Assembly: GCF_006349365.1 (NCBI RefSeq)
Contig: NZ_CP040899.1
Span: forward strand, 1,364,001 to 1,428,000
DNA length: 64,000 nucleotides
Source: Georgenia wutianyii
GTDB taxonomy: Bacteria; Actinomycetota; Actinomycetes; Actinomycetales; Actinomycetaceae
Direction of reading: 5' to 3'
The position numbers and the translations under genes are program-made. Shown one piece after another: positions 1 through 64,000 of the stretch (position 1 is its first letter; the number at the start of each line of letters is the position of its first letter). A model generated the notes under the pieces. It was given only the letters and a program-made list of their open reading frames with translations, did not search any database and was not told where the DNA came from.

Positions 1-26
1 CCCGCGCCGCGGGCGGACGCGCTGGC

Positions 27-32
27 TACGCT
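27..32 (+). promoter_or_regulatory. -10 box of a leaderless promoter for the LuxR gene
   Basis: TACGCT lies exactly six bases before the GTG at 39, so transcription is predicted to begin at the start codon. The same TAnnnT-N6-GTG layout recurs at 13961, 28464, 36036 and, on the minus strand, 56697. The -35 region would fall at the window edge and was not assessed. Confidence 0.5.
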
Positions 33-38
33 CGGCGG

Positions 39-2549
39 GTGGTGGGGCTGGAGGGGGCCGGGGGACGGTCGACCGACGAGGACGCCGTCGGTGCCGCCTT
101 CCGGTGGCTCGCCCTGGGCCGCGACGTCGTCGTGCGGGGAGCCGACGGCTCGGGCCGCACACGCGTGCTCGGTGCGGCGCAGCGTGAGGCCTCGCGGCGG
201 GGGATGACCGCCGTACTTCTCGCCGCGTCCGGCGACTCACCGTACGCGGCGCTGCGCGCGCACCCCTCGGTCGTCGCCGAGCGGCTCGGATCGGCGACGG
301 CGCTCGCCGGGTGGCTGACCGAGGAGCTCCAGGCACGTCGCTCGCTCCTGCTGCTCGACGACGTCGACCTCTTCGACCAGGCGAGCGCGGAGGTGGTGCT
401 CCAGGCGTCCCGGTCGAGCGGGGCCATGCTCCTGGCGACGACGCGGACAGACCTCACCCGCCTCGCCCCCGGGCCCGTCGCCGACCTCGTCGCCGAGCGG
501 GCCCCGGCGGAGGTCCACCTCCTGCCCCTCGGCTTCCGGGCGGTGTCGCGCCTGCTCGCCGAGGAGCTGCGTGGCCCGCCGGACGTCGCGCTCACCTCCT
601 CGGTCACCGCGCGCTCGGGTGGGAACCCGCGAGTGGTGCGGGCGCTGGTGGACGCGGCGCGCGTCGCCGACGCCGTCGGGCTCGTCGGCGGGCGGTGGCG
701 GGCGACCGGGTCCCTGGACGACGTCCCGCTCGACCCGGTGGCCCACGCCCTGCTCCCGCGGCTCGGCCGCGAGCAGGTCGCGGCCCTCGAGCTGCTCGCC
801 TGCGCCGGGCCGCTCACCCGGGAGGTGGCCGAGGAGCTCCTCGGCGCCGGCCTGCTCGACCGGCTCGCCGAGGTCGGCCGGGTGCGGCAGCTCCCCTCCG
901 GGGAGGAGGACACGGTCAACGTCGACCCGCCGGCGCTCGCGGCTGCGCTGCGCGCCCGGCTGGGGGAGGAACGCCGTCGCCGGCTGGAGGAGGTGCTCGC
1001 GGACCGCGCCGGCGCCCGGTGGGCCACCCCGGAGCACGGCGACCTACTCACCGGGGGCGCGAGCGAGTCGTACTGGCAGTGGGCGGCCGACCTCGTCGGC
1101 GTCGTCACCGAGCAGGCCAGCGCCACCGAGGCAGCCCTGCGGATCCGCTGGCAGACCAGGCCGACGCCGGCCCACGCGAACGCCTACCTGGGGATGCTCC
1201 TGCGGCGGCGCGCGGACGCCCAGGTGGCGGCGGTGCTCGCGGGCACCGAGCTCTCCGAGGAGGACCCGGTCGACGACGTCGTGACCTTCCACCTCCACGA
1301 GCTGCGGTGGGCGGCGTGGCAGGGGGAGGGGGAGGAGGAGGTGCTCGCCCGCCTCCGGCTGCCCGGCCCGCACTCCCGCGCCCTGCACCGGCTCCTGCAC
1401 GAGCGCACTGCGGGGCTGGAGGAGCTGCTCGCGGGGACGGGGGAGTGGCCCTCGCCGGTGCTGCACCGGGCGGCGGCCCTCGCGCGCGCCGCCCGCCTCG
1501 TCGAGCTGGGACACCCGGAGCTCGCCCTCGACGTGTGCGACGAGGAGGACCCGGCCCGACCGCCGACCGAGCTCGACCACCAGCTCGAGGGGGTGCGCGG
1601 CACGGCGCTCATCATGCTCGACCGGAGCGAGGAGGCCGACGTCCTCGCTCGCGACCACCTCACCCGGGCGCTGCACGAGCGGGACCTCCTCGGGATCCGG
1701 GTGCACGCCTGCCTCCTCACCGAGTGCCTGCTGGACGCCGGGGACCTCGACGCCGCCGCACGGGTGCTCAGCCTCTTCCTGCGGGTGGGCCCGGGCGGGC
1801 CGCTCGACGCGACGTTCTTCCGCCGTGGCCTGACGGTCGGCACGATCCTCCTCGTCCACCAGGGGACGGTGGACGTCGCCGAGATGCTCCTCGACGCGCT
1901 CGACGCCACGCCGCGCGGCTTCCAGCCGGTCATCCACTCCCTGGCGCCGCTCGCCCGCGCCGCGCTCGCCGACTCCCGGGGCGACCCCGGGACCGCGGAG
2001 CAGCTGTGGCGGGCGGGAGAGGACTACCTCGCCCAGGGCGCCGTCCAGGCGGCGCTCGTGTGCTGGGTCTTCTGCCCGCCGCCGTTGCCGGCCGAGCGAC
2101 TGGCACGCCTGCGCGAGACGTGGTCGGCGTGCCCCTCGCCCCGCCTCGCTCCGTACCTGCGGCTGCACGAGGCGCTCGCGGCAGGCGACCAGGACGCCGT
2201 CGTCGCGGCGCTGCCGGGGGCCACGCTCGACGTCGCCGGGCTCGTCCGGAACGCGGTGGCCGCGCTCGACCCCGAGCACGCGGCGCAGGAGGCCGTCCGG
2301 GCGCTGGACCCGCGGCTGCGGACGGGCGCGGAGGACGATCCCGGGGAGGCGCTGTCGCCGCGGGAGCGGGAGATCGCCGCGCTCGCCGGCGCCGGGAGCA
2401 CCAACCGCCAGATCGCGACCGCACTGAGCCTCAGCGTGCGCACCGTGGAGAACCACGTCTCCAACGCGCTCCACAAGCTCGGGTTCACCGGCCGCACCGA
2501 GCTCGCGCGGTGGCTCGCCACCGACGGACACCCACCGTCCACCACCTAG
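39..2549 (+). CDS. large LuxR-family transcriptional regulator with N-terminal ATPase domain
   Basis: Predicted cytoplasmic regulator of 836 residues, in the size range of MalT/LAL (STAND-type) activators. Residues 34-41 read GADGSGRT, a P-loop in which the usual Lys is Arg (R40). A Walker B-like LLLLDDVDL follows near residue 107. The middle is Leu/Ala/Arg-rich helical sequence, probably TPR-like. The last 65 residues are a clear LuxR helix-turn-helix (LSPREREIAALA, TVENHVSNALHKLG). The start is the GTG at 39, supported by a -10 box six bases upstream, although an earlier start outside the window cannot be excluded. No neighbour shows what it controls. Family assignment is firm and the inducer is unknown. 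Confidence 0.9.
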   Translation: MVGLEGAGGRSTDEDAVGAAFRWLALGRDVVVRGADGSGRTRVLGAAQREASRRGMTAVLLAASGDSPYAALRAHPSVVAERLGSATALAGWLTEELQARRSLLLLDDVDLFDQASAEVVLQASRSSGAMLLATTRTDLTRLAPGPVADLVAERAPAEVHLLPLGFRAVSRLLAEELRGPPDVALTSSVTARSGGNPRVVRALVDAARVADAVGLVGGRWRATGSLDDVPLDPVAHALLPRLGREQVAALELLACAGPLTREVAEELLGAGLLDRLAEVGRVRQLPSGEEDTVNVDPPALAAALRARLGEERRRRLEEVLADRAGARWATPEHGDLLTGGASESYWQWAADLVGVVTEQASATEAALRIRWQTRPTPAHANAYLGMLLRRRADAQVAAVLAGTELSEEDPVDDVVTFHLHELRWAAWQGEGEEEVLARLRLPGPHSRALHRLLHERTAGLEELLAGTGEWPSPVLHRAAALARAARLVELGHPELALDVCDEEDPARPPTELDHQLEGVRGTALIMLDRSEEADVLARDHLTRALHERDLLGIRVHACLLTECLLDAGDLDAAARVLSLFLRVGPGGPLDATFFRRGLTVGTILLVHQGTVDVAEMLLDALDATPRGFQPVIHSLAPLARAALADSRGDPGTAEQLWRAGEDYLAQGAVQAALVCWVFCPPPLPAERLARLRETWSACPSPRLAPYLRLHEALAAGDQDAVVAALPGATLDVAGLVRNAVAALDPEHAAQEAVRALDPRLRTGAEDDPGEALSPREREIAALAGAGSTNRQIATALSLSVRTVENHVSNALHKLGFTGRTELARWLATDGHPPSTT

Positions 2550-2801
2550 GGACCCGCGCGGGCCGCACCGGGTACCGTGACCGCGCCCCACGTCCCGGGC
2601 ACCCAGCCGGCGCGAGGTCCGAGATAGGTGGTGACCTCGCGGCACACGCGGTGCCATGCTCGTACCAGCCCCGCGGACAGGATCGGGGCGGGGTAGCAGC
2701 CTGGTCCCGGCACCTCCGCCCTTCGTCCGCGGGGAGCGACTGCACGACGGCCGCCCGTGCTCGGCACGGGACTCCCTCCCTCCTCCGGAGTGCGTCGTGG
2801 T

Positions 2802-2845
2802 GGAGGGCGCCGCGCGGACCTGCGGATATCCGCGCGGTGCCCTCC
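2802..2845 (+). terminator. large 17-bp stem-loop just upstream of the GntR promoter
   Basis: Left arm 2802-2818 (GGAGGGCGCCGCGCGGA) and right arm 2829-2845 pair over 17 positions with one mismatch that would be G-U in RNA, around a 10-base loop. There is no T-tract. It ends ten bases before the proposed -35 box, so it could be a terminator for upstream transcription or a protein-binding inverted repeat. Confidence 0.5.
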
Positions 2846-2854
2846 GCACATCTC

Positions 2855-2886
2855 TTGCCCGTGAGGTGAGCAGGTGATTAGATCAC
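2855..2886 (+). promoter_or_regulatory. promoter and palindromic operator of the GntR gene
   Basis: TTGCCC (2855-2860), a 17-base spacer and TTAGAT (2878-2883) form a plausible -35/-10 pair that would start transcription within a few bases of the ATG at 2892. A perfect inverted repeat GTGAT-TAG-ATCAC spans 2874-2886 and covers the -10 box. That is the geometry expected of an autorepressor site for a FadR-type GntR protein; regulation is inferred. Confidence 0.5.
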
Positions 2887-2891
2887 TTGCC

Positions 2892-3608
2892 ATGCAGACG
2901 GCGATGTCGCAGGGTCCGGTGGCCCGTTCCAACCTCACCTCCGACCTGGCCGCCGCCGTCGTGCGGATGGTCGAGGAGCGCGGCCTCGAGCCGGGGATGC
3001 GCCTCGACTCCCAGCGTGAGCTCGCGGCCCACTTCGGCGTGGCCGTCCCGACGATGCGCGAGGCTCTGCGCCGGCTCGAGGGCCTGGGCATGCTCTCCTT
3101 CCGCCACGGGTCGGGCATCTACGTCGGCCCTCACCTCAACCGCAGCGTCGTGCCGAACGGCGTGCTCCCGCCCGCGGACCGCGAGCGGCTCGTCGAGCTC
3201 GTCGCCGCGCGAGCGCTCATCGAGCCCGCCATCGCCGAGCGCGCGGCGCAGGTGCGCGACCCGGAGGGGATCGCGCGTCTCGAGGCGGTGCTCGCGCAGG
3301 CCCGCGAGCGCCTCGAGAGCGGGGACGAGGACCTGTGGCGGACCAACATCGACCTCCACCGCGCCATCGCCGCGGCCGCCGGCAACCGCATCGTCGCGGA
3401 GGTGCTCGACTCCCTCCTGCTCATCCACGCCGAGGACCAGCGACGGATCCTCGCGCTCCACGGGGACCCGCAGACCGACTACGCGGAGCACGCGGAGATC
3501 GTCCGTCTCATCGTCGCCGGCCGGACGAAGGAGGTGACCCAGGTCATGCGCCGGCACCTCACCGACGTCGCCGGCGCGATCAGCGCGCCGACGCCACCTG
3601 CCGGCTAG
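2892..3608 (+). CDS. GntR-family (FadR subfamily) transcriptional regulator
   Basis: A winged-helix DNA-binding domain (about residues 15-75; HFGVAVPTMREALRRLEGLG) is followed by an FCD ligand-binding domain. The FCD metal-ligand pattern is visible as DLHRAI, AEHAEIV and RRHLTDV. Family members sense small carboxylates or sugar acids and usually repress adjacent catabolic genes, which suits the transporter and dehydratase genes downstream. An in-frame GTG at 2874 exists, but it lies inside the palindrome and -10 box, so the ATG at 2892 (238 residues, leaderless) is preferred. The next gene begins 29 bp after its stop. The effector cannot be read from sequence. Confidence 0.88.
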   Translation: MQTAMSQGPVARSNLTSDLAAAVVRMVEERGLEPGMRLDSQRELAAHFGVAVPTMREALRRLEGLGMLSFRHGSGIYVGPHLNRSVVPNGVLPPADRERLVELVAARALIEPAIAERAAQVRDPEGIARLEAVLAQARERLESGDEDLWRTNIDLHRAIAAAAGNRIVAEVLDSLLLIHAEDQRRILALHGDPQTDYAEHAEIVRLIVAGRTKEVTQVMRRHLTDVAGAISAPTPPAG

Positions 3609-3637
3609 TCCGTCGAGCTCACAACGAGGTGATCAGC

Positions 3638-4798
3638 TTGTCCGACGTAAGACGTGCCCTCGTCCCCCTCACCGTGGCGGGACTGCTCCTCATGGGCGGC
3701 ACCGCCGCCGCAACCGTCCCGGCCGTGGCCCACCGGCCCGGCCCGGCCACCTGCTCGCTCGCGGGGGCCGAGCTCACCGCGACCGCCCGGCCCGCCGAGG
3801 ACCTCACCGACCTGTTCACCGGCTACGGCGACTCGGGCACCGGCTGGACGGGTGCCGACAGCACGTACTCCGTGCGGCTGCGCGACGGCTCCCTCGCCTG
3901 GATCTTCTCCGACACCTTCCTCGGCCCGGTCGAGGCGGACGGCACCCGGCCGCGCACCACACCGTTCCTCAACAACTCGATCGTGCTCCAGGAGGGCGAT
4001 CACCTCAGGACCGTCACCGGCGGCACCGCGGGCGCACCCGAGAGCATCGTCGGCCCGACGGCGGACGGCGACTGGCACTGGTTCGGTGCCGGCGTGCTCA
4101 CCCGTCGCGGGGACCTCACGGTGGGGGTGCTGAGGTTCGCCCGCTTCGGGGACGGGTACTGGGACTGGGGCTGGGAGAGCAACGCCCTCGTCACCCTCGA
4201 CACCGACACGTGGCAGGTGACCGGGCTCGACCCGCTCCCCTCGGCCGCCGGGGTCCAGTGGGCCTCGTGGTACCAGCGCGCCGGCGGCCACGTCATCGTC
4301 CACGGCGTCGAGGACCTCGGCGCCGTGAAGTACATGCACGTCGCCATGGTGGTCGGCGGGGACCTCACCGACCTCCGGCGGTGGCGGTACTGGGACGGGC
4401 AGGGCTGGTCGCGCACGGAGACCGACTCCGCGCGCGTCATGCCGGGCGTCGCCAACGAGTACAGCGTCAGCCCCTACCGCGACGGCTACCTGCTCGTCAC
4501 TCAGGACACCTCGGTCCCCTTCGGCTCGGAGATCCGCGCCTACACCTCCTGCTCACCGACCGGCCCGTTCGAGGGCGGCACGACGATCTACCGGATGCCG
4601 GAGGTCGGCGCCTGGGGCAGCTACGGGGACCCGGACGTCATCGCCTACAACGCCCACGAGCACCCCGAGCTCAGGGACGGCGACACCCTGCTCGTCTCCT
4701 ACAACGTCAACTCGATCGACACCGACGACGTCTACGACGACGTCACGATCTACCGGCCTCGGTTCATCGAGGTCGAGCTCGACCTGACCCGCCCCTGA
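3638..4798 (+). CDS. secreted beta-propeller protein, DUF4185/DUF5005-like
   Basis: A 386-residue exported protein. A hydrophobic signal sequence (about residues 1-28, LVPLTVAGLLLMGGTAAA) precedes blade-like repeats rich in Trp, Asp and Gly (SDTFLGP, WHWFGAGVL, YWDWGWESNAL, GSYGDPDVIAYN). This resembles DUF4185/DUF5005 proteins, which have glycoside-hydrolase-like five-bladed propeller folds. I infer that it binds or cleaves an extracellular carbohydrate feeding the importer encoded next. Start choice: GAGGTGA at 3626-3632 sits five bases before a TTG at 3638 that opens directly into the signal peptide; an upstream GTG at 3629 lies within the ribosome-binding site. The catalytic role is unproven. 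Confidence 0.7.
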   Translation: MSDVRRALVPLTVAGLLLMGGTAAATVPAVAHRPGPATCSLAGAELTATARPAEDLTDLFTGYGDSGTGWTGADSTYSVRLRDGSLAWIFSDTFLGPVEADGTRPRTTPFLNNSIVLQEGDHLRTVTGGTAGAPESIVGPTADGDWHWFGAGVLTRRGDLTVGVLRFARFGDGYWDWGWESNALVTLDTDTWQVTGLDPLPSAAGVQWASWYQRAGGHVIVHGVEDLGAVKYMHVAMVVGGDLTDLRRWRYWDGQGWSRTETDSARVMPGVANEYSVSPYRDGYLLVTQDTSVPFGSEIRAYTSCSPTGPFEGGTTIYRMPEVGAWGSYGDPDVIAYNAHEHPELRDGDTLLVSYNVNSIDTDDVYDDVTIYRPRFIEVELDLTRP

Positions 4799-4819
4799 CA
4801 TCACACCGAGGTGATCATC

Positions 4820-6106
4820 ATGAGGAAGACCCCTGTCCTGACCGTCGCGACGACGCTCACCCTGACCCTGGTCCTCGCCGCCTGCTCCGGCGGCGGTGGC
4901 GGTGACGAGACGACCAGCGAGCCGCGCGCCGAGGGCGAGGAGGTGACGCTCGGCTTCTACACCGACAAGGCCGCCTGGGAGCCGAGCTTCGAGGCGATGA
5001 ACGAGGTGTCCGGCGAGAACGGGCTCACCCTCGACTTCACCGGCTACGCCGACCCCACCGCCTTCGACTCCTTCGTCAAGCAGTCCTTCCGCACCGACTC
5101 GGTGCCCGACCTGTTCACCTGGCACACCGGCGCCCAGCTGGGCGAGCTCGTCGAGCAGGGGCTCGTCGCCGAGACGACCGACCTGTGGGCAGACGCCGAG
5201 GAGCAGGGGCTCGTCCCCGAGGGCCTCATCGACAACTACACCTTCGACGGCAAGCAGTACTGCGTCCCGCTCAACGTCGCCTACTGGCCGGTGTACTACA
5301 ACCAGAGCGTCTTCGACGAGTACGACCTCGAGGTCCCCGAGACCTGGGACGACCTCATGACCATCGCCGACACCCTCGTCGAGAACGGCGAGGTGCCCTT
5401 CCACCAGATGAACATCATCTTCGAGTTCGTCTGGTTCCAGGCACTCCTCGCCGGCAACGACCCGGAGGTCTACCAGGGCCTGCAGACCGGTGAGGCCAGC
5501 TACACCGACCCCGCCGTCGTCGAGGCCATGGAGACGTGGAAGCAGATGATCGACGACGGCTACTTCGTCGACCCGGGCGTGACGACCGACCCGCAGACGC
5601 TCCTCGCCAACGGCGACGTCGCCATGGCCTACTTCGGCACGTTCTTCACCGGGCAGCTCACCGACATCGGCGCGACGTCCGGGGAGGACTACGGCGTCTT
5701 CGTCATGCCGAACCTCGGCCCCGACGTCGAGAACAGGCAGATGATCCTGGAGACGGGCCCGCTCTGCGTGGGCGTCGGCTCGCAGAACGAGCAGGCGGCC
5801 CTGGAGTACAGCGCCTGGTGGATGACCGACGACGCGCAGAACGCCTGGTCCAGCGAGCGCGGCGACATCTCCTTCAACCCGAACGCCGACGTCGCCGACC
5901 CCGCGCTCGCCGAGCTCGTCGCGCAGGTCACCGCGGAGGACTCCGGCATCACCGTCCAGCAGCGCTACCTCGAGGCCAACCCGCTGCCGGTGTACACGCT
6001 GTCCACCGAGCTCTTCGGCGACTTCGTCACCAACGCGCCCGACCCGATGCCGGTGCTCGAGCGGCTCCAGGCCGAGGCCGAGGCGTACTGGGCCGAGCAG
6101 GACTGA
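4820..6106 (+). CDS. sugar ABC transporter substrate-binding lipoprotein
   Basis: A 428-residue extracellular solute-binding protein of the MalE/UgpB type. The signal peptide ends in a lipobox LAAC with the lipidated Cys at residue 22, followed by a Gly-rich linker. The body has the usual features of family 1 binding proteins (WHTGAQLGELVEQG, YCVPLNVAYWPVYYN, MAYFGTFFTGQL). It should be tethered to the outer face of the membrane and deliver an oligosaccharide or sugar acid to the two permeases that follow. The ATG at 4820 lies behind GAGGTGA; a GTG at 4811 is inside the Shine-Dalgarno. No ATPase gene is present, so a shared MsiK-like ATPase encoded elsewhere is likely. Confidence 0.92.
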   Translation: MRKTPVLTVATTLTLTLVLAACSGGGGGDETTSEPRAEGEEVTLGFYTDKAAWEPSFEAMNEVSGENGLTLDFTGYADPTAFDSFVKQSFRTDSVPDLFTWHTGAQLGELVEQGLVAETTDLWADAEEQGLVPEGLIDNYTFDGKQYCVPLNVAYWPVYYNQSVFDEYDLEVPETWDDLMTIADTLVENGEVPFHQMNIIFEFVWFQALLAGNDPEVYQGLQTGEASYTDPAVVEAMETWKQMIDDGYFVDPGVTTDPQTLLANGDVAMAYFGTFFTGQLTDIGATSGEDYGVFVMPNLGPDVENRQMILETGPLCVGVGSQNEQAALEYSAWWMTDDAQNAWSSERGDISFNPNADVADPALAELVAQVTAEDSGITVQQRYLEANPLPVYTLSTELFGDFVTNAPDPMPVLERLQAEAEAYWAEQD

Positions 6107-6111
6107 GACCG

Positions 6112-6160
6112 GGCCGGTGGGTGGGCACCACCCACCGGCCCCGCCCACCCACCGGCCCCG
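6112..6160 (+). terminator. intra-operon hairpin with a duplicated right arm
   Basis: GGCCGGTGGGTGG (6112-6124), a 3-base loop and its perfect 13-bp complement (6128-6140) lie between the binding-protein stop and the first permease. The 16-bp sequence CCACCCACCGGCCCCG at 6128-6143 is repeated exactly at 6145-6160, so the left arm can pair with either copy. The permease ribosome-binding site follows at once. It probably acts as a partial terminator or mRNA-stabilising structure rather than a full stop. Confidence 0.65.
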
Positions 6161-6179
6161 CACCCGGAAGGAGGTGGAC

Positions 6180-7109
6180 GTGACCACCACCCAGGCCGCG
6201 CCCGCCCTGCTCGCCCCCGCCCCCGACCGCCGCCGCACGCCCGGCCACGGCTACCGCTGGTCCGCCCGCGCCTTCGTCCTGCCCGGCGTGCTCATCGTCG
6301 CGGCGCTCATGTACCTGCCGTTCCTCTGGACCTCCTACCTCAGCCTCACCGACTTCAACGGCCTGGGAGAGCCGGAGTTCGTCGGCCTGGACAAGTACCG
6401 CGAGATGTTCGCCGACGCCGGGTTCCTCACCTCTCTGCGCAACACGCTGCTGTGGGTCGTCGGCACCCTCGTCCTGCCCGTGGGCCTGGGCCTGCTCCTC
6501 GCCGTGCTCACCCACGGCCTCAAGGGGGCGTTCTGGTACCGCCTGCCCTTCCTGCTGCCCTACGCGATCTCGGGGGTCGCGGTCGGCGTCATCTGGACGT
6601 TCATCCTCCAGAGCGGGGGAGCCCTGGACGAGGCGCTCGCCGCCGTCGGGCTCGAGAGCCTCGTCCAGCGCTGGCTGCTCGACGCGCCGCTCAACACCGT
6701 GGTGATGATCGGCGCGGCCACGTGGCAGGGCGCCGGGGTCAACGCGCTGCTCTTCGGCATCGGCCTCCAGTCCATCCCGAAGGAGCCCATCGAGGCCGCC
6801 CGGGTGGACGGCGCCTCCGGCTGGACGCTCTTCCGCACGATGACGTGGCCGCTGCTCACCCCGCTGACCACCGTGGTCGTCGGGCTGGCGATCGTCGGCT
6901 CGCTCAAGCAGTTCGACATCATCTGGGCGATGACCAAGGGCGGTCCGGGCACGTCCTCCGAGACGCTCGCGCTGACGATGTACAAGGAGACCTTCGTGAG
7001 CAACGACTACGGGCTCGGTGCCGCCGTCGCGGTGTTCCTCACCGTCGTCACCGTCGCCGCCTCCGTCCTCTACCTGCGCCGCCAGCTCGGCGACCCGAAG
7101 GGGGCGTGA
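6180..7109 (+). CDS. sugar ABC transporter permease, MalF-type
   Basis: A 309-residue integral membrane protein of the binding-protein-dependent sugar permease family (MalF/UgpA/LacF-like). Six hydrophobic segments are evident, and the cytoplasmic EAA loop that contacts the ATPase reads EAARVDGASG. The start is the GTG at 6180, seven bases behind a strong AAGGAGGTGG; the reading frame stays open further upstream but has no ribosome-binding site. It pairs with the permease starting at 7111, one base after its stop codon. The substrate follows the lipoprotein encoded upstream and is not defined by sequence. Confidence 0.92.
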   Translation: MTTTQAAPALLAPAPDRRRTPGHGYRWSARAFVLPGVLIVAALMYLPFLWTSYLSLTDFNGLGEPEFVGLDKYREMFADAGFLTSLRNTLLWVVGTLVLPVGLGLLLAVLTHGLKGAFWYRLPFLLPYAISGVAVGVIWTFILQSGGALDEALAAVGLESLVQRWLLDAPLNTVVMIGAATWQGAGVNALLFGIGLQSIPKEPIEAARVDGASGWTLFRTMTWPLLTPLTTVVVGLAIVGSLKQFDIIWAMTKGGPGTSSETLALTMYKETFVSNDYGLGAAVAVFLTVVTVAASVLYLRRQLGDPKGA

Positions 7110-7110
7110 C

Positions 7111-7926
7111 ATGACCGACCGGATCCGCAGGACCGTGCTCGTCGTGCTCGGCCTGCTGTGGCTGGCGCCGGTGTACCTCATGCTCGCCAACGCCGCCAAG
7201 ACCGACGACCAGTACGGCGTCGTGTCCGTGTGGCGGGCCGTGGGCCTCGGCGGGCTCGTCGAGAACGTCTCCACCGCCTGGACCCGCGGCAACATCTCCG
7301 AGGGCGTCGCCTCGACGGCGCTCTACAGCGTCGTCGCCCCCGCACTCGCCGTCCTCGTCGGCGCCGGCGCGGGGTTCGCCATCGTGGCGCTGCGGCTGCG
7401 CCACGGGTTCCTCTGGTTCGTCGTCATCTTCGCCGCGACGGTCCTGCCCATGCAGATGCTCCTCATGCCGCTGTTCATCGGCTACGTCCAGACCGGCCTG
7501 TACGACACCCGCACCGGCATGGTCCTCGTGTACACCGTGATCTCCGTGCCCTTCGCCGCGTTCGTCATGCGCAACTTCTTCACCGGGATCGCCTACCAGG
7601 TGTTCGAGGCGGCGGTGGTCGACGGCGCCTCCACCTGGCGGATCTTCTGGCGCATCTACCTGCCGATGTCCACCAGCGCGCTCGTGGCCGTCTTCATCCT
7701 CCAGGCCACGCTCATCTGGAACGACCTCCTCCTGGGGCTGACCCTCACCCAGTCCTCCGAGACCCGGCCGGTCATGACCGCGTTGTCGGCGCTCCAGAGC
7801 ACCTACGGCGGCTCGACCATGCCGACGGTGCTCGCCGGCGGACTCATCGTGTCCGTCCCGACCGTGGTCCTCTTCCTGCTCACCCAGCGCGCCTTCACCC
7901 GGGGCCTGGCCCTGGGCCAGTTCTGA
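7111..7926 (+). CDS. sugar ABC transporter permease, MalG-type
   Basis: A 271-residue inner-membrane permease forming the heterodimer with the upstream protein. Its N-terminal transmembrane segment begins at about residue 7 and the EAA motif reads [10 protein letters not shown]. The ATG at 7111 follows the upstream TGA by one base, so translation is coupled. MalG-type proteins occupy the second position in these importers, as here. No gene for the ATP-hydrolysing subunit lies in the locus. Confidence 0.92.
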
Positions 7927-7940
7927 GAAAGGGGACCACC

Positions 7941-8744
7941 GTGTCCACGTGGAAGGACCGCACCGTGCTCGTCACCGGCGCCGGTGCAGGCATCGGCGCC
8001 GGTGTGGCCGAGCTGCTCGTCCGGGCGGGCGCCACCGTCGTCGGCCTCGACCGGGACACCGCCGCCCTGTCGCGGACGGCCGCCGCCCTCACCGGCGCGC
8101 GCGGCACCTTCGAGCCGGCGGCGGCCGAGCTCACCGACGTCGAACGGCTCGCCGCGATCGGCTGGGAGGTCCGCGCCGCGCACGGCGGCATCGACGGACT
8201 CGTCTGCGCCGCGGGGATCCAGCGCTACGGCACCGTCGATGCGACCGACCCGGGCACCTACGCCGAGGTCATGGACGTCAACGTCGGCGGCGCGTTCAAC
8301 GCCTGCCGCATCGGCATCCCGCTGCTGCGCGCCCGCGGCGGGGGCGCCGTGGTCCTCGTCTCCTCGGCCCAGGCCTACGCGAGCCAGACCGGGGTCGCCG
8401 CGTACACCGCGAGCAAGGCCGCGCTGCTCGGGCTCATGCGGGCCATGGCGGTGGACCACGCGCCGGAGGGGATCCGGGTCAACGCCGTGTGCCCCGGCTC
8501 CATCGACACCCCGATGCTGAGGTGGGCCGCCGGCCTGTTCAGCCAGGGACGCGACGTCGAGGAGGTCCTCGCGGAGTGGGGCCGCGCCCACCCGGTCGGG
8601 CGGGTCGGCACGCCGCTCGACGTCGCCAACGCCGTGGAGTTCCTCCTGTCCGAGCGGGCCGCGTTCGTCACCGGCGCGGACCTCAAGGTCGACGGCGGGC
8701 TCACCGCCGGCCTCGCCGTCGCGCTCCCGGAGGAGGGGGCATGA
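7941..8744 (+). CDS. short-chain dehydrogenase/reductase
   Basis: A 267-residue classical SDR. The nucleotide-binding glycine motif TGAGAGIG is at residues 12-19, and the catalytic Ser and YTASK appear in [20 protein letters not shown]. An Asp after the second strand (GLDRD) suggests NAD preference. Placed between a sugar importer and a dehydratase, it probably oxidises a sugar (aldose or uronate) to a lactone or keto-sugar; this is inference from context. The start is the GTG at 7941 behind GAAAGGGGA. Its stop overlaps the ATG of the next gene (ATGA). Confidence 0.9.
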
Positions 8745-10009
8745 GAGGCAGCCCGCTGCGCATCGCCGACGTCCGCGCCACCACCGTCACCGTCCCCCTC
8801 GAGGCGCCCCTGCGGCACAGCAACGGCGCGCACTGGGGCCGGTTCGTGCGCACCATCGTCGAGGTCGAGACCACCGACGGACTCGTCGGGCTCGGGGAGA
8901 TGGGCGGCGGTGGGGAGAGCGCCGAGGCCGCCGTCGAGGCGCTGCGGCCCTACCTGCTCGGGCACGACCCCGCCCGCACCGAGGCGCTGCGCTTCATGGT
9001 CGCCAACCCGACCGCGAGCCTGTACAACAACCGCACCCAGCTGCTCGCCGCCCTCGAGTTCGCCTGCCTGGACCTCCTCGGCAGGCACACCGGCCTGCCC
9101 GTCCACGCCCTGCTCGGCGGGGCGGTGCGCGAGGAGGTCGAGTTCGCCAGCTACCTGTTCTTCCGCTACCCCTCGGCCGACGGCAGCGGGGAGGTGCGGA
9201 CCGTGGACCAGCTCCTCACCCACGCGGCCGAGCTCAAGGAGCGGCACGGCTTCCGGGTCCACAAGCTCAAGGGCGGGGTCTTCCCGCCGGACCACGAGCT
9301 CGCCGCCTACCGGGCGCTGGCGGAGTCGCTGCCCGGTGACCGCTTCCGCTACGACCCCAACGGCGTGCTCAGCGTCGAGGAGGCGATCCGCTTCGCCCAC
9401 GCGATCGAGGACCTGGACAACGACTACATCGAGGACCCGTGCTACGGGCTGAACGCCATGCGCCGCCTGCGGGAGCGGACCCGCATCCCCACCGCGACGA
9501 ACACGGTGGTGGTCAACTTCGAGCAGCTCGCGGCGAACGTCCTCCAGCCGGCCGTCGACGTCGTCCTGCTCGACACGACCTTCTGGGGAGGGATCCGTCC
9601 GTGCCTCAAGGCTGCGGGGGTGGCGGAGACCTTCCAGCTCGGACTGGCCGTCCACTCCTCCGGGGAGCTCGGGATCCAGCTCGCGACGATGCTCCACCTC
9701 GGCGCCGTCGTGCCCAACCTCGCCTTCGCCGCCGACGCGCACTACCACCACCTGCGCGACGACGTCGTCGTGGGCGGGAAGCGGGAGTACGTCGAGGGCC
9801 GGATGGCCGTGCCCGACGCACCGGGCCTCGGCGTCGACCTCGACCGCGACAAGGTCGCCGAGTACGCCGAGCTGTACCGCGAGCTCGGCGGCTACCCCTA
9901 CGACCGCGACCCTGGTCGCCCCGGCTGGTACCCGCTCCTGCCCAACGCCGACTTCGCCGACCCCGACGCCGCCGGCCGGCCCGCCGCCCTGACCGCCGAG
10001 CCCTACTGA
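8741..10009 (+). CDS. enolase-superfamily dehydratase, glucarate dehydratase-like
   Basis: A 422-residue enolase-superfamily protein of the glucarate dehydratase subgroup: an N-terminal capping domain followed by a TIM barrel. Residues typical of the subgroup are visible in order: KLKGG (the catalytic Lys pair), RYDPNG (metal Asp), YIEDPC (metal Glu), TATNT (Asn) and AVHSSGE (catalytic His). Such enzymes remove water from an aldarate or aldonate to give a 2-keto-3-deoxy acid. Sequence alone does not choose between glucarate, galactarate and a related acid. The ATG overlaps the SDR stop by 4 bp. No aldolase or kinase for the keto-deoxy product lies in the window. Confidence 0.85.
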
Positions 10010-10018
10010 GAGGACCCC

Positions 10019-12109
10019 ATGCCCCGCACGATCCCCACCGTCGAGGACTTCGCGAGCGCGGTCGTCGTCGACCGCTTCGACGACATGGTCAACCCGCCCG
10101 GCCTCACCAACCACCTCGCCACCGCCCAGGTGGACCACGACGTCGTCGCCGTGCGCTCCCTGTGCGTCCCGCCCGTCTCCCAGGGGGACACCATCACCGC
10201 CCAGCTCTACCTCGGCGGTCGGCTCGCGCGGTCCTTCGGGGAGCCGGTCCACACCCAGTGGCGTCCGGACCGGGTCGAGCGGCGCACGGTCGTCGACGGC
10301 TGGGAGGTGAGCACGACGACGGCCTGCCCGCCCGGGGAGGCGGGGGTCGTCGTGCGGATCGAGGTGCGCAACGCCGCCGGGGTGGAGCGTGAGCTGCGGC
10401 TCGGGCTGTGGATCGCCTCGACCGTCACCCGGCCGTCGGGGCCGTGGCTGCGCGCCGAGGCGCCGCAGGCACCGAACACGGTCGAGGTCGCCGGGGCGAG
10501 GCGGGTGGGCAGGCCTGCCGACCGGTCCGCCGTCGCCGTCCAGGGCATGGTCGACGCGACCGGGCGTGACGTCGTGGACCACGCCGGGACGGCGCAGCTC
10601 ATCGAGGCGCGCGGGACCGTCGGCCCCGGCCGCAGCGTCGTCCACTCCTACGTCCACGTCGTCGGGACCGGTGAGGAGGAGGTGACGGCCGCCTACGAGC
10701 GCGTCGCGCGCGACGTCGACGGCGCGCTCGCCGCGTCCACCGCGCGCTGGGACGCCGAGCTCGCCGCGCTCTTCACCCCCGGAAACGAGGAGTTCTCCGG
10801 GCACCTGCCCGCCCTGCGCACGAGCGACCACGCGCTGCGCACCCTGTACTGGTGGGGCGCGATGGGCGTGCTGTGGTTCCGCCGGGACAACCCCGCCTCG
10901 GTGCTCGGGCGCACCTACGACACCCTCATGCCGCGGTACTGGCAGACGACGACCTTCATCTGGGACTACTCGCTGAGCTCGATGGTCCACGCGCTGCTCG
11001 ACCCGACCGTCATGCGCCGGCAGATCTCCCACTGGGTGGGCCTGGACATCGACGAGCACTTCGGGACCGAGTGGCTCACCGGCGGGCCGGTGGGCAACTG
11101 GTACTCCGTCAACCACTACGCCCTCATCCGCCTCGTCCACGACTACCTGCGCCTCCACGGGGACCACGACTTCCTCGACGAGGAGCTCACGACGCCCGGC
11201 GGCCGCACCCGCAGCATCGGGGACGACGTGCGCGACTGGGCCACCGCCTGGCACCGGCTGCGTGGTCACTCGGGACTGGCCGACTACGGCGAGATCGACA
11301 ACCTCCTCGAGTGCGTGAGCACCTACGTCCACGAGGTCGCCAGCCTCAACGCCGCCAACGTGTGGAACATGCGCACGGCCGCGGCGATCAGCGGGCACCA
11401 GGGCCGCGTCGGGGACGCCGCGCGGCTGCGCGCGGAGGCCGAGGCGCTCGTCCCGCTCGTCACCGAGCTCTACCTGCCCGGCCGGGGCTTCTTCCACGCC
11501 CGCCGGCCCGACGGGTCGCTCGTGGAGACCCGCCACTGCTACGACTTCGCCACCGTCGGCACGACCATCGCCCAGGACCTGCCCGCCGAGCAGCGCGAGG
11601 AGATGGTGCGCTTCTTCGTCGAGGAGCTGCGCACGCCGTCGTGGATACGGGCGCTGTCCCCGTGGGACGAGGACGCCGGCTACTCCCTGCGCGCCGACCA
11701 CCAGTGGAACGGCGCCTACCCGGCGTGGCCGGCCGACTCGGCGCGCGCGGCGATCGCGCTCGGCCGACCCGACGTCGTCCTGGAGTGGCTGCCCGGGCTG
11801 GCCCGGTCGGCCAACCAGGGCCCGCCCGGGCAGGCGCACTTCGTCGAGGAGGCCGCCGCGCCCGTCGAGGGCGGCGCCCGCAAGACCCCGCCGCAGCTGC
11901 CCTACATCATCGACTGGTCCTGCTCCTCGGCCGGGGCGTGGTGCGAGCTCGTGCTCGCCGGCGTCTTCGGCGTCGAGGTGGCGCTGGACGGCACCGTCAC
12001 GGCCGGAGGCTGCATCGCCGACCTCGACCCCGACGCGCGCCTCGAGGGGCTCACGGTCCAGGGGCGGACCTACGACGTCGTCGGCGGGCAGGTGGTGCCC
12101 CGCTCCTGA
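10019..12109 (+). CDS. predicted six-hairpin (alpha/alpha)6 glycosidase-like protein
   Basis: A 696-residue protein without a signal peptide. The first 260 residues look like a beta-sandwich domain (paired strands such as VVRIEVRNAAG). The remainder is helical with aromatic motifs of six-hairpin glycosidases (WQTTTFIWDYSLSSMVHALL, GTEWLTGGPVGNWYSVNHY, HQWNGAYPAWPADSARAA), the arrangement seen in GH63/GH15-like enzymes. It is therefore probably a cytoplasmic glycoside hydrolase acting on an imported oligosaccharide. Catalytic acids cannot be assigned by eye. It starts ten bases after the dehydratase stop, with GAGAGG as ribosome-binding site, and ends 3 bp from the convergent lactonase. Confidence 0.65.
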   Translation: MPRTIPTVEDFASAVVVDRFDDMVNPPGLTNHLATAQVDHDVVAVRSLCVPPVSQGDTITAQLYLGGRLARSFGEPVHTQWRPDRVERRTVVDGWEVSTTTACPPGEAGVVVRIEVRNAAGVERELRLGLWIASTVTRPSGPWLRAEAPQAPNTVEVAGARRVGRPADRSAVAVQGMVDATGRDVVDHAGTAQLIEARGTVGPGRSVVHSYVHVVGTGEEEVTAAYERVARDVDGALAASTARWDAELAALFTPGNEEFSGHLPALRTSDHALRTLYWWGAMGVLWFRRDNPASVLGRTYDTLMPRYWQTTTFIWDYSLSSMVHALLDPTVMRRQISHWVGLDIDEHFGTEWLTGGPVGNWYSVNHYALIRLVHDYLRLHGDHDFLDEELTTPGGRTRSIGDDVRDWATAWHRLRGHSGLADYGEIDNLLECVSTYVHEVASLNAANVWNMRTAAAISGHQGRVGDAARLRAEAEALVPLVTELYLPGRGFFHARRPDGSLVETRHCYDFATVGTTIAQDLPAEQREEMVRFFVEELRTPSWIRALSPWDEDAGYSLRADHQWNGAYPAWPADSARAAIALGRPDVVLEWLPGLARSANQGPPGQAHFVEEAAAPVEGGARKTPPQLPYIIDWSCSSAGAWCELVLAGVFGVEVALDGTVTAGGCIADLDPDARLEGLTVQGRTYDVVGGQVVPRS

Positions 12110-12112
12110 CGC

Positions 12113-12964
12113 TCAGCCCGCGAAGGGCAGGACGGGCAGGCCGGGCACGTCGACGTCCACGCGGTACACCGCGCCCGCCCCGACCGGGGCGTCGGCGCCC
12201 AGCCCGCCGCGGGAGGTCGTGACGAGGAGGTCGGTGAGCCCCGGGCCGCCGAGCGTGCACGCGGTGACGTGGGGGACCGGCAGGTCGACGACCTCGAGGA
12301 GGTCACCGTCGGGGGAGTAGCGGCGCACGTGCCCGCCGCCGTACACGGCGACCCAGATCGTGCCCTGCGCGTCGACGGCCAGCCCGTCGAGGTCGCCCTC
12401 CTCGCGCGGCAGGGAGACGAACGGGCGCCGCTCGAGGAGGATCCCGGAGACGACGTCGAACAGGTCCATCCGCCCCGCGCCGCTGTCGACGTAGTAGGCC
12501 CGCGTGTGGTCGGGGGAGAAGCCCAGCCCGTTGGAGATCGTCACGCCCTCGAGCACCCGCTCGGTGCGCAGGTCGGGGTGCACCCGGTAGAGCGCGGCCG
12601 CTCCCGGGGTCACCTCCCACGTGGAGGAGCCGACGTAGAGGCTGCCGTCCGGTGCGACGGCGCCCTCGTTCATCCGCTCGCCGGGCGCTCGCGTGAGCGC
12701 CACGTCGCGAGTGGGCAGGGCGTCGGGCGCCTCCGCGAGCCCGAGGCCGGTCTCGGTCGCCACGACGTAGCCGCCCCCGGCGCGCGGGCGGACCATCGCC
12801 GCGACCCGCCCGACGTCGAGCCGGTCCACCGTGCCGTCGGTGCGCAGGGTGAGGACGCCTCCGGCGAGCATGTCGACGAAGCGCAGCCCGCCCCACTCCG
12901 CGGACCACACCGGCCCCTCGCCGTGGTCGGTGACGACCTCCGTGACCTGCTCGACGCTGCGCAT
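12113..12964 (-). CDS. SMP-30/gluconolactonase family lactonase (copy 1)
   Basis: A 283-residue six-bladed propeller of the SMP-30/gluconolactonase family, which opens sugar lactones using a bound divalent metal. Likely metal ligands are Glu16 in HGEGPVW, the Asn in SNGLGFSPDH and the Asp in LDGLAVD. The ATG at 12964 is preferred over upstream in-frame starts because the family's usual N-terminus begins here; a -10-like CAGACT lies six bases upstream. A very similar gene sits directly upstream (13068-13910). Convergent with the glycosidase-like gene, it fits as the lactone-hydrolysing step of the sugar locus. Confidence 0.9.
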   Translation of the reverse strand: MRSVEQVTEVVTDHGEGPVWSAEWGGLRFVDMLAGGVLTLRTDGTVDRLDVGRVAAMVRPRAGGGYVVATETGLGLAEAPDALPTRDVALTRAPGERMNEGAVAPDGSLYVGSSTWEVTPGAAALYRVHPDLRTERVLEGVTISNGLGFSPDHTRAYYVDSGAGRMDLFDVVSGILLERRPFVSLPREEGDLDGLAVDAQGTIWVAVYGGGHVRRYSPDGDLLEVVDLPVPHVTACTLGGPGLTDLLVTTSRGGLGADAPVGAGAVYRVDVDVPGLPVLPFAG

Positions 12965-13067
12965 GCCCCCAGTCTGGCCCACGGCCGCCGGGCCCGGACG
13001 GCGGTCGGCGCCCGGACCGTGCGGCCGGTGGCGCACCATGCGCCGGCGCGACCGACCGCCCTGCGGC

Positions 13068-13910
13068 TCAGCCGGCGAAGGGCAGGACGGGCAGCCCGGG
13101 CACGTCGACCGCCGTGGCGTACAGGGCGCCCGCACCGGGTGTGTCGTCACCCTCGCGCGACGTCGTGACGAACAGGTCCGTGAGGCTCGGTCCGCCGAGG
13201 GTGCACGCGGTCACCCCGGGCACCGGCACCTCGAGGACGTCGAGCAGCTCGCCGTCGGGGGAGTAGCGGCGCACCTGCCCGCCGCCGTTGATCGCGACCC
13301 ACACCGTGCCCTGGGTGTCGACGACGAGACCGTCGGGCACGCCGTCCTCCTCGGCGACCGTGACGAACGGACGGCGCTCGCGGAGCTCCCCGCCGTCGAC
13401 GTCGAGGACGTCGATGCGCCCCGGCCCGCTGTCGGCGTAGTAGGCGAGCGTGTGGTCGGGGGAGAAGCCCAGCCCGTTGGAGACCGACACCGGGTCCAGG
13501 ACCACCCGCGTGCCGCCGTCGGGCATCACCCGGTACAGCCGTCCGCCGTCGGGGGAGCCGTCCCACGCCATCGACCCGACGTACAGGCTCCCGTCCGGCG
13601 CCGCGCCGCCCTCGTTCATCCGCTCACCCTCCCGGTCGGTGAGGCGGATCGAGCGGGAGGGGGCGGAGGTGACGTCGTCGGCCAGGGCGACGCCGTCCTC
13701 GGTGGCGACGACGTAGCCGCCGGAGGCGCGGGGGCGCACCATCGCCGCGACCTTGCCGACGGTGATCCGGTCGACCTCGCCGTCGTCACGCAGGGTGAGC
13801 ACCCCGCCGGCGAGCATGTCGACGAACCGCAGCCCTCCCCAGTCCAGGGACCACACGGGCCCCTCGCCGTGGAAGGTGACGACATCGGTGATCTGCTCGG
13901 CTGTGCGCAT
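13068..13910 (-). CDS. SMP-30/gluconolactonase family lactonase (copy 2)
   Basis: A 280-residue paralogue of the downstream gene, alignable along its whole length without large gaps (shared HGEGPVW, GLRFVDMLAGGVLTLR, SNGLGFSPDHT, VTACTLGG, VDVPGLPVLPFAG). The metal-binding positions are retained in both copies. Differences cluster in loops (for example DDVTSAPSRSIRLTDRE), so substrate preference may have diverged. The 5' flank shares the CAGTCT sequence found upstream of copy 1 on the plus strand, consistent with tandem duplication. It is divergent from the MFS gene, with 62 bp between starts. Confidence 0.9.
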   Translation of the reverse strand: MRTAEQITDVVTFHGEGPVWSLDWGGLRFVDMLAGGVLTLRDDGEVDRITVGKVAAMVRPRASGGYVVATEDGVALADDVTSAPSRSIRLTDREGERMNEGGAAPDGSLYVGSMAWDGSPDGGRLYRVMPDGGTRVVLDPVSVSNGLGFSPDHTLAYYADSGPGRIDVLDVDGGELRERRPFVTVAEEDGVPDGLVVDTQGTVWVAINGGGQVRRYSPDGELLDVLEVPVPGVTACTLGGPSLTDLFVTTSREGDDTPGAGALYATAVDVPGLPVLPFAG

Positions 13911-13960
13911 GGCCGCCAGTCTCCCGGGCCGGCGTTTCCGGTGCGAGTCGGCCCCTGGGT

Positions 13961-13966
13961 TACCGT
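13961..13966 (+). promoter_or_regulatory. -10 box of a leaderless promoter for the MFS gene
   Basis: TACCGT is followed by exactly six bases and then the GTG at 13973, so the transcript should start at the start codon. It sits in the 62-bp space shared with the divergent lactonase gene. Confidence 0.55.
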
Positions 13967-13972
13967 GCCCGG

Positions 13973-15217
13973 GTGAGTCACCGCCTGCTCGACGTCCGTC
14001 CCCTGCGGGTCACGTCCTTCCGGCGGCTGTGGGTGGGGACGTCGGCCGCGGCCCTCGGCGGGCAGGTCACCGCCGTGGCCGTGCTCTACCAGGTGTGGGA
14101 GATGACCGGCAGCCCGGTGTGGACCGGCGCCGTCGGGCTGGTCCGCGCGGTGCCGCTCGTCGTCCTCGGGCTGCTCGGCGGCGCCCTGGCCGACGCCGTC
14201 GACCGCCGCTCGCTCGTCCGCTGGACGATCCTCGCCCAGGTCCTCACCGCGCTCGGACTCGCCGCGCAGGCGCTCGCGGACGTGGACTCCCTCGCCGTGC
14301 TGCTCCTCCTCGTCGCCGCCCAGGCCTCCTTCGGTGCGCTCGGCGCCTCCGCGCAGCGCACCTTCCCGGTGCGGCTGCTCGGCCGCCGGCTCGTCGCCGC
14401 GGGCATCGCGATCCAGCACCTGAGCTTCCAGGTGGCGATGCTCCTCGGGCCGGCCCTCGCCGGCGTCGTGCTCGGGCGGTGGGGGCTGACCGCCGCCTAC
14501 CTCCTCCAGGCCGTCGCGTTCCTCGCGGCGCTGTACGCCGTGCTCCTCCTGCCGGCGATGCCGCCCACCGGGCCCGGCAGCGGGCGCGGCCCGCGCGCCG
14601 TGCTCGAGGGCATCCGGTACGTCACCCGCTCGCCCGTCCTCCGTGGGCTGTACGTCACCGACCTCGTCGCCACCCTCCTCGCGATGCCGATCGCCCTGTT
14701 CCCCGTCATCAACGAGCAGCGCTTCGGCGGCAGCCCGGAGACGCTCGGCCTGTTCCTCAGCGCCGTCGCCGTCGGCGGCATGGCGGCGGGACTCATCTCC
14801 GGGGCCGTCACCCGCTCCGACCGGCCCGGCGTCGTCCAGCTCTGGGCCGCGGGCGTGTGGGGCGGCGCGCTCGCCGTCTTCGGGCTCGTCGGGCCGCTGT
14901 GGCTCGCCCTCGCCTCGCTCGCCGTCGCGGGCGCCGCGGACACCGTCTCGGTGGTGGCGCGCGGGGCCGCCGTCCAGCTCGCGACGCCGGACAGCCACCG
15001 CGGGCGGGTCACCTCGGTCGAGCACGTCATCGGCGTCGCGGGACCGGAGGTGGGCAACTTCCGGGCCGGCCTCGTCGCCGGCGCGACGACGGCGGCCTTC
15101 GCCGCGACGTCCGGCGGGCTCGCCTGCCTCGCCGGGATCGTCCTCGTCGCCGCGCTCAACCGCTCGCTGCGGGAGTTCCGCATCAGCCGCGACATCGCCG
15201 ACGACGCCGGGTCCTGA
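13973..15217 (+). CDS. MFS transporter, EntS/MFS_3-type exporter
   Basis: A 414-residue polytopic membrane protein with about 12 hydrophobic segments. The loop after the second segment carries the MFS signature GGALADAVDRRSLV. The N-terminus (FRRLWVGTSAAALGGQVTAVAV) is typical of the MFS_3/enterobactin-exporter-like group, which exports siderophores, drugs or metabolites by proton antiport. The GTG at 13973 is set by the -10 box six bases upstream. No siderophore genes are nearby, so the substrate is unknown; its divergence from the lactonases need not imply a shared function. Confidence 0.85.
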   Translation: MSHRLLDVRPLRVTSFRRLWVGTSAAALGGQVTAVAVLYQVWEMTGSPVWTGAVGLVRAVPLVVLGLLGGALADAVDRRSLVRWTILAQVLTALGLAAQALADVDSLAVLLLLVAAQASFGALGASAQRTFPVRLLGRRLVAAGIAIQHLSFQVAMLLGPALAGVVLGRWGLTAAYLLQAVAFLAALYAVLLLPAMPPTGPGSGRGPRAVLEGIRYVTRSPVLRGLYVTDLVATLLAMPIALFPVINEQRFGGSPETLGLFLSAVAVGGMAAGLISGAVTRSDRPGVVQLWAAGVWGGALAVFGLVGPLWLALASLAVAGAADTVSVVARGAAVQLATPDSHRGRVTSVEHVIGVAGPEVGNFRAGLVAGATTAAFAATSGGLACLAGIVLVAALNRSLREFRISRDIADDAGS

Positions 15218-15261
15218 CCTCGTTCCCGACGGTCCCCCGGGCCGGGCGGCGCGGGCGACGC

Positions 15262-15267
15262 TAGCGT
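15262..15267 (+). promoter_or_regulatory. -10 box upstream of the dodecin gene
   Basis: TAGCGT lies about 48 bases before the dodecin ATG, predicting a short 5' leader that contains the GGGGAGGT ribosome-binding site. It resembles the other -10 boxes in this window; no clear -35 was seen. Confidence 0.4.
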
Positions 15268-15314
15268 GACCGGTGGGCCGAGGGACGGCTCGCAGGACGA
15301 CGGGGAGGTCCGCC

Positions 15315-15524
15315 ATGGCCAACAACGTGTACCGCGTCTCGGAGATCGTCGGCACGTCGCCCGACGGCATCGAGGACGCCGTGAACACCGCCCTCACGCA
15401 GGCGAGCAGGACCCTGCGCAACCTCGACTGGTTCGAGGTCACCGAGATCCGCGGCCACCTCGTCGAGGGCAAGGTCGCGGACTGGCAGGTCGGCATCAAG
15501 CTCGGCTTCCGCGTCGACGCGTGA
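15315..15524 (+). CDS. dodecin family flavin-binding protein
   Basis: A 69-residue protein matching dodecin in length and sequence: VYRVSEIVGTSPDGIEDA at the N-terminus, the flavin-stacking Trp in LRNLDWFEV, and an IRGHLVEGKVADWQVGIKLGF strand-turn-strand end. Dodecins form hollow dodecamers in the cytoplasm that store flavin or a flavin precursor. The ATG at 15315 is chosen because GGGGAGGT lies six bases upstream; the open frame extends back to 15273 without a better signal. The stop overlaps the GTG of the following hydrolase (GTGA). Confidence 0.93.
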   Translation: MANNVYRVSEIVGTSPDGIEDAVNTALTQASRTLRNLDWFEVTEIRGHLVEGKVADWQVGIKLGFRVDA

Positions 15525-16141
15525 CCGAGCACCCGCCGGACGCCCTCCTCATCGCCACGGCGAGCGGTGAGGCACGCGTCCACCTCCTGCACGCCGACGC
15601 GCCCCGCGGGCTGCTCATGCTCGGCCACGGAGCGGGCGGGGGGTTCGCAGCGCCGGACCTGCGCACCACGGCCGACGTCGCAGGTGAGCTCGGGTGGGCG
15701 GTCGCCCTGGTCGAGCAGCCCTACCGGGTGGCCGGCCGTCGCGCCCCGGCACCCGCCCGGCAGCTCGACACCGCCTGGACCGACGTCGCCCTCCACCTGC
15801 ACTCCGGGCCGTTCGCCGGGCTCCCGCTCGTCGTCGGCGGGCGGTCCTCCGGCGCGCGGGTCGCGTGCCGCACCGCGACCTCCCTCGAAGCCGTCGGCGT
15901 GCTCTGCCTCGCCTTCCCGCTGCACCCGCCGGGGCGGCCCGACAGCCCCAGCCGCCTGCCCGAGCTCGAGGCGGTGGACGTCCCCACGCTCGTCGTCCAG
16001 GGGGAGCGGGACACCTTCGGCATGCCGCCGCCCGCGCGCGGCCGGCAGGTCGTCGTCGTCGCCGGGGATCACGGCCTGAAGAAGGACCAGGCCGCGATCG
16101 CCGACGCCGTCCGCACCTGGCTCGCCCGTCTCGTCCCCTGA
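15521..16141 (+). CDS. small alpha/beta hydrolase, KANL3/Tex30-like
   Basis: A 206-residue alpha/beta hydrolase-fold protein. The oxyanion region LLMLGHGAGGGF, a nucleophile elbow GGRSSGARVA and a late GDHGLKK (candidate His) match the bacterial KANL3/Tex30-like dienelactone-hydrolase group. The substrate is unknown. The GTG at 15521 overlaps the dodecin stop, so the two genes are translationally coupled; whether they share a function is unclear. Confidence 0.75.
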   Translation: MTEHPPDALLIATASGEARVHLLHADAPRGLLMLGHGAGGGFAAPDLRTTADVAGELGWAVALVEQPYRVAGRRAPAPARQLDTAWTDVALHLHSGPFAGLPLVVGGRSSGARVACRTATSLEAVGVLCLAFPLHPPGRPDSPSRLPELEAVDVPTLVVQGERDTFGMPPPARGRQVVVVAGDHGLKKDQAAIADAVRTWLARLVP

Positions 16142-16211
16142 GGACCGCCCGCCGTGCCGACGGCGGCGCGGCGTGTCACGGTGGGCGTCCCCACTTCCCA
16201 GGAGGTTGTCG

Positions 16212-17159
16212 ATGAAGCTCGGGTACAAGCTCGCCGCGGAGGCATTCGGCCCCGAGGAGCTCATCCGCCAGGCCGTGCGAGCCGAGGAGGTGGGCTTCGA
16301 CTTCGTCGAGATCAGCGACCACTTCCACCCGTGGCTCGACGTCCAGGGGCACAGCCCGTTCGCGTGGTCGGTGCTCGGCGCCATCGCGGCCCGCACCGAG
16401 CGGATCGGCCTCGTCACCGGGGTCACCTGCCCCACCATCCGCTACCACCCGGCGGTCGTCGCGCAGGCAGCCGCGACGATGTCACTCATCTCCGGCGGGC
16501 GGTTCACCCTCGGTCTCGGCTCGGGGGAGCAGCTCAACGAGCACGTCGTCGGCAAGCCGTGGCCCTCCGCGACCGCGCGCCAGGAGATGCTGCGCGAGGC
16601 GCTGGAGATCATCCGTCTGCTGTGGCAGGGCGGCTACCGGAGCTACGAGGGCAAGCACCTCCGACTGGTCGACGCGCGCGTCTTCGACCTGCCCGAGGAG
16701 CTGCCGCGCATCGCCGTCGCCGGCGGGGGCCCGCAGGCCGCGCGTCTGGCCGGCGAGCTCGGCGACGCGCTCTTCGTCACCGACCCCGACCCCGGGCTCA
16801 TCGAGGCCTTCACCGGCGCCGGCGGGTCCGGCCCGCTCTACGCCGAGGTGCCCCTGGCCTACGCCGCCACCGAGGAAGAGGCGGTGCGCGAGGCGCACGC
16901 CAAGGCCAGGTGGGCGGTGACCGGCTGGAAGGTCATGGCCGAGCTGCCCAACCCGGTGAACTTCGAGGCGGCGTCCGCGACGGTGCGCGAGGAGGACGTG
17001 CGCGAGCAGTTCACCTGCGGGCCCGACGTCGAGCGGCACCTCGCCGCGATCCGGGAGTTCACCGAGGCCGGGTACGACCACGTCGTCACGATGAACGTCG
17101 GCCCCGACCCCGACGCGTTCCTCGACTTCGTCGAGCGTGAGCTGCGCCCCCGCCTCTGA
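16212..17159 (+). CDS. LLM-class (luciferase-like) oxidoreductase, probably F420-dependent
   Basis: A 315-residue luciferase-like TIM-barrel protein. EVGFDFVEISDHFHPW, GLVTGVTCPTIRYHPA and GRFTLGLGSGEQLNEHVVG are typical of the actinobacterial group related to F420-dependent glucose-6-phosphate dehydrogenase (TIGR03557-like). Cofactor F420 is the likely hydride carrier; the substrate is not deducible. The ATG at 16212 follows AGGAGG at 16199-16204 and agrees with the family N-terminus (KLGYKL). A GTG at 16173 would add 13 atypical residues. It stands alone, followed by the repeat region. Confidence 0.85.
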   Translation: MKLGYKLAAEAFGPEELIRQAVRAEEVGFDFVEISDHFHPWLDVQGHSPFAWSVLGAIAARTERIGLVTGVTCPTIRYHPAVVAQAAATMSLISGGRFTLGLGSGEQLNEHVVGKPWPSATARQEMLREALEIIRLLWQGGYRSYEGKHLRLVDARVFDLPEELPRIAVAGGGPQAARLAGELGDALFVTDPDPGLIEAFTGAGGSGPLYAEVPLAYAATEEEAVREAHAKARWAVTGWKVMAELPNPVNFEAASATVREEDVREQFTCGPDVERHLAAIREFTEAGYDHVVTMNVGPDPDAFLDFVERELRPRL

Positions 17160-17194
17160 CCGTCGCGCCCGCGCCCGCGGGGCGCTGCGCGCTC

Positions 17195-17284
17195 GGAACC
17201 TGCCACCAAGTCCGCGACACGCCGCGCGACACGCCGCCCCGGCGGCGCTCACGGACGCCGGAGTGGCACTTCGTGGCAGGTTCC
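17195..17284 (+). repeat. 90-bp inverted-repeat element, copy A
   Basis: Terminal arms of 17 bp, GGAACCTGCCACCAAGT and ACTTCGTGGCAGGTTCC, are complementary except at one position. The interior carries GCGACACG twice. Copies B (17389-17478) and C (35914-36003) have exactly the same 90-bp length. I do not recognise the family. There is no ORF, so a REP-like or non-autonomous element, or a structured RNA or terminator, are the options. Confidence 0.8.
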
Positions 17285-17388
17285 GCCAGGGATCGTCCGG
17301 GGTGCACGCCGATGCCTGCACCGATCTCCGGCGCGAACTGCGTGGTGTCGTCCGGCCGGCGCCCGCGTCCGCGGGGCGCTGCGCGCTC

Positions 17389-17478
17389 GAAACCTGCCAC
17401 CAAGTCCGCGACACGCCGCGCGACACGCCGCCCCGGCGGTGCGAACGGCCCCGGCGACGGCACTTCGTGGCAGGTTCC
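17389..17478 (+). repeat. 90-bp inverted-repeat element, copy B
   Basis: Arms GAAACCTGCCACCAAGT (17389-17405) and ACTTCGTGGCAGGTTCC (17462-17478). The left half and about 30 bp upstream match copy A with two substitutions across 81 bp, while the right halves differ between the arms. Same orientation as A and C. Confidence 0.8.
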
Positions 17479-17503
17479 GCCCTCCGGCCGGGTCCGGCGG
17501 CGC

Positions 17504-17737
17504 TCAGAACGCCGTGGGCGTGGCGGGGTAGCCGGCCTTGGCGACCGCGCTGACGAGCGTGTCGAGCGGAGCCCTGTCGGCGTCGTGGACGACCTCGACG
17601 CGCGAGGAGGCGAAGTGGACCTTGACCGCCTCGACGCCGTCGAGCCGGGCGACCTGCTTCTCGATCGTGCGGACGCACGACGGGCAGGCGAAGCCCTCGG
17701 CGCGCAGGATGGTGTGGTTCAGGGTCTCGATGCTCAC
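17504..17737 (-). CDS. heavy-metal-associated domain protein, CopZ-like copper chaperone
   Basis: A 77-residue single HMA domain with the ferredoxin-like fold pattern. The metal-binding CxxC is in FACPSCVRTIEK, followed by DGVEAVKVHFASSRVEV. Such proteins carry Cu(I) to a P-type ATPase or regulator in the cytoplasm. The GTG at 17737 lies behind GAGGAG; a longer frame up to 17818 would add a non-homologous tail. A -10-like TAGGTT (minus strand, 17793-17788) and a perfect palindrome at 17818-17829 lie upstream. No copper ATPase is in the window; the divergent neighbour is a haem membrane protein. Confidence 0.88.
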   Translation of the reverse strand: MSIETLNHTILRAEGFACPSCVRTIEKQVARLDGVEAVKVHFASSRVEVVHDADRAPLDTLVSAVAKAGYPATPTAF

Positions 17738-17817
17738 GGTGGGCTCCTCTCGTTCCGGGACAGCCCTTCTCGGGCTGGGCTGCGCACAACCTAAAGAGCA
17801 CGGGGCGGCCACATCCA

Positions 17818-17829
17818 TGACCTAGGTCA
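17818..17829. promoter_or_regulatory. 12-bp perfect palindrome between copper chaperone and cytochrome b genes
   Basis: TGACCTAGGTCA is its own reverse complement. It lies 80 bp upstream of the copper-chaperone start and 110 bp upstream of the divergent cytochrome gene, just upstream of the proposed chaperone promoter. It is a candidate metalloregulator site; no regulator gene is adjacent. Confidence 0.4.
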
Positions 17830-17939
17830 ACCATCCGCATCGGGATGAGCCGGACGGCAGCCGGGGCAGGGCCGCGGCTGGCCTAGGCTGTGGCGGGGTC
17901 GGCGTGGGCCGCCCCGTGACGTCGTGAAGAGGGTGAGGA

Positions 17940-18845
17940 ATGTCGGCCCAGGCGAAGAAGAGCCGGACCAAGCAGCTGGCCGTGGCGGTACCGGTGGCGC
18001 TCGTGATCCTCGTCGCGCTCGTGCTCCTCGCGCGATGGCTGCGGACGCTGCCCGCGGTGGCCGAGTTCATCGCCGCGCACCCCGGCACGACGCCGCTGCC
18101 CGACTGGGCGCCCGTCGGGATCCCGGCGTGGGTCGGCTGGCAGCACTTCCTCAACGCGTTCTTCCTCGTCTTCATCGTGCGCAGCGGCTGGCTCGTGCGC
18201 ACGACGCAGCGCCCCAAGGGCCACTGGCAGCCGCGGACGTCCCGCAAGGGCAAGCCGGTCCGGATCAGCCTCAACCTCTGGCTGCACCTCGCCGTCGACA
18301 TCCTGTGGACCCTCAACGGCCTGCTGTTCTTCGTCCTCATCTTCGTCACCGGGCACTGGGTGCGGATCGTGCCGACGACGTGGGACGTCTTCCCGCAGGC
18401 GCTGTCGGTGGCAGTCCAGTACCTGTCGCTGGACTGGCCGGCGCACGGCAGCTGGGTGACCTACAACGCGCTGCAGGTGCTCGCCTACTTCGTCACGGTG
18501 TTCGTCGCGGCGCCCCTCGCCCTGCTCTCCGGGCTGCGCATGTCCCCGGTGTGGCCGAAGGGGCCGGGCAGGCTCAACAGCCTCTTCCCGATGTCCGCGG
18601 CGCGGGCGCTGCACTTCCCGATCATGATCTACTTCGTCTGCTTCACGGTCGTCCACGTGACGCTCGTGCTCACCACCGGGGCGATGGCGAACCTCAACCA
18701 CATGTTCGCGGCGCGCAACGACGCGAGCTGGGTCGGGGTGGCGTACTTCGCGGTCGCGGCCGTCCTCATGGTGGTCGCGTGGGTCGTGGCCAAGCCCGCC
18801 TACGTCCAGCCGGTCGCCGCGCTCACCGGGAAGGTCACGCGGTAG
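17940..18845 (+). CDS. cytochrome b/b561-type membrane protein
   Basis: A 301-residue membrane protein with about five long hydrophobic helices. Candidate haem-ligand His residues fall within helices: WQHFLNAFFL, LWLHLAVDILW, and ALHFPIMIYF with FTVVHVTLVL near the end. This matches di-haem cytochrome b subunits of thiosulfate reductase, hydrogenase and b561 families, which move electrons between quinone and a partner. No catalytic partner subunit is encoded beside it. The ATG at 17940 follows a GAGGGTGAGGA ribosome-binding site; TAGGCT at 17884-17889 is a plausible -10. The 3' end overlaps the convergent VOC gene by 11 bp. Confidence 0.75.
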   Translation: MSAQAKKSRTKQLAVAVPVALVILVALVLLARWLRTLPAVAEFIAAHPGTTPLPDWAPVGIPAWVGWQHFLNAFFLVFIVRSGWLVRTTQRPKGHWQPRTSRKGKPVRISLNLWLHLAVDILWTLNGLLFFVLIFVTGHWVRIVPTTWDVFPQALSVAVQYLSLDWPAHGSWVTYNALQVLAYFVTVFVAAPLALLSGLRMSPVWPKGPGRLNSLFPMSAARALHFPIMIYFVCFTVVHVTLVLTTGAMANLNHMFAARNDASWVGVAYFAVAAVLMVVAWVVAKPAYVQPVAALTGKVTR

Positions 18846-19494
18846 CCAGGACGACCTCCCCGCGCGGGGTGCCCAGGACGGCGCGCAGCGAGTCGCGCGG
18901 CCCGGGCGTGACCCGCAGCGGCGCGCCGAGCGCGGTGAGCACCCGCTCGGTTCCCGCGACGTCCCTCGCCTCGGCCGTGAAGTCGAGCAGCGTGAGCTCG
19001 GGCAGGTTGCCCTGCGCCGGGTGCGGGGTGTCGCGCCAGTCGATGAGGAACGGCTGGACGCCGTCGAGGCCCAGCCCGCGGCGTCTGGTCATCCGCCACC
19101 GCAGCAGCCGCCCGTCCGGCGTCGTGCGCTCCGTCGCGCGGACCTCGCCGACGTCGACCCCGGCGGCCGCGGCCGCGCGCACGGTCGCGTCCAGGTCCGC
19201 GGGGCGCACGGCCCACGTGTGCAGCGACGGCGCACGCACGTGCCCGACGCTGAGGCTCACCCGGTCCGCCGGGAGCGACTGCTCCGGGTCGGGGCCGATG
19301 ACCTCGAGGTAGGTCCGGCGCGGTCCGGCCACCCCCGGCACCCGAAGGGCGAGCAGGTGGTTGGCGGTGCCCAGCCCGGGGTGGGCACCGCCCCGCACCG
19401 CCTCGACCCCGGTGAGGGCGGCGAGGTGGGCGACCCCGTCGGCGAGGTCGGGCACCGCCCAGAGCAGGTGGTCGAGGGTGGTGGGCACGGTCAT
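18835..19494 (-). CDS. VOC/glyoxalase-like domain protein (Glyoxalase_3 type)
   Basis: A 219-residue protein with the LDHLLWAVPDL start and RTYLEVIGPDP strand typical of the glyoxalase-like Glyoxalase_3 group within the vicinal-oxygen-chelate fold. Function is not known for most members. The ATG at 19494 has GGAGGA upstream; the frame is open further back but without homology. The divergent SDR starts 34 bp away, and their -10-like sequences overlap (TAGGCT on plus, TACGCA on minus). Confidence 0.8.
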   Translation of the reverse strand: MTVPTTLDHLLWAVPDLADGVAHLAALTGVEAVRGGAHPGLGTANHLLALRVPGVAGPRRTYLEVIGPDPEQSLPADRVSLSVGHVRAPSLHTWAVRPADLDATVRAAAAAGVDVGEVRATERTTPDGRLLRWRMTRRRGLGLDGVQPFLIDWRDTPHPAQGNLPELTLLDFTAEARDVAGTERVLTALGAPLRVTPGPRDSLRAVLGTPRGEVVLATA

Positions 19495-19528
19495 GGCTGT
19501 CCTCCGGTCGTGCGTAGGCTGCTCGTCG

Positions 19529-20221
19529 ATGACTACTCTTCCTGCCCGCCGCGTCCTCGTCACCGGGGCCGCCCGCGGGATCGGCCGTGCCGTCGCCGGG
19601 GCGTTGGGCCACCGCGACCTCGTGCTCACCGTGCGCCGCGAGGACGACGTCGAGCCGCTGCGGGCCGAGGTGCCCGGCGCCGAGGTCATGGTCCTCGACC
19701 TCGCCGACCCGGAGGGCATCGCCGACCGCTGCGCGGGGCTCGAGGTGGCGGCGGTGGTGCACTGCGCCGGCGTCGAGGGCGTGGCCCCGGCCGGCGAGCT
19801 CGACCCGGCGCTGCTCGCCGCGGTGCTCGCGACGAACCTCGCCGGGCCGGTCGAGCTCACCCGCGTGCTGCTGCCCGGGCTGCGCCGCAGCCGCGGCCAC
19901 GTCGTGTTCCTCAACTCGACCGCGGTCCTGGGCACCTTCCCCGGGTGGGCCGCCTACGCGGCGTCCAAGGCCGCGCTGCGGGCCTACGCCGACACCCTGC
20001 GCCTGGAGGAGCCCGCGGTGCGGGTGACCTCGGTCTTCCCGGGCAGGACGGACACCGGCATGCAGCACCGGATCCACGCGGCGGTGGGCCGCGACTTCGA
20101 CCCGGGCACGGCGATGAGCGCGGCCAGCGTCGCGGCCGCCGTGCGGAGCGTGCTCGAGGGCCCCGACGACGTCGAGGTCCCCGAGCTCGTCCTCACGCCG
20201 TTCACCCCGCGGGACGGATGA
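19529..20221 (+). CDS. short-chain dehydrogenase/reductase
   Basis: A 230-residue SDR with nucleotide motif TGAARGIG (about residues 12-19), a CAG motif (VVHCAGVEG) and active-site NSTAVLGTFPGWAAYAASK. Loss of the usual NNAG sequence (here HCAG) and the short length suggest an atypical SDR acting on an unknown carbonyl. TAGGCT at 19515-19520 lies eight bases upstream of the ATG, so the message may be leaderless. Its last 20 bp overlap the end of the convergent binding-protein gene. Confidence 0.85.
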   Translation: MTTLPARRVLVTGAARGIGRAVAGALGHRDLVLTVRREDDVEPLRAEVPGAEVMVLDLADPEGIADRCAGLEVAAVVHCAGVEGVAPAGELDPALLAAVLATNLAGPVELTRVLLPGLRRSRGHVVFLNSTAVLGTFPGWAAYAASKAALRAYADTLRLEEPAVRVTSVFPGRTDTGMQHRIHAAVGRDFDPGTAMSAASVAAAVRSVLEGPDDVEVPELVLTPFTPRDG

Positions 20222-21176
20222 AGATCTCCTCGTAGTCCGGCTCGCCGCTGATCATCCCGTGGGTGACGGCGGCCGCCGCGATGTCCTTGACGCTCTGCTC
20301 GTCCAGGCCCGGGGCGTAGATCGCGAGGTTGGTGAGGTCGACGAGCTCGGGGTCGATCTCGAGCTTCTCGACGATGACCTCGCGGACGCGGTCGGGGTTC
20401 GCGGTGGCGAACTCGTTGCTGCGGTCCATCGCGCGCTGGAAGCCGGCGACGATCTCCGGGTTCTGCTCGGCGAAGGCGCCGCTGGTGATGTAGTACCCGA
20501 TCGTCGTGCCGGGGAAGGACTCGACGAAGTTGGAGATGAGCGGGGTGAAGCCGCGGCTGTCGGAGATCGACTTGTGCGGCTCGACCGACCAGATCGCGTC
20601 GACGTCGCCGCGTTCGAGCGCGGCCGGCATGTCGGAGTAGTTCATCGGCGTGAAGGTGATGCCCGAGGTGTCCACGCCCTGGTTCTCCAGGGCCACCTTG
20701 ATGGTGAGGTCACCGAGGTTGTTCACCGAGTTCACCGCGATGTTCGCCCCCGCGAGGCCCTGGACGTCGGTGATGGAGCCGTCCGGCAGGACGTAGATGC
20801 GCGAGGTGTCGAGCTCAGGGTCGGTGCCGACACCGCAGCAGTTGGCGACGAACCGCACGTCCAGGCCCTGGTCGATGGCCTGGAGGTCGCTCACCGCGTT
20901 GGCGTAGCCGATCGGGCTCTCCTGGTTGACGACGGAGGGGACGATCGCCGAGCCGGCCTCGGCGATCTGGACGTCGACGGCGAGGCCCTCCTCCTCGAAG
21001 AAGCCCTCCTCGACGCCGAGGTGCAGCGGCCCGGCGTCCATCGTCGTGATCTGCAGGACGGTGAGCGGGGTGAGTCCGTCCTCGCCGGCCTCGAGCTGGT
21101 CACCGCCACCTCCGCAGGCGGCGAGCAGGAGCGCGGCGCCTGCGGCGAGGGTGAGGGTGGTCGTGCGTGCTCTCAT
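20202..21176 (-). CDS. NMT1/THI5-like ABC transporter substrate-binding lipoprotein
   Basis: A 324-residue lipoprotein with lipobox LAAC (Cys21) followed by a Gly-rich linker, and the periplasmic-binding fold of the NMT1/SsuA/TauA group (DAGPLHLGVEEGFFEEEGL, NAVSDLQAI, VDAIWSVEPH). It is the last gene of a seven-gene operon and would feed the two permeases encoded just upstream. Family members bind sulfonates, pyrimidines, phthalate or nitrate. The acyl-CoA synthetase and thioesterase in the same operon favour an organic carboxylate, which is inference. Confidence 0.9.
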   Translation of the reverse strand: MRARTTTLTLAAGAALLLAACGGGGDQLEAGEDGLTPLTVLQITTMDAGPLHLGVEEGFFEEEGLAVDVQIAEAGSAIVPSVVNQESPIGYANAVSDLQAIDQGLDVRFVANCCGVGTDPELDTSRIYVLPDGSITDVQGLAGANIAVNSVNNLGDLTIKVALENQGVDTSGITFTPMNYSDMPAALERGDVDAIWSVEPHKSISDSRGFTPLISNFVESFPGTTIGYYITSGAFAEQNPEIVAGFQRAMDRSNEFATANPDRVREVIVEKLEIDPELVDLTNLAIYAPGLDEQSVKDIAAAAVTHGMISGEPDYEEIFIRPAG

Positions 21177-21185
21177 GGGTGCTCC

Positions 21186-21992
21186 TCAGATGACGTACTC
21201 GGGGGTCGTGGGCTCGCCGGAGTCACGCACGCGGTTGCGGATCTCGGCGAAGACCTCGGAGCGCAGCCGGGTGAACCGCGGCAGCTCCTTGGTCGCGATC
21301 TGGTCGCGCTGCCGGGGCAGGTCGATGTCGACGACGGTGGTGATGCGGCTGGGCGACCTGGAGACGACGGCGACCCGGTCGCTGAGGTAGACGGACTCGT
21401 CGACGTCGTGGGTGACGAAGACGACCGTCATGCCGAACTCCTCGCGCAGCGCGAGGACGAGGTCCTCGAGGTCCGCGCGTGTCTGGGCGTCGACGGAGGC
21501 GAAGGGCTCGTCCATGACGAGCACCTCGGGCCGGTAGGCGATGGCGCGGGCGATGGCCACCCGCTGCTGCATACCGCCGGAGAGCTCACCGGGGTGCTTG
21601 CGGGCGGCGTCGGCGAGACCGACGTCGGCCAGCGCCTGGGCGGTGCGCTCGGCGATCGTCGCCCGGTCGATGCCCTGCGCGCGCAGCGGCAGCGCGACGT
21701 TCTTCTCCACGCTGAACCAGGGCAGCAGGGAGCGGGAGTAGTCCTGGAGGACGACGGTGAGCTCGCGGGGCACCCCGGTCACGGGCCGGCCCTTGAACTC
21801 CACGGTGCCCGACGTGGGCTCGAGCAGGCCGGCGAGGCAGCGCAGCAGCGTCGTCTTGCCGGCGCCCGAGGGCCCGACGAGGGTGAAGAACTCACCGGGC
21901 GCGACGTCGAAGGTGATGTCGTCCAGCGCCCGGAAGGTCCCGTAGGACTTCGAGAGGCGGTCGACGCGGAGGATCGGTGGTGTCTGTGTCAT
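21186..21992 (-). CDS. ABC transporter ATP-binding protein, SsuB/TauB-like
   Basis: A 268-residue ATPase with Walker A GPSGAGKTT, Q-loop VVLQDYSRS, signature LSGGMQQRVAIARA, Walker B VLVMDEPFASVD and H-loop VTHDVDES, all intact. It closely resembles the nitrate/sulfonate/taurine group. It energises the importer formed with the two neighbouring permeases. One base separates it from the upstream permease gene; the binding-protein gene follows after 9 bp. Confidence 0.93.
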   Translation of the reverse strand: MTQTPPILRVDRLSKSYGTFRALDDITFDVAPGEFFTLVGPSGAGKTTLLRCLAGLLEPTSGTVEFKGRPVTGVPRELTVVLQDYSRSLLPWFSVEKNVALPLRAQGIDRATIAERTAQALADVGLADAARKHPGELSGGMQQRVAIARAIAYRPEVLVMDEPFASVDAQTRADLEDLVLALREEFGMTVVFVTHDVDESVYLSDRVAVVSRSPSRITTVVDIDLPRQRDQIATKELPRFTRLRSEVFAEIRNRVRDSGEPTTPEYVI

Positions 21993-21993
21993 C

Positions 21994-22740
21994 TCAGGCC
22001 CGGTGGTAGCGACGGTCGGTGAGGCGCTCGACGGCGCCGAAGAGCAGGTTGAGGACCACCCCGAGGATCCCGAGGAGGAGGATCGCCGACCACACGGCGA
22101 CGAGGTTGAAGGAGCTCTGCGCCGTCGTGAGGACGAAGCCGATGCCGGTGCTCGTGCCGGTCATCTCGCTCGTGACGACGAGGATGAGGGCGAGCGGGAT
22201 CGCGATCCGGATGCCGGCCGCGGCGCGCGGGTAGATCGCCGGGGCGACGACGTTGACCTGCCGGAACCAGCCGCGGATCTTGAACGAGCGGGTGGTGTCG
22301 AGCAGCGTCGGGGGCAGCTGGCGGCACCCGTCGATGACGTTGAGCAGGACGGGGAAGAAGCAGCCGAGCGCGATGATGACGATCTTCATCGTCGTGCCGA
22401 GCCCGAAGACCACCATGGCGAAGGGAAGCAGCGCGGTCGCGGGGATCGCGCGGACGAACTCGAAGGTGGGGGAGACCGCCTGGTCGAGGACGCGGACCTG
22501 GCCGATGAGCATCCCCAGCCCGATGCCGAGCACGACGGCGATGCCCAGGCCCACCCCGAGGTTGCGCACGCTGTCGAGCAGGTGCTCGGTGCCCGGCCCG
22601 CCGAGCCAGTACCCGGTGAGGTTGTCCAGCACCCGCCTCAGCGGCGGGAAGTAGGGGTTGGTCGAGCCGGCCGAGAGGGCCCACCAGACGACGACGGCGA
22701 GCACGGCCCCGAGCAGGCCGGTGAGGGTGCGGCGGTTCAT
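21994..22740 (-). CDS. ABC transporter permease, SsuC/TauC-like (second of two)
   Basis: A 248-residue permease with about six hydrophobic segments and the family loop RSFKIRGWFRQVNVVAPAIY that contacts the ATPase. The ATG at 22740 (behind GGAGGGG) overlaps the upstream permease stop as ATGA; a GTG at 22752 falls in the ribosome-binding site. TauC-type permeases commonly act as homodimers, so two different permease genes side by side are notable. Confidence 0.9.
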   Translation of the reverse strand: MNRRTLTGLLGAVLAVVVWWALSAGSTNPYFPPLRRVLDNLTGYWLGGPGTEHLLDSVRNLGVGLGIAVVLGIGLGMLIGQVRVLDQAVSPTFEFVRAIPATALLPFAMVVFGLGTTMKIVIIALGCFFPVLLNVIDGCRQLPPTLLDTTRSFKIRGWFRQVNVVAPAIYPRAAAGIRIAIPLALILVVTSEMTGTSTGIGFVLTTAQSSFNLVAVWSAILLLGILGVVLNLLFGAVERLTDRRYHRA

Positions 22741-23522
22741 CTGCCCCTCCACGTGAGGAAGCGGCGGGTGAGGGCGGTGAAGGCGGTGTTGATGCCCAGC
22801 CCGACGACGCCGATGACGACGACGTAGGCGTACATCCGCGTGAGGTCCCCGGCGTTGCGGGCGAGGTTGAGGCCCTCGCCCAGCCCGGGCACCCCGAGGA
22901 GGATCTCGCTGGTGACGGTGATGATGAGGGCCGTCGCGGAGGCGATGCGCACGCCGGTGACCAGGCCGGGGACCATGGCGGGCAGGGTGACCCAGCGGAT
23001 GGTGTGCAGGCGCGAGAAGCCGAAGGCGCGGGCGGTGTCACGGGCCACCGGGTCGACCGCCGACGTCGCGTAGATCGCGGCGACGAGCATCTGCCACACG
23101 GCGGCGTACGCGGCGAGGAAGACCTCGCCCTCGCGGCCGCGGCCGAGGGTGAGGACGACGAGCGGGATGAGCGCGATCGAGGGGATGGGGCGCAGGAACT
23201 CCACGACGGGGGTGAGCAGCCAGCGGACCGGTCGCACGCTGCCGAGGAGCAGGCCCACGGCCGTCCCGACGAGGACGGCGATCGCCAGGGAGACCGCCCA
23301 GCCGACGAGCGTGGCGCCGATGTCGGCCCACAGGGCGGGGCCGGCGAGCAGCCGGCCGAGGGCGGCGAGGACCTCGGTGGGCGGCGGGGCGTAGCGACGC
23401 GGCAGGACGTCGGTCACCGAGAGGACCTGGGCGAGCGCGAGCAGCCCGAGGACGACGGCGGCGGGCAGGGCGACGGCCCGCGTCCGCGAGTCCGCGCGGC
23501 GTGCCCGGGTCACGGTGGTCAC
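22737..23522 (-). CDS. ABC transporter permease, SsuC/TauC-like (first of two)
   Basis: A 261-residue membrane protein homologous to the next permease (PPPTEVLAALGRLL, EFLRPIPSIALIPL, ARAFGFSRLHTIRWVTLPAM). The GTG at 23522 overlaps the stop of the acyl-CoA synthetase (GTGA), so synthesis is coupled. With the following permease it probably forms a heterodimeric channel. Confidence 0.9.
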   Translation of the reverse strand: MTTVTRARRADSRTRAVALPAAVVLGLLALAQVLSVTDVLPRRYAPPPTEVLAALGRLLAGPALWADIGATLVGWAVSLAIAVLVGTAVGLLLGSVRPVRWLLTPVVEFLRPIPSIALIPLVVLTLGRGREGEVFLAAYAAVWQMLVAAIYATSAVDPVARDTARAFGFSRLHTIRWVTLPAMVPGLVTGVRIASATALIITVTSEILLGVPGLGEGLNLARNAGDLTRMYAYVVVIGVVGLGINTAFTALTRRFLTWRGR

Positions 23523-24994
23523 CGGGCGGCCCCCAGGAGCTCGACGGCGCGTGCCGCGAGGCCCTCCCGGTCGGCCTTGTTGGTGCTCGACAGCGGGATG
23601 TGCGGCAGCACCCAGACGCGGCGTGGGTGGGCGAAGGGCTCGAGGCGTCCGAGGACGTGCTCCTTGAGCTCCTGCTCGTCGGCCGCGCTCCCCGGGCGCA
23701 GGGTGACGAAGGCGACCGGCTTGGCGCCCTTGAGGTCGTCGGGCACGGGGACGACGACGGCCTGGTCGACGGCGGGGTGGGTCTCCAGGACCTGCTCGAC
23801 CGAGCGGGGGAAGACGTTCTCCCCGCCGGAGGTGAACATGTCGTCCTCGCGGCCGGCGAAGTAGTGGAAGCCGTCCTCGTCGACGCGGAAGACGTCCTTG
23901 GTGTGGTGGAAGCCGTCGGGGGTCACCGGGACGGGAACGTCGGGCCGGTTGTGGTAGCCGCTGAGCAGTGCGGGGTTGCGGATCTCGAGCACGCCGCGGC
24001 CCTCGGTGGGGCGGCCCTGCTCGTCGACGAGCCGCAGCTCGACGGCCGGGTTGGCGACGCCGACGGAGCCGTCGGGGGTGGGCAGCCCGGCGGGGTGCGG
24101 GGCGAAGACGACCGGCCCGGACTCCGTCGTCCCGTAGCCGAAGAGGATCTCGGCGTTCGGGAAGGTCTCCCGGAGCTGGTCGAAGAGGGCGGGGGCGGCG
24201 GGCGCGGAGCCCATGTAGACGGCGCGCACGGAGGACAGGTCGCGGCCGGCGAGCAGCTCGGGGCGCTGGAGCAGCATGGCGAACATCGGTGGGACGCCGC
24301 TGAGCTCGGTGACCTCGTGGGCCTCGAGGGCGTCGACGAACGCCTCGGGCGCGAAGGCCGGCAGCAGGACGACGGTCGCGCCCGAGGCGAGCGAGCGCTG
24401 GGAGTTGGTCAGCGCGTTCATGTGGTAGAGCGGCGCGGAGATGAGCACGCGGGTGCTCCCGGGAGCCACGGTCCGCGCGGTCTGGTCGATGACCCACAGG
24501 TGGCTCGCCTGGGACAGGAGCACGCCCTTGGGCCGCCCGGTCGAGCCTGAGGTGTAGAGGATCATCGCCGTGTCCTGCGGTTGCGGGACGACGCTGGTGA
24601 AGGACGACGGCGGGGCGGGCGTCGCGAGGTCGAGGAGCTCGGCGTCGGTCGGGACGAGGTCCCGGGTGTAGTCGTCGACGAGGAGGAGCTCGACCCCGGC
24701 GTCCCGCAGGACGTACCCGAGGGTCACGGCCGGCAGCTTGTGGCTCACCGGGACGGGCACGCCGCCCGCCCGCTGGACGGCGTAGAACGCGACGAGCCAG
24801 GCGGGGGAGTTGAGCCCGAGGATCCCCACGGTCTGCCCGGGCCGGATCCGGGCGTGGAGCTGCGCGGCGCGCGCCTGGACCTGGGCCTCCAGCTCGCCGT
24901 AGGTGAGCGTCGTCGTGCCCTCGGGACCCACCCCGACGACGGCGGGGGTGTCGGGGCGGTCGGCGGCGATCCGGTCGCCCTGGTTGCGGCTCAC
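23519..24994 (-). CDS. AMP-dependent acyl-CoA synthetase/ligase
   Basis: A 491-residue ANL-superfamily enzyme that activates a carboxylic acid to its CoA thioester through an acyl-adenylate. The phosphate loop is LYTSGSTGRPKG, the adenine motif YGTTESGP, the hinge region DGFHYFAGREDDM, and the C-terminal catalytic Lys is in STNKADR. Chain length or ring specificity cannot be read. The GTG at 24994 (MSRNQGDRIA) overlaps the thioesterase stop by 4 bp; a longer open frame upstream is the thioesterase gene in another frame. Co-transcription with an importer suggests uptake followed by CoA activation. Confidence 0.92.
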   Translation of the reverse strand: MSRNQGDRIAADRPDTPAVVGVGPEGTTTLTYGELEAQVQARAAQLHARIRPGQTVGILGLNSPAWLVAFYAVQRAGGVPVPVSHKLPAVTLGYVLRDAGVELLLVDDYTRDLVPTDAELLDLATPAPPSSFTSVVPQPQDTAMILYTSGSTGRPKGVLLSQASHLWVIDQTARTVAPGSTRVLISAPLYHMNALTNSQRSLASGATVVLLPAFAPEAFVDALEAHEVTELSGVPPMFAMLLQRPELLAGRDLSSVRAVYMGSAPAAPALFDQLRETFPNAEILFGYGTTESGPVVFAPHPAGLPTPDGSVGVANPAVELRLVDEQGRPTEGRGVLEIRNPALLSGYHNRPDVPVPVTPDGFHHTKDVFRVDEDGFHYFAGREDDMFTSGGENVFPRSVEQVLETHPAVDQAVVVPVPDDLKGAKPVAFVTLRPGSAADEQELKEHVLGRLEPFAHPRRVWVLPHIPLSSTNKADREGLAARAVELLGAAR

Positions 24995-25422
24995 GAGCCG
25001 CCACCACCGGCCGTCGTGCTCGGCGCGAAGGTCGCGTAGGTGCCGCGGCCCACGGCGACCTGCCTGCCGGCGCCGTCGAGCACCTCGGCCTCGGCGACGG
25101 TGAGCGAGCGGCCGAGCTTGACCGGCCGGGCGACGACCTCGAGGTCGCCCGGGGTCGCGGCGCGCAGGAAGTGGGTGGTGAAGTCGATGGTCGGGGCGGG
25201 GCTGCCGAGGGAGGCGACGAGCGCCCAGTCGGCGGCGAGGTCGAGCAGGGTGGCGAGGATTCCGCCGTGGGTGACCCGCTCGGGGGTGCCGTTGTCCCAC
25301 TCCTCGCGCCAGGTGGCGGCGAGGCGCAGCTCCTGCGGGCTCACCGACACGACCCGCAGGCCGAGCCAGCGGTGGAACGGGGAGGCGAGCAGACGCTCCT
25401 CGAGCTCGGCGGCCGTCGTCAC
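24991..25422 (-). CDS. PaaI-type hotdog thioesterase
   Basis: A 143-residue single hotdog domain with the PaaI-group motif THGGILATLLDLAADWA and a strand FTTHFLRAATPGDL. It would hydrolyse an acyl- or aryl-CoA, perhaps proofreading the product of the adjacent synthetase. The GTG at 25422 overlaps the upstream reductase stop (GTGA); starting at 25434 would add four residues inside the neighbouring gene. Confidence 0.88.
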   Translation of the reverse strand: MTTAAELEERLLASPFHRWLGLRVVSVSPQELRLAATWREEWDNGTPERVTHGGILATLLDLAADWALVASLGSPAPTIDFTTHFLRAATPGDLEVVARPVKLGRSLTVAEAEVLDGAGRQVAVGRGTYATFAPSTTAGGGGS

Positions 25423-26447
25423 GCGCGCTCCCACGGGGTGACGACGACCTTGCCGAGGACCTCGCGGTCGCGGACCTTGCGCAGCCCCTCGACCGCCTGG
25501 GACAGGGGCAGGACGTCGGAGACCGGCGGGTCGAGCTCACCGGCGGCGACCATGGCGAGGAGCGCCTCGAAGTCCTCGGTCGCGAAGCCGTTGGAGCCGA
25601 TGACCTGCAGCTCGAAGGACCAGATGTAGCGCAGGTCCTCGACCGGGTCGTACCCCGCCGTCGCGCCGCACACGAGGATGCGCCCGCCGAGCTTGGTGCT
25701 GCGCAGGGTGGGGTGCCAGGTGTCGCCGCCGGTGAAGTTGATGACGACGTCCATGCCGGTCTCGGTGCTCCAGCGGGCCGGCTTGCCGTAGTGCTCCTTG
25801 ACCCACTGGTAGAAGTCGACCTCGCGGTAGTTGAGCACCTCGTCGGCGCCGATCTCGAGCAGGCGCTGGGCCTTCTCGTCGCTGCCGGCGGCGGCGACGA
25901 CGTGCGCGCCGAGCTTCTTGGCAAGGACGACCGAGGCGGTGCCGACGCCGCCGGAGGCGCCGAGGACGAGCACCTTGTCCCCGGGGTGGACCGCGCCCTT
26001 GCCGACGACCATGCGGTGCGCCGTGCCGTAGGCGACCGGCAGGGCGGCGGCCTGGACGTCGGTGACGGCGTCGGGGATCGCGATGAGCTGGCCGGCCTCG
26101 ACGAGGCAGTACTCGGCCATGCCGCCGTCGCGTTGCTCGCCCATGAGGTTGCCCGACGCGTCGAGCGGGTGGACGAGCACGCGGTCCCCGGGCTGCCAGC
26201 CGGTGACGTCCGGTGCGACCTCCTCGACCACCCCGACGACGTCGAGCCCGATGACGACGGGCAGCGGCAGGGTGATCCCCGGCATCCCGTTGACGGTGAA
26301 GATGTCGTGGTAGTTGAACGAGCTCGCGGTCACCCGGACGACGACGTGCCCGGGGACGAGCGCGGGCCGGGGGTAGTCGTCCTCCAGGCGGAGGGCGTCG
26401 AGGTCGCCGTGGTCGCGCAGCACGAGAGCGCGCATCGTCGAGGTCAC
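25419..26447 (-). CDS. MDR-superfamily NAD(P)H-dependent oxidoreductase
   Basis: A 342-residue medium-chain reductase with the GroES-like N-terminal domain (ASSFNYHDIFTVNGMPG, IGLDVVGVVEEV) and Rossmann motif VLGASGGVGTASV. The structural Cys cluster of zinc alcohol dehydrogenases is absent, favouring a quinone oxidoreductase or enoyl-CoA reductase-like enzyme. It is the first gene of the operon running down to 20202. The GTG at 26447 follows GGAAAGGA; an ATG twelve bases later is possible. The substrate is presumably the compound imported or activated by the operon. Confidence 0.88.
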   Translation of the reverse strand: MTSTMRALVLRDHGDLDALRLEDDYPRPALVPGHVVVRVTASSFNYHDIFTVNGMPGITLPLPVVIGLDVVGVVEEVAPDVTGWQPGDRVLVHPLDASGNLMGEQRDGGMAEYCLVEAGQLIAIPDAVTDVQAAALPVAYGTAHRMVVGKGAVHPGDKVLVLGASGGVGTASVVLAKKLGAHVVAAAGSDEKAQRLLEIGADEVLNYREVDFYQWVKEHYGKPARWSTETGMDVVINFTGGDTWHPTLRSTKLGGRILVCGATAGYDPVEDLRYIWSFELQVIGSNGFATEDFEALLAMVAAGELDPPVSDVLPLSQAVEGLRKVRDREVLGKVVVTPWERA

Positions 26448-26603
26448 AGACCGATGTCCTTTCCTAGGGCCGGGGGCGAAGACGTGTGCGGCAGGCCCGT
26501 CGGAGGACGGAGAGAGTGCCGCGGCGCTAGGCCCGACAGGCCATCGTGTGCACCAGCGCGAGGTCGATGTGCCTCCGCGAGGTCAGGTGCAGCCGATACA
26601 TGT

Positions 26604-26615
26604 CGAGGATCCTCG
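26604..26615. promoter_or_regulatory. 12-bp palindrome, candidate operator of the CoA-ligase/transporter operon
   Basis: CGAGGATCCTCG is a perfect palindrome in the 249-bp space between the reductase and NUDIX genes, flanked by TGT on the left and CACA on the right. It lies about 157 bp upstream of the operon start. Apart from this and the short NUDIX promoter, nothing else is evident in the intergenic space. Confidence 0.35.
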
Positions 26616-26696
26616 CACAGCGACGGACGGCCCGAGATGTCGGGTCCATGCGCCGAGACGGGCGCAGTGGCTGCGTCCCACGGCAGACTGGTGGGC

Positions 26697-27146
26697 ATGG
26701 GCAGGGACGGCCCGCCGCGCCGGATGGCGGCCCACGCGCTGGTCCGCGACACGCCCGGGCGGGTGCTCCTCGTCGAGCCCGTCCACGGCGCCACGTGGCT
26801 GCTGCCCGGCGGCGCGGTCGAGCCGGACGAGGCGCCGCGGGCCGCGTGCGCGCGCGAGCTGCGTGAGGAGCTGGGGGCCGACCTGCGCGTCGGCCGGCTC
26901 CTCGTCCTCGACTGGGTCGCCCCGCGCCCCGGGCTGGGGGAGGGACTCATGCTGGTCTACGACGGCGGGACGCTCGCCGGGGAGCCGCGCCTGCCTCCGG
27001 AGGAGCTGCGTGACTGGCGCTGGGTCGCGCCCGAGGACGTCCCCTGCCTCGCCGACGCCGAGCTCGCCCGCCGCGTGGCCGCTGCGCTGGGGGCGGCCGC
27101 GTCAGGGGCGGTCGCCGAGCTGGAGACCTGGGGCTCGGGGGAATGA
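26697..27146 (+). CDS. NUDIX hydrolase
   Basis: A 149-residue NUDIX protein. The Nudix box is intact: GAVEPDEAPRAACARELREE followed by LGA. The start RRMAAHALVRDTPGRVLLVEP is typical. It would hydrolyse a nucleoside-diphosphate derivative; substrate unknown. The ATG at 26697 is preceded seven bases upstream by CAGACT, similar to the sequence before the lactonase genes, so the mRNA may be leaderless. A GTG at 26691 is an alternative. Confidence 0.9.
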   Translation: MGRDGPPRRMAAHALVRDTPGRVLLVEPVHGATWLLPGGAVEPDEAPRAACARELREELGADLRVGRLLVLDWVAPRPGLGEGLMLVYDGGTLAGEPRLPPEELRDWRWVAPEDVPCLADAELARRVAAALGAAASGAVAELETWGSGE

Positions 27147-27222
27147 CCGGGCAGGGCCCCTGGCTGAGCAGGGTGACCGGCCCGGTCCAGACCCCCGGGC
27201 TCCATCACCTGCCGCTACGAGC

Positions 27223-27248
27223 GGCCACCCGCCGTGAGGCGGCTGGCC
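27223..27248. terminator. bidirectional terminator between NUDIX and thermonuclease genes
   Basis: GGCCACCCGCC, a GTGA loop and GGCGGCTGGCC pair over 11 positions with one mismatch, between two convergent stops. A wider 12-bp inverted repeat (27174-27185 with 27247-27258) encloses it and reaches into the thermonuclease stop codon. Confidence 0.5.
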
Positions 27249-27255
27249 GGGCCGG

Positions 27256-28362
27256 TCATGACTCGCACCCGATGCCGTCACCGTCGCGGTCGAGGTGGCG
27301 GCCGTAGCCCGGCTGTCCGACGAGCACCGGCGCCGCACCCGCGGCCCGCGCCGCGGCGCAGTTCTCGTAGTAGGCGCTGCCACTCGGCTCCTGCTGCGTG
27401 CTCTCCTCGGCGGCCCGCCGCTCTGCCTCCTCGCGCTCCGCCTGTTCACGTGCCTGGCGATCGGCCTCCTCCCGGGCGAGACGCTCGGCCTCCTCCTGGG
27501 CGAGACGCTCGGCCTCGGCGCGGTCCCGCTCCTCCTGCTCCTGCCGCTCCTGCTCCTCCTGGAGGCGCTGCTCCTCGGCACGCCGGACCTCGTCCACCTG
27601 CTCCTGGGCGGCGGCCAGCCGGGCGTCGGCGTCCTCTGCGTCCCTCTGCAGGGAGGACCGGTCACCGGTGTGGGCGAGGAGGGGGAAGTGGCCCTCGTCG
27701 CCGTCGAAGATCGCCGCGAGGGCGGAGCCGACGGTCGCGACGGTGGCGGCCTCGGCGGCCCAGCCGTCAGCCTGCTCGATGGTGACGACTGCCGCCACCC
27801 TCGCCTCGAGGTCCTCGACCTGCCCGGCGTACGCGCCGACCTGCGCCGGCAGCGTGCACGCGACGTCCTGGGAGAACAGCCCGAGACCGTCAGCCTCCGC
27901 CTCCTCCTGCGCGCTCAGGACGTCGTCGTAGAACCGGTCGTTCGGCTCGATGAGCACGGCCACGCCGAGGCCCTGGCGGGCGATCTCGGCATTGACGAGC
28001 TGCCCGCCCTCGACGACACCGGCGAGCAGACGGTCGTACTGGTCGTGGTGTTCCTCGTCGAGCTCGAGCTCCACCTCGGTCCCGGGCGGGATGCGCTCGG
28101 CGAGGAACGCCGTCGCCTCCTCGTGGAGGCACCCGTCGACCTCGGGGGTGTCGACGTTGAGCAGCCGTACCCGCTGCTCCTTGCCGCCGAGCTCGACGTC
28201 GATGGTGTCGCCGTCGACGACGGCCGTCACGGTGGCCGAGCCTTCGTCCGGGCTCCCGGCGACGGCGACCCCGCCGATGACCCCGCCGACGACGAGGATG
28301 CCCGCGGTCACGAGCGAGACGCCGACCTTGTGGTCGGAGACGAAACGGCGCAGGTCCGCCAT
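27256..28362 (-). CDS. membrane-anchored thermonuclease with excalibur domain
   Basis: A 368-residue protein. The N-terminus has one transmembrane or signal-anchor helix (about residues 13-33, GVSLVTAGILVVGGVIGG), followed by a staphylococcal-nuclease domain (VVDGDTIDV, RLLNVDTPEV, YDRLLAGVV). A charged coiled coil (AEAERLAQEEAERLAREEA and similar) comes next, and the chain ends in an excalibur domain (YYENCAAARAAG, DRDGDGIGCE) that likely binds calcium. The nuclease should act outside the membrane on DNA or RNA. The ATG at 28362 sits behind AAGGAG; the frame extends 33 codons upstream without signals. Confidence 0.9.
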   Translation of the reverse strand: MADLRRFVSDHKVGVSLVTAGILVVGGVIGGVAVAGSPDEGSATVTAVVDGDTIDVELGGKEQRVRLLNVDTPEVDGCLHEEATAFLAERIPPGTEVELELDEEHHDQYDRLLAGVVEGGQLVNAEIARQGLGVAVLIEPNDRFYDDVLSAQEEAEADGLGLFSQDVACTLPAQVGAYAGQVEDLEARVAAVVTIEQADGWAAEAATVATVGSALAAIFDGDEGHFPLLAHTGDRSSLQRDAEDADARLAAAQEQVDEVRRAEEQRLQEEQERQEQEERDRAEAERLAQEEAERLAREEADRQAREQAEREEAERRAAEESTQQEPSGSAYYENCAAARAAGAAPVLVGQPGYGRHLDRDGDGIGCES

Positions 28363-28463
28363 GATGAGGACTCCTTGGGTCAAGGGCGCGCCCGCCACCC
28401 GCTGCGGTGGACACGCCTGCTCATCGGCGCCGACATTGGCGATGTGAGCGGTCTCCAGCACTG

Positions 28464-28469
28464 TAGCGT
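28464..28469 (+). promoter_or_regulatory. -10 box of a leaderless promoter for the thioesterase gene
   Basis: TAGCGT, six bases, then the GTG at 28476. The 113-bp divergent spacer with the thermonuclease gene holds no other clear element. Confidence 0.55.
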
Positions 28470-28475
28470 GCCGGG

Positions 28476-29009
28476 GTGTCCAGACAGCTCCACCTGCTCC
28501 TCGCGACGACGCGACCGCGCCGCACCGTGCCCGCCATCCACGTCCTCGACCCGTCGGTGACGCGGCTGCGGGTGACGCCCGCGGACCTCGACCTGTACCT
28601 CCACGTCAACAACGGCACCTACCTGCAGATGATGGACATCGGGCGGAGCAACTACATCGCCGACGTCGGGGGCTTCGGGCGGCTGCGTGAGAAGGGCTGG
28701 TACCCGGTCGTCGCGGCGTCGTCGATGACCTACCGCCGGTCGCTGCGCCTCGGGGACCCGGTGGAGATCACCACCCGGGTGATCGGCTGGGACGAGCGGG
28801 TGGCCTACCTCGAGCAGGTCTTCACCCGCCGTGGGGAGCGGTGCGCGCGCGGCCTCGTCGCCGGCCGCTTCCTCACCCGCGGGTCGGGTGCGCGCGTCCC
28901 CGCCCCGCAGGTCGTCGAGCTCCTCGCCGGCGGCCCGCTCGACCCGCCGGTCCTGCCCGACGACGTCGCGGCGTGGGCGCGGGCGGTCGACGTCGCGCAC
29001 CGAGGGTGA
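28476..29009 (+). CDS. 4HBT-like acyl-CoA thioesterase (THEM6-type)
   Basis: A 177-residue hotdog protein with the motif DLDLYLHVNNGTYLQMMDIG, whose Asp and Asn residues are typical of 4-hydroxybenzoyl-CoA thioesterase relatives, and RSLRLGDPVEITTRVIGWDE. It probably hydrolyses fatty acyl-CoA. The GTG at 28476 is fixed by the -10 box six bases before it. It is separate from the acyl-CoA operon at 20202-26447. Confidence 0.85.
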   Translation: MSRQLHLLLATTRPRRTVPAIHVLDPSVTRLRVTPADLDLYLHVNNGTYLQMMDIGRSNYIADVGGFGRLREKGWYPVVAASSMTYRRSLRLGDPVEITTRVIGWDERVAYLEQVFTRRGERCARGLVAGRFLTRGSGARVPAPQVVELLAGGPLDPPVLPDDVAAWARAVDVAHRG

Positions 29010-29125
29010 GATCGGCCACGGCGATCCGGGTCACGGCACGGCGGGAGGCGCGATAGGCTGGCGACGTCGCAGCAGCGTCCGGTCGGGCCGCACCGACCGC
29101 CTGCTCAGCGCCCTGGCGCCTTCGA

Positions 29126-29144
29126 GGCCGACGTTTCGTCGGCC
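29126..29144 (+). other. 8-bp perfect hairpin in the 5' leader of the SNF2 gene
   Basis: GGCCGACG-TTT-CGTCGGCC lies between the -10-like TAGGCT at 29054-29059 and the helicase start at 29198. This leader of about 130 bases is long for this window, so the hairpin may influence expression. Confidence 0.45.
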
Positions 29145-29197
29145 GGTGCCTCGTGTGGAACGACGCGACGATCACCGTCACCCCGGAGGAGACATCG

Positions 29198-31330
29198 GTG
29201 GCTCAACGAGCCCAGCGCCAGTCCGGCGCCCGCCGCGGGCCGGCGCGTACCCAGCGCCGCACCCGTCATCGCGACAACACCGGCATCATCCCGGTGCTCG
29301 CCCAGGCCGTCCGTGAGGTCGAGGCCGCCGTCAAGCGCGGCGCCGCCCGGCCCTCGATCCGGACGAAGTTCCAGGCCGTCGCCCTGCTCGTGCGGGAGGA
29401 GCGGGCCCGGCTCAAGGCCGACCCGTCCCTGTCCGAGGCACGGCGCGGCGAGGAGCTCAAGCGGCTCGAGGGCATCGCGACGATCCTCGCGGTGACCGCG
29501 GCCCGTGACTCCACGCTCCTCGCGCTCCTCGCCGACGACGCCGTCGTCAGCCCCGACGCCCGCGAGCTGCGCCGCGAGATGCTCACCGACGCCGGCTACG
29601 AGGTCCCCGAGGAGGAGCCCGAGCCGGAGCAGGTCGAGACCGTCGTCGAGCTGCGGCGCGTCGTGCCGCGGTCGGTGATCTCGCGGCAGATGTCCAACCC
29701 CTTCCTCGAGCCGGCCTACGACGCCGTGCGCAAGCCTCCGCCCCGTCCCCGCCGGCTCGCCGGCTGGGAGCTCATCGAGCCCCTCCTGCGCTCCTTCGAG
29801 TACGGCGGGGAGGCCGCCTGCATGACGCTGCCCGAGGTGCCGGCCACGCAGGTGCGCCCGGGGCTGGAGCTCATGCCGCACCAGGCGCAGGTCGTCGCCT
29901 CCGCCGCGGAGGGCCACCGCACCTTCCTGCTCGCCGACGAGCCGGGCCTGGGCAAGACGGCGCAGGCGCTGCTCGCCGCGCAGGCCGCCGACGCCTACCC
30001 GCTCATCGTCGTCGTGCCCAACGTCGTGAAGACGAACTGGGCGCGCGAGGCCGAGCTGTGGACCCCGGCGCACCGCGCGACCGTCATCCACGGCGACGGT
30101 GAGGACGTCGACGCCTTCGCCGACATCTTCGTCGTCAACTACGAGATCCTCGACCGGCACGTCGGCTGGCTCGGCAGCCTCGGGCTGAACGCGCGCGGGT
30201 TGGTCGTCGACGAGGCGCACTTCATCAAGAACAAGAAGTCCCAGCGTTCCCAGCACGTCCTGCACCTGTCCGAGCAGCTCCGCTCGCGTCCGGGTGAGCC
30301 GCTGCTCATGGCGCTCACCGGCACCCCGCTCATCAACGACATCGAGGACTTCACCGCGATCTGGCAGTTCCTCGGCTGGATCGACGAGGAGAAGCCGCTC
30401 GGGGACCTCATGGAGGCCCTGGAGGACACCGGCCTGGTGCCCTCCGACCGCGGGTTCTACGCCGCCGCCCGCCAGGCGGTCATCGAGTGCGGCATCGTGC
30501 GCCGGCGCAAGATCGACGTCGCCGCCGACCTTCCGGCACGCCGGGTGGCCGACGTCTTCGTCGAGCTCGACGACGACGCCGGCCGCTCGATCCGCGACGC
30601 CGAGCGGGCCCTGGCCCGTCGTCTCGTCACCCGTTACGAGCGGGCGCTGGAGACGAAGTACGGCGAGAACGTCCACGAGGGCATCGACCACGACCTCGTC
30701 CGGCAGGTCGCGGTGTGGGAGACGGCACGCACGTCGGAGACGAAGTCGGAGGACAACGTCTTCACGATGATGCGCCGCATCGGCACCGCCAAGGGCGGCG
30801 CCGCCGCGGACTACGCCGCCCAGCTCGCCCGCAACGTCGGCAAGGTCGTCTTCTTCGCCAAGCACATCGACGTCATGGACGAGGCCGAGGCGCTGTTCGA
30901 GCACCGCGGGATCCGCTACGCCTCGATCCGTGGTGACCAGACGCCGACGGCGCGCCAGCGCAACATCGACGCCTTCACCACCGACCCCGAGGTCTCGGTC
31001 GCGGTGTGCTCCCTCACTGCCGCCGGCGTGGGCATCAACCTCCAGGTGGCGTCCAACCTCGTGCTCGCCGAGCTCTCCTGGACCGACGCCGAGCAGACGC
31101 AGGCGATCGACCGCGTCCACCGCATCGGGCAGCCCGAGCCGGTGACCGCGTGGCGGATCATCGCCGCCCAGACGCTCGACACCCGCATCGCCGAGCTCAT
31201 CGGCAGCAAGGCGGGCCTCGCGGCGCGGGCGCTGGACGGCTCGGACGAGGAGGTCGTCACCGACGTCCAGCTCGAGATGCTCATCGCCCTGCTCACCGAC
31301 GCGCTGAGCAAGGCTCCGGCCACCGTGTGA
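29198..31330 (+). CDS. SNF2-family DNA helicase/translocase
   Basis: A 710-residue superfamily 2 ATPase. Motif I is DEPGLGKT (residues 247-254; canonical SNF2 has DEMGLGKT), motif II DEAHF, motif III LALTGTPL, and motifs V-VI AGVGINLQVASN and QAIDRVHRIGQ. The first 190 residues are basic and helical without a recognisable DNA-binding or nuclease domain. It resembles SMARCAL1-like stand-alone translocases that remodel DNA-protein complexes or forks. The GTG at 29198 is chosen for GGAGGAGA five bases upstream; the frame opens at 29153. No methylase, nuclease or other defence partner is adjacent. Confidence 0.92.
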   Translation: MAQRAQRQSGARRGPARTQRRTRHRDNTGIIPVLAQAVREVEAAVKRGAARPSIRTKFQAVALLVREERARLKADPSLSEARRGEELKRLEGIATILAVTAARDSTLLALLADDAVVSPDARELRREMLTDAGYEVPEEEPEPEQVETVVELRRVVPRSVISRQMSNPFLEPAYDAVRKPPPRPRRLAGWELIEPLLRSFEYGGEAACMTLPEVPATQVRPGLELMPHQAQVVASAAEGHRTFLLADEPGLGKTAQALLAAQAADAYPLIVVVPNVVKTNWAREAELWTPAHRATVIHGDGEDVDAFADIFVVNYEILDRHVGWLGSLGLNARGLVVDEAHFIKNKKSQRSQHVLHLSEQLRSRPGEPLLMALTGTPLINDIEDFTAIWQFLGWIDEEKPLGDLMEALEDTGLVPSDRGFYAAARQAVIECGIVRRRKIDVAADLPARRVADVFVELDDDAGRSIRDAERALARRLVTRYERALETKYGENVHEGIDHDLVRQVAVWETARTSETKSEDNVFTMMRRIGTAKGGAAADYAAQLARNVGKVVFFAKHIDVMDEAEALFEHRGIRYASIRGDQTPTARQRNIDAFTTDPEVSVAVCSLTAAGVGINLQVASNLVLAELSWTDAEQTQAIDRVHRIGQPEPVTAWRIIAAQTLDTRIAELIGSKAGLAARALDGSDEEVVTDVQLEMLIALLTDALSKAPATV

Positions 31331-31334
31331 GGCG

Positions 31335-31381
31335 CCGCCGTCGTCGTGCCGCGGCCTAGTGCCGGCGCACGACGACGGCGG
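31335..31381. terminator. bidirectional terminator overlapping the phytochrome gene 3' end
   Basis: A perfect 15-bp inverted repeat, CCGCCGTCGTCGTGC (31335-31349) with 31367-31381, has a 17-base loop. The right arm lies inside the last codons of the convergent phytochrome gene, so one structure can serve both genes. Confidence 0.55.
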
Positions 31382-33575
31382 TCGCGTCGTCGTCGGAGCG
31401 CGGGTCGCGCACGCAGGCGATGAGCGCGTCGAGGTCGCCGGCCCCCGGACCGCTGAAGGCCGCCCGCAGCTGCTCCAGGCCGTCGGGCAGCGGGGTGCCC
31501 CGCCGCTCGACCAGGCCGTCGGTGAACAGGACGACCCCGCCGCCGGCGGGGATGTCGAGCACACCGGTCACAGGTGCGCCCCTCCCGTAGCCGATCGGCA
31601 GCGTGCCGACGTCGGTGTGCCAGCCGGCGCTGCCGTCGGCGTCCAGCACGAGCGGTCGCAGGTGGCCGGCCCGGACGTACTCCATCCGGCCGGTGACTGT
31701 GTCGATGACGGCGACGAGGAGGGTGGCCATCTCCCCGGACATCGTCCACTTGGCCAGCGCGTCGAGCCCGCTGGTGGCCGCGCCCGGTGAGCTGTCCCGC
31801 ACGAGCAGCGCGCGCAGCGCGTTGCGCAGCTGGCCCATCGTCGAGGCGGCCGCCATGCCGTGCCCGGCGACGTCCCCGACCGCGATGGCCAGGCGCCCGT
31901 CGGGCAGGCACAGCGCGTCGTACCAGTCCCCGCCGACCCGCCCGCCGTCCCCGGGGGTGTAGCGCGCCTCGATGGACCAGCCCGGCGCCTCCGGCAGCGA
32001 GGTCGGCAGGGAGGAGCGGTGGAGGATCTCTGCCGCGCGGCTGTCCGCCAGCCCGCGCAGGTAGAGCGCCTCGACGGCGTGGCGCCGCAGCACGGCGGCG
32101 GTGTCGAGCTCCTCCTCGGACCACGGCAGGCTCTCCCCGCGCACGGTCTCGCGCCAGCGGTCGAAGGACTTGCGCGGCGACAGGCGCACGGAGTCGCCCT
32201 CGCGCAGCGCGATCGCCTTGTTGTGCGGGTCCCCGCCCCAGTCGACCGAGCGGGCGACCTCACGGCGGAGCCAGACGACGGCGTCCCCCTCGGCGAGGTT
32301 GAGCGCGAGGACGCCGGCGGCGTCGGGGACGGCCGCGGCCACCAGCGGGGCGTCGCGCCGCAACGAGTCGGTCGCCACGATCTCCTCACCGGTCCCGGCG
32401 GCCCACCGCAGCAGGGCGTCGGCGTCGGCGGGCGCGTCACCGGCCGTGGCGGTGCGCCCCTGGGCCCGGACGACGACGCCGTCGGCCTCCATGATGCTCA
32501 GCAGCGTGGGCCGGCGCACGAGCGCCTCGGCGAGCGGCAGGTGCTCGTCACGGGTGGCGGCGACGAGCCCGGCCAGGTCGCGCGCCACGCGGTGGGCGGC
32601 GGCGAGCCGGTCCTCCTCGACCTGGGCGATGAGCCGCAGGGACAGGACCGAGCCGAGAAACTCCGCCGCCACGCGCACCTCGTACGGCGGGGCGTGCGTC
32701 CCGGAGTAGTGGTGGCAGGCGATGAGGCCCCACAGCCTCCCGTCCTCGAGCAGCGAGATCGACATCGACGCCGTGACGCCCATGTTCTGCAGGTACTCGA
32801 CGTGGATCGGGGAGACCGAGCGCAGCGCGGCGTGCGTGAGGTCGAGCGGCGCGCCGGTGACCGGGTTGAGCGTGGGAACGAGCGGGCTGGGGGTGTAGCC
32901 GATGTCGGAGATCAGCCGGATCCAGTTCTTCTCGTACAGCGCGCGGGCCTGCGCGGGGATGTCGGTGGCCGGGTAGTGCAGGCCGAGGAAGGCGTTGAGG
33001 TCCTCACGCCGTGCCTCGGCGACGACCTCGCCGTTGTGGTCGGCGTCGAACCGGTAGACCATGACGCGGTCGAACCCGGTGAGCCGGCGCACCTCGCCCG
33101 CCACGACCTCGTACAGGTCCCGGAGCGAGTGGGCGCGGTTGAGCTCGGCGAGGCTGCCGCGCACCTGGTGGTAGGTGCCGGTGTGGCTCAGCGGCCGCGC
33201 GCCCTCGGCCGGCTCGAGCTCGAGGACGAGGAGGTCCTCCGCGCCCGGCGGGTGGTGGAGGATCGCGTCCCACGGCTGTCCGTCGGGCAGGTGGACGAGC
33301 GCGGGGTTGCGCTCCTGGACGTCACCGGGAGCCGCCGCGTGCGCGGTGACGACGGCGGCCGCGTGCTCACCGACGACGTCGGCCAGCGGGTGGCCCAGGA
33401 CGGCGTCGAGCGGGCGGCCGAGCAGCGCGGCGACGGTGCCGGTCGCCTGGACGACGACGTCGCCGTGGAGGACGAGGAGCACGCCGCGCGGCTGGATCGA
33501 ACCGGGGACGTGGATCGGCTCGCGGGCGCAGTTGTCGAGGTCCACCGGGTCGTCGGGCGCCAGGGTCGGTTCCAC
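31356..33575 (-). CDS. bacteriophytochrome with SpoIIE/PP2C-type phosphatase output
   Basis: A 739-residue cytoplasmic light sensor with PAS, GAF and PHY domains (residues 1 to about 515), then a SpoIIE/RsbU-type PP2C phosphatase (about 535-739). Chromophore-site residues are complete: Cys16 in LDNCAREPIHVPG for biliverdin attachment, Asp205 in YPATDIP, His258 in SPIHVEYL, His288 in CHHYSG, and PRKSF (Arg468, Ser470) in the PHY tongue. The numbering runs within a few residues of Deinococcus BphP. Phosphatase metal motifs include GGDWYDA, GDVAGHG, FTDGLVE and SDDDAT. It probably makes dephosphorylation of an anti-sigma antagonist light-dependent. No haem oxygenase or anti-sigma gene is adjacent. 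Confidence 0.92.
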   Translation of the reverse strand: MEPTLAPDDPVDLDNCAREPIHVPGSIQPRGVLLVLHGDVVVQATGTVAALLGRPLDAVLGHPLADVVGEHAAAVVTAHAAAPGDVQERNPALVHLPDGQPWDAILHHPPGAEDLLVLELEPAEGARPLSHTGTYHQVRGSLAELNRAHSLRDLYEVVAGEVRRLTGFDRVMVYRFDADHNGEVVAEARREDLNAFLGLHYPATDIPAQARALYEKNWIRLISDIGYTPSPLVPTLNPVTGAPLDLTHAALRSVSPIHVEYLQNMGVTASMSISLLEDGRLWGLIACHHYSGTHAPPYEVRVAAEFLGSVLSLRLIAQVEEDRLAAAHRVARDLAGLVAATRDEHLPLAEALVRRPTLLSIMEADGVVVRAQGRTATAGDAPADADALLRWAAGTGEEIVATDSLRRDAPLVAAAVPDAAGVLALNLAEGDAVVWLRREVARSVDWGGDPHNKAIALREGDSVRLSPRKSFDRWRETVRGESLPWSEEELDTAAVLRRHAVEALYLRGLADSRAAEILHRSSLPTSLPEAPGWSIEARYTPGDGGRVGGDWYDALCLPDGRLAIAVGDVAGHGMAAASTMGQLRNALRALLVRDSSPGAATSGLDALAKWTMSGEMATLLVAVIDTVTGRMEYVRAGHLRPLVLDADGSAGWHTDVGTLPIGYGRGAPVTGVLDIPAGGGVVLFTDGLVERRGTPLPDGLEQLRAAFSGPGAGDLDALIACVRDPRSDDDATAVVVRRH

Positions 33576-33660
33576 GTGGTCTCCTGTCGTGGCAGGGGCC
33601 TCAGTGTGCCAGGTCGGTCCGCGGATCGGGGCGAAGTGGGGGAGGGAACCCGGCGTGCCA

Positions 33661-33674
33661 GGGTCCTAGGTCCC
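33661..33674. promoter_or_regulatory. DevR/DosR-like box in the divergent phytochrome/Usp promoter region
   Basis: GGGTCCTAGGTCCC matches 11 of 14 positions of the mycobacterial dormancy-regulator core GGGACTWWAGTCCC and is nearly palindromic. It lies 86 bp from the phytochrome start and 180 bp from the universal stress protein start. Usp genes are classical members of that regulon. No DevR gene is visible here. Confidence 0.45.
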
Positions 33675-33853
33675 TCGACCCGCGTGGCCGCCGGGGAGGA
33701 CGGTGGAGGTAGGACAGGGCAGGCACCGGCGGCACCTCCTGCGCTCCCCACCTGGGAGCAGTGGGTGGACCGGCACGTCATGGGCGGCTGACCCCGGTCG
33801 TCCCCCGGCGGGACGGCCCGATCTCTGGTACCAAGGACAGGAGGAGGCACACG

Positions 33854-34768
33854 ATGACCATCAACTCCGTTCCAGCCCCCGCAGGCGCTGTCGTCGTCGG
33901 TGTGGACGGCTCCGGCCTGTCCGAGTCGGCGCTGCTCTGGGCGGCGGCCGAGGCCGCGCGTCTCGGGTCCCCGCTCCACATCGTCCACGCGTTCGTCTAC
34001 GTCCATGCGATGGGCGGCTTCGCGGTCGTCGACGTCGCGACCCCGGACGAGATCGGTGGCGAGGTGTGCGCCGCGGCGCTCGAGCGCGTCCGCGCCGAGT
34101 TCCCCGACCTCGCGGTGACGACCGAGGTCCGCGTGGGGCCGGCGGCCCCGCAGCTCATCAAGGCGTCCCGGCAGGCGAGCATGGTCGTGCTCGGCGCCCG
34201 GGGGCACGGCCGCATCGGTGGCGTCCTCGTCGGCTCGGTGTCCCAGCAGGTCGCCCTGCACTCCCGGTGCCCCGTCGTCGTCGTCCGCGGCGGGGTCGAG
34301 GGCGGGCCCGTCGTCGTCGGCCTGGACGGGTCGGTGCAGGCCGACGAGGCGCTGCGCTTCGCGCTGCGGCACGCCGAGGGAGTGGGGGCCCCGCTGCGGG
34401 TCGTGCGCGCCGAGTACGTCGAGGCCCCTCCCGGTGTCCCGCCGGGGGAGTGGTACGCGGACCTCGTCGACCGCATGCAGGCGCTCACGGAGAGCGTCCG
34501 CTCCAAGGTCGAGGAGGTCGCGCGCGAGCACCCCGGGGTCGAGGTCGAGCTCGAGATCCTCCATCAGCACCCGGTGAGCGCGCTCGTCGACGAGTCGGCC
34601 CAGGCGCGCCTGATCGTCGTCGCCAGCCGCGGCCTGGGCGGGTTCGCCGGTCTGCTGCTCGGCTCGGTGAGCCAGGGCGTGCTCTCCCGCTCGATGGCGT
34701 CGGTCGCGGTCGTGCCGCCCGTCGGTGGCCCGCGGGAGGAGCCGGAGGCGCGCGACATCACCCGCTGA
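33854..34768 (+). CDS. tandem universal stress protein (two UspA domains)
   Basis: A 304-residue protein made of two UspA domains. Each has an N-terminal strand with Asp (VVGVDGS, VVGLDGS) and an ATP-binding loop (GARGHGRIGGVLVGSVSQQV and ASRGLGGFAGLLLGSVSQGV) ending in VVVV/VAVV. ATP-binding Usp proteins respond to hypoxia, stationary phase or redox stress. The ATG at 33854 has GGAGGAGG upstream. It is divergent from the phytochrome gene across a 278-bp spacer that contains the DevR-like box, and convergent with the ATPase gene. Confidence 0.92.
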   Translation: MTINSVPAPAGAVVVGVDGSGLSESALLWAAAEAARLGSPLHIVHAFVYVHAMGGFAVVDVATPDEIGGEVCAAALERVRAEFPDLAVTTEVRVGPAAPQLIKASRQASMVVLGARGHGRIGGVLVGSVSQQVALHSRCPVVVVRGGVEGGPVVVGLDGSVQADEALRFALRHAEGVGAPLRVVRAEYVEAPPGVPPGEWYADLVDRMQALTESVRSKVEEVAREHPGVEVELEILHQHPVSALVDESAQARLIVVASRGLGGFAGLLLGSVSQGVLSRSMASVAVVPPVGGPREEPEARDITR

Positions 34769-34791
34769 GCCGGTCAGCCGTCCGCCGGCTC
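34767..34791. terminator. bidirectional hairpin spanning the Usp and ATPase stop codons
   Basis: GAGCCGG (34767-34773) and CCGGCTC (34785-34791) pair perfectly over 7 bp with an 11-base loop. Both convergent stop codons lie in or beside the structure. Confidence 0.4.
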
Positions 34792-35547
34792 CTGGAGGTG
34801 GCGCAGGTAGCGGCCGGGTGAGTCGAGGAACGCGCGCCAGTGCCGCACGACGTCGAGGTCCGCCCACGCGACCTCGTGCATCCCCTCGCCGTCGAGCTGG
34901 AGGATCCGCGCGCCGGGCAGCGCGGTGAGGAGCGGGGAGTGCGTCGCGCACAGGACGTGGCGGCCGGCGGCGGAGAGCTGGGCGAGCACGTCGAGCAGCG
35001 CGAGCGAGGTCATGAAGGACAGCGCCGACTCCGGCTCGTCGAGCAGGACCGTCCCCGCGCCGCGCACCCACCGGCTCGTCAGCATCTCGACGAAGGACTC
35101 CCCGTGGCTCAGCCGGTGGAGCGGGTGCGCGCCCGGCTCGTGCTCCTCGTCGAGCCGGCTCGCGTCCTCGAGGTAGGTGACGAACCGGTGCATGGTCTCG
35201 GCGCGCAGGAAGAACCCGGTGCGCGTGCGCGGGCCGGCTCCGCGCCGGACCGCGAGGAGCCGCTCGCCGAGGTCGGAACGGTCGGTGCCCCGGCCGCGGT
35301 CGGCCCCGCTGTGGTGGTCGCTCGAGCCGCCGTCGGGCGGGATGCCGCGCACCTCGGCGACGGCCTCGACGACGGTCGACTTGCCCGACCCGTTCTCCCC
35401 GACGAGGAACGTCACGCCTGGCGGGATGTCGAGACCGTGCTCCAGGACGTGGGCGACGGCGGGCACGGAGTCCGGCCACCGCGCCGGGTCGACGGGTGCG
35501 TCGGGGCGGCGCTCGACGCGCAGGCCGCCCGGCTGGTCCTCGTTCAC
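34774..35547 (-). CDS. AAA/ABC-like ATPase of the COG3910 type
   Basis: A 257-residue soluble P-loop ATPase. Walker A is GENGSGKST, followed by a long insertion, an ABC-like signature RLSHGESF, Walker B TVLLDEPESAL and switch His in CATHSPLL. This pattern is that of small stand-alone predicted ATPases related to RecF/SMC heads. Function is unknown. The GTG at 35547 begins the homologous part; the frame is open further upstream. Confidence 0.82.
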   Translation of the reverse strand: MNEDQPGGLRVERRPDAPVDPARWPDSVPAVAHVLEHGLDIPPGVTFLVGENGSGKSTVVEAVAEVRGIPPDGGSSDHHSGADRGRGTDRSDLGERLLAVRRGAGPRTRTGFFLRAETMHRFVTYLEDASRLDEEHEPGAHPLHRLSHGESFVEMLTSRWVRGAGTVLLDEPESALSFMTSLALLDVLAQLSAAGRHVLCATHSPLLTALPGARILQLDGEGMHEVAWADLDVVRHWRAFLDSPGRYLRHLQEPADG

Positions 35548-35593
35548 CCCTGCACTGTGCCCGACGGCGGTGACACGCCGCACGCGCGGCGCG

Positions 35594-35845
35594 CTACCCG
35601 GGGCGGCCGAGCGCGGGAGCGTCGTAGCCGCGCGCCAGCCCCTGGGTGAGGGCGGCGACGAGGTCCGGGACGTCCTGCGCGGCCACCCGGACCGTGCCGG
35701 CGCACACGTCACCGTGCCAGACGGACACGACGACCACGCCGTCGGCGTCGTGCCACGACACGCGAAGGCACCGGTCACCGCCGCGTACGTCGGTGAGTAC
35801 CTCGCCCCGCGCGGGCAGCGCGACGATGCGTCCCATGCCGTCCAT
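35594..35845 (-). CDS. small conserved-looking protein of unknown function
   Basis: An 83-residue protein (MDGMGRIVALPARGEVLTD, RCLRVSWHDADGVVVVSVWH, C-terminal DLVAALTQGLARGYDAP) with alternating beta strands and a final helix. I do not recognise a named family. The ATG at 35845 has AGGAGG five bases upstream, which supports translation; a second ATG at 35836 is possible. It lies 46 bp downstream of the ATPase start on the same strand and may form a pair with it. Confidence 0.6.
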   Translation of the reverse strand: MDGMGRIVALPARGEVLTDVRGGDRCLRVSWHDADGVVVVSVWHGDVCAGTVRVAAQDVPDLVAALTQGLARGYDAPALGRPG

Positions 35846-35913
35846 GGTCCTCCTGCGCACGCGATCTGACCAGGGGGCGCGGGCGCGGGCCGCTGGCCGG
35901 CCTCCTGCCGCGC

Positions 35914-36003
35914 GGAACCTGCCACGAAGTCGGCGACACGCGCGCGACACGCCGTTCCGCGCGGGCCGGGAGGGGGCACCGGGCGGACATGGTGGCAGGA
36001 TCC
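35914..36003 (+). repeat. 90-bp inverted-repeat element, copy C
   Basis: Arms GGAACCTGCCACGAAGT (35914-35930) and ACATGGTGGCAGGATCC (35987-36003) enclose GGCGACACG and CGCGACACGCCG as in copies A and B. Total length is again 90 bp, although the right half has diverged. It ends 15 bp before the LexA box of the polymerase IV gene, about 18.5 kb from copies A and B. Confidence 0.78.
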
Positions 36004-36012
36004 GCACGACCC

Positions 36013-36041
36013 TCGCCGTCGAACAACTGTTCGAGTATGAT
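36013..36041 (+). promoter_or_regulatory. SOS (LexA) box and promoter of the polymerase IV gene
   Basis: TCGAACAACTGTTCGA at 36019-36034 is a perfect match to the actinobacterial LexA consensus TCGAACnnnnGTTCGA. TATGAT at 36036-36041 is a good -10, six bases before the GTG. TCGCCG at 36013-36018 stands 17 bp upstream as -35. The LexA site therefore fills the promoter spacer, an arrangement that would block RNA polymerase. Confidence 0.85.
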
Positions 36042-36047
36042 GGTGCC

Positions 36048-37304
36048 GTGTCCAGCGGGCCCACCATCCTGCACGCCGACCTCGACGCGTTCTACGCCTC
36101 GGTCGAGCAGCTGCTCGACCCGTCCCTGCGGGGGCGGCCGATCGCCGTGGGCGGCAGCGCGCGCGGCGGGGTCGTGCTCGCCGCGTCCTACGAGGCGAAG
36201 GCGCACGGGGTGAGCGGCGGCATGCCCGGCTGGCGGGCCGCCCGGCTGTGCCCGGGGCTCACCTTCGTCCGGGGCAGCTTCGAGCGCTACCAGGGGCTGG
36301 CCGACGAGGTCATGGCGGTCCTGCGCGACGTCACTCCGCTCGTCCAGCGGATCTCCATCGACGAGGCCTTCCTCGACGTGTCCGGCGCGACCCACCTCTT
36401 CGGGCCGCCGGAGCAGATCGGCCGGCTGCTGCGCCGGCGGGTGCGGGAGGAGGTCGGCCTGCCGATCTCGGTCGGCGCGGCGAGCACGAAGCACCTGGCG
36501 AAGATCGCCTCGCAGGTGGCCAAGCCGGACGGGCTCGTCGTCGTCGAGCCGGGGACCGAGCGCGAGTTCCTCGACCCGCTGCCCGTCTCGCTCATCTGGG
36601 GCGTCGGCCCGGTGACCGAGCAGCGGCTCGCCGACCGCGGCATCCACACCATCGGCGACCTCGCCCGCTCCGACCGCAAGGCCGTCGAGCGGTTGCTCGG
36701 GCGGGCCGTCGGCTCCACGCTCCACGGCCTGGCCCACAACGAGGACCCGCGCCGGGTGAGCACCCACACCCGCGCCGGGTCGGTCGGGGCGCAGTCGGCG
36801 ATGCGCCGGGTGGTGCCCACCCGTGAGCTCGTGCGCGAGGTGCTCAGCCACCTCGCCGAGCGGGTCGCCGGGCGGCTGCGGGCGAAGGGGCGGGCCGGGC
36901 GGACGGTGACCGTGCGGGTGCGCTTCGCGGGGATGCGCGCGGTGACGCGGGCACACACGCTCGCCGCCCCGGTCTCGGCCACCCTGACGATCACCGAGGT
37001 CGCCGAGCAGCTCGCGTGGCAGGCCATCGGGGACCAGGAGGAGGAGCGCCCGGAGATCACCCTGCTCGCCGTCTCCGTCTCCAAGCTCACCACCCAGGTG
37101 GCCGTCCAGCTCGAGCTCGAGCTGCCGCCTCCCGACCCGTGGCGCCCCGGCTCGCCCACCGGCGCGGCCCGCTGGGCGCTCGACCGCTCGATGGACGCCG
37201 CCCGGGAACGGTTCGGCCGTTCCGCCGTCGGCTACCTGCCGGCGACGATGCGCCGGGGCGGGGTGCCCGACGAGTTCCGCGAGCTCGCCGAGCACGACCT
37301 GTGA
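36048..37304 (+). CDS. dinB: DNA polymerase IV (Y-family translesion polymerase)
   Basis: A 418-residue error-prone polymerase. Catalytic carboxylates are in HADLDAFYASVEQ and SIDEAFLDVSG; a helix-hairpin-helix region (LIWGVGPVTEQRLADRGIHT) and little-finger domain follow. QLELELP near residue 355 resembles a weak clamp-binding motif. The enzyme bypasses DNA lesions after damage. The GTG at 36048 is set by the -10 box six bases upstream and the conserved N-terminus. Expression is predicted to be SOS-induced. It is convergent with the dehydrogenase gene, 7 bp apart. Confidence 0.95.
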   Translation: MSSGPTILHADLDAFYASVEQLLDPSLRGRPIAVGGSARGGVVLAASYEAKAHGVSGGMPGWRAARLCPGLTFVRGSFERYQGLADEVMAVLRDVTPLVQRISIDEAFLDVSGATHLFGPPEQIGRLLRRRVREEVGLPISVGAASTKHLAKIASQVAKPDGLVVVEPGTEREFLDPLPVSLIWGVGPVTEQRLADRGIHTIGDLARSDRKAVERLLGRAVGSTLHGLAHNEDPRRVSTHTRAGSVGAQSAMRRVVPTRELVREVLSHLAERVAGRLRAKGRAGRTVTVRVRFAGMRAVTRAHTLAAPVSATLTITEVAEQLAWQAIGDQEEERPEITLLAVSVSKLTTQVAVQLELELPPPDPWRPGSPTGAARWALDRSMDAARERFGRSAVGYLPATMRRGGVPDEFRELAEHDL

Positions 37305-37311
37305 GCCGCTG

Positions 37312-38265
37312 TCAGTAGCCGCGCCCGAGGTCGACGGCGAGCGGCGGACGGCGCCCGGCGGTGAGCGCCTCGTAGGCGCCGAGGACCGCCTCGACGACGT
37401 CCTGCGGCTCGGTGGGGCCCGAGATGTGGGGGGTGACGGTGACGCGCGGGTCGCGCCAGCGCCAGTCCTCGGCGGGCAGCGGCTCGGTCTCGTGGACGTC
37501 GAGGACCGCGCGGCGCACGTGGCCGGCGTCGAGCGCGGCCCGCAGGTCGTCCGGGACGAGGCTCGCGCCGCGGCCGACGTTGACGACGACGGCGCTGTCG
37601 AGCCGGGCGAGGAGGCCCGCGTCGATGAGCCCCCGGGTGGCGTCGGTGAGGGGGAGGGCACCGACGAGCGCGGCGCACTCCGCGAGGTGGGGACCGGCGT
37701 CCGTCAGGGCCACGACGTCGTCGAAGGCCGGCGCGGCGGTGCCCCGCGTGTTGACGCCGACCGTGCGGTACCCGCCGGCGCGCAGCGCTCCGGCGACCCC
37801 CGAGCCGATCTCCCCGGTCCCGAGGACGACGGCGGTGCTCCCCTCGACGCGCGCGGGCCCGAGCGGCTCCCACCGGGCGACGAGCTGCTGGGCGGCGTAC
37901 TCGCGCAGGTGCCAGGCGTCGGCGAGGAGGTGGGCCAGGACGTAGCTGCCGATGCGGCGCGGCATCGCGCCGACCGTCCGGGTGAGGACCACGTCGGTCC
38001 CGGCGAGGTCGGCGACGACCCGGTCAACCCCGGCCATCGGCAGGTGCATCCAGCGGATGCCCGAGCGCTCGAGGCCGGGAGGGACGGTGAAGCCGACGTA
38101 GCTGTCGGCCCACGCTGCGTCCTCCTCCGTCAGCGGGCCGTGCCGAACCGTCCGGGTCTCGAGCTCGGGCAGCGCCCGTGCGAGGTCGGCGGCGACGCGT
38201 TCGGCGTCACGGCCTGCGAGGAGCATGCGGCGGGGGGCGAAGGCGTCCACGTGATGGCTACTCAT
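37312..38265 (-). CDS. D-isomer-specific 2-hydroxyacid dehydrogenase
   Basis: A 317-residue NAD-dependent dehydrogenase. The Rossmann motif is VVLGTGEIGSGVAGAL. Catalytic Arg, Glu and His appear in VNVGRGASLV, VLDVHETEPL and TPHISGPTEP. It probably reduces glyoxylate or a hydroxypyruvate-like 2-keto acid. The ATG at 38265 overlaps the divergent redoxin start by 12 bp, which is unusual. Later in-frame starts are the GTG at 38250 and the ATG at 38226 (MLLAGRD), but neither has a ribosome-binding site. Confidence 0.88.
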   Translation of the reverse strand: MSSHHVDAFAPRRMLLAGRDAERVAADLARALPELETRTVRHGPLTEEDAAWADSYVGFTVPPGLERSGIRWMHLPMAGVDRVVADLAGTDVVLTRTVGAMPRRIGSYVLAHLLADAWHLREYAAQQLVARWEPLGPARVEGSTAVVLGTGEIGSGVAGALRAGGYRTVGVNTRGTAAPAFDDVVALTDAGPHLAECAALVGALPLTDATRGLIDAGLLARLDSAVVVNVGRGASLVPDDLRAALDAGHVRRAVLDVHETEPLPAEDWRWRDPRVTVTPHISGPTEPQDVVEAVLGAYEALTAGRRPPLAVDLGRGY

Positions 38266-38484
38266 GTGGTCGTGTACAGCCGGCAGGGGTGCGGGGCATG
38301 TCTGCTGACGATGCGGAGCGTGCCGGGGTGGACTTCGAGGTCCGTGGACCTGGATGCCAACCCCGCGGCGCTGCGACTGGTGAAGGCGCTTGAGCTCAGC
38401 TCGGCGCCGGTGGTGGCGACGGGGGACCGGTGGTGGTCGGGCTTCCGGCTGGAGCAGATCCGGGCGTTGCGCCACGAGGCGTGA
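38254..38484 (+). CDS. NrdH-like glutaredoxin/redoxin
   Basis: A 76-residue thioredoxin-fold redoxin. The active site is GCGACLLT (CxxC), the cis-Pro loop is SAPVVATGD, and WWSGFRLEQI near the end matches the WSGFRP signature of NrdH redoxins. NrdH proteins deliver electrons to class Ib ribonucleotide reductase; no nrdEF lies here, and the active site CGAC differs from the more usual CMQC/CVQC. The ATG at 38254 overlaps the divergent dehydrogenase start region by 12 bp. Confidence 0.85.
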   Translation: MATHVVVYSRQGCGACLLTMRSVPGWTSRSVDLDANPAALRLVKALELSSAPVVATGDRWWSGFRLEQIRALRHEA

Positions 38485-38675
38485 CTGGGGGGAGCGGGGG
38501 ACCGCACCTCACGGCTCGCCGGCGTCGGAGCTCGGCGGCTCTCCGCGCCCGGGCCGACCGCACGAGCGTCGTGCGGTGGTGCGGTCTCCCGCTCGACGTC
38601 GGGCGGGACCTCGGCGGCGCGCCGGCGGTCGAAGAGCTTCACGGCCCCATCATTCCCGACGCGCGGGGCGGGCCG

Positions 38676-39053
38676 TCACTGCGCCCGCGGCGTCAGCGTC
38701 GTGACGACGCACCGCCACGCGCCGTCGGCGTCCCGGGCGAAGACGTCGGTCGTGTACTCGTCCTCGTGGAAGGACCGGCCCTCCCAGTGGCCCGAGTTGG
38801 TCCCGTGCGCAAGGACGACGACGACGTCGCCCAGCTCCCGCACGTCGAGCACCTCGAAGCCCATCTCCTCGTGCGTCAGCCGCCCGCTGCGGACGAGGTC
38901 GAGGAACTGCCGGCGGTCGACCGTGCCGCCCGTGCCGACGAGCACCCAGTCCTGCGCGGCGTAGGCGCCGATCCGGTCGGCGTCGTTGGCGACGATCGCC
39001 TGCGCCCAGGCGTCGAGGACGCCGCGCATCTCCTGCCTCAGGTCCTGGCCCAT
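38676..39053 (-). CDS. SnoaL/NTF2-like (DUF4440-type) protein
   Basis: A 125-residue cone-fold protein (VLDAWAQAIVANDADRIGAY, DWVLVGTGGTVDRRQFL, TDVFARDADGAWRCVVTTLT). The DUF4440/SnoaL-like family has varied small enzymes and binding proteins; no function can be assigned. The ATG at 39053 begins the conserved region and has CAGTAT six bases upstream as a possible leaderless -10. The 191 bp between the redoxin stop and this gene's stop hold no convincing gene. Confidence 0.8.
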   Translation of the reverse strand: MGQDLRQEMRGVLDAWAQAIVANDADRIGAYAAQDWVLVGTGGTVDRRQFLDLVRSGRLTHEEMGFEVLDVRELGDVVVVLAHGTNSGHWEGRSFHEDEYTTDVFARDADGAWRCVVTTLTPRAQ

Positions 39054-39158
39054 CCCCCGATACTGCTCCGCCGCCGGCCTGGTGTCACGGTCTGGTAATA
39101 GGTGAGCTGTCAGCGCGAGGGGGGTGAGGGACACGAGGGGGACGCGCTGATCACGGCG

Positions 39159-39202
39159 GAGGACCTCCGGGGCGGCGGTGGGTCGCCGCCCCGGATGTCC
39201 TC
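39159..39202 (-). terminator. strong terminator of the giant secreted oxidase gene
   Basis: TCCGGGGCGGCG (39166-39177) pairs perfectly with 39184-39195 around a 6-base loop. After one mismatch the stem continues with GAGGAC/GTCCTC. It begins 12 bp downstream of the stop at 39214. Confidence 0.6.
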
Positions 39203-39213
39203 CCGTCCCTGGC

Positions 39214-42200
39214 CTAGCTCAGCGTCAGGAGCGTCACCGCCCCCCGGCCGTTCCCGCTGCCGACGTCGCTGCGGGCCGCGGCCCGCAGGATCGCGTCGCG
39301 CTCGCGGACGGTGAGCACGCCGTCGGAGACGAGCACGCCGGTCACGTCACGGACGTGCCGCACGAACTCCCCGGGACGTGCCCACGTCGCGTCGTCGCGG
39401 ATGAGGTCGTTGACCGTGCACCCGTCCGCGGTCCGGTGGTTGGGCACCCGGCTGTCGACGTCGCCGACGACGACCGTCTCGCGGGTGTCGGAGTCCGGGC
39501 ACTCACCCGGGGGCTCCTCCTGCCCGACGATGCGGAAGGTGACCGTCTGCCACTCCTCGACGTTCCCCGCGATGTCCGCCGAGCGGAACTCCACCGTGTG
39601 CTCGCCCTCCTCCTCGAAGGTCACCGGGCCGCCGTAGACCGTGAAGTCCTCGGCGCCGGCGAGCCGCCAGTGGGTCTGGGCGACCCCGGAGGTGGCGTCC
39701 TGCGCCGTGAGGCTCAGGGCGACCTGACCGGTGTAGTCCTCCCCGTCCTGCTCCCCGGCGAGCGCGGCCGTGGTGCCCGGCGCCGTCTGGTCGATGAGGA
39801 ACTCGATCTCCTTGATGCCCGTCTCCACCGGCTCCTCACCGGAGGAGGAGGGGGTCACCTCGAAGGTCGCGACCATCCCGCGCCACGTCGTCGGGTCGGT
39901 GAGGTCGGGCAGGTTCGCGTGCGGCGTGCAGTACACGTAGAACCGACCGGCCTCGGTGGCCTCGAAGTAGAACGGGTCGTCCTCCCAGTCCGAGCCCTCC
40001 GGACGGGAGGCGAGCACGTTCCCCTCGTCGTCGGTGACGACGACGTCGTGCGGGTAGCCCGGCACGTACTGGAACTTGATCGTGTCCCCCTGCTGGACGG
40101 CGAAGTCGGTCTCGCTGAACCCGAACCCGCCGGACCCCACGAGGATCTCCTTCTCGCTCGGCTCCTCGCCACCACCACTACCCGGCCGCACGGCCTTGTA
40201 GTCGATGTTGTAGACGCCGTCCTCATCGAAGGTGACCGGCTCGGTCCACGTGCGCCACTGCGTCTCGTCGGTCCGCGGACGCCACAGCAGCTGCGCCTGC
40301 GGGTCGTTGGACTCCAGCGTGAGCGTCACGGGGGAGACGTACCAGCGGCCGTCACCGTCGGGCGCGCCCGGCTCGAGCGTGGCGTCGACCGTGAGCTCTG
40401 GGACCTCCTGGGTGAGCTCCTTGATCCACACGTTGCGCAGCTCGACGTTGTCCCCGGCCTGCTGGCCGGAGGCGTGGTTCTGCAGGCCGACGAAGCCCTC
40501 GAGCCCGCGGCTGCCGTCACCGGTGTACGTCGCGACCTCGACGTCGTTGATCGTCACCCGGTACTCCTGGCCGATCGCCTCGATCTCCATCGTGTTCCAC
40601 TCACCGATGGGGTTGGTGGCGACGGGCTCGGCCGGCGCGAAGGTGTAGATCGAGCCGGTGCGGGTCATCGGGTCGGTCGCCGCCTCGTAGATCTGGATCT
40701 CGTAGCCGTCGTCCACCGGCTTCCACGGGTCACCCTCCGGGTCCGGGAAGCGCACGAACACCCCGGAGTTGTCGGTCGGGTTCTGGACGCGGAAGTCGAC
40801 CTGCATGACGAAGTCCTCGAACATCTGCTCGTCGTACCAGAGCAGACCCATGCCACCGTGCGGCTGGAGCACGCCGCAGTCACCGATCTCGAAGCCTCCG
40901 GTACCGGCCTGCGTCCACCCCTCGAGCGACTCGCCGTCGAACAGCGAGACGTAGCCCTCGGGCGGGGTCTGCTCGTCGGGGCAGGTCGTGTCCCCGAGCT
41001 CCTGGACCCAGACGTCGCGGAAGAACACGTTGTCCTCCACGCGGTTGTTCTGCAGCCCGATGTAGCCGGAGGACAGGTCGCGGCCGAGGTCGCCCGGGTC
41101 CTCGTAGTCGTTGACGAGGATGCCGTTGATCCACACCTTGACCATCGGGTCGTCGACCTCGATGACCATCTCGTTCCACTCACCGGCGACCGTCGGGAAC
41201 GACGTCGGGGCCTGGTAGGTGTAGATCGACCCGGTCTTGGAGCTGTCGGCGGCGTTCGGGCTGCCGCCGGTGTCGTCGATGTTGATCTCGTAGCCCTGGC
41301 GCACCGCGACCCACGGGTCGTCACCCGGGTCCGGGAACCCGAAGAACACGCCTGAGTTGTCCGCCTCCGTCACGGCCTTGAAGTCGACGTGCAGCCGGTA
41401 GGACTCGAACTCCTCCTCGTACCAGAGCATGCCCAGCCCGGCCGGGTCACCGATGGTCTCGAGGGCGCACGCGCCCTCGCGGTCCGGGTCCGGGACGACG
41501 GCGAGCCCACCGGGCCCGGACTGGCGCCAGCCGTCGAGCGAGGCGCCGTCCCACAGCGCGCGGTAGCCGGCGTCGGGCGTCGGTGCGGCGCACACCGGCG
41601 GGGTCGGCTCCTGCTGGCCGCACAGCGAGAAGTCGCTGAACGTCGCGGTCTGCGGTGTCTGGATGGCGCCGGGGCCGTGCACGGCGAAGAAGCCGATCTT
41701 CGGCGCCTCGTACTGCCCGACCGGCGCCGGACGTCCGATGTTCACCCAGGAGCTGCCGGCCACGGAGTAGGCGGCCGCGACGTTGGTGCCGTCGCTCGTC
41801 AGCCGCAGGGTCAGCGTCCGTGGCGCGTTGTACAGGTACTGGTCGTCGACGTCGCCCTGGTAGCGGATCTCGCCGTCCTGGTGGAAGAGGTACTCGAACC
41901 GGGCCTCGGTGCTGTTGCCGTACGGCGGGAAGTACGCCAGCTTGGTGAAGTTGGCGTCGTCCTCGTAGACGATGAACCCGGCCTGGTCGTAGTCGACCGC
42001 GCCCGTCGGCATCTCGAGCGTGACCTCCGAGACCCACCGGCCCTCGGGGAGGTCGGTGAGCACGAGGTTCTGCCCGTCGGTCAGGATGTTGCCGCTGAGG
42101 TGGTTGCTGATCATGTCGCCCTGGAGCATGTCGATCTCCAGCGCGCCGTCCACCTGGCGGTAGCCGTCGGGGTTCTCCCGCACGATCGTCGACCACAGCT

Positions 42201-43803
42201 CGCGGTCGAGCTCCTCGCCGGCGAAGTCGTCGGCGCGGCAGACGTCGGGCACCGACCCGCCGTCGTCGCTCACGTAGTCGATGCGGTAGAGCGCCTGGCT
42301 GGCGCCGGTGTCGAACGAGCCGCCCTCGAGCACGTACAGCGAGCCGTCCGGGCCGAACTGCCCGTCCATGAGGCCGGCCCACCACTCGCCCGCCATGAAG
42401 TCGTCGATCGCGGTGACCTGCTCGTTCTCGTCCAGCTCGGCCGTCTTGATGTGGCCGCGGTGGTAGTCGAGGAGGAACCAGCGCCCGTCGTAGTGCTCGG
42501 GGAACTTCGTGTCGGAGTCGAGGTCCGCGTCGTAGCGGTACACCGGTCCGGACATCGGGCCGCCTGCCCCGGAGCCCATGTTGAGGAAGGGCTCGGGGAT
42601 CGGGTTGATCTCCTGGGCGGGCCAGCCCTCCCACGACTCGGGCCAGTTGGCCCAGCTGCGCGGGTAGTAGATGGTCGCGGGCTTGACCGGCGGGAGCTTC
42701 TCCAGGCCGGTGTTGTTCGGGGAGTCGTTGACCGGGCCGCCCACGCAGTCGTAGAAGTCGCCGAGCGGCTGGTCGGTCACGTAGTCCCACGGCCGGTACG
42801 GGTAGTTGTTCCCGATGCAGAACGGGTAGCCGAAGTTCGCCGGCTCGGACGTCGCCATGTACTGGTCGAAGCCCCACGGCCCGCGCTCGGTCCACTCACC
42901 GAGCCGGTCGGGCCCGTAGTTGCCGATGTGCAGCCGGTCGGTCGCCGGGTCGATCGAGATGCGGAAGGGGTTGCGGAAGCCCATCGCGTAGATCTCGGCC
43001 CGCGTGAGGTCCGGGTCGGAGGTCTCGGGCGGGAAGAGGTTGCCCTCGGGGATCGTGTACGTCCCGTCCGGCTGGGGCGTGATCCGCAGGATCTTGGCGC
43101 GCAGGTCGTTGGTGTTGCCCGACGTGCGGCGGTCGTCGTTGTACCAGTGGGTCGGCCGGTTGTCGATGGGCGAGTACTGGTTGTTGAGGTCGGGCGTCGA
43201 CTCGTCGCCCGTGCTGAGGTAGAGGTTGCCCTCGGAGTCGAAGTCGAGGTCGCCCGCGACGTGGCAGCAGTTCGTCTTCTCGTAGGGGACCTTGAGCATG
43301 ACGATCTCCGAGGAGACGTCGATCTCGTCGTCCACCAGCGTGAAGCGCGAGAGGACGTGGTTGTTCTCCTCGCGGCTCGTGTAGTAGGCGTACAGCCAGC
43401 CGTTGGACTCGAAGTCCGGGTCGAGGGTGAGGCCGAGGAGGCCGCCCTCCTGGTTCTTGGACCCCTCGATGTCCGGGCGCGCCGGCAGCGGGTGGTCGTC
43501 GAAGACGCTGAGCTCGGCGGCGACCGTCGTCTCACCCGTGTCCGGGTGGTAGATCTGGACGACGCCGTCGCGGCTGGTCGTGAAGACCCGGCCGTCGGCG
43601 GCGATGTCCATGGTCATCGGCTGCGGCACCGAGGCCAGCCGGACCTTCTCGAACTCGTCCGTCGCCGAGAGCTCGGCGAACGTCCGTTCCTCCGCGACGT
43701 CCTGCGCGGCCACGTCGACAGGGTCTGCCCCTGCCGGCGCGGCCACGAAGAATGACATCACCAATGGTAACGACAACAATCCAGCAATGGATCGTCTACT
43801 CAT
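39214..43803 (-). CDS. giant secreted multidomain sugar dehydrogenase, DUF1080 and cupredoxin protein
   Basis: A 1529-residue exported protein. After a signal peptide (about 1-34, cleavage near AGA-DP), residues 45-520 form a glucose/sorbosone dehydrogenase propeller (NQEGGLLGLTLDP, AGDLDFDSEGNLYLSTGDES, GFRNPFRIS), usually PQQ-dependent. Residues 525-725 are a DUF1349-like lectin sandwich. Two DUF1080 (3-keto-disaccharide hydrolase) domains lie near 743-938 and 949-1128 (LWDGASLDGW, LFDGESLEGW). OmpL47-like modules flank a cupredoxin at about 1215-1320, whose type-1 copper ligands are His1252, Cys1292, His1295 and Met1310. The C-terminal 100 residues are unassigned. The ATG at 43803 follows GGAGGGG. 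Electron transfer from sugar to the fused copper site is inferred. Confidence 0.85.
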   Translation of the reverse strand: MSRRSIAGLLSLPLVMSFFVAAPAGADPVDVAAQDVAEERTFAELSATDEFEKVRLASVPQPMTMDIAADGRVFTTSRDGVVQIYHPDTGETTVAAELSVFDDHPLPARPDIEGSKNQEGGLLGLTLDPDFESNGWLYAYYTSREENNHVLSRFTLVDDEIDVSSEIVMLKVPYEKTNCCHVAGDLDFDSEGNLYLSTGDESTPDLNNQYSPIDNRPTHWYNDDRRTSGNTNDLRAKILRITPQPDGTYTIPEGNLFPPETSDPDLTRAEIYAMGFRNPFRISIDPATDRLHIGNYGPDRLGEWTERGPWGFDQYMATSEPANFGYPFCIGNNYPYRPWDYVTDQPLGDFYDCVGGPVNDSPNNTGLEKLPPVKPATIYYPRSWANWPESWEGWPAQEINPIPEPFLNMGSGAGGPMSGPVYRYDADLDSDTKFPEHYDGRWFLLDYHRGHIKTAELDENEQVTAIDDFMAGEWWAGLMDGQFGPDGSLYVLEGGSFDTGASQALYRIDYVSDDGGSVPDVCRADDFAGEELDRELWSTIVRENPDGYRQVDGALEIDMLQGDMISNHLSGNILTDGQNLVLTDLPEGRWVSEVTLEMPTGAVDYDQAGFIVYEDDANFTKLAYFPPYGNSTEARFEYLFHQDGEIRYQGDVDDQYLYNAPRTLTLRLTSDGTNVAAAYSVAGSSWVNIGRPAPVGQYEAPKIGFFAVHGPGAIQTPQTATFSDFSLCGQQEPTPPVCAAPTPDAGYRALWDGASLDGWRQSGPGGLAVVPDPDREGACALETIGDPAGLGMLWYEEEFESYRLHVDFKAVTEADNSGVFFGFPDPGDDPWVAVRQGYEINIDDTGGSPNAADSSKTGSIYTYQAPTSFPTVAGEWNEMVIEVDDPMVKVWINGILVNDYEDPGDLGRDLSSGYIGLQNNRVEDNVFFRDVWVQELGDTTCPDEQTPPEGYVSLFDGESLEGWTQAGTGGFEIGDCGVLQPHGGMGLLWYDEQMFEDFVMQVDFRVQNPTDNSGVFVRFPDPEGDPWKPVDDGYEIQIYEAATDPMTRTGSIYTFAPAEPVATNPIGEWNTMEIEAIGQEYRVTINDVEVATYTGDGSRGLEGFVGLQNHASGQQAGDNVELRNVWIKELTQEVPELTVDATLEPGAPDGDGRWYVSPVTLTLESNDPQAQLLWRPRTDETQWRTWTEPVTFDEDGVYNIDYKAVRPGSGGGEEPSEKEILVGSGGFGFSETDFAVQQGDTIKFQYVPGYPHDVVVTDDEGNVLASRPEGSDWEDDPFYFEATEAGRFYVYCTPHANLPDLTDPTTWRGMVATFEVTPSSSGEEPVETGIKEIEFLIDQTAPGTTAALAGEQDGEDYTGQVALSLTAQDATSGVAQTHWRLAGAEDFTVYGGPVTFEEEGEHTVEFRSADIAGNVEEWQTVTFRIVGQEEPPGECPDSDTRETVVVGDVDSRVPNHRTADGCTVNDLIRDDATWARPGEFVRHVRDVTGVLVSDGVLTVRERDAILRAAARSDVGSGNGRGAVTLLTLS

Positions 43804-44098
43804 GACCCCTCCACTCTGAGTAAACATACGGAGTTATTCACAGTGTCCGCAGGTGTGGGGGTTGTCAAGGGTTCGTCCTGCATTTGAGAAATGTAATTCG
43901 CGGCTTTGTCGTGCGGGCGCGCGAAATTGCGCGAACCGAATATTCGCAGGCTGTCGCGAGGTCCGCGTGGTGCATTGATTTCTCAAGGGCCGCCGGAGCG
44001 GCTCGTGTGCGGCAGGTGGGAGCGGTTCCTCCTCCCCCCGGGTGCCCCCACCTGCCTGCCGCGGGCGGGGCCGTCGCCGGACCCGCCCGCGGTACCGC
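43804..44098 (-). promoter_or_regulatory. 295-bp spacer with promoter region of the giant gene
   Basis: More AT-rich than its surroundings. It contains a perfect -35 hexamer TTGACA (minus strand, 43868-43863), but no good -10 at standard spacing; TATGTT lies closer to the gene. At its far end GGCAGGTGGG (44011-44020) pairs with CCCACCTGCC (44047-44056), a likely terminator for the oxidoreductase gene. Confidence 0.4.
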
Positions 44099-45301
44099 TC
44101 AGCCCGGCTGGCCGACCGTCTCGAGGATCTCGCCGGTCTCCCGGTGCTGGAAGAGCACCTTGGTCCGGCCGTCGGGCAGGATCTCCCGCTTGATGACGGC
44201 GTGCCCCTCGTGCAGCTCGGGGGACCGGGAGATGCGCGGCGTCGTGCCCCCGCGCCAGTCCTCGATCTCCACCGGCGCCCACGCACCGCTCTGCGCGGAG
44301 GCGTAGCACGCGTCGATGATCGCGTTGACGACGTACCCGTCGTAGAACGACTCCTGCGGCCGGGTCCCGGCGTCCATGGAGTCGAACATGTCGGTGAACA
44401 TGTCGAGGTAGCCGAGCTCGGTGACCTCGTCACCCACCGGGAAGAGCCAGCCGCTCGTCGTCTCCGCCTTCTCCGCGACGTAGCCGGCCGACTTGCCGGT
44501 GGTGAACATGTCGAAGCCGGTGCGCAGGAAGTGGTTGAGCCAGATCGTGCCCTCGGTGCCCTGGACCTCGTCGCGCAGGTCGAGCCCTCCGCGGAACGCC
44601 CAGGAGACCTCGAACTGCCCGATGGCGCCGGACTCGAAGCGGATGAGGGCGACCGCGTGGTCGTCCGCGCTGATCGGGTGGACCAGCGTGTCCTTCCAGC
44701 AGAAGACCTCGACGGGCCGGTTCCCCTTGCCCACGAAGTTGCGGCAGATCGCGATGCAGTGGCAGCCGAGGTCGACGATGACGCCACCGCCCGCCTTCTT
44801 CTCGTCCCAGAACCACGCGCTGTGCGGACCGGGGTGCGTCTCGCGCGAGCGGACCCACAGGACGTCCCCGAGCGCGCCGTCCTGCACCGACTTCACCGCG
44901 GTGAGGGTCTTGGGGGTGTAGACGAGGTCCTCGAGGTAGCCGGCGAACACCCCGTGCTCCTCGACGATGTCGAGCATGCGCTTGGCCTCGGCGGCGGTGC
45001 GACCCAGCGGCTTGGTGCACAGCACCGCCTTGCCGTTCTCGGCGGCCAGGCGCACCGCCTCCTCGTGCATGTCGTTGGGGAGCCCGATGACGACCGTGTC
45101 GATGTCCGGGTCGGCGCAGGCCGCCTCGAGCGACGTCGTCGAGCGCGGCACCCCCCAGCGCTCACGGAACGCGGCTCCGCGCTCCTCGCTGCGCGAGTAG
45201 ACGAGCTCGACCGTGTCCTTCGTGCGGCCGCGGTTGAGCGCGGCGGTGTAGAAGTCACCGATGAGTCCGGTGCCCAGCATGGCGATTCGATGTGCTGTCA
45301 C
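44099..45301 (-). CDS. Gfo/Idh/MocA-family NAD(P)-dependent oxidoreductase
   Basis: A 400-residue protein with an N-terminal Rossmann fold ([15 protein letters not shown]), the family's conserved [15 protein letters not shown] containing the catalytic Lys, and a C-terminal alpha/beta domain ([19 protein letters not shown] with the usual Asp and His). Enzymes of this family oxidise or reduce cyclitols, amino sugars or 3-keto sugars. Between a sugar importer and a secreted DUF1080 protein, a 3-keto-sugar reductase or a dehydrogenase of the imported sugar is likely. The GTG at 45301 has AAGGAGG eight bases upstream and lies inside an inverted repeat. Confidence 0.88.
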
Positions 45302-45307
45302 AGCACA
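45291..45307. promoter_or_regulatory. inverted repeat across the oxidoreductase start codon
   Basis: TGTGCTG-TCA-CAGCACA is a perfect 7-bp inverted repeat that includes the GTG start (45301-45299, minus strand). It could be an operator or an mRNA hairpin limiting initiation. Confidence 0.35.
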
Positions 45308-45433
45308 GTCCTCCTTCGTCGAGTGCTTGCGTGGTGTCCGCGCGGCGACGCCGCCTCCGGGCACGTGGCCCTGCCGGTCGGCGCCGCCCGTCGTGTGTTC
45401 CCCCTGACCACCCCTCCCGCCCGAGACGCGGTC

Positions 45434-46426
45434 TCAGTCCGACCGCTGCCCGGAGACGGCGACGTACACCCAGGCCAGGGCCAGGACGATCGCGCCGTAC
45501 ACGAGCTGCTGGACGGCCTGTCCCACGCCGAGGGTGAGCAGCAGCCGGTTGAGGACGGTGAGGACGAGCGCGCCGACGATGGTGCCGCCGTACCCGCCCG
45601 CCCCGCCGAGGATCGAGGTCCCGCCGATGACGGCCGCGGCGATGCTCGGCAGCAGGAAGGAGTTCGTCTGGCTCGGGCCGACGGAGCCGCTGCTGCCCGA
45701 GATGAGCAGGCCGGCGATCGCGGCGAGGACGCCGACGATGACGTAGGTGGCGATGAGCACCTGCCACACCTTGACCCCGGAGAGCCGGCACGCGAGCGGG
45801 TTGTCCCCGACGCCGTAGATGTTGCGTCCCAGCCCGGTCCGGGCGAGCCCGAGGACGAGGACGACGGAGACGACGGCCCACACGACGGCGTTGAGCGGGA
45901 CGGGCCCGACGAGCGTCCCGCCGCCGACGGTCTCCAGCACCGCAGGCACGACGGTGGGGCCGGAGAGGAAGCCGCCGCTCGAGAGCCCGACGGACACGAG
46001 TCCGAGCAGGACGCTCGACATGCCGATCGTCATGATGAGCGGGTGGACGCGGAAGATGCCGATGCCGACCCCGTTGACCAGGCCGGCGGCCGCGCCGACG
46101 ACGAGAGCGAGGGCGAGTGCCTGGACCGGTCCCGCGCCGCTCTGGGTGGCGGCGACGTAGGCCGCGACGTTCGCCGTCATCGTCACCGACAGGTCGATCC
46201 CGCCGGTGAGGAAGGCGAGCGTCTGGCCGGCCGCGAAGATCGCGAGCGGGCAGGCGAGCAGGAGGATCGAGCGCAGCCCTCGCATGGTGAACAGGCTCGG
46301 GTCGAGCAGCGCCGTCACGAGGTAGAAGACGACGAACACGACGCCGAGGACGATGACCGGTCGGTCGGTGAGCCCTCGCCGCAGGCGCTGTGACCTGGGG
46401 AGGGGAGGGGCGACGGCGGTGCTCAC
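45434..46426 (-). CDS. ribose-type ABC transporter permease (second)
   Basis: A 330-residue permease of the RbsC/AraH family with about eight to ten hydrophobic segments. Family motifs are LTGGIDLSVTMTANVAAYVA and IGGTSILGGAGGYGGTIVGA. The GTG at 46426 overlaps the upstream permease stop (GTGA), with GGAGGAAG as ribosome-binding site. It is probably half of a heterodimeric channel. The 132 bp down to the oxidoreductase gene hold only its ribosome-binding site and the inverted repeat at 45291. Confidence 0.92.
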   Translation of the reverse strand: MSTAVAPPLPRSQRLRRGLTDRPVIVLGVVFVVFYLVTALLDPSLFTMRGLRSILLLACPLAIFAAGQTLAFLTGGIDLSVTMTANVAAYVAATQSGAGPVQALALALVVGAAAGLVNGVGIGIFRVHPLIMTIGMSSVLLGLVSVGLSSGGFLSGPTVVPAVLETVGGGTLVGPVPLNAVVWAVVSVVLVLGLARTGLGRNIYGVGDNPLACRLSGVKVWQVLIATYVIVGVLAAIAGLLISGSSGSVGPSQTNSFLLPSIAAAVIGGTSILGGAGGYGGTIVGALVLTVLNRLLLTLGVGQAVQQLVYGAIVLALAWVYVAVSGQRSD

Positions 46427-47415
46427 AGCTTCCTCCTGCGCAGCTCGAGCAGGCCGCCGAGCATGACCACCCCGATGATGATCAGCCCCTCGAGCAGCAC
46501 TGCGACGTTCGGGTTGACCCCCAGGCTCAGCAGGATCGCCGGGATGAGGGTGAGGACGAAGGCGGCGAGGACGGGGCCGAGCAGCTGGCCGCGTCCGCCG
46601 GAGAGGGCGACGCCGCCGAGGACGACGGCCGCGACCGAGCCGAGGAGCGCGCCGAGGGCGATCGACTCCTGCGGGCTGCCGCTGCCGAGCAGCGCCGTCG
46701 TCACGAGGCCGGCGAGCCCGGCGAACACGCCGGAGACGACGTAGGCGTGGACGCGCGCCCGCTTGACGACGATGCCGGCGAGGAACGCTGCCTGCCGGTC
46801 GCTGCCGATGGCGTAGGTCGCGATCCCGGCGCGGCTGCGCCGGAAGGGGATCCAGATCAGGCAGTAGATGCCGGTGAGCCAGAGCAGGGCGGGCCAGGGG
46901 TTGGAGAAGCCGCCGACGATCAGCTGGGAGAGCTGCGGGTTCGCCCGGCCACCCGGCCCGCCGAGGATGAGCAGCGCGAGGCCGACGAAGGCGAAGTGCA
47001 GCGCGAGGGTGACGACGATGTCGGGCATCCCGGACACCGTGACGATCCAGCCCATGAGCCCGGAGAGCAGCGCGGTCCCGGCGACGGTGAGGACGGCGAC
47101 GAGGACGCTCGTGCCGAGGGACGCGTCCTCCATGAGCCAGGCGGAGAAGCAGTTGGCGAGCACCATGAGCGCCCCGACCGCGAGGTTGATGCCCCCGGAC
47201 AGGACGACGACCCCCTGGGCCATGGCGAGGAGCGCGAGCATGAGGCTGCCGGCCGTGAGGGCGCGCAGCTCGAAGCCGCCGAAGTTCTCCACCTGGAGGT
47301 AGCGGACGAGGATCATCGCGAGCAGCAGCACGGCCACGCCCGCGACCCACCCGTTCTGCTGGCGGAAGCGGGTGAGCCGGCCGGTCGGCTCGGGGACGGT
47401 GGTGGTGACGCTCAC
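46423..47415 (-). CDS. ribose-type ABC transporter permease (first)
   Basis: A 330-residue RbsC-like permease (MAQGVVVLSGGINLAVGALM, GGVALSGGRGQLLGPVLAAF). It overlaps the ATPase stop at 47412 and the next permease start at 46426, each by 4 bp. The two permeases have equal length but are clearly diverged, as in importers with two permease genes such as the AI-2 (Lsr) type. Confidence 0.92.
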   Translation of the reverse strand: MSVTTTVPEPTGRLTRFRQQNGWVAGVAVLLLAMILVRYLQVENFGGFELRALTAGSLMLALLAMAQGVVVLSGGINLAVGALMVLANCFSAWLMEDASLGTSVLVAVLTVAGTALLSGLMGWIVTVSGMPDIVVTLALHFAFVGLALLILGGPGGRANPQLSQLIVGGFSNPWPALLWLTGIYCLIWIPFRRSRAGIATYAIGSDRQAAFLAGIVVKRARVHAYVVSGVFAGLAGLVTTALLGSGSPQESIALGALLGSVAAVVLGGVALSGGRGQLLGPVLAAFVLTLIPAILLSLGVNPNVAVLLEGLIIIGVVMLGGLLELRRRKL

Positions 47416-48902
47416 GAGGTGGTCACCTCCGCCTCGTGCAGCCCGTGCGCGGCGTGCAGCAGCGCCTCCTCACCGGCGTCCGCCGGCAGCTCGGCGACGA
47501 CGGTGCCGCGGTAGAGGACGAGCACGCGGTCGCAGACGAGCCCGATCTCGCGCAGCTCGCTCGTGTACATGAGGACGGCGGCACCCGAGTCGGCGACCTC
47601 GCGGACGAGGTCGTAGATCTGGCGCTTGGTGCCGATGTCGATCCCGCGGGTGGGGTCGAAGAGGAGCAGCGTGCCGAACCCCTCGGCGAGCCAGCGCCCG
47701 ATGGTGAGCTTCTGCTGGTTGCCGCCGGACAGGCGCCGGGCCTGGGAGGCCGCCCGGGTGTCGATCGACAGTCGCGCGACCGCCCGGTCGACGGCGCGGT
47801 CCTCCCGCCGCCGGCTGATCGGCCCCCAGCGGGAGACGCGCGCCCGGGAGGGCAACGCGATGTTCTCCCGGATGGAGCGCTTGGGCAGCAGTGCCCACGA
47901 CCTGTCGGCGGGGACGAGCACGACCCCCTTGCGGATCGCCGCGGCCGGGTGGCGGGCCGTGAGCACCTCGCCGTCGACCCGGATCTCCCCGGTGCGCGGG
48001 CGCTGGTCCCCGGCGAGGACGTCGAAGAGCGTGTCCTGCCCCTGGCCCTCGAGCGCGACGAGGCCGAGCACCTCGCCCGGACGGACGTCGAGGCTGACGT
48101 CGTGGAGCATGTCCCCCGCGCCGAGGTCCTCCACGACGAGTCGGGGCGCCACCTCCGGCCGGCCCGCCGTGCGGGTCCGGCGGCCCTCCGCTGCCTCCTC
48201 GACCAGCCGGTCCCCGAGCATCGAGGCGACGATCCGCTGCTCCCGGCCCTCCTTCGGGGCGAAGCGTGCGACGTCGCCGCCGTCGCGGAAGACGGTGCAC
48301 ATGTCGCAGTGCTCGACGACCTCCTCGAGCCGGTGGGAGATGAACAGGACCGACCCGCCCTCCTGCCGCTGGCGGGCCATGACGGCGAAGACCTTCTCGC
48401 TGAGGTCGGCCGGCAGAGCCGCGGTGATCTCGTCGAGGATGAGCAGCCGGGGCCGGTGCGCCAGCGCGCGGGCGAGGTCGATCATCCGGAGGAACGGGAG
48501 CGGGATGTCGCGCACCCGCTCGTCGAGGTCGAGGCCCCGGATGTCGAGCCCGGCGAGGTGCTGCTCGACGGTGCTCGCGTCGGTGGCGGTGAGCCGGAGG
48601 TTGTCGCGCACCGTGAGGTCGGGGATGAGCGCGGGGTCCTGGAACACCGCGGCGATGCCGCGGGCGTACCCGTCGGCGGGGGAGCGCAGCGTCACGGGTG
48701 CGCCGTCGAGGGTGACGGTGCCGGCGTCGCGGGTGATGACGCCGGTGAGCGCCTTGACGAAGGTGGACTTGCCCGCGCCGTTCGCGCCGAGGAGCGCGTG
48801 CGTCTCCCCGTGGCCGACGGTGACGTCGGCGGAGCGCAGGGCGAGGACGCTGCCGTAGGACTTGGCCACCCCGCGGGCGGCCAGCAACGTTTCGGAGGAC
48901 AT
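47412..48902 (-). CDS. ribose-type ABC transporter ATP-binding protein (two ATPase domains)
   Basis: A 496-residue RbsA-like tandem ATPase. Domain 1 has Walker A GANGAGKST, Walker B LLILDEITAAL and H-loop FISHRLEEV, but its signature is degenerate (PLPFLRMIDLARAL in place of LSGGQ). Domain 2 lacks Walker A (LEGQGQDTLF) and the catalytic Glu (LLLFDPTRGID) but keeps LSGGNQQKL. Only the composite site formed by Walker A of domain 1 and the signature of domain 2 should hydrolyse ATP. The start codon lies 70 bp after the binding-protein stop, beyond a strong hairpin. Confidence 0.92.
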   Translation of the reverse strand: MSSETLLAARGVAKSYGSVLALRSADVTVGHGETHALLGANGAGKSTFVKALTGVITRDAGTVTLDGAPVTLRSPADGYARGIAAVFQDPALIPDLTVRDNLRLTATDASTVEQHLAGLDIRGLDLDERVRDIPLPFLRMIDLARALAHRPRLLILDEITAALPADLSEKVFAVMARQRQEGGSVLFISHRLEEVVEHCDMCTVFRDGGDVARFAPKEGREQRIVASMLGDRLVEEAAEGRRTRTAGRPEVAPRLVVEDLGAGDMLHDVSLDVRPGEVLGLVALEGQGQDTLFDVLAGDQRPRTGEIRVDGEVLTARHPAAAIRKGVVLVPADRSWALLPKRSIRENIALPSRARVSRWGPISRRREDRAVDRAVARLSIDTRAASQARRLSGGNQQKLTIGRWLAEGFGTLLLFDPTRGIDIGTKRQIYDLVREVADSGAAVLMYTSELREIGLVCDRVLVLYRGTVVAELPADAGEEALLHAAHGLHEAEVTTS

Positions 48903-48924
48903 CGTGCTCTCTCACGTCAGGGCC

Positions 48925-48958
48925 GGGGTGTCCGGGGCGTGACCGCCCCGGACACCCC
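48925..48958 (-). terminator. 15-bp perfect hairpin between binding-protein and ATPase genes
   Basis: GGGGTGTCCGGGGCG (48925-48939), TGAC loop and exact complement (48944-48958). It follows the binding-protein stop by 14 bp on the minus strand and precedes the ATPase, the position where partial terminators or 3' stabilisers raise binding-protein levels. Confidence 0.7.
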
Positions 48959-48972
48959 TGCCGTACGGCAGG

Positions 48973-50037
48973 TCAGGAACCGCTGGGGCCCTCGCAGGCG
49001 TAGAGCTGCTCCCGGGTCATCTCGAGCGGGTAGTCGATCTCCACGGCGGCGCTGGTGTCCTGCCCGCGGTCGGGCTCGTGCGCCTCCTCGAGCCGGTCGG
49101 CGGCGTCGGCCATCGTCCACAGCTCGGGGGTGAGCATCGTCGTCTGCTCGACGTCCTCGCCGGCGAGCACCTTGAGCGCGACGTTGGTGCCGACAGCGCC
49201 GATGACGGCGGGGTTGGTGACGACGGCGCCCGGTGCGCCGTCGAGCAGCTGCCCGACGAACGCGTTGCTGTCCTGCCCGGTGACGGGGACGAGGTCCTTG
49301 CCGGCGGTGCGGATGCCGTTGACGACGGTGTAGTCCGCGCCGGTGGTCCACACGCCGTCGTAGTCGCTCGCGCTGAACTGCTGGACGGCGATCTCCCCGG
49401 CGAGCGTGTAGTCCCAGTTGCTCCACACGGTGGTGAGCTCGATGTCGGGGTAGCTCTCGAGGGCGGCCATGACGCCCTCGTGCCGGTCGGTGTCGGACTG
49501 GACGCCCTCGATGCCCCGGACGTAGAGGATGTCGCCGGAACCACCGACCTCCTCGGCGAGCCACTCCATGCCCACGCGGCCCCACTCGACCTGGTCGTTC
49601 GTGACGACGTAGGCGTTCTCGCTCGTCACGGCGGCGTCGACGGCGACGACGACGATGCCCTGGGCGGTCGCCTCGTCGATGATGCCGTTGAGCTGCTCGG
49701 GGTCCGAGGGGTTGACGACGATGGCGTCCACGCCCTCCGAGATCAGGGTCTGCAGGTGCTGAACCTGCTCGGTGGGCCCGGCGTTCTCCGAGAGCACGAC
49801 GACGCGGGAGACCTGGCCGCTGGCGAGGGCCTCGGCCTGGATCGAGCAGACCATCTGCTCACGCCACCCGTTGCCCGCGAGCGTGTTGCTCACGCCGATG
49901 ACGTAGTCGCCTCCGCCTCCGTCGCCGTCGTCGGTCCCCTCGCCGCTCGCGTTCCCGTCACCCGAGCCGCAGGCGCTCAGCGCCAGCACCAAGGCTGTCG
50001 CAACTGCTGCCGTGCAGAATTTGGTGTTCAGCCTCAT
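48973..50037 (-). CDS. ribose-type periplasmic-binding-like sugar lipoprotein
   Basis: A 354-residue lipoprotein with lipobox LSAC (Cys23), an acidic Gly-rich linker and a RbsB/LsrB-type binding fold (IGVSNTLAGNGWREQMVCSI, GVDAIVVNPSDPEQLNGII, TGQDSNAFVGQLLDG). It captures a sugar outside the membrane for the importer encoded downstream. The ATG at 50037 opens the signal peptide; GGGGGAAA lies upstream. It is the first gene of the minus-strand locus reaching to 39214. Confidence 0.93.
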   Translation of the reverse strand: MRLNTKFCTAAVATALVLALSACGSGDGNASGEGTDDGDGGGGDYVIGVSNTLAGNGWREQMVCSIQAEALASGQVSRVVVLSENAGPTEQVQHLQTLISEGVDAIVVNPSDPEQLNGIIDEATAQGIVVVAVDAAVTSENAYVVTNDQVEWGRVGMEWLAEEVGGSGDILYVRGIEGVQSDTDRHEGVMAALESYPDIELTTVWSNWDYTLAGEIAVQQFSASDYDGVWTTGADYTVVNGIRTAGKDLVPVTGQDSNAFVGQLLDGAPGAVVTNPAVIGAVGTNVALKVLAGEDVEQTTMLTPELWTMADAADRLEEAHEPDRGQDTSAAVEIDYPLEMTREQLYACEGPSGS

Positions 50038-50374
50038 CGCCGGTTTCCCCCAGGTATTCGATTTGCCGTTTCGATTTGCGTCAGGGCGTGCCGAAGTGTG
50101 CCCGGACGTACGTGCCCGTGTGCGCAGCTCCATTGCTTTTGTACGACCTCATAACTAAAGATGGTCGCCTGCGTGTGCTTAAGAAACTAATGACTGTCCA
50201 CAGAAGACGTCAAGGCTTGACGCAAATGTTGTCGTCAATCGCTGCGAAGGTCGGTCCCCCGGGGGCGCCGGCTCGTGCTCCGGAGGTCGGCCCTCGGCCG
50301 GAGGGTGGAGCCGGGACGTGGCGGGACCGGCAGACCCGGTGACTTCGGCCCGGCCGGCCACTACCCTCCCGGCC
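50038..50374. promoter_or_regulatory. 337-bp divergent regulatory region upstream of the sugar-importer operon
   Basis: Visibly AT-richer than the rest of the window, with no supported gene. CGTCAA-GGC-TTGACG (50208-50222) is a perfect 6-bp inverted repeat, and a third half-site CGTCAA follows at 50233-50238. TTGACG read on the minus strand (50213-50208) could serve as -35 for the operon, though the facing -10 (TTAGTT) is weak. TACCCT at 50362-50367 is a -10 for the plus-strand hydrolase. Confidence 0.45.
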
Positions 50375-51289
50375 ATGAGCGGTGAGCCGGGGGGCGCCGC
50401 CGGGCGGACCACGGGTCCGTCCGGCGGGCTCCGGCTCGCCGCGCTGCGCGGCGGGTTCGGTGCGCTCGACCGGGTCGCGCCGGAGGTCGGCGCACGGTGG
50501 GCGGTGCGGATCTGGTGCACGGTCCCTCGCGGCGGAGGGCTGCGCCGGGACGAGCGGCCGGGCGAGGGGGAGCGTTCCACCGTCGCGGTCGCGCCGGGAC
50601 GTGACGTCGTCGTCGAGACGTGGGGGAGCGGTGAGCCTGTCTACCTCGTCCACGGGTGGGGTGGCTGGCGCGGGCAGCTCGGCGCGTTCGTCGCCCCGCT
50701 CGTCGCGCAGGGCCGTCGCGTCGTCGCGTTCGACGCCCCCAGCCACGGCGAGTCCGCTCCCGGGTTCCTCGGCCCGCGCCGGTCGACCGCGCTCGAGATG
50801 GTCGACGCGCTGAAGGCGGTGACCGCCGCCCACGGCACACCGGCCGCCGTCGTGGCGCACTCCCTCGGCGCGACGGTGACGACGATCGCCGTCACGGACG
50901 GCGTCGCGGCGGGCCGGCTCGCCCTCCTCGCCCCGAGCGCGGAGGTGCTCTCCATGACGCGGACGATGGCGCGCCACCTGGGCTACGGCGAACGGACCCG
51001 GAGCCGGTTCGACCGGCGCCTGGAGGCGCTGGCTCGGCGGCCCCTGCGCGACTTCGACCTCACCGCCCACGACGTCACCGTGCCCGTGCTCGTCGTCCAC
51101 GACCGGCAGGACAAGGAGGTGCCACACGCCGACGGCGTTCGCGTCGCGGGCACCTGGTCGGACGGCACGCTCGTGACGACCGAGGGGCTCGGGCACCGGC
51201 GGCTGCTGCGTGACCCGGGCGTCGTCGACGTCGTCACACGGTTCGTCGCCGCGTCGGACGGTGCGCAGGGCAGCTCTCCCGCGCGCTGA
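50375..51289 (+). CDS. alpha/beta hydrolase
   Basis: A 304-residue hydrolase-fold protein. YLVHGWGGWRGQLGAFV gives the oxyanion region, DAPSHGESAPG is typical of the family, the nucleophile elbow is VAHSLGAT, and the late DRQDKEVP and GLGHRRLL hold the candidate Asp and His. An esterase or related activity is likely; substrate unknown. The ATG at 50375 has TACCCT seven bases upstream, so it may be leaderless. Confidence 0.88.
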   Translation: MSGEPGGAAGRTTGPSGGLRLAALRGGFGALDRVAPEVGARWAVRIWCTVPRGGGLRRDERPGEGERSTVAVAPGRDVVVETWGSGEPVYLVHGWGGWRGQLGAFVAPLVAQGRRVVAFDAPSHGESAPGFLGPRRSTALEMVDALKAVTAAHGTPAAVVAHSLGATVTTIAVTDGVAAGRLALLAPSAEVLSMTRTMARHLGYGERTRSRFDRRLEALARRPLRDFDLTAHDVTVPVLVVHDRQDKEVPHADGVRVAGTWSDGTLVTTEGLGHRRLLRDPGVVDVVTRFVAASDGAQGSSPAR

Positions 51290-51311
51290 CGGCGATGTCG
51301 GTGGTCGCCGA

Positions 51312-51317
51312 TAGCGT
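51312..51317 (+). promoter_or_regulatory. -10 box upstream of the DUF222-HNH gene
   Basis: TAGCGT, predicting a transcript start near 51324 and a short leader with GAGGGAGG before the GTG at 51347. Confidence 0.45.
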
Positions 51318-51346
51318 GGCGGCAGGCACCGAGGGAGGTGGACGGC

Positions 51347-53077
51347 GTGACGGCAGTGGTAGAGGGACCGGCCTGCGAGGAGTGGGAGTGGCCGGCGGGT
51401 ACTGCCGAGGAGGGTCCTGACGTCCTCCGTCCGCTGCCGCCCGACCCGCTCGGCGAAGGCGGTCCGGGTCTCGACCTCGCCCGGCTGGACGACTGGGCGG
51501 GCGACGAGGAGGACGGTCGGTCGCCGAGCGACCACCTGCCCAGCGACGTTCTCGCCACCGTGGACCCGGGCGAGCTCCTCCTGGCCGAGCTCGAGTCCAC
51601 CGACCCACGCACGGTGGACGACTACCACCTCGTGGAGATGATCGCCGGGTACCAGCGGGTCGCGGCCTGGGCGCAGTGGCGGATGGCCGGCCTGGCCCGC
51701 CGGCTGTCGCGTCGCCCGGCGCTGAGCCCTCGTCACTCGCTCCCGACCGGCGAGCAGGTGGTCGACATGACCGCTCAGGAGCTCGCCCCGCGCCTCGGCA
51801 TCTCCCGGTTCGCCGCGCGCCGGCTCGTGGAGAACGGGCGGCTGTTCGACCTGAAGCTCGAGGACACCGGCGCCGCGCTCGAGCGCGGCGGGATCGACTA
51901 CCCCAAGGCCTGCACCCTCGCGCGGCTCCTCAAGGACCAGCCCGACGACGTCGCCTGGGCCGTGCAGCAGGAGGTCCTTCCCCACGCCCCGCACCAGACG
52001 GTCACCCAGCTCGAGCGCGCGGTGAGCAGGGCGATCATCGCGATCGACCCGCTGCGGGCAACGGCCCGGGCCAGGGAGGCGCGCGAGCTGCGGCGTGTCC
52101 ACCACCCGCGGCCGCTGCCCGACGGCATGGCCTCGCTCACGGCCGTCCTGCCCGCCACCGACGCCGCGGGTCTGGACCTCGCGCTGGAGGCCGCGGCCCG
52201 GTCGGCGCGGGCCGGTGGTGACCCGCGCACCATCGACCAGCTCCGCGCCGACGCCCTCGCCCTGCTCGGCCACGGCGCGCTCGACCGCGGGTTCATCGGG
52301 GAAGCTCCCGGCGACTGTCGCCCGGCAGGGGCGGAGGCGGGCGGCCCCTCGGCCCACTCGGCACCGCCGCGGGACCTCGGTGACGATCTGCCCCGCATGG
52401 AGACCGGCAACAGCTTCCTGCGCACCCGGCACATGCCCGTCGGGGGCATCGGCGGCGACAGGGCACAGGTCAGGGTGACCGTCCCGCTCTCGGTCCTCCT
52501 CCCGCCCGCCCCGCCCGCCGGCGGTCGTCCCGGGTGCGGCCCGCCCGACGACGACTTCCCCGACCAGGGCCCGCCCGACGACGTTCCACCCGACGACCGC
52601 CACGACGGCCCCCCGGTCGAGGTCGCCGAGCTCGACGGCTACGGGCCCATCACCCCGGACGTCGCCCGAGCCCTCGCCCACAGCGGCGGCACCTGGCGCC
52701 GGCTCGTCACCGACCCGCTGTCCGGGCGGCTGCTCGACGTCGGCCGGTCCCGCTACCGCCCACCCGCGCCTGTCGCCGACTTCGTGCGTGCCCGCGACGG
52801 CACCTGCGTGGCCCCGGGCTGCTCCACACCGGCCCGTGCGTGCGAGATCGACCACGTCGTGCCGTGGGCCTTCAGCGGCCGCACCGGCGTCGACAACCTC
52901 GCGGCGCTGTGCCCCCGGGACCATGCCGCGAAGACCGTCGGCGACTTCCGGCTCCGCCACCTGGGCGACGGCGCCTTCGAGTGGACCACCCCCACCGGCC
53001 ACCACTACGTCCGGCACAGGTCCGGACGTGTCACCTCCCTCGGCCGGGCGGAGGCCCCGGGCGACCCCCCGTTCTGA
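51347..53077 (+). CDS. DUF222 domain HNH endonuclease-like protein
   Basis: A 576-residue member of the DUF222-HNH family, which occurs in many copies in actinobacterial genomes. The N-terminal two-thirds is helical DUF222 (LVEMIAGYQRVAAWAQWRMA, ARALAHSGG). A Pro/Asp-rich linker lies around residues 370-425, and the C-terminal HNH module has CVAPGCSTPARACEIDHVVP and NLAALCPRDHAAK with metal and catalytic positions intact. Biological role unsettled. The GTG at 51347 is preferred for GGGAGG spacing; 51338 is possible. Confidence 0.92.
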   Translation: MTAVVEGPACEEWEWPAGTAEEGPDVLRPLPPDPLGEGGPGLDLARLDDWAGDEEDGRSPSDHLPSDVLATVDPGELLLAELESTDPRTVDDYHLVEMIAGYQRVAAWAQWRMAGLARRLSRRPALSPRHSLPTGEQVVDMTAQELAPRLGISRFAARRLVENGRLFDLKLEDTGAALERGGIDYPKACTLARLLKDQPDDVAWAVQQEVLPHAPHQTVTQLERAVSRAIIAIDPLRATARAREARELRRVHHPRPLPDGMASLTAVLPATDAAGLDLALEAAARSARAGGDPRTIDQLRADALALLGHGALDRGFIGEAPGDCRPAGAEAGGPSAHSAPPRDLGDDLPRMETGNSFLRTRHMPVGGIGGDRAQVRVTVPLSVLLPPAPPAGGRPGCGPPDDDFPDQGPPDDVPPDDRHDGPPVEVAELDGYGPITPDVARALAHSGGTWRRLVTDPLSGRLLDVGRSRYRPPAPVADFVRARDGTCVAPGCSTPARACEIDHVVPWAFSGRTGVDNLAALCPRDHAAKTVGDFRLRHLGDGAFEWTTPTGHHYVRHRSGRVTSLGRAEAPGDPPF

Positions 53078-53156
53078 GCGGCTGGACCGGGCGGTCCGCC
53101 CGGGCCGAGGGCCACGAACCAGGCCGCGGGTCTGTCCGCGGGACGGGTGCCCGCCC

Positions 53157-53162
53157 TACGAT
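53157..53162 (+). promoter_or_regulatory. -10 box upstream of the VOC gene
   Basis: TACGAT fits TAnnnT and lies 54 bases before the ATG at 53217, predicting a leader that contains GGAGG. Confidence 0.35.
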
Positions 53163-53216
53163 GGCCGCCTCAGCGCCGACGCCGCCGAGCGCCGGCCCCG
53201 CGACGTGGAGGTCAGC

Positions 53217-53594
53217 ATGACCGGTCGAGTCGTCCACTTCGAGATCCCCTTCGAGGACAAGGAACGGGCCAAGCGCTTCTACGGCGAGATCTTCAACTGG
53301 ACCTTCGACGAGATGCCCGAGCTCGACTACGTCGGGGTGTCCACCGGCCCGGCGGGCGAGGACGGCATGCCGGACGAGCCGGGCTACATCGGTGGCGGGA
53401 TGACGCAGCGTCAGGGCGCCAACACCGCCCCGATCATCGTGCTCGCCAGCGCCGACATCGACGCCGACCTCGCGCGGGTGGAGTCGAACGGGGGAGCGGT
53501 GCTCGAGCCGAAGTCGCCGGTGGCCGAGATGGGTTTCGCCGCGTACTTCACCGACTCCGAGGGCAACGTCGTCGGGCTCTGGCAGAGCGCCTGA
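53217..53594 (+). CDS. VOC family protein (glyoxalase/bleomycin-resistance fold)
   Basis: A 125-residue VOC-fold protein (VVHFEIPFEDKERAKRFYGE, NWTFDEMPELDYVGV, YFTDSEGNVVGLWQ) of the type annotated as glyoxalase/bleomycin-resistance or PhnB-like. Two beta-alpha-beta-beta-beta modules are evident. Substrate unknown. GGAGG precedes the ATG at 53217. Confidence 0.85.
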   Translation: MTGRVVHFEIPFEDKERAKRFYGEIFNWTFDEMPELDYVGVSTGPAGEDGMPDEPGYIGGGMTQRQGANTAPIIVLASADIDADLARVESNGGAVLEPKSPVAEMGFAAYFTDSEGNVVGLWQSA

Positions 53595-53797
53595 CCGGAC
53601 ACGTCCGGCCTGGTCCGCCGCCAGGGCCCGGCCCGTGCGACGAGCGCGGCCCGGCTGTGCCCGACCCTCGCACGCCTGCGCGCGCGGGTGCTCTCTGGTG
53701 GGATGCTGCGGGGACGCGATGATCGTCGGAACGGAGACACCATGCGACCACACGAACCGGCCCTCGGGCCGGCGGGACGTGGCAGGGCCTGGAGACC

Positions 53798-55057
53798 GTG
53801 GTGAGACGACAGGCGCCCCGGCCCGCGGAGCTCCGCGAGCTCCTCCAGCTCAAGCGCCCCACGTTCGACGCGCGACGGCGGCGACTGGAGGCCGCCCTCA
53901 CCATCGAGGACCTGCGGCGCATCGCCAAGCGGCGCACGCCGGCTGCGGCGTTCGACTACACCGACGGTGCCGCGGAGGACGAGCTCTCGCTGAAGCGGGC
54001 CCGCCAGGCCTTCCGGGACGTCGAGTTCCACCCCGCGATCCTGCGCGACGTCTCCCACGTCGACACCTCGACCACCGTGTTCGGCGGCCCGTCCGCGCTG
54101 CCCTTCGCCATCGCCCCCACCGGCTTCACCCGCCTCATGCACACCCAGGGCGAGCACGCCGGGGCGGCCGCCGCCGGGGCGGCGGGCATCCCCTTCACCC
54201 TCTCCACGCTCGGCACCGCGACCATCGAGGACGTCCGCGCCGCCAACCCCCACGGGCGCAACTGGTTCCAGCTCTACGTGATGAAGCAGCGCGAGATCTC
54301 CTACGGCCTCGTCGAGCGCGCGGCGCAGTCGGGCTTCGACACGCTGTTCTTCACCGTCGACACGCCCGTGGCCGGTGCCCGGCTGCGCGACACCCGCAAC
54401 GGCTTCTCCATCCCGCCCCGGCTCACCGTCCGCACCGTGGCGAACGCCGTCCCGCGCCCCTGGTGGTGGGTCGACTTCCTCACGACGCCGAAGCTCGAGT
54501 TCGCCTCCCTGTCCTCCACCGGGGGGACTGTCGGGGAGCTGCTCGACTCGGCCATGGACCCGTCGATCACGTGGGCCGACCTCGAGACGATCCGCTCGAT
54601 GTGGCCCGGCCGGCTCGTCGTCAAGGGCGTGCAGACGGTCGCCGACGCGCGGCAGCTCGTCGACCACGGGGTCGACGGGATCGTGCTGTCCAACCACGGC
54701 GGGCGCCAGCTCGACCGCGCGCCGGTGCCCTTCCACCTGCTGCCGGAGGTCGTGCGCGAGGTGGGCCGGCACACCGAGGTCGCCGTCGACACGGGGATCA
54801 TGAGCGGCGCCGACGTCGTCGCGTGCCTCGCCCTCGGGGCGAGGTTCACGCTCATCGGCCGGGCCTACCTCTACGGCCTCATGGCCGGCGGGCGCCAGGG
54901 CGTGGACCGGGCGATCGAGATCCTCGCCGGGCAGGTGGTGCGCACGATGAAGCTCCTCCAGGTGACCTCGGTGGAGGAGCTCGGTCCCCAGCACGTCACC
55001 CAGCTCCAGCGACTGGTGCCGCGGCGGCTGCCGGGAGGCGACCGGTCGCCGATCTGA
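53798..55057 (+). CDS. lldD: FMN-dependent L-lactate dehydrogenase (LldD2-like)
   Basis: A 419-residue alpha-hydroxyacid dehydrogenase that oxidises L-lactate to pyruvate, passing electrons to the respiratory chain. From recall it is very similar to mycobacterial LldD2 ([74 protein letters not shown]). His300 in SNHGGRQ is the catalytic base, and FMN-phosphate residues lie in the DTGIMSG and GRAYLYG loops. It starts at GTG 53798, with another GTG immediately after. It stands alone. Confidence 0.93.
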
Positions 55058-55075
55058 AGCCGACAGAGGTCGTCG

Positions 55076-55393
55076 CTAGTCCGGTTGCCCGACGTCGAGC
55101 AGCCGCAACGCCACCCGCAGCGTGTCCCCGACCTCCAGGCCCTCGGCGCGGCGCACGGCCCGCTTCACCGGGAGGACGTAGGTGCGTGCCGCGGCCGACG
55201 GGAAGAGCGAGGTCCGCCACGTCGTCGTCCCGACGGTCACCTCGACCCGCACCGACCCGAACCCGCGGGTGAACCCCTCGGCGCGCTCGAGCACCTCGTC
55301 CGCGACCTCCGGCGGGAGCGACACGAACGTCCAGGCGTCGGTCGCCCGGGCCTCCCACAGCCACAGCTCGGCGTCGAACTCGAGGGCGGCCAT
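55076..55393 (-). CDS. DUF1905 domain protein
   Basis: A 105-residue beta-barrel protein (FDAELWLWEARATDAWTFVSL, TYVLPVKRAVRRAEGLEVGD) typical of DUF1905, whose role is unknown. The ATG at 55393 overlaps the stop of the upstream oxidase (ATGA), so the two are co-translated. Confidence 0.88.
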   Translation of the reverse strand: MAALEFDAELWLWEARATDAWTFVSLPPEVADEVLERAEGFTRGFGSVRVEVTVGTTTWRTSLFPSAAARTYVLPVKRAVRRAEGLEVGDTLRVALRLLDVGQPD

Positions 55394-56685
55394 CAGCCCA
55401 CCCAGCGCCGCACGAACGCGTTGGTGAACTTCCGCCCCGGGTCGAGCGTGCGGGCGAGGTCGAGGAAGTCCGCGCGCCGCGGGTAGAGCCCGCGCACCCG
55501 GGCCGGGTCGGCGGCGGACACCTTGCCCCAGTGGGGCCGGCCGCCGAGCGGGGCGAACGCCGCCTCGACGAGCGGCAGCACCGCCGCCACGCGCTCGACG
55601 TCGCGCACGAGGGTGAGGTGGACGGCGACGCACGGCTGGTCGTGCATCGGGCTCAGCCAGGCGCGGTCGGCCGCCACCGAGCGCACCTCGCAGACCTGGA
55701 GGAGCCCGGCGAGCGGGCGAGCCAGGCCGGCGAGGGCGCGCAGCGCGGCGCGTGCCTCCTCGCGCGGCACGAGGTACTCGCACTGGATCTCGGCGCCGGC
55801 GCTGGGCATCCCCTCCGCCCGGAAGTGGGGGAGGCGGTCCGCCGCGGGGCCGGGGACCCCACCCTGCGGGGTGCAGTTCGCCGGGTCGACGCCCGGGATG
55901 GGGTGGACGGGGGAGGTGAGCGCCTTGGCCCCGAGCACCTCCTCGGGCATGCCCTCGTCCGCCAGCCGCTTGACCCACACCGTCTCGACGTCCGGGCCCC
56001 GTAGCGTGGTGAAGCAGCTGACCGAGTAGCCCAGCGCGCTGACCTCGTCGAACGCCTCGACGAGCCCGGCGAGGGGGAGGGGGCCGTAGACGGTCTGCGC
56101 GACGTCGAACGCGGGCACCGTCGCCAGCGTCACGCCGTGGACGAGGCCGAGGGCGCCGAGGGAGACCGTCGCGCCGTCGAGGACGTCGCCGTCGGTGTCG
56201 CGGTGCAGCCGGCGCTCGGTGCCGTCGGCGAGGAGGAGGTCCAGCCCGACCACCGAGGCCGCGAGCACCGGGTTGCCGGTCCCCGAGCCGTGGGTGGCGG
56301 TCACCACCGCCCCGGCGACCGTGATGTGGGGCAGGGAGGCGAAGTTCGGCAGGGTCCGGCCGTGGTCCGCGAGGAACAGGGCGAGGTCCGCGTAGCGCGT
56401 GGCCGCCGGGACCCACACGTGCCCGGTGGCGGGGTCGAGGCGAGGTTCGGGGCCGCCGGTGAGGTCGTCGGGGCCGGTCCTGCTGCCGGGGTGGCGGTAG
56501 GCGAGGCGGTCGAGGCTGACGAGGGCCCCCTGGGAGTCCGCGGCGTCGTTGAACCCGTGCCGGCTGCCCAGGGCGCGCACGTGCCGGGAGCGGGCGACGA
56601 CGTCGGCGGCCTCGTCGAGGGAGCCCGGGTGCACGAGCGTGCCCGCGTAGGCGCGGTTGCCGGCCCAGGTCAGCAGCGGTTCCAC
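55393..56685 (-). CDS. FAD-linked alditol/aldonolactone oxidase (AldO-like)
   Basis: A 430-residue flavoprotein of the VAO family. GSRHGFNDAADS holds His43, the expected covalent FAD attachment residue, and PHITVAGAVVTATHGSGTGN is the second FAD motif. The C-terminal substrate domain ends in HWGKVSAADPARV, with the active-site pattern of alditol oxidase and L-gulono/D-arabinono-lactone oxidases. It probably oxidises a sugar alcohol or lactone with O2 or a quinone acceptor. The GTG at 56685 is chosen because TAGCGT lies exactly six bases upstream; a GTG at 56691 would abut the -10 box. Confidence 0.9.
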   Translation of the reverse strand: MEPLLTWAGNRAYAGTLVHPGSLDEAADVVARSRHVRALGSRHGFNDAADSQGALVSLDRLAYRHPGSRTGPDDLTGGPEPRLDPATGHVWVPAATRYADLALFLADHGRTLPNFASLPHITVAGAVVTATHGSGTGNPVLAASVVGLDLLLADGTERRLHRDTDGDVLDGATVSLGALGLVHGVTLATVPAFDVAQTVYGPLPLAGLVEAFDEVSALGYSVSCFTTLRGPDVETVWVKRLADEGMPEEVLGAKALTSPVHPIPGVDPANCTPQGGVPGPAADRLPHFRAEGMPSAGAEIQCEYLVPREEARAALRALAGLARPLAGLLQVCEVRSVAADRAWLSPMHDQPCVAVHLTLVRDVERVAAVLPLVEAAFAPLGGRPHWGKVSAADPARVRGLYPRRADFLDLARTLDPGRKFTNAFVRRWVG

Positions 56686-56691
56686 CCGCAC

Positions 56692-56697
56692 ACGCTA
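56692..56697 (-). promoter_or_regulatory. -10 box of a leaderless promoter for the AldO-like gene
   Basis: TAGCGT on the minus strand, six bases, then the GTG at 56685. It decides the start over the GTG at 56691. Confidence 0.55.
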
Positions 56698-56766
56698 GCC
56701 GGACACGCGTCGCCGTGTCGGTGGGTCGCCGTAGGGTGGCAGCGTCCCAGGGGAAGGAGGCCGGCC

Positions 56767-59700
56767 GTGCTGCACGTCCACCGGTCCGAGCGCGCCGACG
56801 CGCTCGTCGCGCCGCTCGCCGCCGTGCTCGCCGAACCGCCCGCGGACCCCTTCGCCCCCGACGTCGTGGCCGTGCCCACCCGCGGGGTCGAGCGCTGGCT
56901 CGCCCAGCGCCTGTCCCACCACCTCGGCGCGGGACCGGGCGACCGGGCCGGCGTGTGCGCGAACGTGTCCTTCGACCCGCCCGCCCGGCTCGTCGCCACC
57001 GCCCTCGCCGGCGTGCTCGCCCGCGACCCGGACGAGGACCCCTGGGACCGCGAGCGGCTCACCTGGCCGGTCCTCCAGACGCTCGACGCCGCCGCGCGCG
57101 AGCCGTGGTTCGCCCCGGTCGCCCGCTACCTCGGCGAGGAGGACGACGAGCTGCGCCGCGGCCGGGGCCTCGCCCTCGCCGGGCGCCTCGCGGGCCTGTT
57201 CTCCCGCTACGCCGCCCAGCGGCCGGACCTCCTCACCGCCTGGGCCGCCGGCCGCGACGAGGACGGCGCGGGCGCGCCCGTCCCGGCCGACCTCGCCTGG
57301 CAGCCCCGGCTGTGGCGGCAGGTGCGGGCCGCGGTCGGCGAGCCGAGCCCGGCCGAACGGCTGTCCGACGCCCTCGCCGCGCTGCGCGCGCGGCCGGACC
57401 TGGCCGCCCTGCCCGCCCGGCTCTCCGTCTTCGGGCCGACCCACCTGCCCGAGGCCCAGCTGCGGGTGCTCGAGGCGCTGGCCGAGAGCCGCGAGGTCCA
57501 CCTGTGGCTGCCGCACCCGTCCCCGGCGCTGTGGCAGGCCGCCGCGCCGCGTGCGACGCGGCCGCTGCGGCGGGTGGAGCACCGCTCCCCGGCGCGCCAC
57601 CCGCTGCTCGCCTCGCTCGGTCGCGACGTCGCCGAGCTCGGTCACCGGCTGCGCGGCGTGGCCGGCAGCGACGAGCACCACCCCGCCCCAGCGCCGCCCG
57701 CCACCCTGCTCGGTGTCCTCCAGCGCGAGCTCCGCGCCGACTCCCCGGGCACGGCCCAGCACCTCCTCGCGCCGGACGACCGCAGCGTCCAGGTCCACGC
57801 CTGCCACGGCCGGGCCCGGCAGGTCGAGGTGCTCCGCGAGGTCCTCGTCGGCCTCTTCGCCGACGACCCCGGCCTCGAGCCGCGCGACGTCCTCGTCATG
57901 TGCCCGGACATCGAGGCCTACGCCCCGCTCCTCGCCGCGACGTTCGCCCCCGTCCCCGAGGGGGAGACGCACGCCCACCCGGGCCGGTCCTTCCGGGTGA
58001 GCCTGGCCGACCGGTCCCCGCGCCAGGTCAACCCGCTCCTCGACCTCCTCGCCACCCTCCTCGAGATGGCCGACGGCAGGGTCACCGCCTCCGAGGTGCT
58101 CGACCTCGCTGCCTCCGCGCCCGTCCGCCGCCGCCTCGGCCTGGACGACGCCGACCTCGCCCGGCTGCGCGATTGGGCCGTGCAGGCCGGCGCCCACTGG
58201 GGCGAGGACGTCACCCGCCGCGCCCGCTTCGGGCTGCCCGACCTGCGCCAGGGCACGTGGGACATGGCCCTGGACCGGATCCTCCTCGGGGCAGCCATGG
58301 CGGAGGAGGACCACCGGTTCGTCGGCGCCGCGCTCCCGCTCGACGACGTCGACAGCACCGACATCGAGCTCGCGGGCCGCCTGGCCGAGCTGCTCGACCG
58401 GCTCTCGGCGGTGCTCGCCCGGCTCACCGGCGCCCGCCCGCTCACCGCCTGGCTCGATGCCCTCGAGGACGCCCTCACCCTCCTCGCCGAGACCGCCCCG
58501 GAGGACGCCTGGCAGGAGCCGCACGCGCGCGCCGTCCTCGCCGGCGTCCGCGTCGCCGGGGCCACGCACGAGGGCACCGACCTGCGACTGCCCGATGTCC
58601 GGGCCCTGCTGGAGAGGAGGCTTCGCGGACGCCCCACCCGGGCCGGCTTCCGCACCGGCGCGCTCACCATCTGCTCCCTGGAGCCGATGCGCGCCGTCCC
58701 GCACCGCGTCGTGTGCCTCCTCGGCCTCGACGACCGCGCCTTCCCGCGCCGCGCCGCCGCCGAGGGCGACGACCTCCTCCAGCGCGCCCCGCTCGTCGGG
58801 GAGCGCGACCGGCGCAGCGAGGACCGGCAGATCTTCCTCGACGCGATCACGGCGGCGCAGGAGCGCCTCGTCCTCCTCCACAGCGGTGCCGACGACCGCA
58901 CCGGTGCCATGCAGCCGCCCGCCGTGCCCGTCGGTGAGCTGCTCGACGCCCTCGTGACCGCCACCGTCGTCCCGGAGGGTGGCAGCGTGCGCGACCACGT
59001 CGTCGTGCACCACCCGCTGCAGCACGTCGACGAGCGCAACTTCACCGGCGGCGCGCTCGGACGACCCGGCCCGTTCAGCTTCGACGTCCTCGCCCACCGC
59101 GCAGCGCTGGCCGCCCGTGCGCCCCGCGCCGGGCGCGCCCCCTTCCTCACCGCGCCGCTGCCGGCCGAGCCGCCCGCCGCGGACCTCGACCTCGACGACC
59201 TCGTCGCGGCCCTCGAGCACCCGGTCAAGTGGTTCCTGCGCGAGCGGCTGGGCGTGTCCCTCGCCGGCGAGGTCGATGACGTGGCCGACGAGCTGCCCCT
59301 GGAGCTCGGGCCGCTCGACACGTGGCAGCTCGGGGACCGGCTGCTCGCCGCCGGGATGGCCGGGGTGGACCCGGTCCACGCCCTCAACGCGGAGTGGCGC
59401 CGCGGGCAGGTCCCGCCCAAGGAGCTCGGCCGCGCCGTCCTCCTCGACGTCGCCGGCCGGGTCGAGCCGCTCGCCGCCGTCACGCGGCAGCGCGCCACCG
59501 GGGAGGCGCGCGCCGTGGACGTCGCCGCCGTCCTGCCCACCGGCCAGGTCGTGTCCGGCACCGTGCCCGGCGTCCACGGCGACACGGTCGTGCGCGCCGT
59601 CTACTCCAGGCTCGGTGCCAAGCACCGGCTGCGGGCGTGGGTCCAGCTGCTCGCCCTCGCCGCCACCGATCCCGGCCGGCAGTGGCGCGCCGTGACGATC

Positions 59701-60105
59701 GGCCGGCCCCCCGGCACCCGCCCCGGCGCCGCCCTCGCCGAGCTGCGGGCACCGGCCGACCCGGCCGCCCACCTCGCCCGGCTCGTCGAGATCCGCGAGC
59801 TCGCACGCCGCGAGCCGCTGCCCCTGCCGGTCGCCACCGCGAGCGTGTACGCGACCTCGCGGCTGGCGGGCAACACCGTCGAGCAGGCTCTCGAGGACGC
59901 CGAGCGCACCTGGCGCGAGTCCTACGAGTCCGTCGACGCCCACCACGCCCTGTGCTGGGGGGAGGGGGCCTCGCTCCGCCAGGTCGCCGGTGAGGCGGGC
60001 GAGGCCGAACGGGCGTGGGGGAGTGAGGAACGGCTGCGGCTGGGGGCCCTCGCCCGGCGTGTCTGGGACCCGCTGCTCGACCACGAGGAGATGGCACGCG
60101 CATGA
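56767..60105 (+). CDS. recC: exonuclease V (RecBCD) subunit RecC
   Basis: A 1112-residue RecC with an inactivated helicase fold that recognises Chi and channels DNA. Characteristic segments include PTRGVERWLAQRLSH, SVFGPTHLPEAQLRVLEAL, DVLVMCPDIEAYAPLLAATF and ICSLEPMRAVPHRVVCLLGL. The GTG at 56767 has AAGGAGG six bases upstream; TAGGGT at 56731-56736 is a likely -10. It is the first gene of recC-recB-recD, and its stop overlaps the recB ATG (ATGA). Confidence 0.95.
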   Translation: MLHVHRSERADALVAPLAAVLAEPPADPFAPDVVAVPTRGVERWLAQRLSHHLGAGPGDRAGVCANVSFDPPARLVATALAGVLARDPDEDPWDRERLTWPVLQTLDAAAREPWFAPVARYLGEEDDELRRGRGLALAGRLAGLFSRYAAQRPDLLTAWAAGRDEDGAGAPVPADLAWQPRLWRQVRAAVGEPSPAERLSDALAALRARPDLAALPARLSVFGPTHLPEAQLRVLEALAESREVHLWLPHPSPALWQAAAPRATRPLRRVEHRSPARHPLLASLGRDVAELGHRLRGVAGSDEHHPAPAPPATLLGVLQRELRADSPGTAQHLLAPDDRSVQVHACHGRARQVEVLREVLVGLFADDPGLEPRDVLVMCPDIEAYAPLLAATFAPVPEGETHAHPGRSFRVSLADRSPRQVNPLLDLLATLLEMADGRVTASEVLDLAASAPVRRRLGLDDADLARLRDWAVQAGAHWGEDVTRRARFGLPDLRQGTWDMALDRILLGAAMAEEDHRFVGAALPLDDVDSTDIELAGRLAELLDRLSAVLARLTGARPLTAWLDALEDALTLLAETAPEDAWQEPHARAVLAGVRVAGATHEGTDLRLPDVRALLERRLRGRPTRAGFRTGALTICSLEPMRAVPHRVVCLLGLDDRAFPRRAAAEGDDLLQRAPLVGERDRRSEDRQIFLDAITAAQERLVLLHSGADDRTGAMQPPAVPVGELLDALVTATVVPEGGSVRDHVVVHHPLQHVDERNFTGGALGRPGPFSFDVLAHRAALAARAPRAGRAPFLTAPLPAEPPAADLDLDDLVAALEHPVKWFLRERLGVSLAGEVDDVADELPLELGPLDTWQLGDRLLAAGMAGVDPVHALNAEWRRGQVPPKELGRAVLLDVAGRVEPLAAVTRQRATGEARAVDVAAVLPTGQVVSGTVPGVHGDTVVRAVYSRLGAKHRLRAWVQLLALAATDPGRQWRAVTIGRPPGTRPGAALAELRAPADPAAHLARLVEIRELARREPLPLPVATASVYATSRLAGNTVEQALEDAERTWRESYESVDAHHALCWGEGASLRQVAGEAGEAERAWGSEERLRLGALARRVWDPLLDHEEMARA

Positions 60106-63100
60106 GCTCCCTCCAGGTCCGGCCCGACGTCTTCGACGTGTGCGGCGCGCTGCCCAGCGGCACCACCGTCCTCGAGGCGAGCGCCGGCACCGGCAAGACG
60201 TGGACGATCGCCGCCCTCACCACCCGCTACGTCGCCGAGGGCGTGGCGAGCCTCGCCGAGGTCCTCGTCGTCACCTTCGGGCGGGCCGCCACCTCCGAGC
60301 TGCGCGACCGCGTCCGCGAGCGGCTCGTCGGCACGGCCCGCGCCCTGAACGAGCCCGGCGCCCGGGACGCGGATGACCCCGTCGTGCGCCACCTCGCCGC
60401 GGTCGACGACGCCGAGCTCGTCCGCCGCCGCGCGCGCCTGGACGCCGCCGTCGCCGACTTCGACGCCGCCACCATCACCACGACCCACGGGTTCTGCGAG
60501 CAGATGCTCACCTCCCTGGGGATCGCCGCGGACGTCGACCCGGACACGTCGTTCCTCGCCGACCCGGGCGACCTGCGCGAGGAGGTCGTCGCGGACCGCT
60601 ACCTCCAGCGCTACAGCCGCGACCCCCACCCGCCGCTCACCGTCGCCGCCGCCCGCGAGGTGGCCCGCGCCGCCGTCGGGGACCCGCACGCCGCCCTCGC
60701 CCCCGCCGACGCGCCGCCCGACTCCCTGCCCGGGCACCGCCACGCCTTCGCGCGCGACGTCGTCGCCGAGGTCGCCCGGCGCAAGCGGCAGCGGCGGCTG
60801 CGCGACTACGACGACCTCCTCCTCGTCCTGCGCGACGCCCTCACCGACCCGGTCACCGGGCCGGCCGCCAGCGAGCGGGTCCGCTCGCGCTACTCCCTCG
60901 TCCTCGTCGACGAGTTCCAGGACACCGACCCCGTCCAGTGGGAGATCCTGCGCACCGCCTTCCACGGCCACCGCACCCTCGTCCTCATCGGCGACCCCAA
61001 GCAGGCGATCTACGCCTTCCGCGGCGGGGACGTCGTCACCTACCTCGCCGCCCGCGCCGAGGCCACCGCGACCGCCACCCTCGGGCGGAGCTGGCGCGCG
61101 GACGAGCCGCTCCTGCGCGGCCTGGACACCCTCTTCGACGGCGCCGCGCTCGGCGACCCGGACATCCTCGTGCGGCCCGTCGACGCCGAGCACACCGGGC
61201 GGCGTCTGGTCGGCGGTGCGCCCGTGCGCATCCGGCAGGTGACCCGCGAGCCCTTCGGCAAGCGCGGCAACCGCAACCCCGCCGTCGCGCAGGTGCGCGA
61301 GCTCATCGCCGCCGACGTCGCCGCCGACGTCGTCCGCCAGCTCGAGGACACCCGGCTGGGGACCGGCCACGGAACACGGTCCCTCGCGCCCGGCGACGTC
61401 GCCGTCCTGTGCCGCCGCAACGCCGACGCCGCGGCGGTGCGCGACGCGCTCGTCGCCGCGGGGGTGCCCGCCGTCGTCTCCGGGCTCTCCAGCGTGTTCG
61501 GCACGCCCGCCGCCCGCGACTGGCTCGCTCTCCTCACCGCCCTCGAGCAGCCCGGTCACGCCGGGCGCACCGCCGCGCTCGCGCTCACCCCGTTCGTCGG
61601 CTGGGACGCGCGCAGACTCGCCACTGCCGGCGACGACGAGCGCGACCGGCTCGCCGACACCGTCCGACGCTACGCCGAGCTCCTGTCCGGCGGGGGAGTG
61701 GCCGCCCTCGTCGAGGCGCTGCAGGCCGACGGGCTCGCCGGCCGGCTGCTCGCCGGCACCGACGGGGAGCGCCGGCTCACCGACGTGCGCCACGTCGGCC
61801 AGCTCCTCCACCTCGCGGCCGTCGAGAACCGCTACGGCGTCGCGGCCCTCACCGACTGGCTGCGCAGCCGCGTGTCCGAGGCGCCGGAGGACTACGCCGA
61901 GGAGCGCAGCAGACGGCTGGAGACCGACGCCGCCGCCGTCCAGGTCGTCACCATCCACGCGAGCAAGGGCCTGGAGTTCCCGGTCGTCTACGTCCCCTAC
62001 GAGTGGGACCGCTTCGAGTCGCGCACCCCGGCCGTGCTGCGCCTGCACGACGACGACGGCCGCCGGGTCCTGCACGTCGGTGGCAGCGAGGACCCGGCCT
62101 ACCCGGCGTTGCGCGAGCGGCACGCCGAGGAGGAGCGCGGGGAGGACCTGCGCCTGCTCTACGTCGCCCTCACCCGCGCGGCCTGCCAGGTCGTCACCTG
62201 GTGGGCGCCCACCCGTAACTCCGCGTCCGGGCCGCTGAGCCGGCTGCTCCTCGCCGAGCGGGCGCCCGGCGAGGTCCCTCCGCGCACCGTCCCCACCCCG
62301 GCCGACGACGTCGTCGCCGCGCGCCTGGCCGCGCTGGCCGAGCGGTCGGGCGGCACGGTCGCGGTCGAGCCGGTGACCGCCGCCCCCGCCCCGGGCCGCT
62401 GGGTGCCGCCCGCCGGCGAGCCGCCCGCGCTGTCGGTCGGGACGCTGCGCCGGTCGGTCGACCAGACGTGGCGGCGGCTGTCCTACTCCGGCCTCACCGC
62501 CGCCGCGCACGAGCGGCTGCACGCAGGTGGGCCCGAGCCCGAGTCGCCGGGCACCGTCGACGAGGTGGACGTCGACGTCACCGGGTCGGCGGTGACGCCG
62601 GCCGAGGAGGCCGCCCGGGAGATCTCGCTGCCCCTGGGCGACATGCCCGCGGGCACGACCTTCGGCACCCTCGTCCACGACGTCCTCGAGCACGTCGACA
62701 CCGCCGCCCCCGACCTCCTCGCCGAGCTCCGCCGCCGGTGCGCCGAGGGCATGCGGATGCCCGGGGTCGAGCCCGAGGAGCTCGCCGAGGCGCTCCTCGC
62801 CGTCCTGCGAACCCCGCTCGGCCCGGCCGCCGGCGGGCGCACCCTCGCGGACGTCGCGCCCGGCGACCGGCTCCCCGAGCTCTCCTTCGAGCTGCCGCTC
62901 GCCGGCGGGGACGCCCCGACCGGCGCCGGGGCCACCCTGCCCGACCTCGCCGCGCTGCTGCGTCGCCACCTGCCGGCGGACGACCCGCTCGCCCGCTACG
63001 CCGACCTCCTCACCGGGCTCGGTCCCGCCCACCTGCGCGGGTACCTCACCGGGAGCATCGACGCCGTCCTGCGGGTTCGGGACGAGACCGGGGAGCCGCG

Positions 63101-63440
63101 CTACCTCGTCGTCGACTACAAGACCAACCGGCTCGCGCCGTGGGACGAGCCGCTCACCGCGTGGCACTTCCGGCCGGCCGCCCTCGCGGAGGCGATGATG
63201 GCCGCCCACTACCCGCTGCAGCTGCTCCTCTACCTCGCGGCGCTGCACCGCTACCTGCGCTGGCGCCAGCCGGGGTACGACCCCGCCCGGCACCTCGGCG
63301 GCGGCCTGTACCTCTTCGTCCGCGGGATGAGCGGCCCGCACGCCCCGGTGCTCGGCGAGGCGCCCACCGGAGTCATGGCGTGGCGGCCGCCGGCCGCGCT
63401 CGTCGTCGAGCTCTCCGACCTCCTCGAGGGGCAGCGGTGA
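60102..63440 (+). CDS. recB: exonuclease V (RecBCD) subunit RecB, helicase-nuclease
   Basis: A 1112-residue UvrD-like helicase fused to a nuclease. Helicase motifs: EASAGTGKTWTIAAL (I), VDEFQDTDPVQW (II), GDPKQAIYAFRGGD (III), TIHASKGLEFPVVYVP (V) and LLYVALTRA (VI). The C-terminal nuclease has TFGTLVHDVLEH and the catalytic VVDYKTN. It degrades and resects double-strand breaks with RecC and RecD. The ATG overlaps the recC stop and the gene overlaps the recD start by 4 bp. Confidence 0.96.
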   Translation: MSSLQVRPDVFDVCGALPSGTTVLEASAGTGKTWTIAALTTRYVAEGVASLAEVLVVTFGRAATSELRDRVRERLVGTARALNEPGARDADDPVVRHLAAVDDAELVRRRARLDAAVADFDAATITTTHGFCEQMLTSLGIAADVDPDTSFLADPGDLREEVVADRYLQRYSRDPHPPLTVAAAREVARAAVGDPHAALAPADAPPDSLPGHRHAFARDVVAEVARRKRQRRLRDYDDLLLVLRDALTDPVTGPAASERVRSRYSLVLVDEFQDTDPVQWEILRTAFHGHRTLVLIGDPKQAIYAFRGGDVVTYLAARAEATATATLGRSWRADEPLLRGLDTLFDGAALGDPDILVRPVDAEHTGRRLVGGAPVRIRQVTREPFGKRGNRNPAVAQVRELIAADVAADVVRQLEDTRLGTGHGTRSLAPGDVAVLCRRNADAAAVRDALVAAGVPAVVSGLSSVFGTPAARDWLALLTALEQPGHAGRTAALALTPFVGWDARRLATAGDDERDRLADTVRRYAELLSGGGVAALVEALQADGLAGRLLAGTDGERRLTDVRHVGQLLHLAAVENRYGVAALTDWLRSRVSEAPEDYAEERSRRLETDAAAVQVVTIHASKGLEFPVVYVPYEWDRFESRTPAVLRLHDDDGRRVLHVGGSEDPAYPALRERHAEEERGEDLRLLYVALTRAACQVVTWWAPTRNSASGPLSRLLLAERAPGEVPPRTVPTPADDVVAARLAALAERSGGTVAVEPVTAAPAPGRWVPPAGEPPALSVGTLRRSVDQTWRRLSYSGLTAAAHERLHAGGPEPESPGTVDEVDVDVTGSAVTPAEEAAREISLPLGDMPAGTTFGTLVHDVLEHVDTAAPDLLAELRRRCAEGMRMPGVEPEELAEALLAVLRTPLGPAAGGRTLADVAPGDRLPELSFELPLAGGDAPTGAGATLPDLAALLRRHLPADDPLARYADLLTGLGPAHLRGYLTGSIDAVLRVRDETGEPRYLVVDYKTNRLAPWDEPLTAWHFRPAALAEAMMAAHYPLQLLLYLAALHRYLRWRQPGYDPARHLGGGLYLFVRGMSGPHAPVLGEAPTGVMAWRPPAALVVELSDLLEGQR

Positions 63441-64000
63441 GCGCCGTGAGGGAGTGGGCAGGGGGGCCGCCCACCGACGGCGACGCCCGCCTCGCCATCC
63501 GGGCCCCGGACCTGCTGCGACGGCACAACACCGCCGGCACCGTCTCGGCCGCCGACGTGCACGTCGCCCGGCGGCTCGGTCGGCTCACCGGGGAGGCCGA
63601 CGAGCGGGTGCTCCTCGCCGTCGCCCTCGCCGTGCGCGCCGTGCGCGGCGGCTCGGTGTGCGTGCGCCTGGACGAGCTCGACGCCCTGGCCGCCGAGTGG
63701 GACGCCGGCCCCGGCCCTGCCGCCGAGCTCCCCGAGCCGGACGCGTGGCACGCGGCGGTCACGACCAGCCCGCTCGTCGCCGTCGGTGTGGACGGCCCGG
63801 CCGACCGGCCCGCCCGCTGGGTCGACGGACGGCTCTACCTCGACCGGTACTGGCGCGACGAGCAGCTCGTCCGTCGCGAGGTCGACGCCCGGCTCGCCGC
63901 ACCGCTCGCCGCACCGCCACCGAGGCTGGGCGAGACGGTCCGCCGGCTCTTCCCCGCGCCGGCCGACGCGCGCCAGCGCCTGGCCACCGCCGCCGCCGTG
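63437..64000 (+). CDS. recD: exonuclease V subunit RecD, N-terminal part (cut by window edge)
   Basis: 188 codons open to the end of the window, beginning GTG-AGC-GCC and overlapping the recB stop (GTGA). The translation has the RecD N-terminal pattern: a helical domain (VHVARRLGRLTGE, VLLAVALAVRAVRGGSVCV) followed by LYLDRYWRDEQLVRREV. The helicase motifs lie beyond the window. A second GTG at 63446 is an alternative start. Confidence 0.9.
   Translation, partial: MSAVREWAGGPPTDGDARLAIRAPDLLRRHNTAGTVSAADVHVARRLGRLTGEADERVLLAVALAVRAVRGGSVCVRLDELDALAAEWDAGPGPAAELPEPDAWHAAVTTSPLVAVGVDGPADRPARWVDGRLYLDRYWRDEQLVRREVDARLAAPLAAPPPRLGETVRRLFPAPADARQRLATAAAV

Follow-up and report, generated by a model that had tools for sequence, protein, structure and literature searches.

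A Georgenia protein that may join an sGDH-like sugar dehydrogenase to a nested cupredoxin and two DUF1080 domains outside the cell

Can a single exported polypeptide oxidise a sugar, discharge the electrons and process the keto product outside the cell? The question is raised by P0001, a reading frame of 1529 amino acids at positions 39214..43803 of a 64,000-nucleotide stretch of the Georgenia wutianyii genome (the window; contig NZ_CP040899.1). Coordinates refer to the window, and the coding features located in it lie on the minus strand. The frame has a GC3 of 0.96, and its product is 71-79% identical to its orthologues. The first-pass annotation described an exported chain with a GSDH propeller, a sandwich, two DUF1080 domains and a cupredoxin, and this order was borne out by Pfam profiles: GSDH, two 3keto-disac_hyd stretches and Copper-bind score over their cut-offs, with the ConA-like or DUF1349-like sandwich (residues 525-735; 41599..42231) below its own. 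Two OmpL47-type Ig-like stretches are added by NCBIfam. Export agrees with a putative Sec signal peptide (residues 1-26; 43726..43803), with RR, a hydrophobic core and AGA/D, read by eye from the translation. The chain ends in an unnamed block (residues 1435-1515; 39259..39501) that is kept in 21 of 22 orthologues and has no match in Pfam or NCBIfam. By eye, its motif, GCTVNDLI ... FVRHV ... DGVLT.RER, recurs in mid-chain in a paralogue (L009).

The propeller (residues 46-515; 42259..43668) scores 97.6 bits against the GSDH profile (PF07995; cut-off 25), and a profile of 31 propellers, its rows picked for diversity from several phyla, matches sGDH (1c9u) with an E-value of 1.4e-26, covering positions 1-422 of the 437 in the profile. 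The catalytic set of His144 with Asp163, Arg228 and Asn229 is present: the equivalents of the first three (H181, D200 and R277) are invariant in 31/31 clade rows, and that of Asn229 (N278) is found in 29/31. Gly, Pro and Asp at 297-299 are kept in 27, 28 and 30 of the 31 rows. G297-P298 is the equivalent of the calcium pair Gly247-Pro248 by strand register with 2ism, and HMMER with 1c9u gives G308-P309 instead; each pair is conserved in 27 or more of the 31 rows. Three residues of sGDH, Lys377, Arg406 and Arg408, are presumably the anchors of the PQQ carboxylates, and here these positions hold H448, G477 and M479. The Arg408 position is M, I or V in all 31 rows, never basic; the Arg406 position is R in 7/31 and K in 4/31; His448 is kept in 22/22 orthologues but not in the wider propeller clade. 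In the accessible part of PMC6881810, His144 of sGDH is the catalytic base, Arg228 and Asn229 partner the PQQ ketones and Gly247 and Pro248 are calcium ligands; TrAA12 has an added calcium ligand, Asp242, to which Asp299 may correspond by alignment, and its model relies on different basic residues, including His330 and His350. Given that model, PQQ could still bind here despite the lost anchors.

The supply of PQQ bears on the same point. The pqqC profile (TIGR02111) found no match in the Georgenia wutianyii genome and none in 19 genomes with the same propeller clade, the completeness of which is not given. The built-in controls of this search were silent, and the same search over 296 Actinomycetota matched in 32 of them at E-values up to 0.001, in 8 over the cut-off. 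A PqqE profile gave weak matches only and also matched all 14 controls, and was set aside as uninformative. Since E. coli and fungi use PQQ that they do not make (PMC6881810, accessible part), the absence of pqqC does not refute PQQ as the cofactor. The earlier description of a PQQ propeller is therefore upheld at the catalytic and calcium positions but not at two of the sGDH carboxylate anchors, which are lost, nor by pqqC, which is absent from the 20 genomes searched, its own included. The propeller probably oxidises a sugar.

The cupredoxin (residues 1216-1318; 39850..40158; Copper-bind) is nested in the first OmpL47-type domain, which opens at residues 1136-1213 (40165..40398; NCBIfam) and contributes its last strand after the insertion, at residues 1328-1342 (39778..39822). 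A second OmpL47 domain follows (residues 1343-1430; 39514..39777; NCBIfam). All four type-1 copper ligands named in the first-pass annotation are where it placed them: His1252 (40048-40050), Cys1292 (39928-39930), His1295 (39919-39921) and Met1310 (39874-39876), and they are kept in 21/21 orthologues that have the domain. The domain belongs to the cupredoxin fold of plastocyanin and azurin, with a His-Met loop longer than plastocyanin's, the spacing of the latter being taken from general knowledge. It is the only PF00127 match in its genome at E-values up to 1e-4. Foldseek with a structure model ranks multi-Ig chains at the top and plastocyanins from rank 20, and the identity of the cupredoxin rests on its sequence and on comparison with known structures, not on that ranking. 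The domain is rather likely to work as an electron carrier. Nesting may be a habit of OmpL47-type domains, since another protein, P0166, also carries inserted modules (by eye, a DUF1080 domain and a cupredoxin, both inside OmpL47-type domains).

Some relatives of the propeller also have fused carriers. Simple motif patterns assign a cupredoxin to 12 of 90 GSDH reading frames in 79 fetched loci, a CXXCH motif to 5 and neither to 73; the propeller thus does not require a fused carrier. Four of the 12 come from L101 and L102, apparently two records of one Solirubrobacter strain. By profile, Copper-bind passes its cut-off in P0134 and in one of the L101 proteins and falls short of it in L111 and P0174; for Cytochrom_C (PF00034), L050 (Indibacter) and L073 (Algoriphagus) pass and L095 falls short. 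A propeller tree was built by a quick method, with SH-aLRT support only, from 70 of the 108 eligible rows; none of the 38 left out has a carrier motif, and most are from Micromonosporaceae, while L102, L059 and L040 (by hand) and L095 (by a length filter) had been excluded before the 108 were counted. On this tree cupredoxins occupy four places: the P0001 family; P0174, P0214, L111 and both L101 proteins; L110 with L112; and P0134. The four Bacteroidota members with CXXCH form one clade. The cupredoxin label changes six times, five of the changes being forced by starred branches, and two of the six we attribute to P0022 and to L038, the split copy, leaving four. P0134 and the large group containing L110 drew long-branch warnings, which makes their placements less sure. 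The pattern suggests several gains of a cupredoxin by relatives of the propeller, a single early gain with many losses being the weaker alternative. The claimed hand-off of electrons from the propeller to its fused carrier thus draws its support from comparison, with cupredoxin fusions at four places of the tree and cytochrome c elsewhere.

The association can also be approached from the copper side. Among the 120 of 149 matches listed for the cupredoxin/OmpL47 region, a propeller occurs in 24/25 cupredoxin-bearing proteins versus 11/95 cupredoxin-less ones, a count that leans towards association, as both the cupredoxin profile and the query came from propeller-fused cupredoxins. Outside the family the figures are 3/4 versus 10/94 (Fisher p 0.007, uncorrected for kinship and with the same profile from propeller-fused cupredoxins). 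P0166 has a cupredoxin and DUF1080 with no propeller; it starts inside a domain and may be incomplete. Three GH43 proteins matched by this query (P0197, P0201 and P0217) were considered as copper-bearing and discarded, as a pattern search found no copper motif in them. The smallest chain found with GSDH and a nested cupredoxin is P0134, of 900 amino acids, which may be membrane-anchored, as a hydrophobic stretch ends the chain; its model, predicted without an alignment, has a mean pLDDT of 37.9 and is useless.

The two DUF1080 domains (PF06439; residues 744-940, 40984..41574, and residues 950-1128, 40420..40956) score 137.7 and 128.2 bits against a cut-off of 26.8. Among orthologues E839 is invariant and E1035 is kept in at least 90%. 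The genome (3.45 Mb) holds six DUF1080 places, five of them over the cut-off, and at least seven propeller places, with paralogues that combine ThuA, GSDH and DUF1080, GSDH and an AP_endonuc_2 barrel, or DUF1080 and such a barrel. One chain (L007:5697-10160, within C1:604000-622000) places DUF1080 and an AP_endonuc_2 TIM barrel, two keto-glycoside modules, together with PA14, CBM and FIMAH. In another locus a small protein consisting of DUF1080 by itself (L008:6586-7284), its start resembling, by eye, a lipoprotein signal, lies between two ThuA-GSDH-PKD-CBM6 giants (L008:1053-6521 and L008:7579-13001). We know of no case of C3 oxidation by an sGDH-type propeller fold. The L007 barrel is kin to 8BVK (E 4.2e-14), the structure of the 3-keto-O-glycoside eliminase AtOGE according to the accessible part of PMC10628242. 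In the part of PMC6881810 available, sGDH and AA12 oxidise C1, not C3, and the earlier claim of a keto product, in so far as it implies C3 oxidation, was accordingly not borne out. Coupling of the propeller to DUF1080 through a 3-keto intermediate is held tentatively, at somewhat less than even odds.

Upstream of the gene, on the same strand, lie a Gfo/Idh/MocA oxidoreductase (44099..45301, its start set by eye) and a sugar ABC importer, which we take to be of the CUT2 type, with two BPD_transp_2 permeases, an ATPase and a Peripla_BP_4 substrate-binding protein (45434..50133; Pfam). Two G. satyanarayanai strains, L034 and L035, keep this order, and there too the oxidoreductase adjoins the gene. 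Four Jiangella species (L036, L037, L038 and L085) have two Gfo/Idh/MocA places after the gene, 26-34% identical; in L085 an SBP_bac_1 protein and two BPD_transp_1 permeases (the second at 27.2 against 26.4 bits) stand between them and a ROK regulator lies on the other side, and by eye the reading frames after the gene in L036 and L037 resemble those of L085. That the same functions accompany the gene with a different class of importer in Georgenia and Jiangella argues for a sugar pathway. For the Gfo/Idh protein of the window, NCBIfam gives no equivalog match at cut-off. A GC-rich hairpin (44059-44092; 15-nt arms, 4-nt loop, 93% complementary) stands just past the Gfo/Idh/MocA stop codon, which makes co-transcription uncertain, and the large gene may be a separate transcription unit. 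A scan of 43780-44130 found no promoter. In L034 and L035, where the stretches before the gene are shorter, the repeats that precede it in the window did not turn up. In 30 of the 79 loci the propeller reading frame or a neighbour carries DUF1080 or an AP_endonuc_2-like barrel, and in 16 a neighbour is kin to Gfo/Idh. Near the cytochrome-fused propellers of L050, L069, L073 and L075 there is no match to DUF1080, to an AP_endonuc_2-like barrel or to Gfo/Idh, which disfavours a universal 3-keto role. As with the hand-off, it is comparison that speaks for the proposed extracellular sugar role, through the export signal read by eye and the adjoining importer and Gfo/Idh/MocA genes.

The architecture is conserved in a family of orthologues. 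The protein search scored the 7992 candidates sharing most words and returned 637 matches; the orthologues, P0001-P0022, are among the best 120. Named hosts are Georgenia, Jiangella, Haloactinopolyspora, Saccharomonospora and a Natronosporangium MAG, the nearest named orthologue being that of Georgenia satyanarayanai (L034, 79% identical). The full-length gene occurs in two of five congeners searched (G001 and G002), in G001 at contig coordinates that agree with those of L034 to a few bases; the remaining three, one of them a genome 57% complete, gave paralogue-level matches only. The ConA-like domain is absent from P0018, P0019, P0020 and P0022, the second DUF1080 domain from P0021 and the cupredoxin from P0022 alone among the 22, possibly through an assembly error, since P0022 comes from a MAG. 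The Jiangella aurantiaca copy (L038:9842-14439) is split into two frames near 11905, by a sequencing error or because the gene is broken. Parts of the architecture are already named in automatic annotations ('plastocyanin/azurin family' for P0002; 'glucose/arabinose dehydrogenase/plastocyanin' for P0021), and the literature matches listed include no published work on the propeller-DUF1080-cupredoxin combination.

Taken together, we give a probability of about 0.45 to P0001 being a secreted sGDH/AA12-like sugar dehydrogenase with a built-in cupredoxin as one-electron acceptor and two DUF1080 modules acting on 3-keto-glycosides. With calcium and a quinone cofactor that it scavenges, the propeller would oxidise a hydroxyl of a glycoside or oligosaccharide; one by one, electrons would pass through the nested type-1 copper domain and on to an acceptor outside; DUF1080 would hydrolyse or hydrate the keto product; and the neighbouring ABC system would import the sugar, which the Gfo/Idh/MocA enzyme would then reduce in the cell. 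The domains, ligands, nesting, conservation and neighbours, and the carrier fusions at several places of the propeller tree, are observed; we infer the secretion, the cofactor, the route of the electrons, the C3 chemistry, the substrate and what the neighbours do. The overall interpretation of the first-pass annotation is thus supported in part: comparison favours the electron hand-off and the extracellular sugar role, and the findings on PQQ and C3 oxidation do not bear it out. A bolder version is unlikely, in which the protein is a self-contained extracellular redox glycosidase that oxidises C3, drains electrons through the nested copper domain and cleaves the keto-glycoside, its cofactor being newly bound or a new quinone, with several cupredoxin gains in actinomycetes set against cytochrome c in Bacteroidota.

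The conservative rival is oxidation at C1, by which reducing ends would become lactones, the cupredoxin would take the electrons and DUF1080 would bind or hydrolyse polysaccharide with no 3-keto intermediate. It keeps to the known chemistry of the fold noted above, a DUF1080 protein, THTE_1561, is described as an endo-xanthanase/lichenase (PMC9007349, accessible part), and the cytochrome-fused kin do without DUF1080 or Gfo/Idh matches nearby; the pairing of propellers with 3-keto-linked modules in paralogues of the same genome, and Gfo/Idh/MocA genes adjoining the propeller gene in both Georgenia and Jiangella, nevertheless leave it on the unlikely side, if the least so of the rivals. The loss of the PQQ-carboxylate anchors and the missing pqqC would also suit a propeller that does no chemistry. 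It would then be a binding scaffold like hedgehog-interacting protein, which is among the propeller-profile matches and has a non-enzymatic role, and the cupredoxin would bind copper or serve another partner. Against such a scaffold stand the His-Asp dyad and Arg, invariant across phyla, and the carrier fusions at several places of the tree, and we regard it as improbable. A last rival has the copper domain supplying electrons to a lytic polysaccharide monooxygenase, in the way that CcPDH, a PQQ-dependent pyranose dehydrogenase from Coprinopsis, does in the accessible part of PMC5960967. This is very improbable: a search for LPMO_10 (PF03067), the one family covered, found no match in 10/10 genomes, its own included (one of 14 control genomes matched), and such a partner was rejected.

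Routes by oxidation-elimination or oxidation-hydrolysis have recently been recognised as an alternative to classical glycosidases, and an oxidation-elimination-hydration pathway was reportedly described in the gut in 2024. If the dehydrogenase reading with 3-keto chemistry holds, an entire route, electron exit included, would be packed into a single exported chain. That members of this propeller clade gained copper or haem carriers repeatedly would then show how quinoprotein-type sugar oxidation is run outside the membrane by Gram-positive bacteria. The Georgenia protein may serve as a test case for propellers that lack the sGDH PQQ anchors in hosts that lack pqqC.

Among known systems, sGDH and aldose sugar dehydrogenase (PF07995; 1c9u, 2ism and 3a9g) share the propeller, the catalytic His, Asp, Arg and Asn and the calcium Gly-Pro positions, whereas in the Georgenia protein two of the three PQQ-carboxylate anchors are replaced, the third is His and the propeller shares one long multidomain chain with cupredoxin and DUF1080. 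The ThuA-GSDH-PKD giants of actinomycetes belong to the same propeller clade and are mosaics of the same style, but most GSDH frames in the fetched loci (the 73 of 90 above) have no fused-carrier motif. Methylamine dehydrogenase, which passes electrons to amicyanin, offers a precedent for transfer from a quinoprotein to a type-1 copper protein, and the 1mda complex is among the structure matches of the cupredoxin; there the proteins are separate, the cofactor is derived from tryptophan and the substrate is an amine. The fungal CcPDH is, we presume, an AA8 cytochrome b joined to AA12. As far as the accessible part of PMC6881810 goes, it likewise fuses a secreted sGDH-like propeller to a one-electron carrier in an organism group without PQQ synthesis, but it is eukaryotic, has no DUF1080 and its carrier is haem rather than copper. 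For lactose use in Caulobacter, extracytoplasmic oxidation by a periplasmic dehydrogenase, the lactose 3-dehydrogenase LacABC, followed by DUF1080 cleavage has been proposed, with fitness data (PMC9007349, accessible part); what separate proteins would do there, the Georgenia protein, with a propeller in place of LacABC, may do in one chain.
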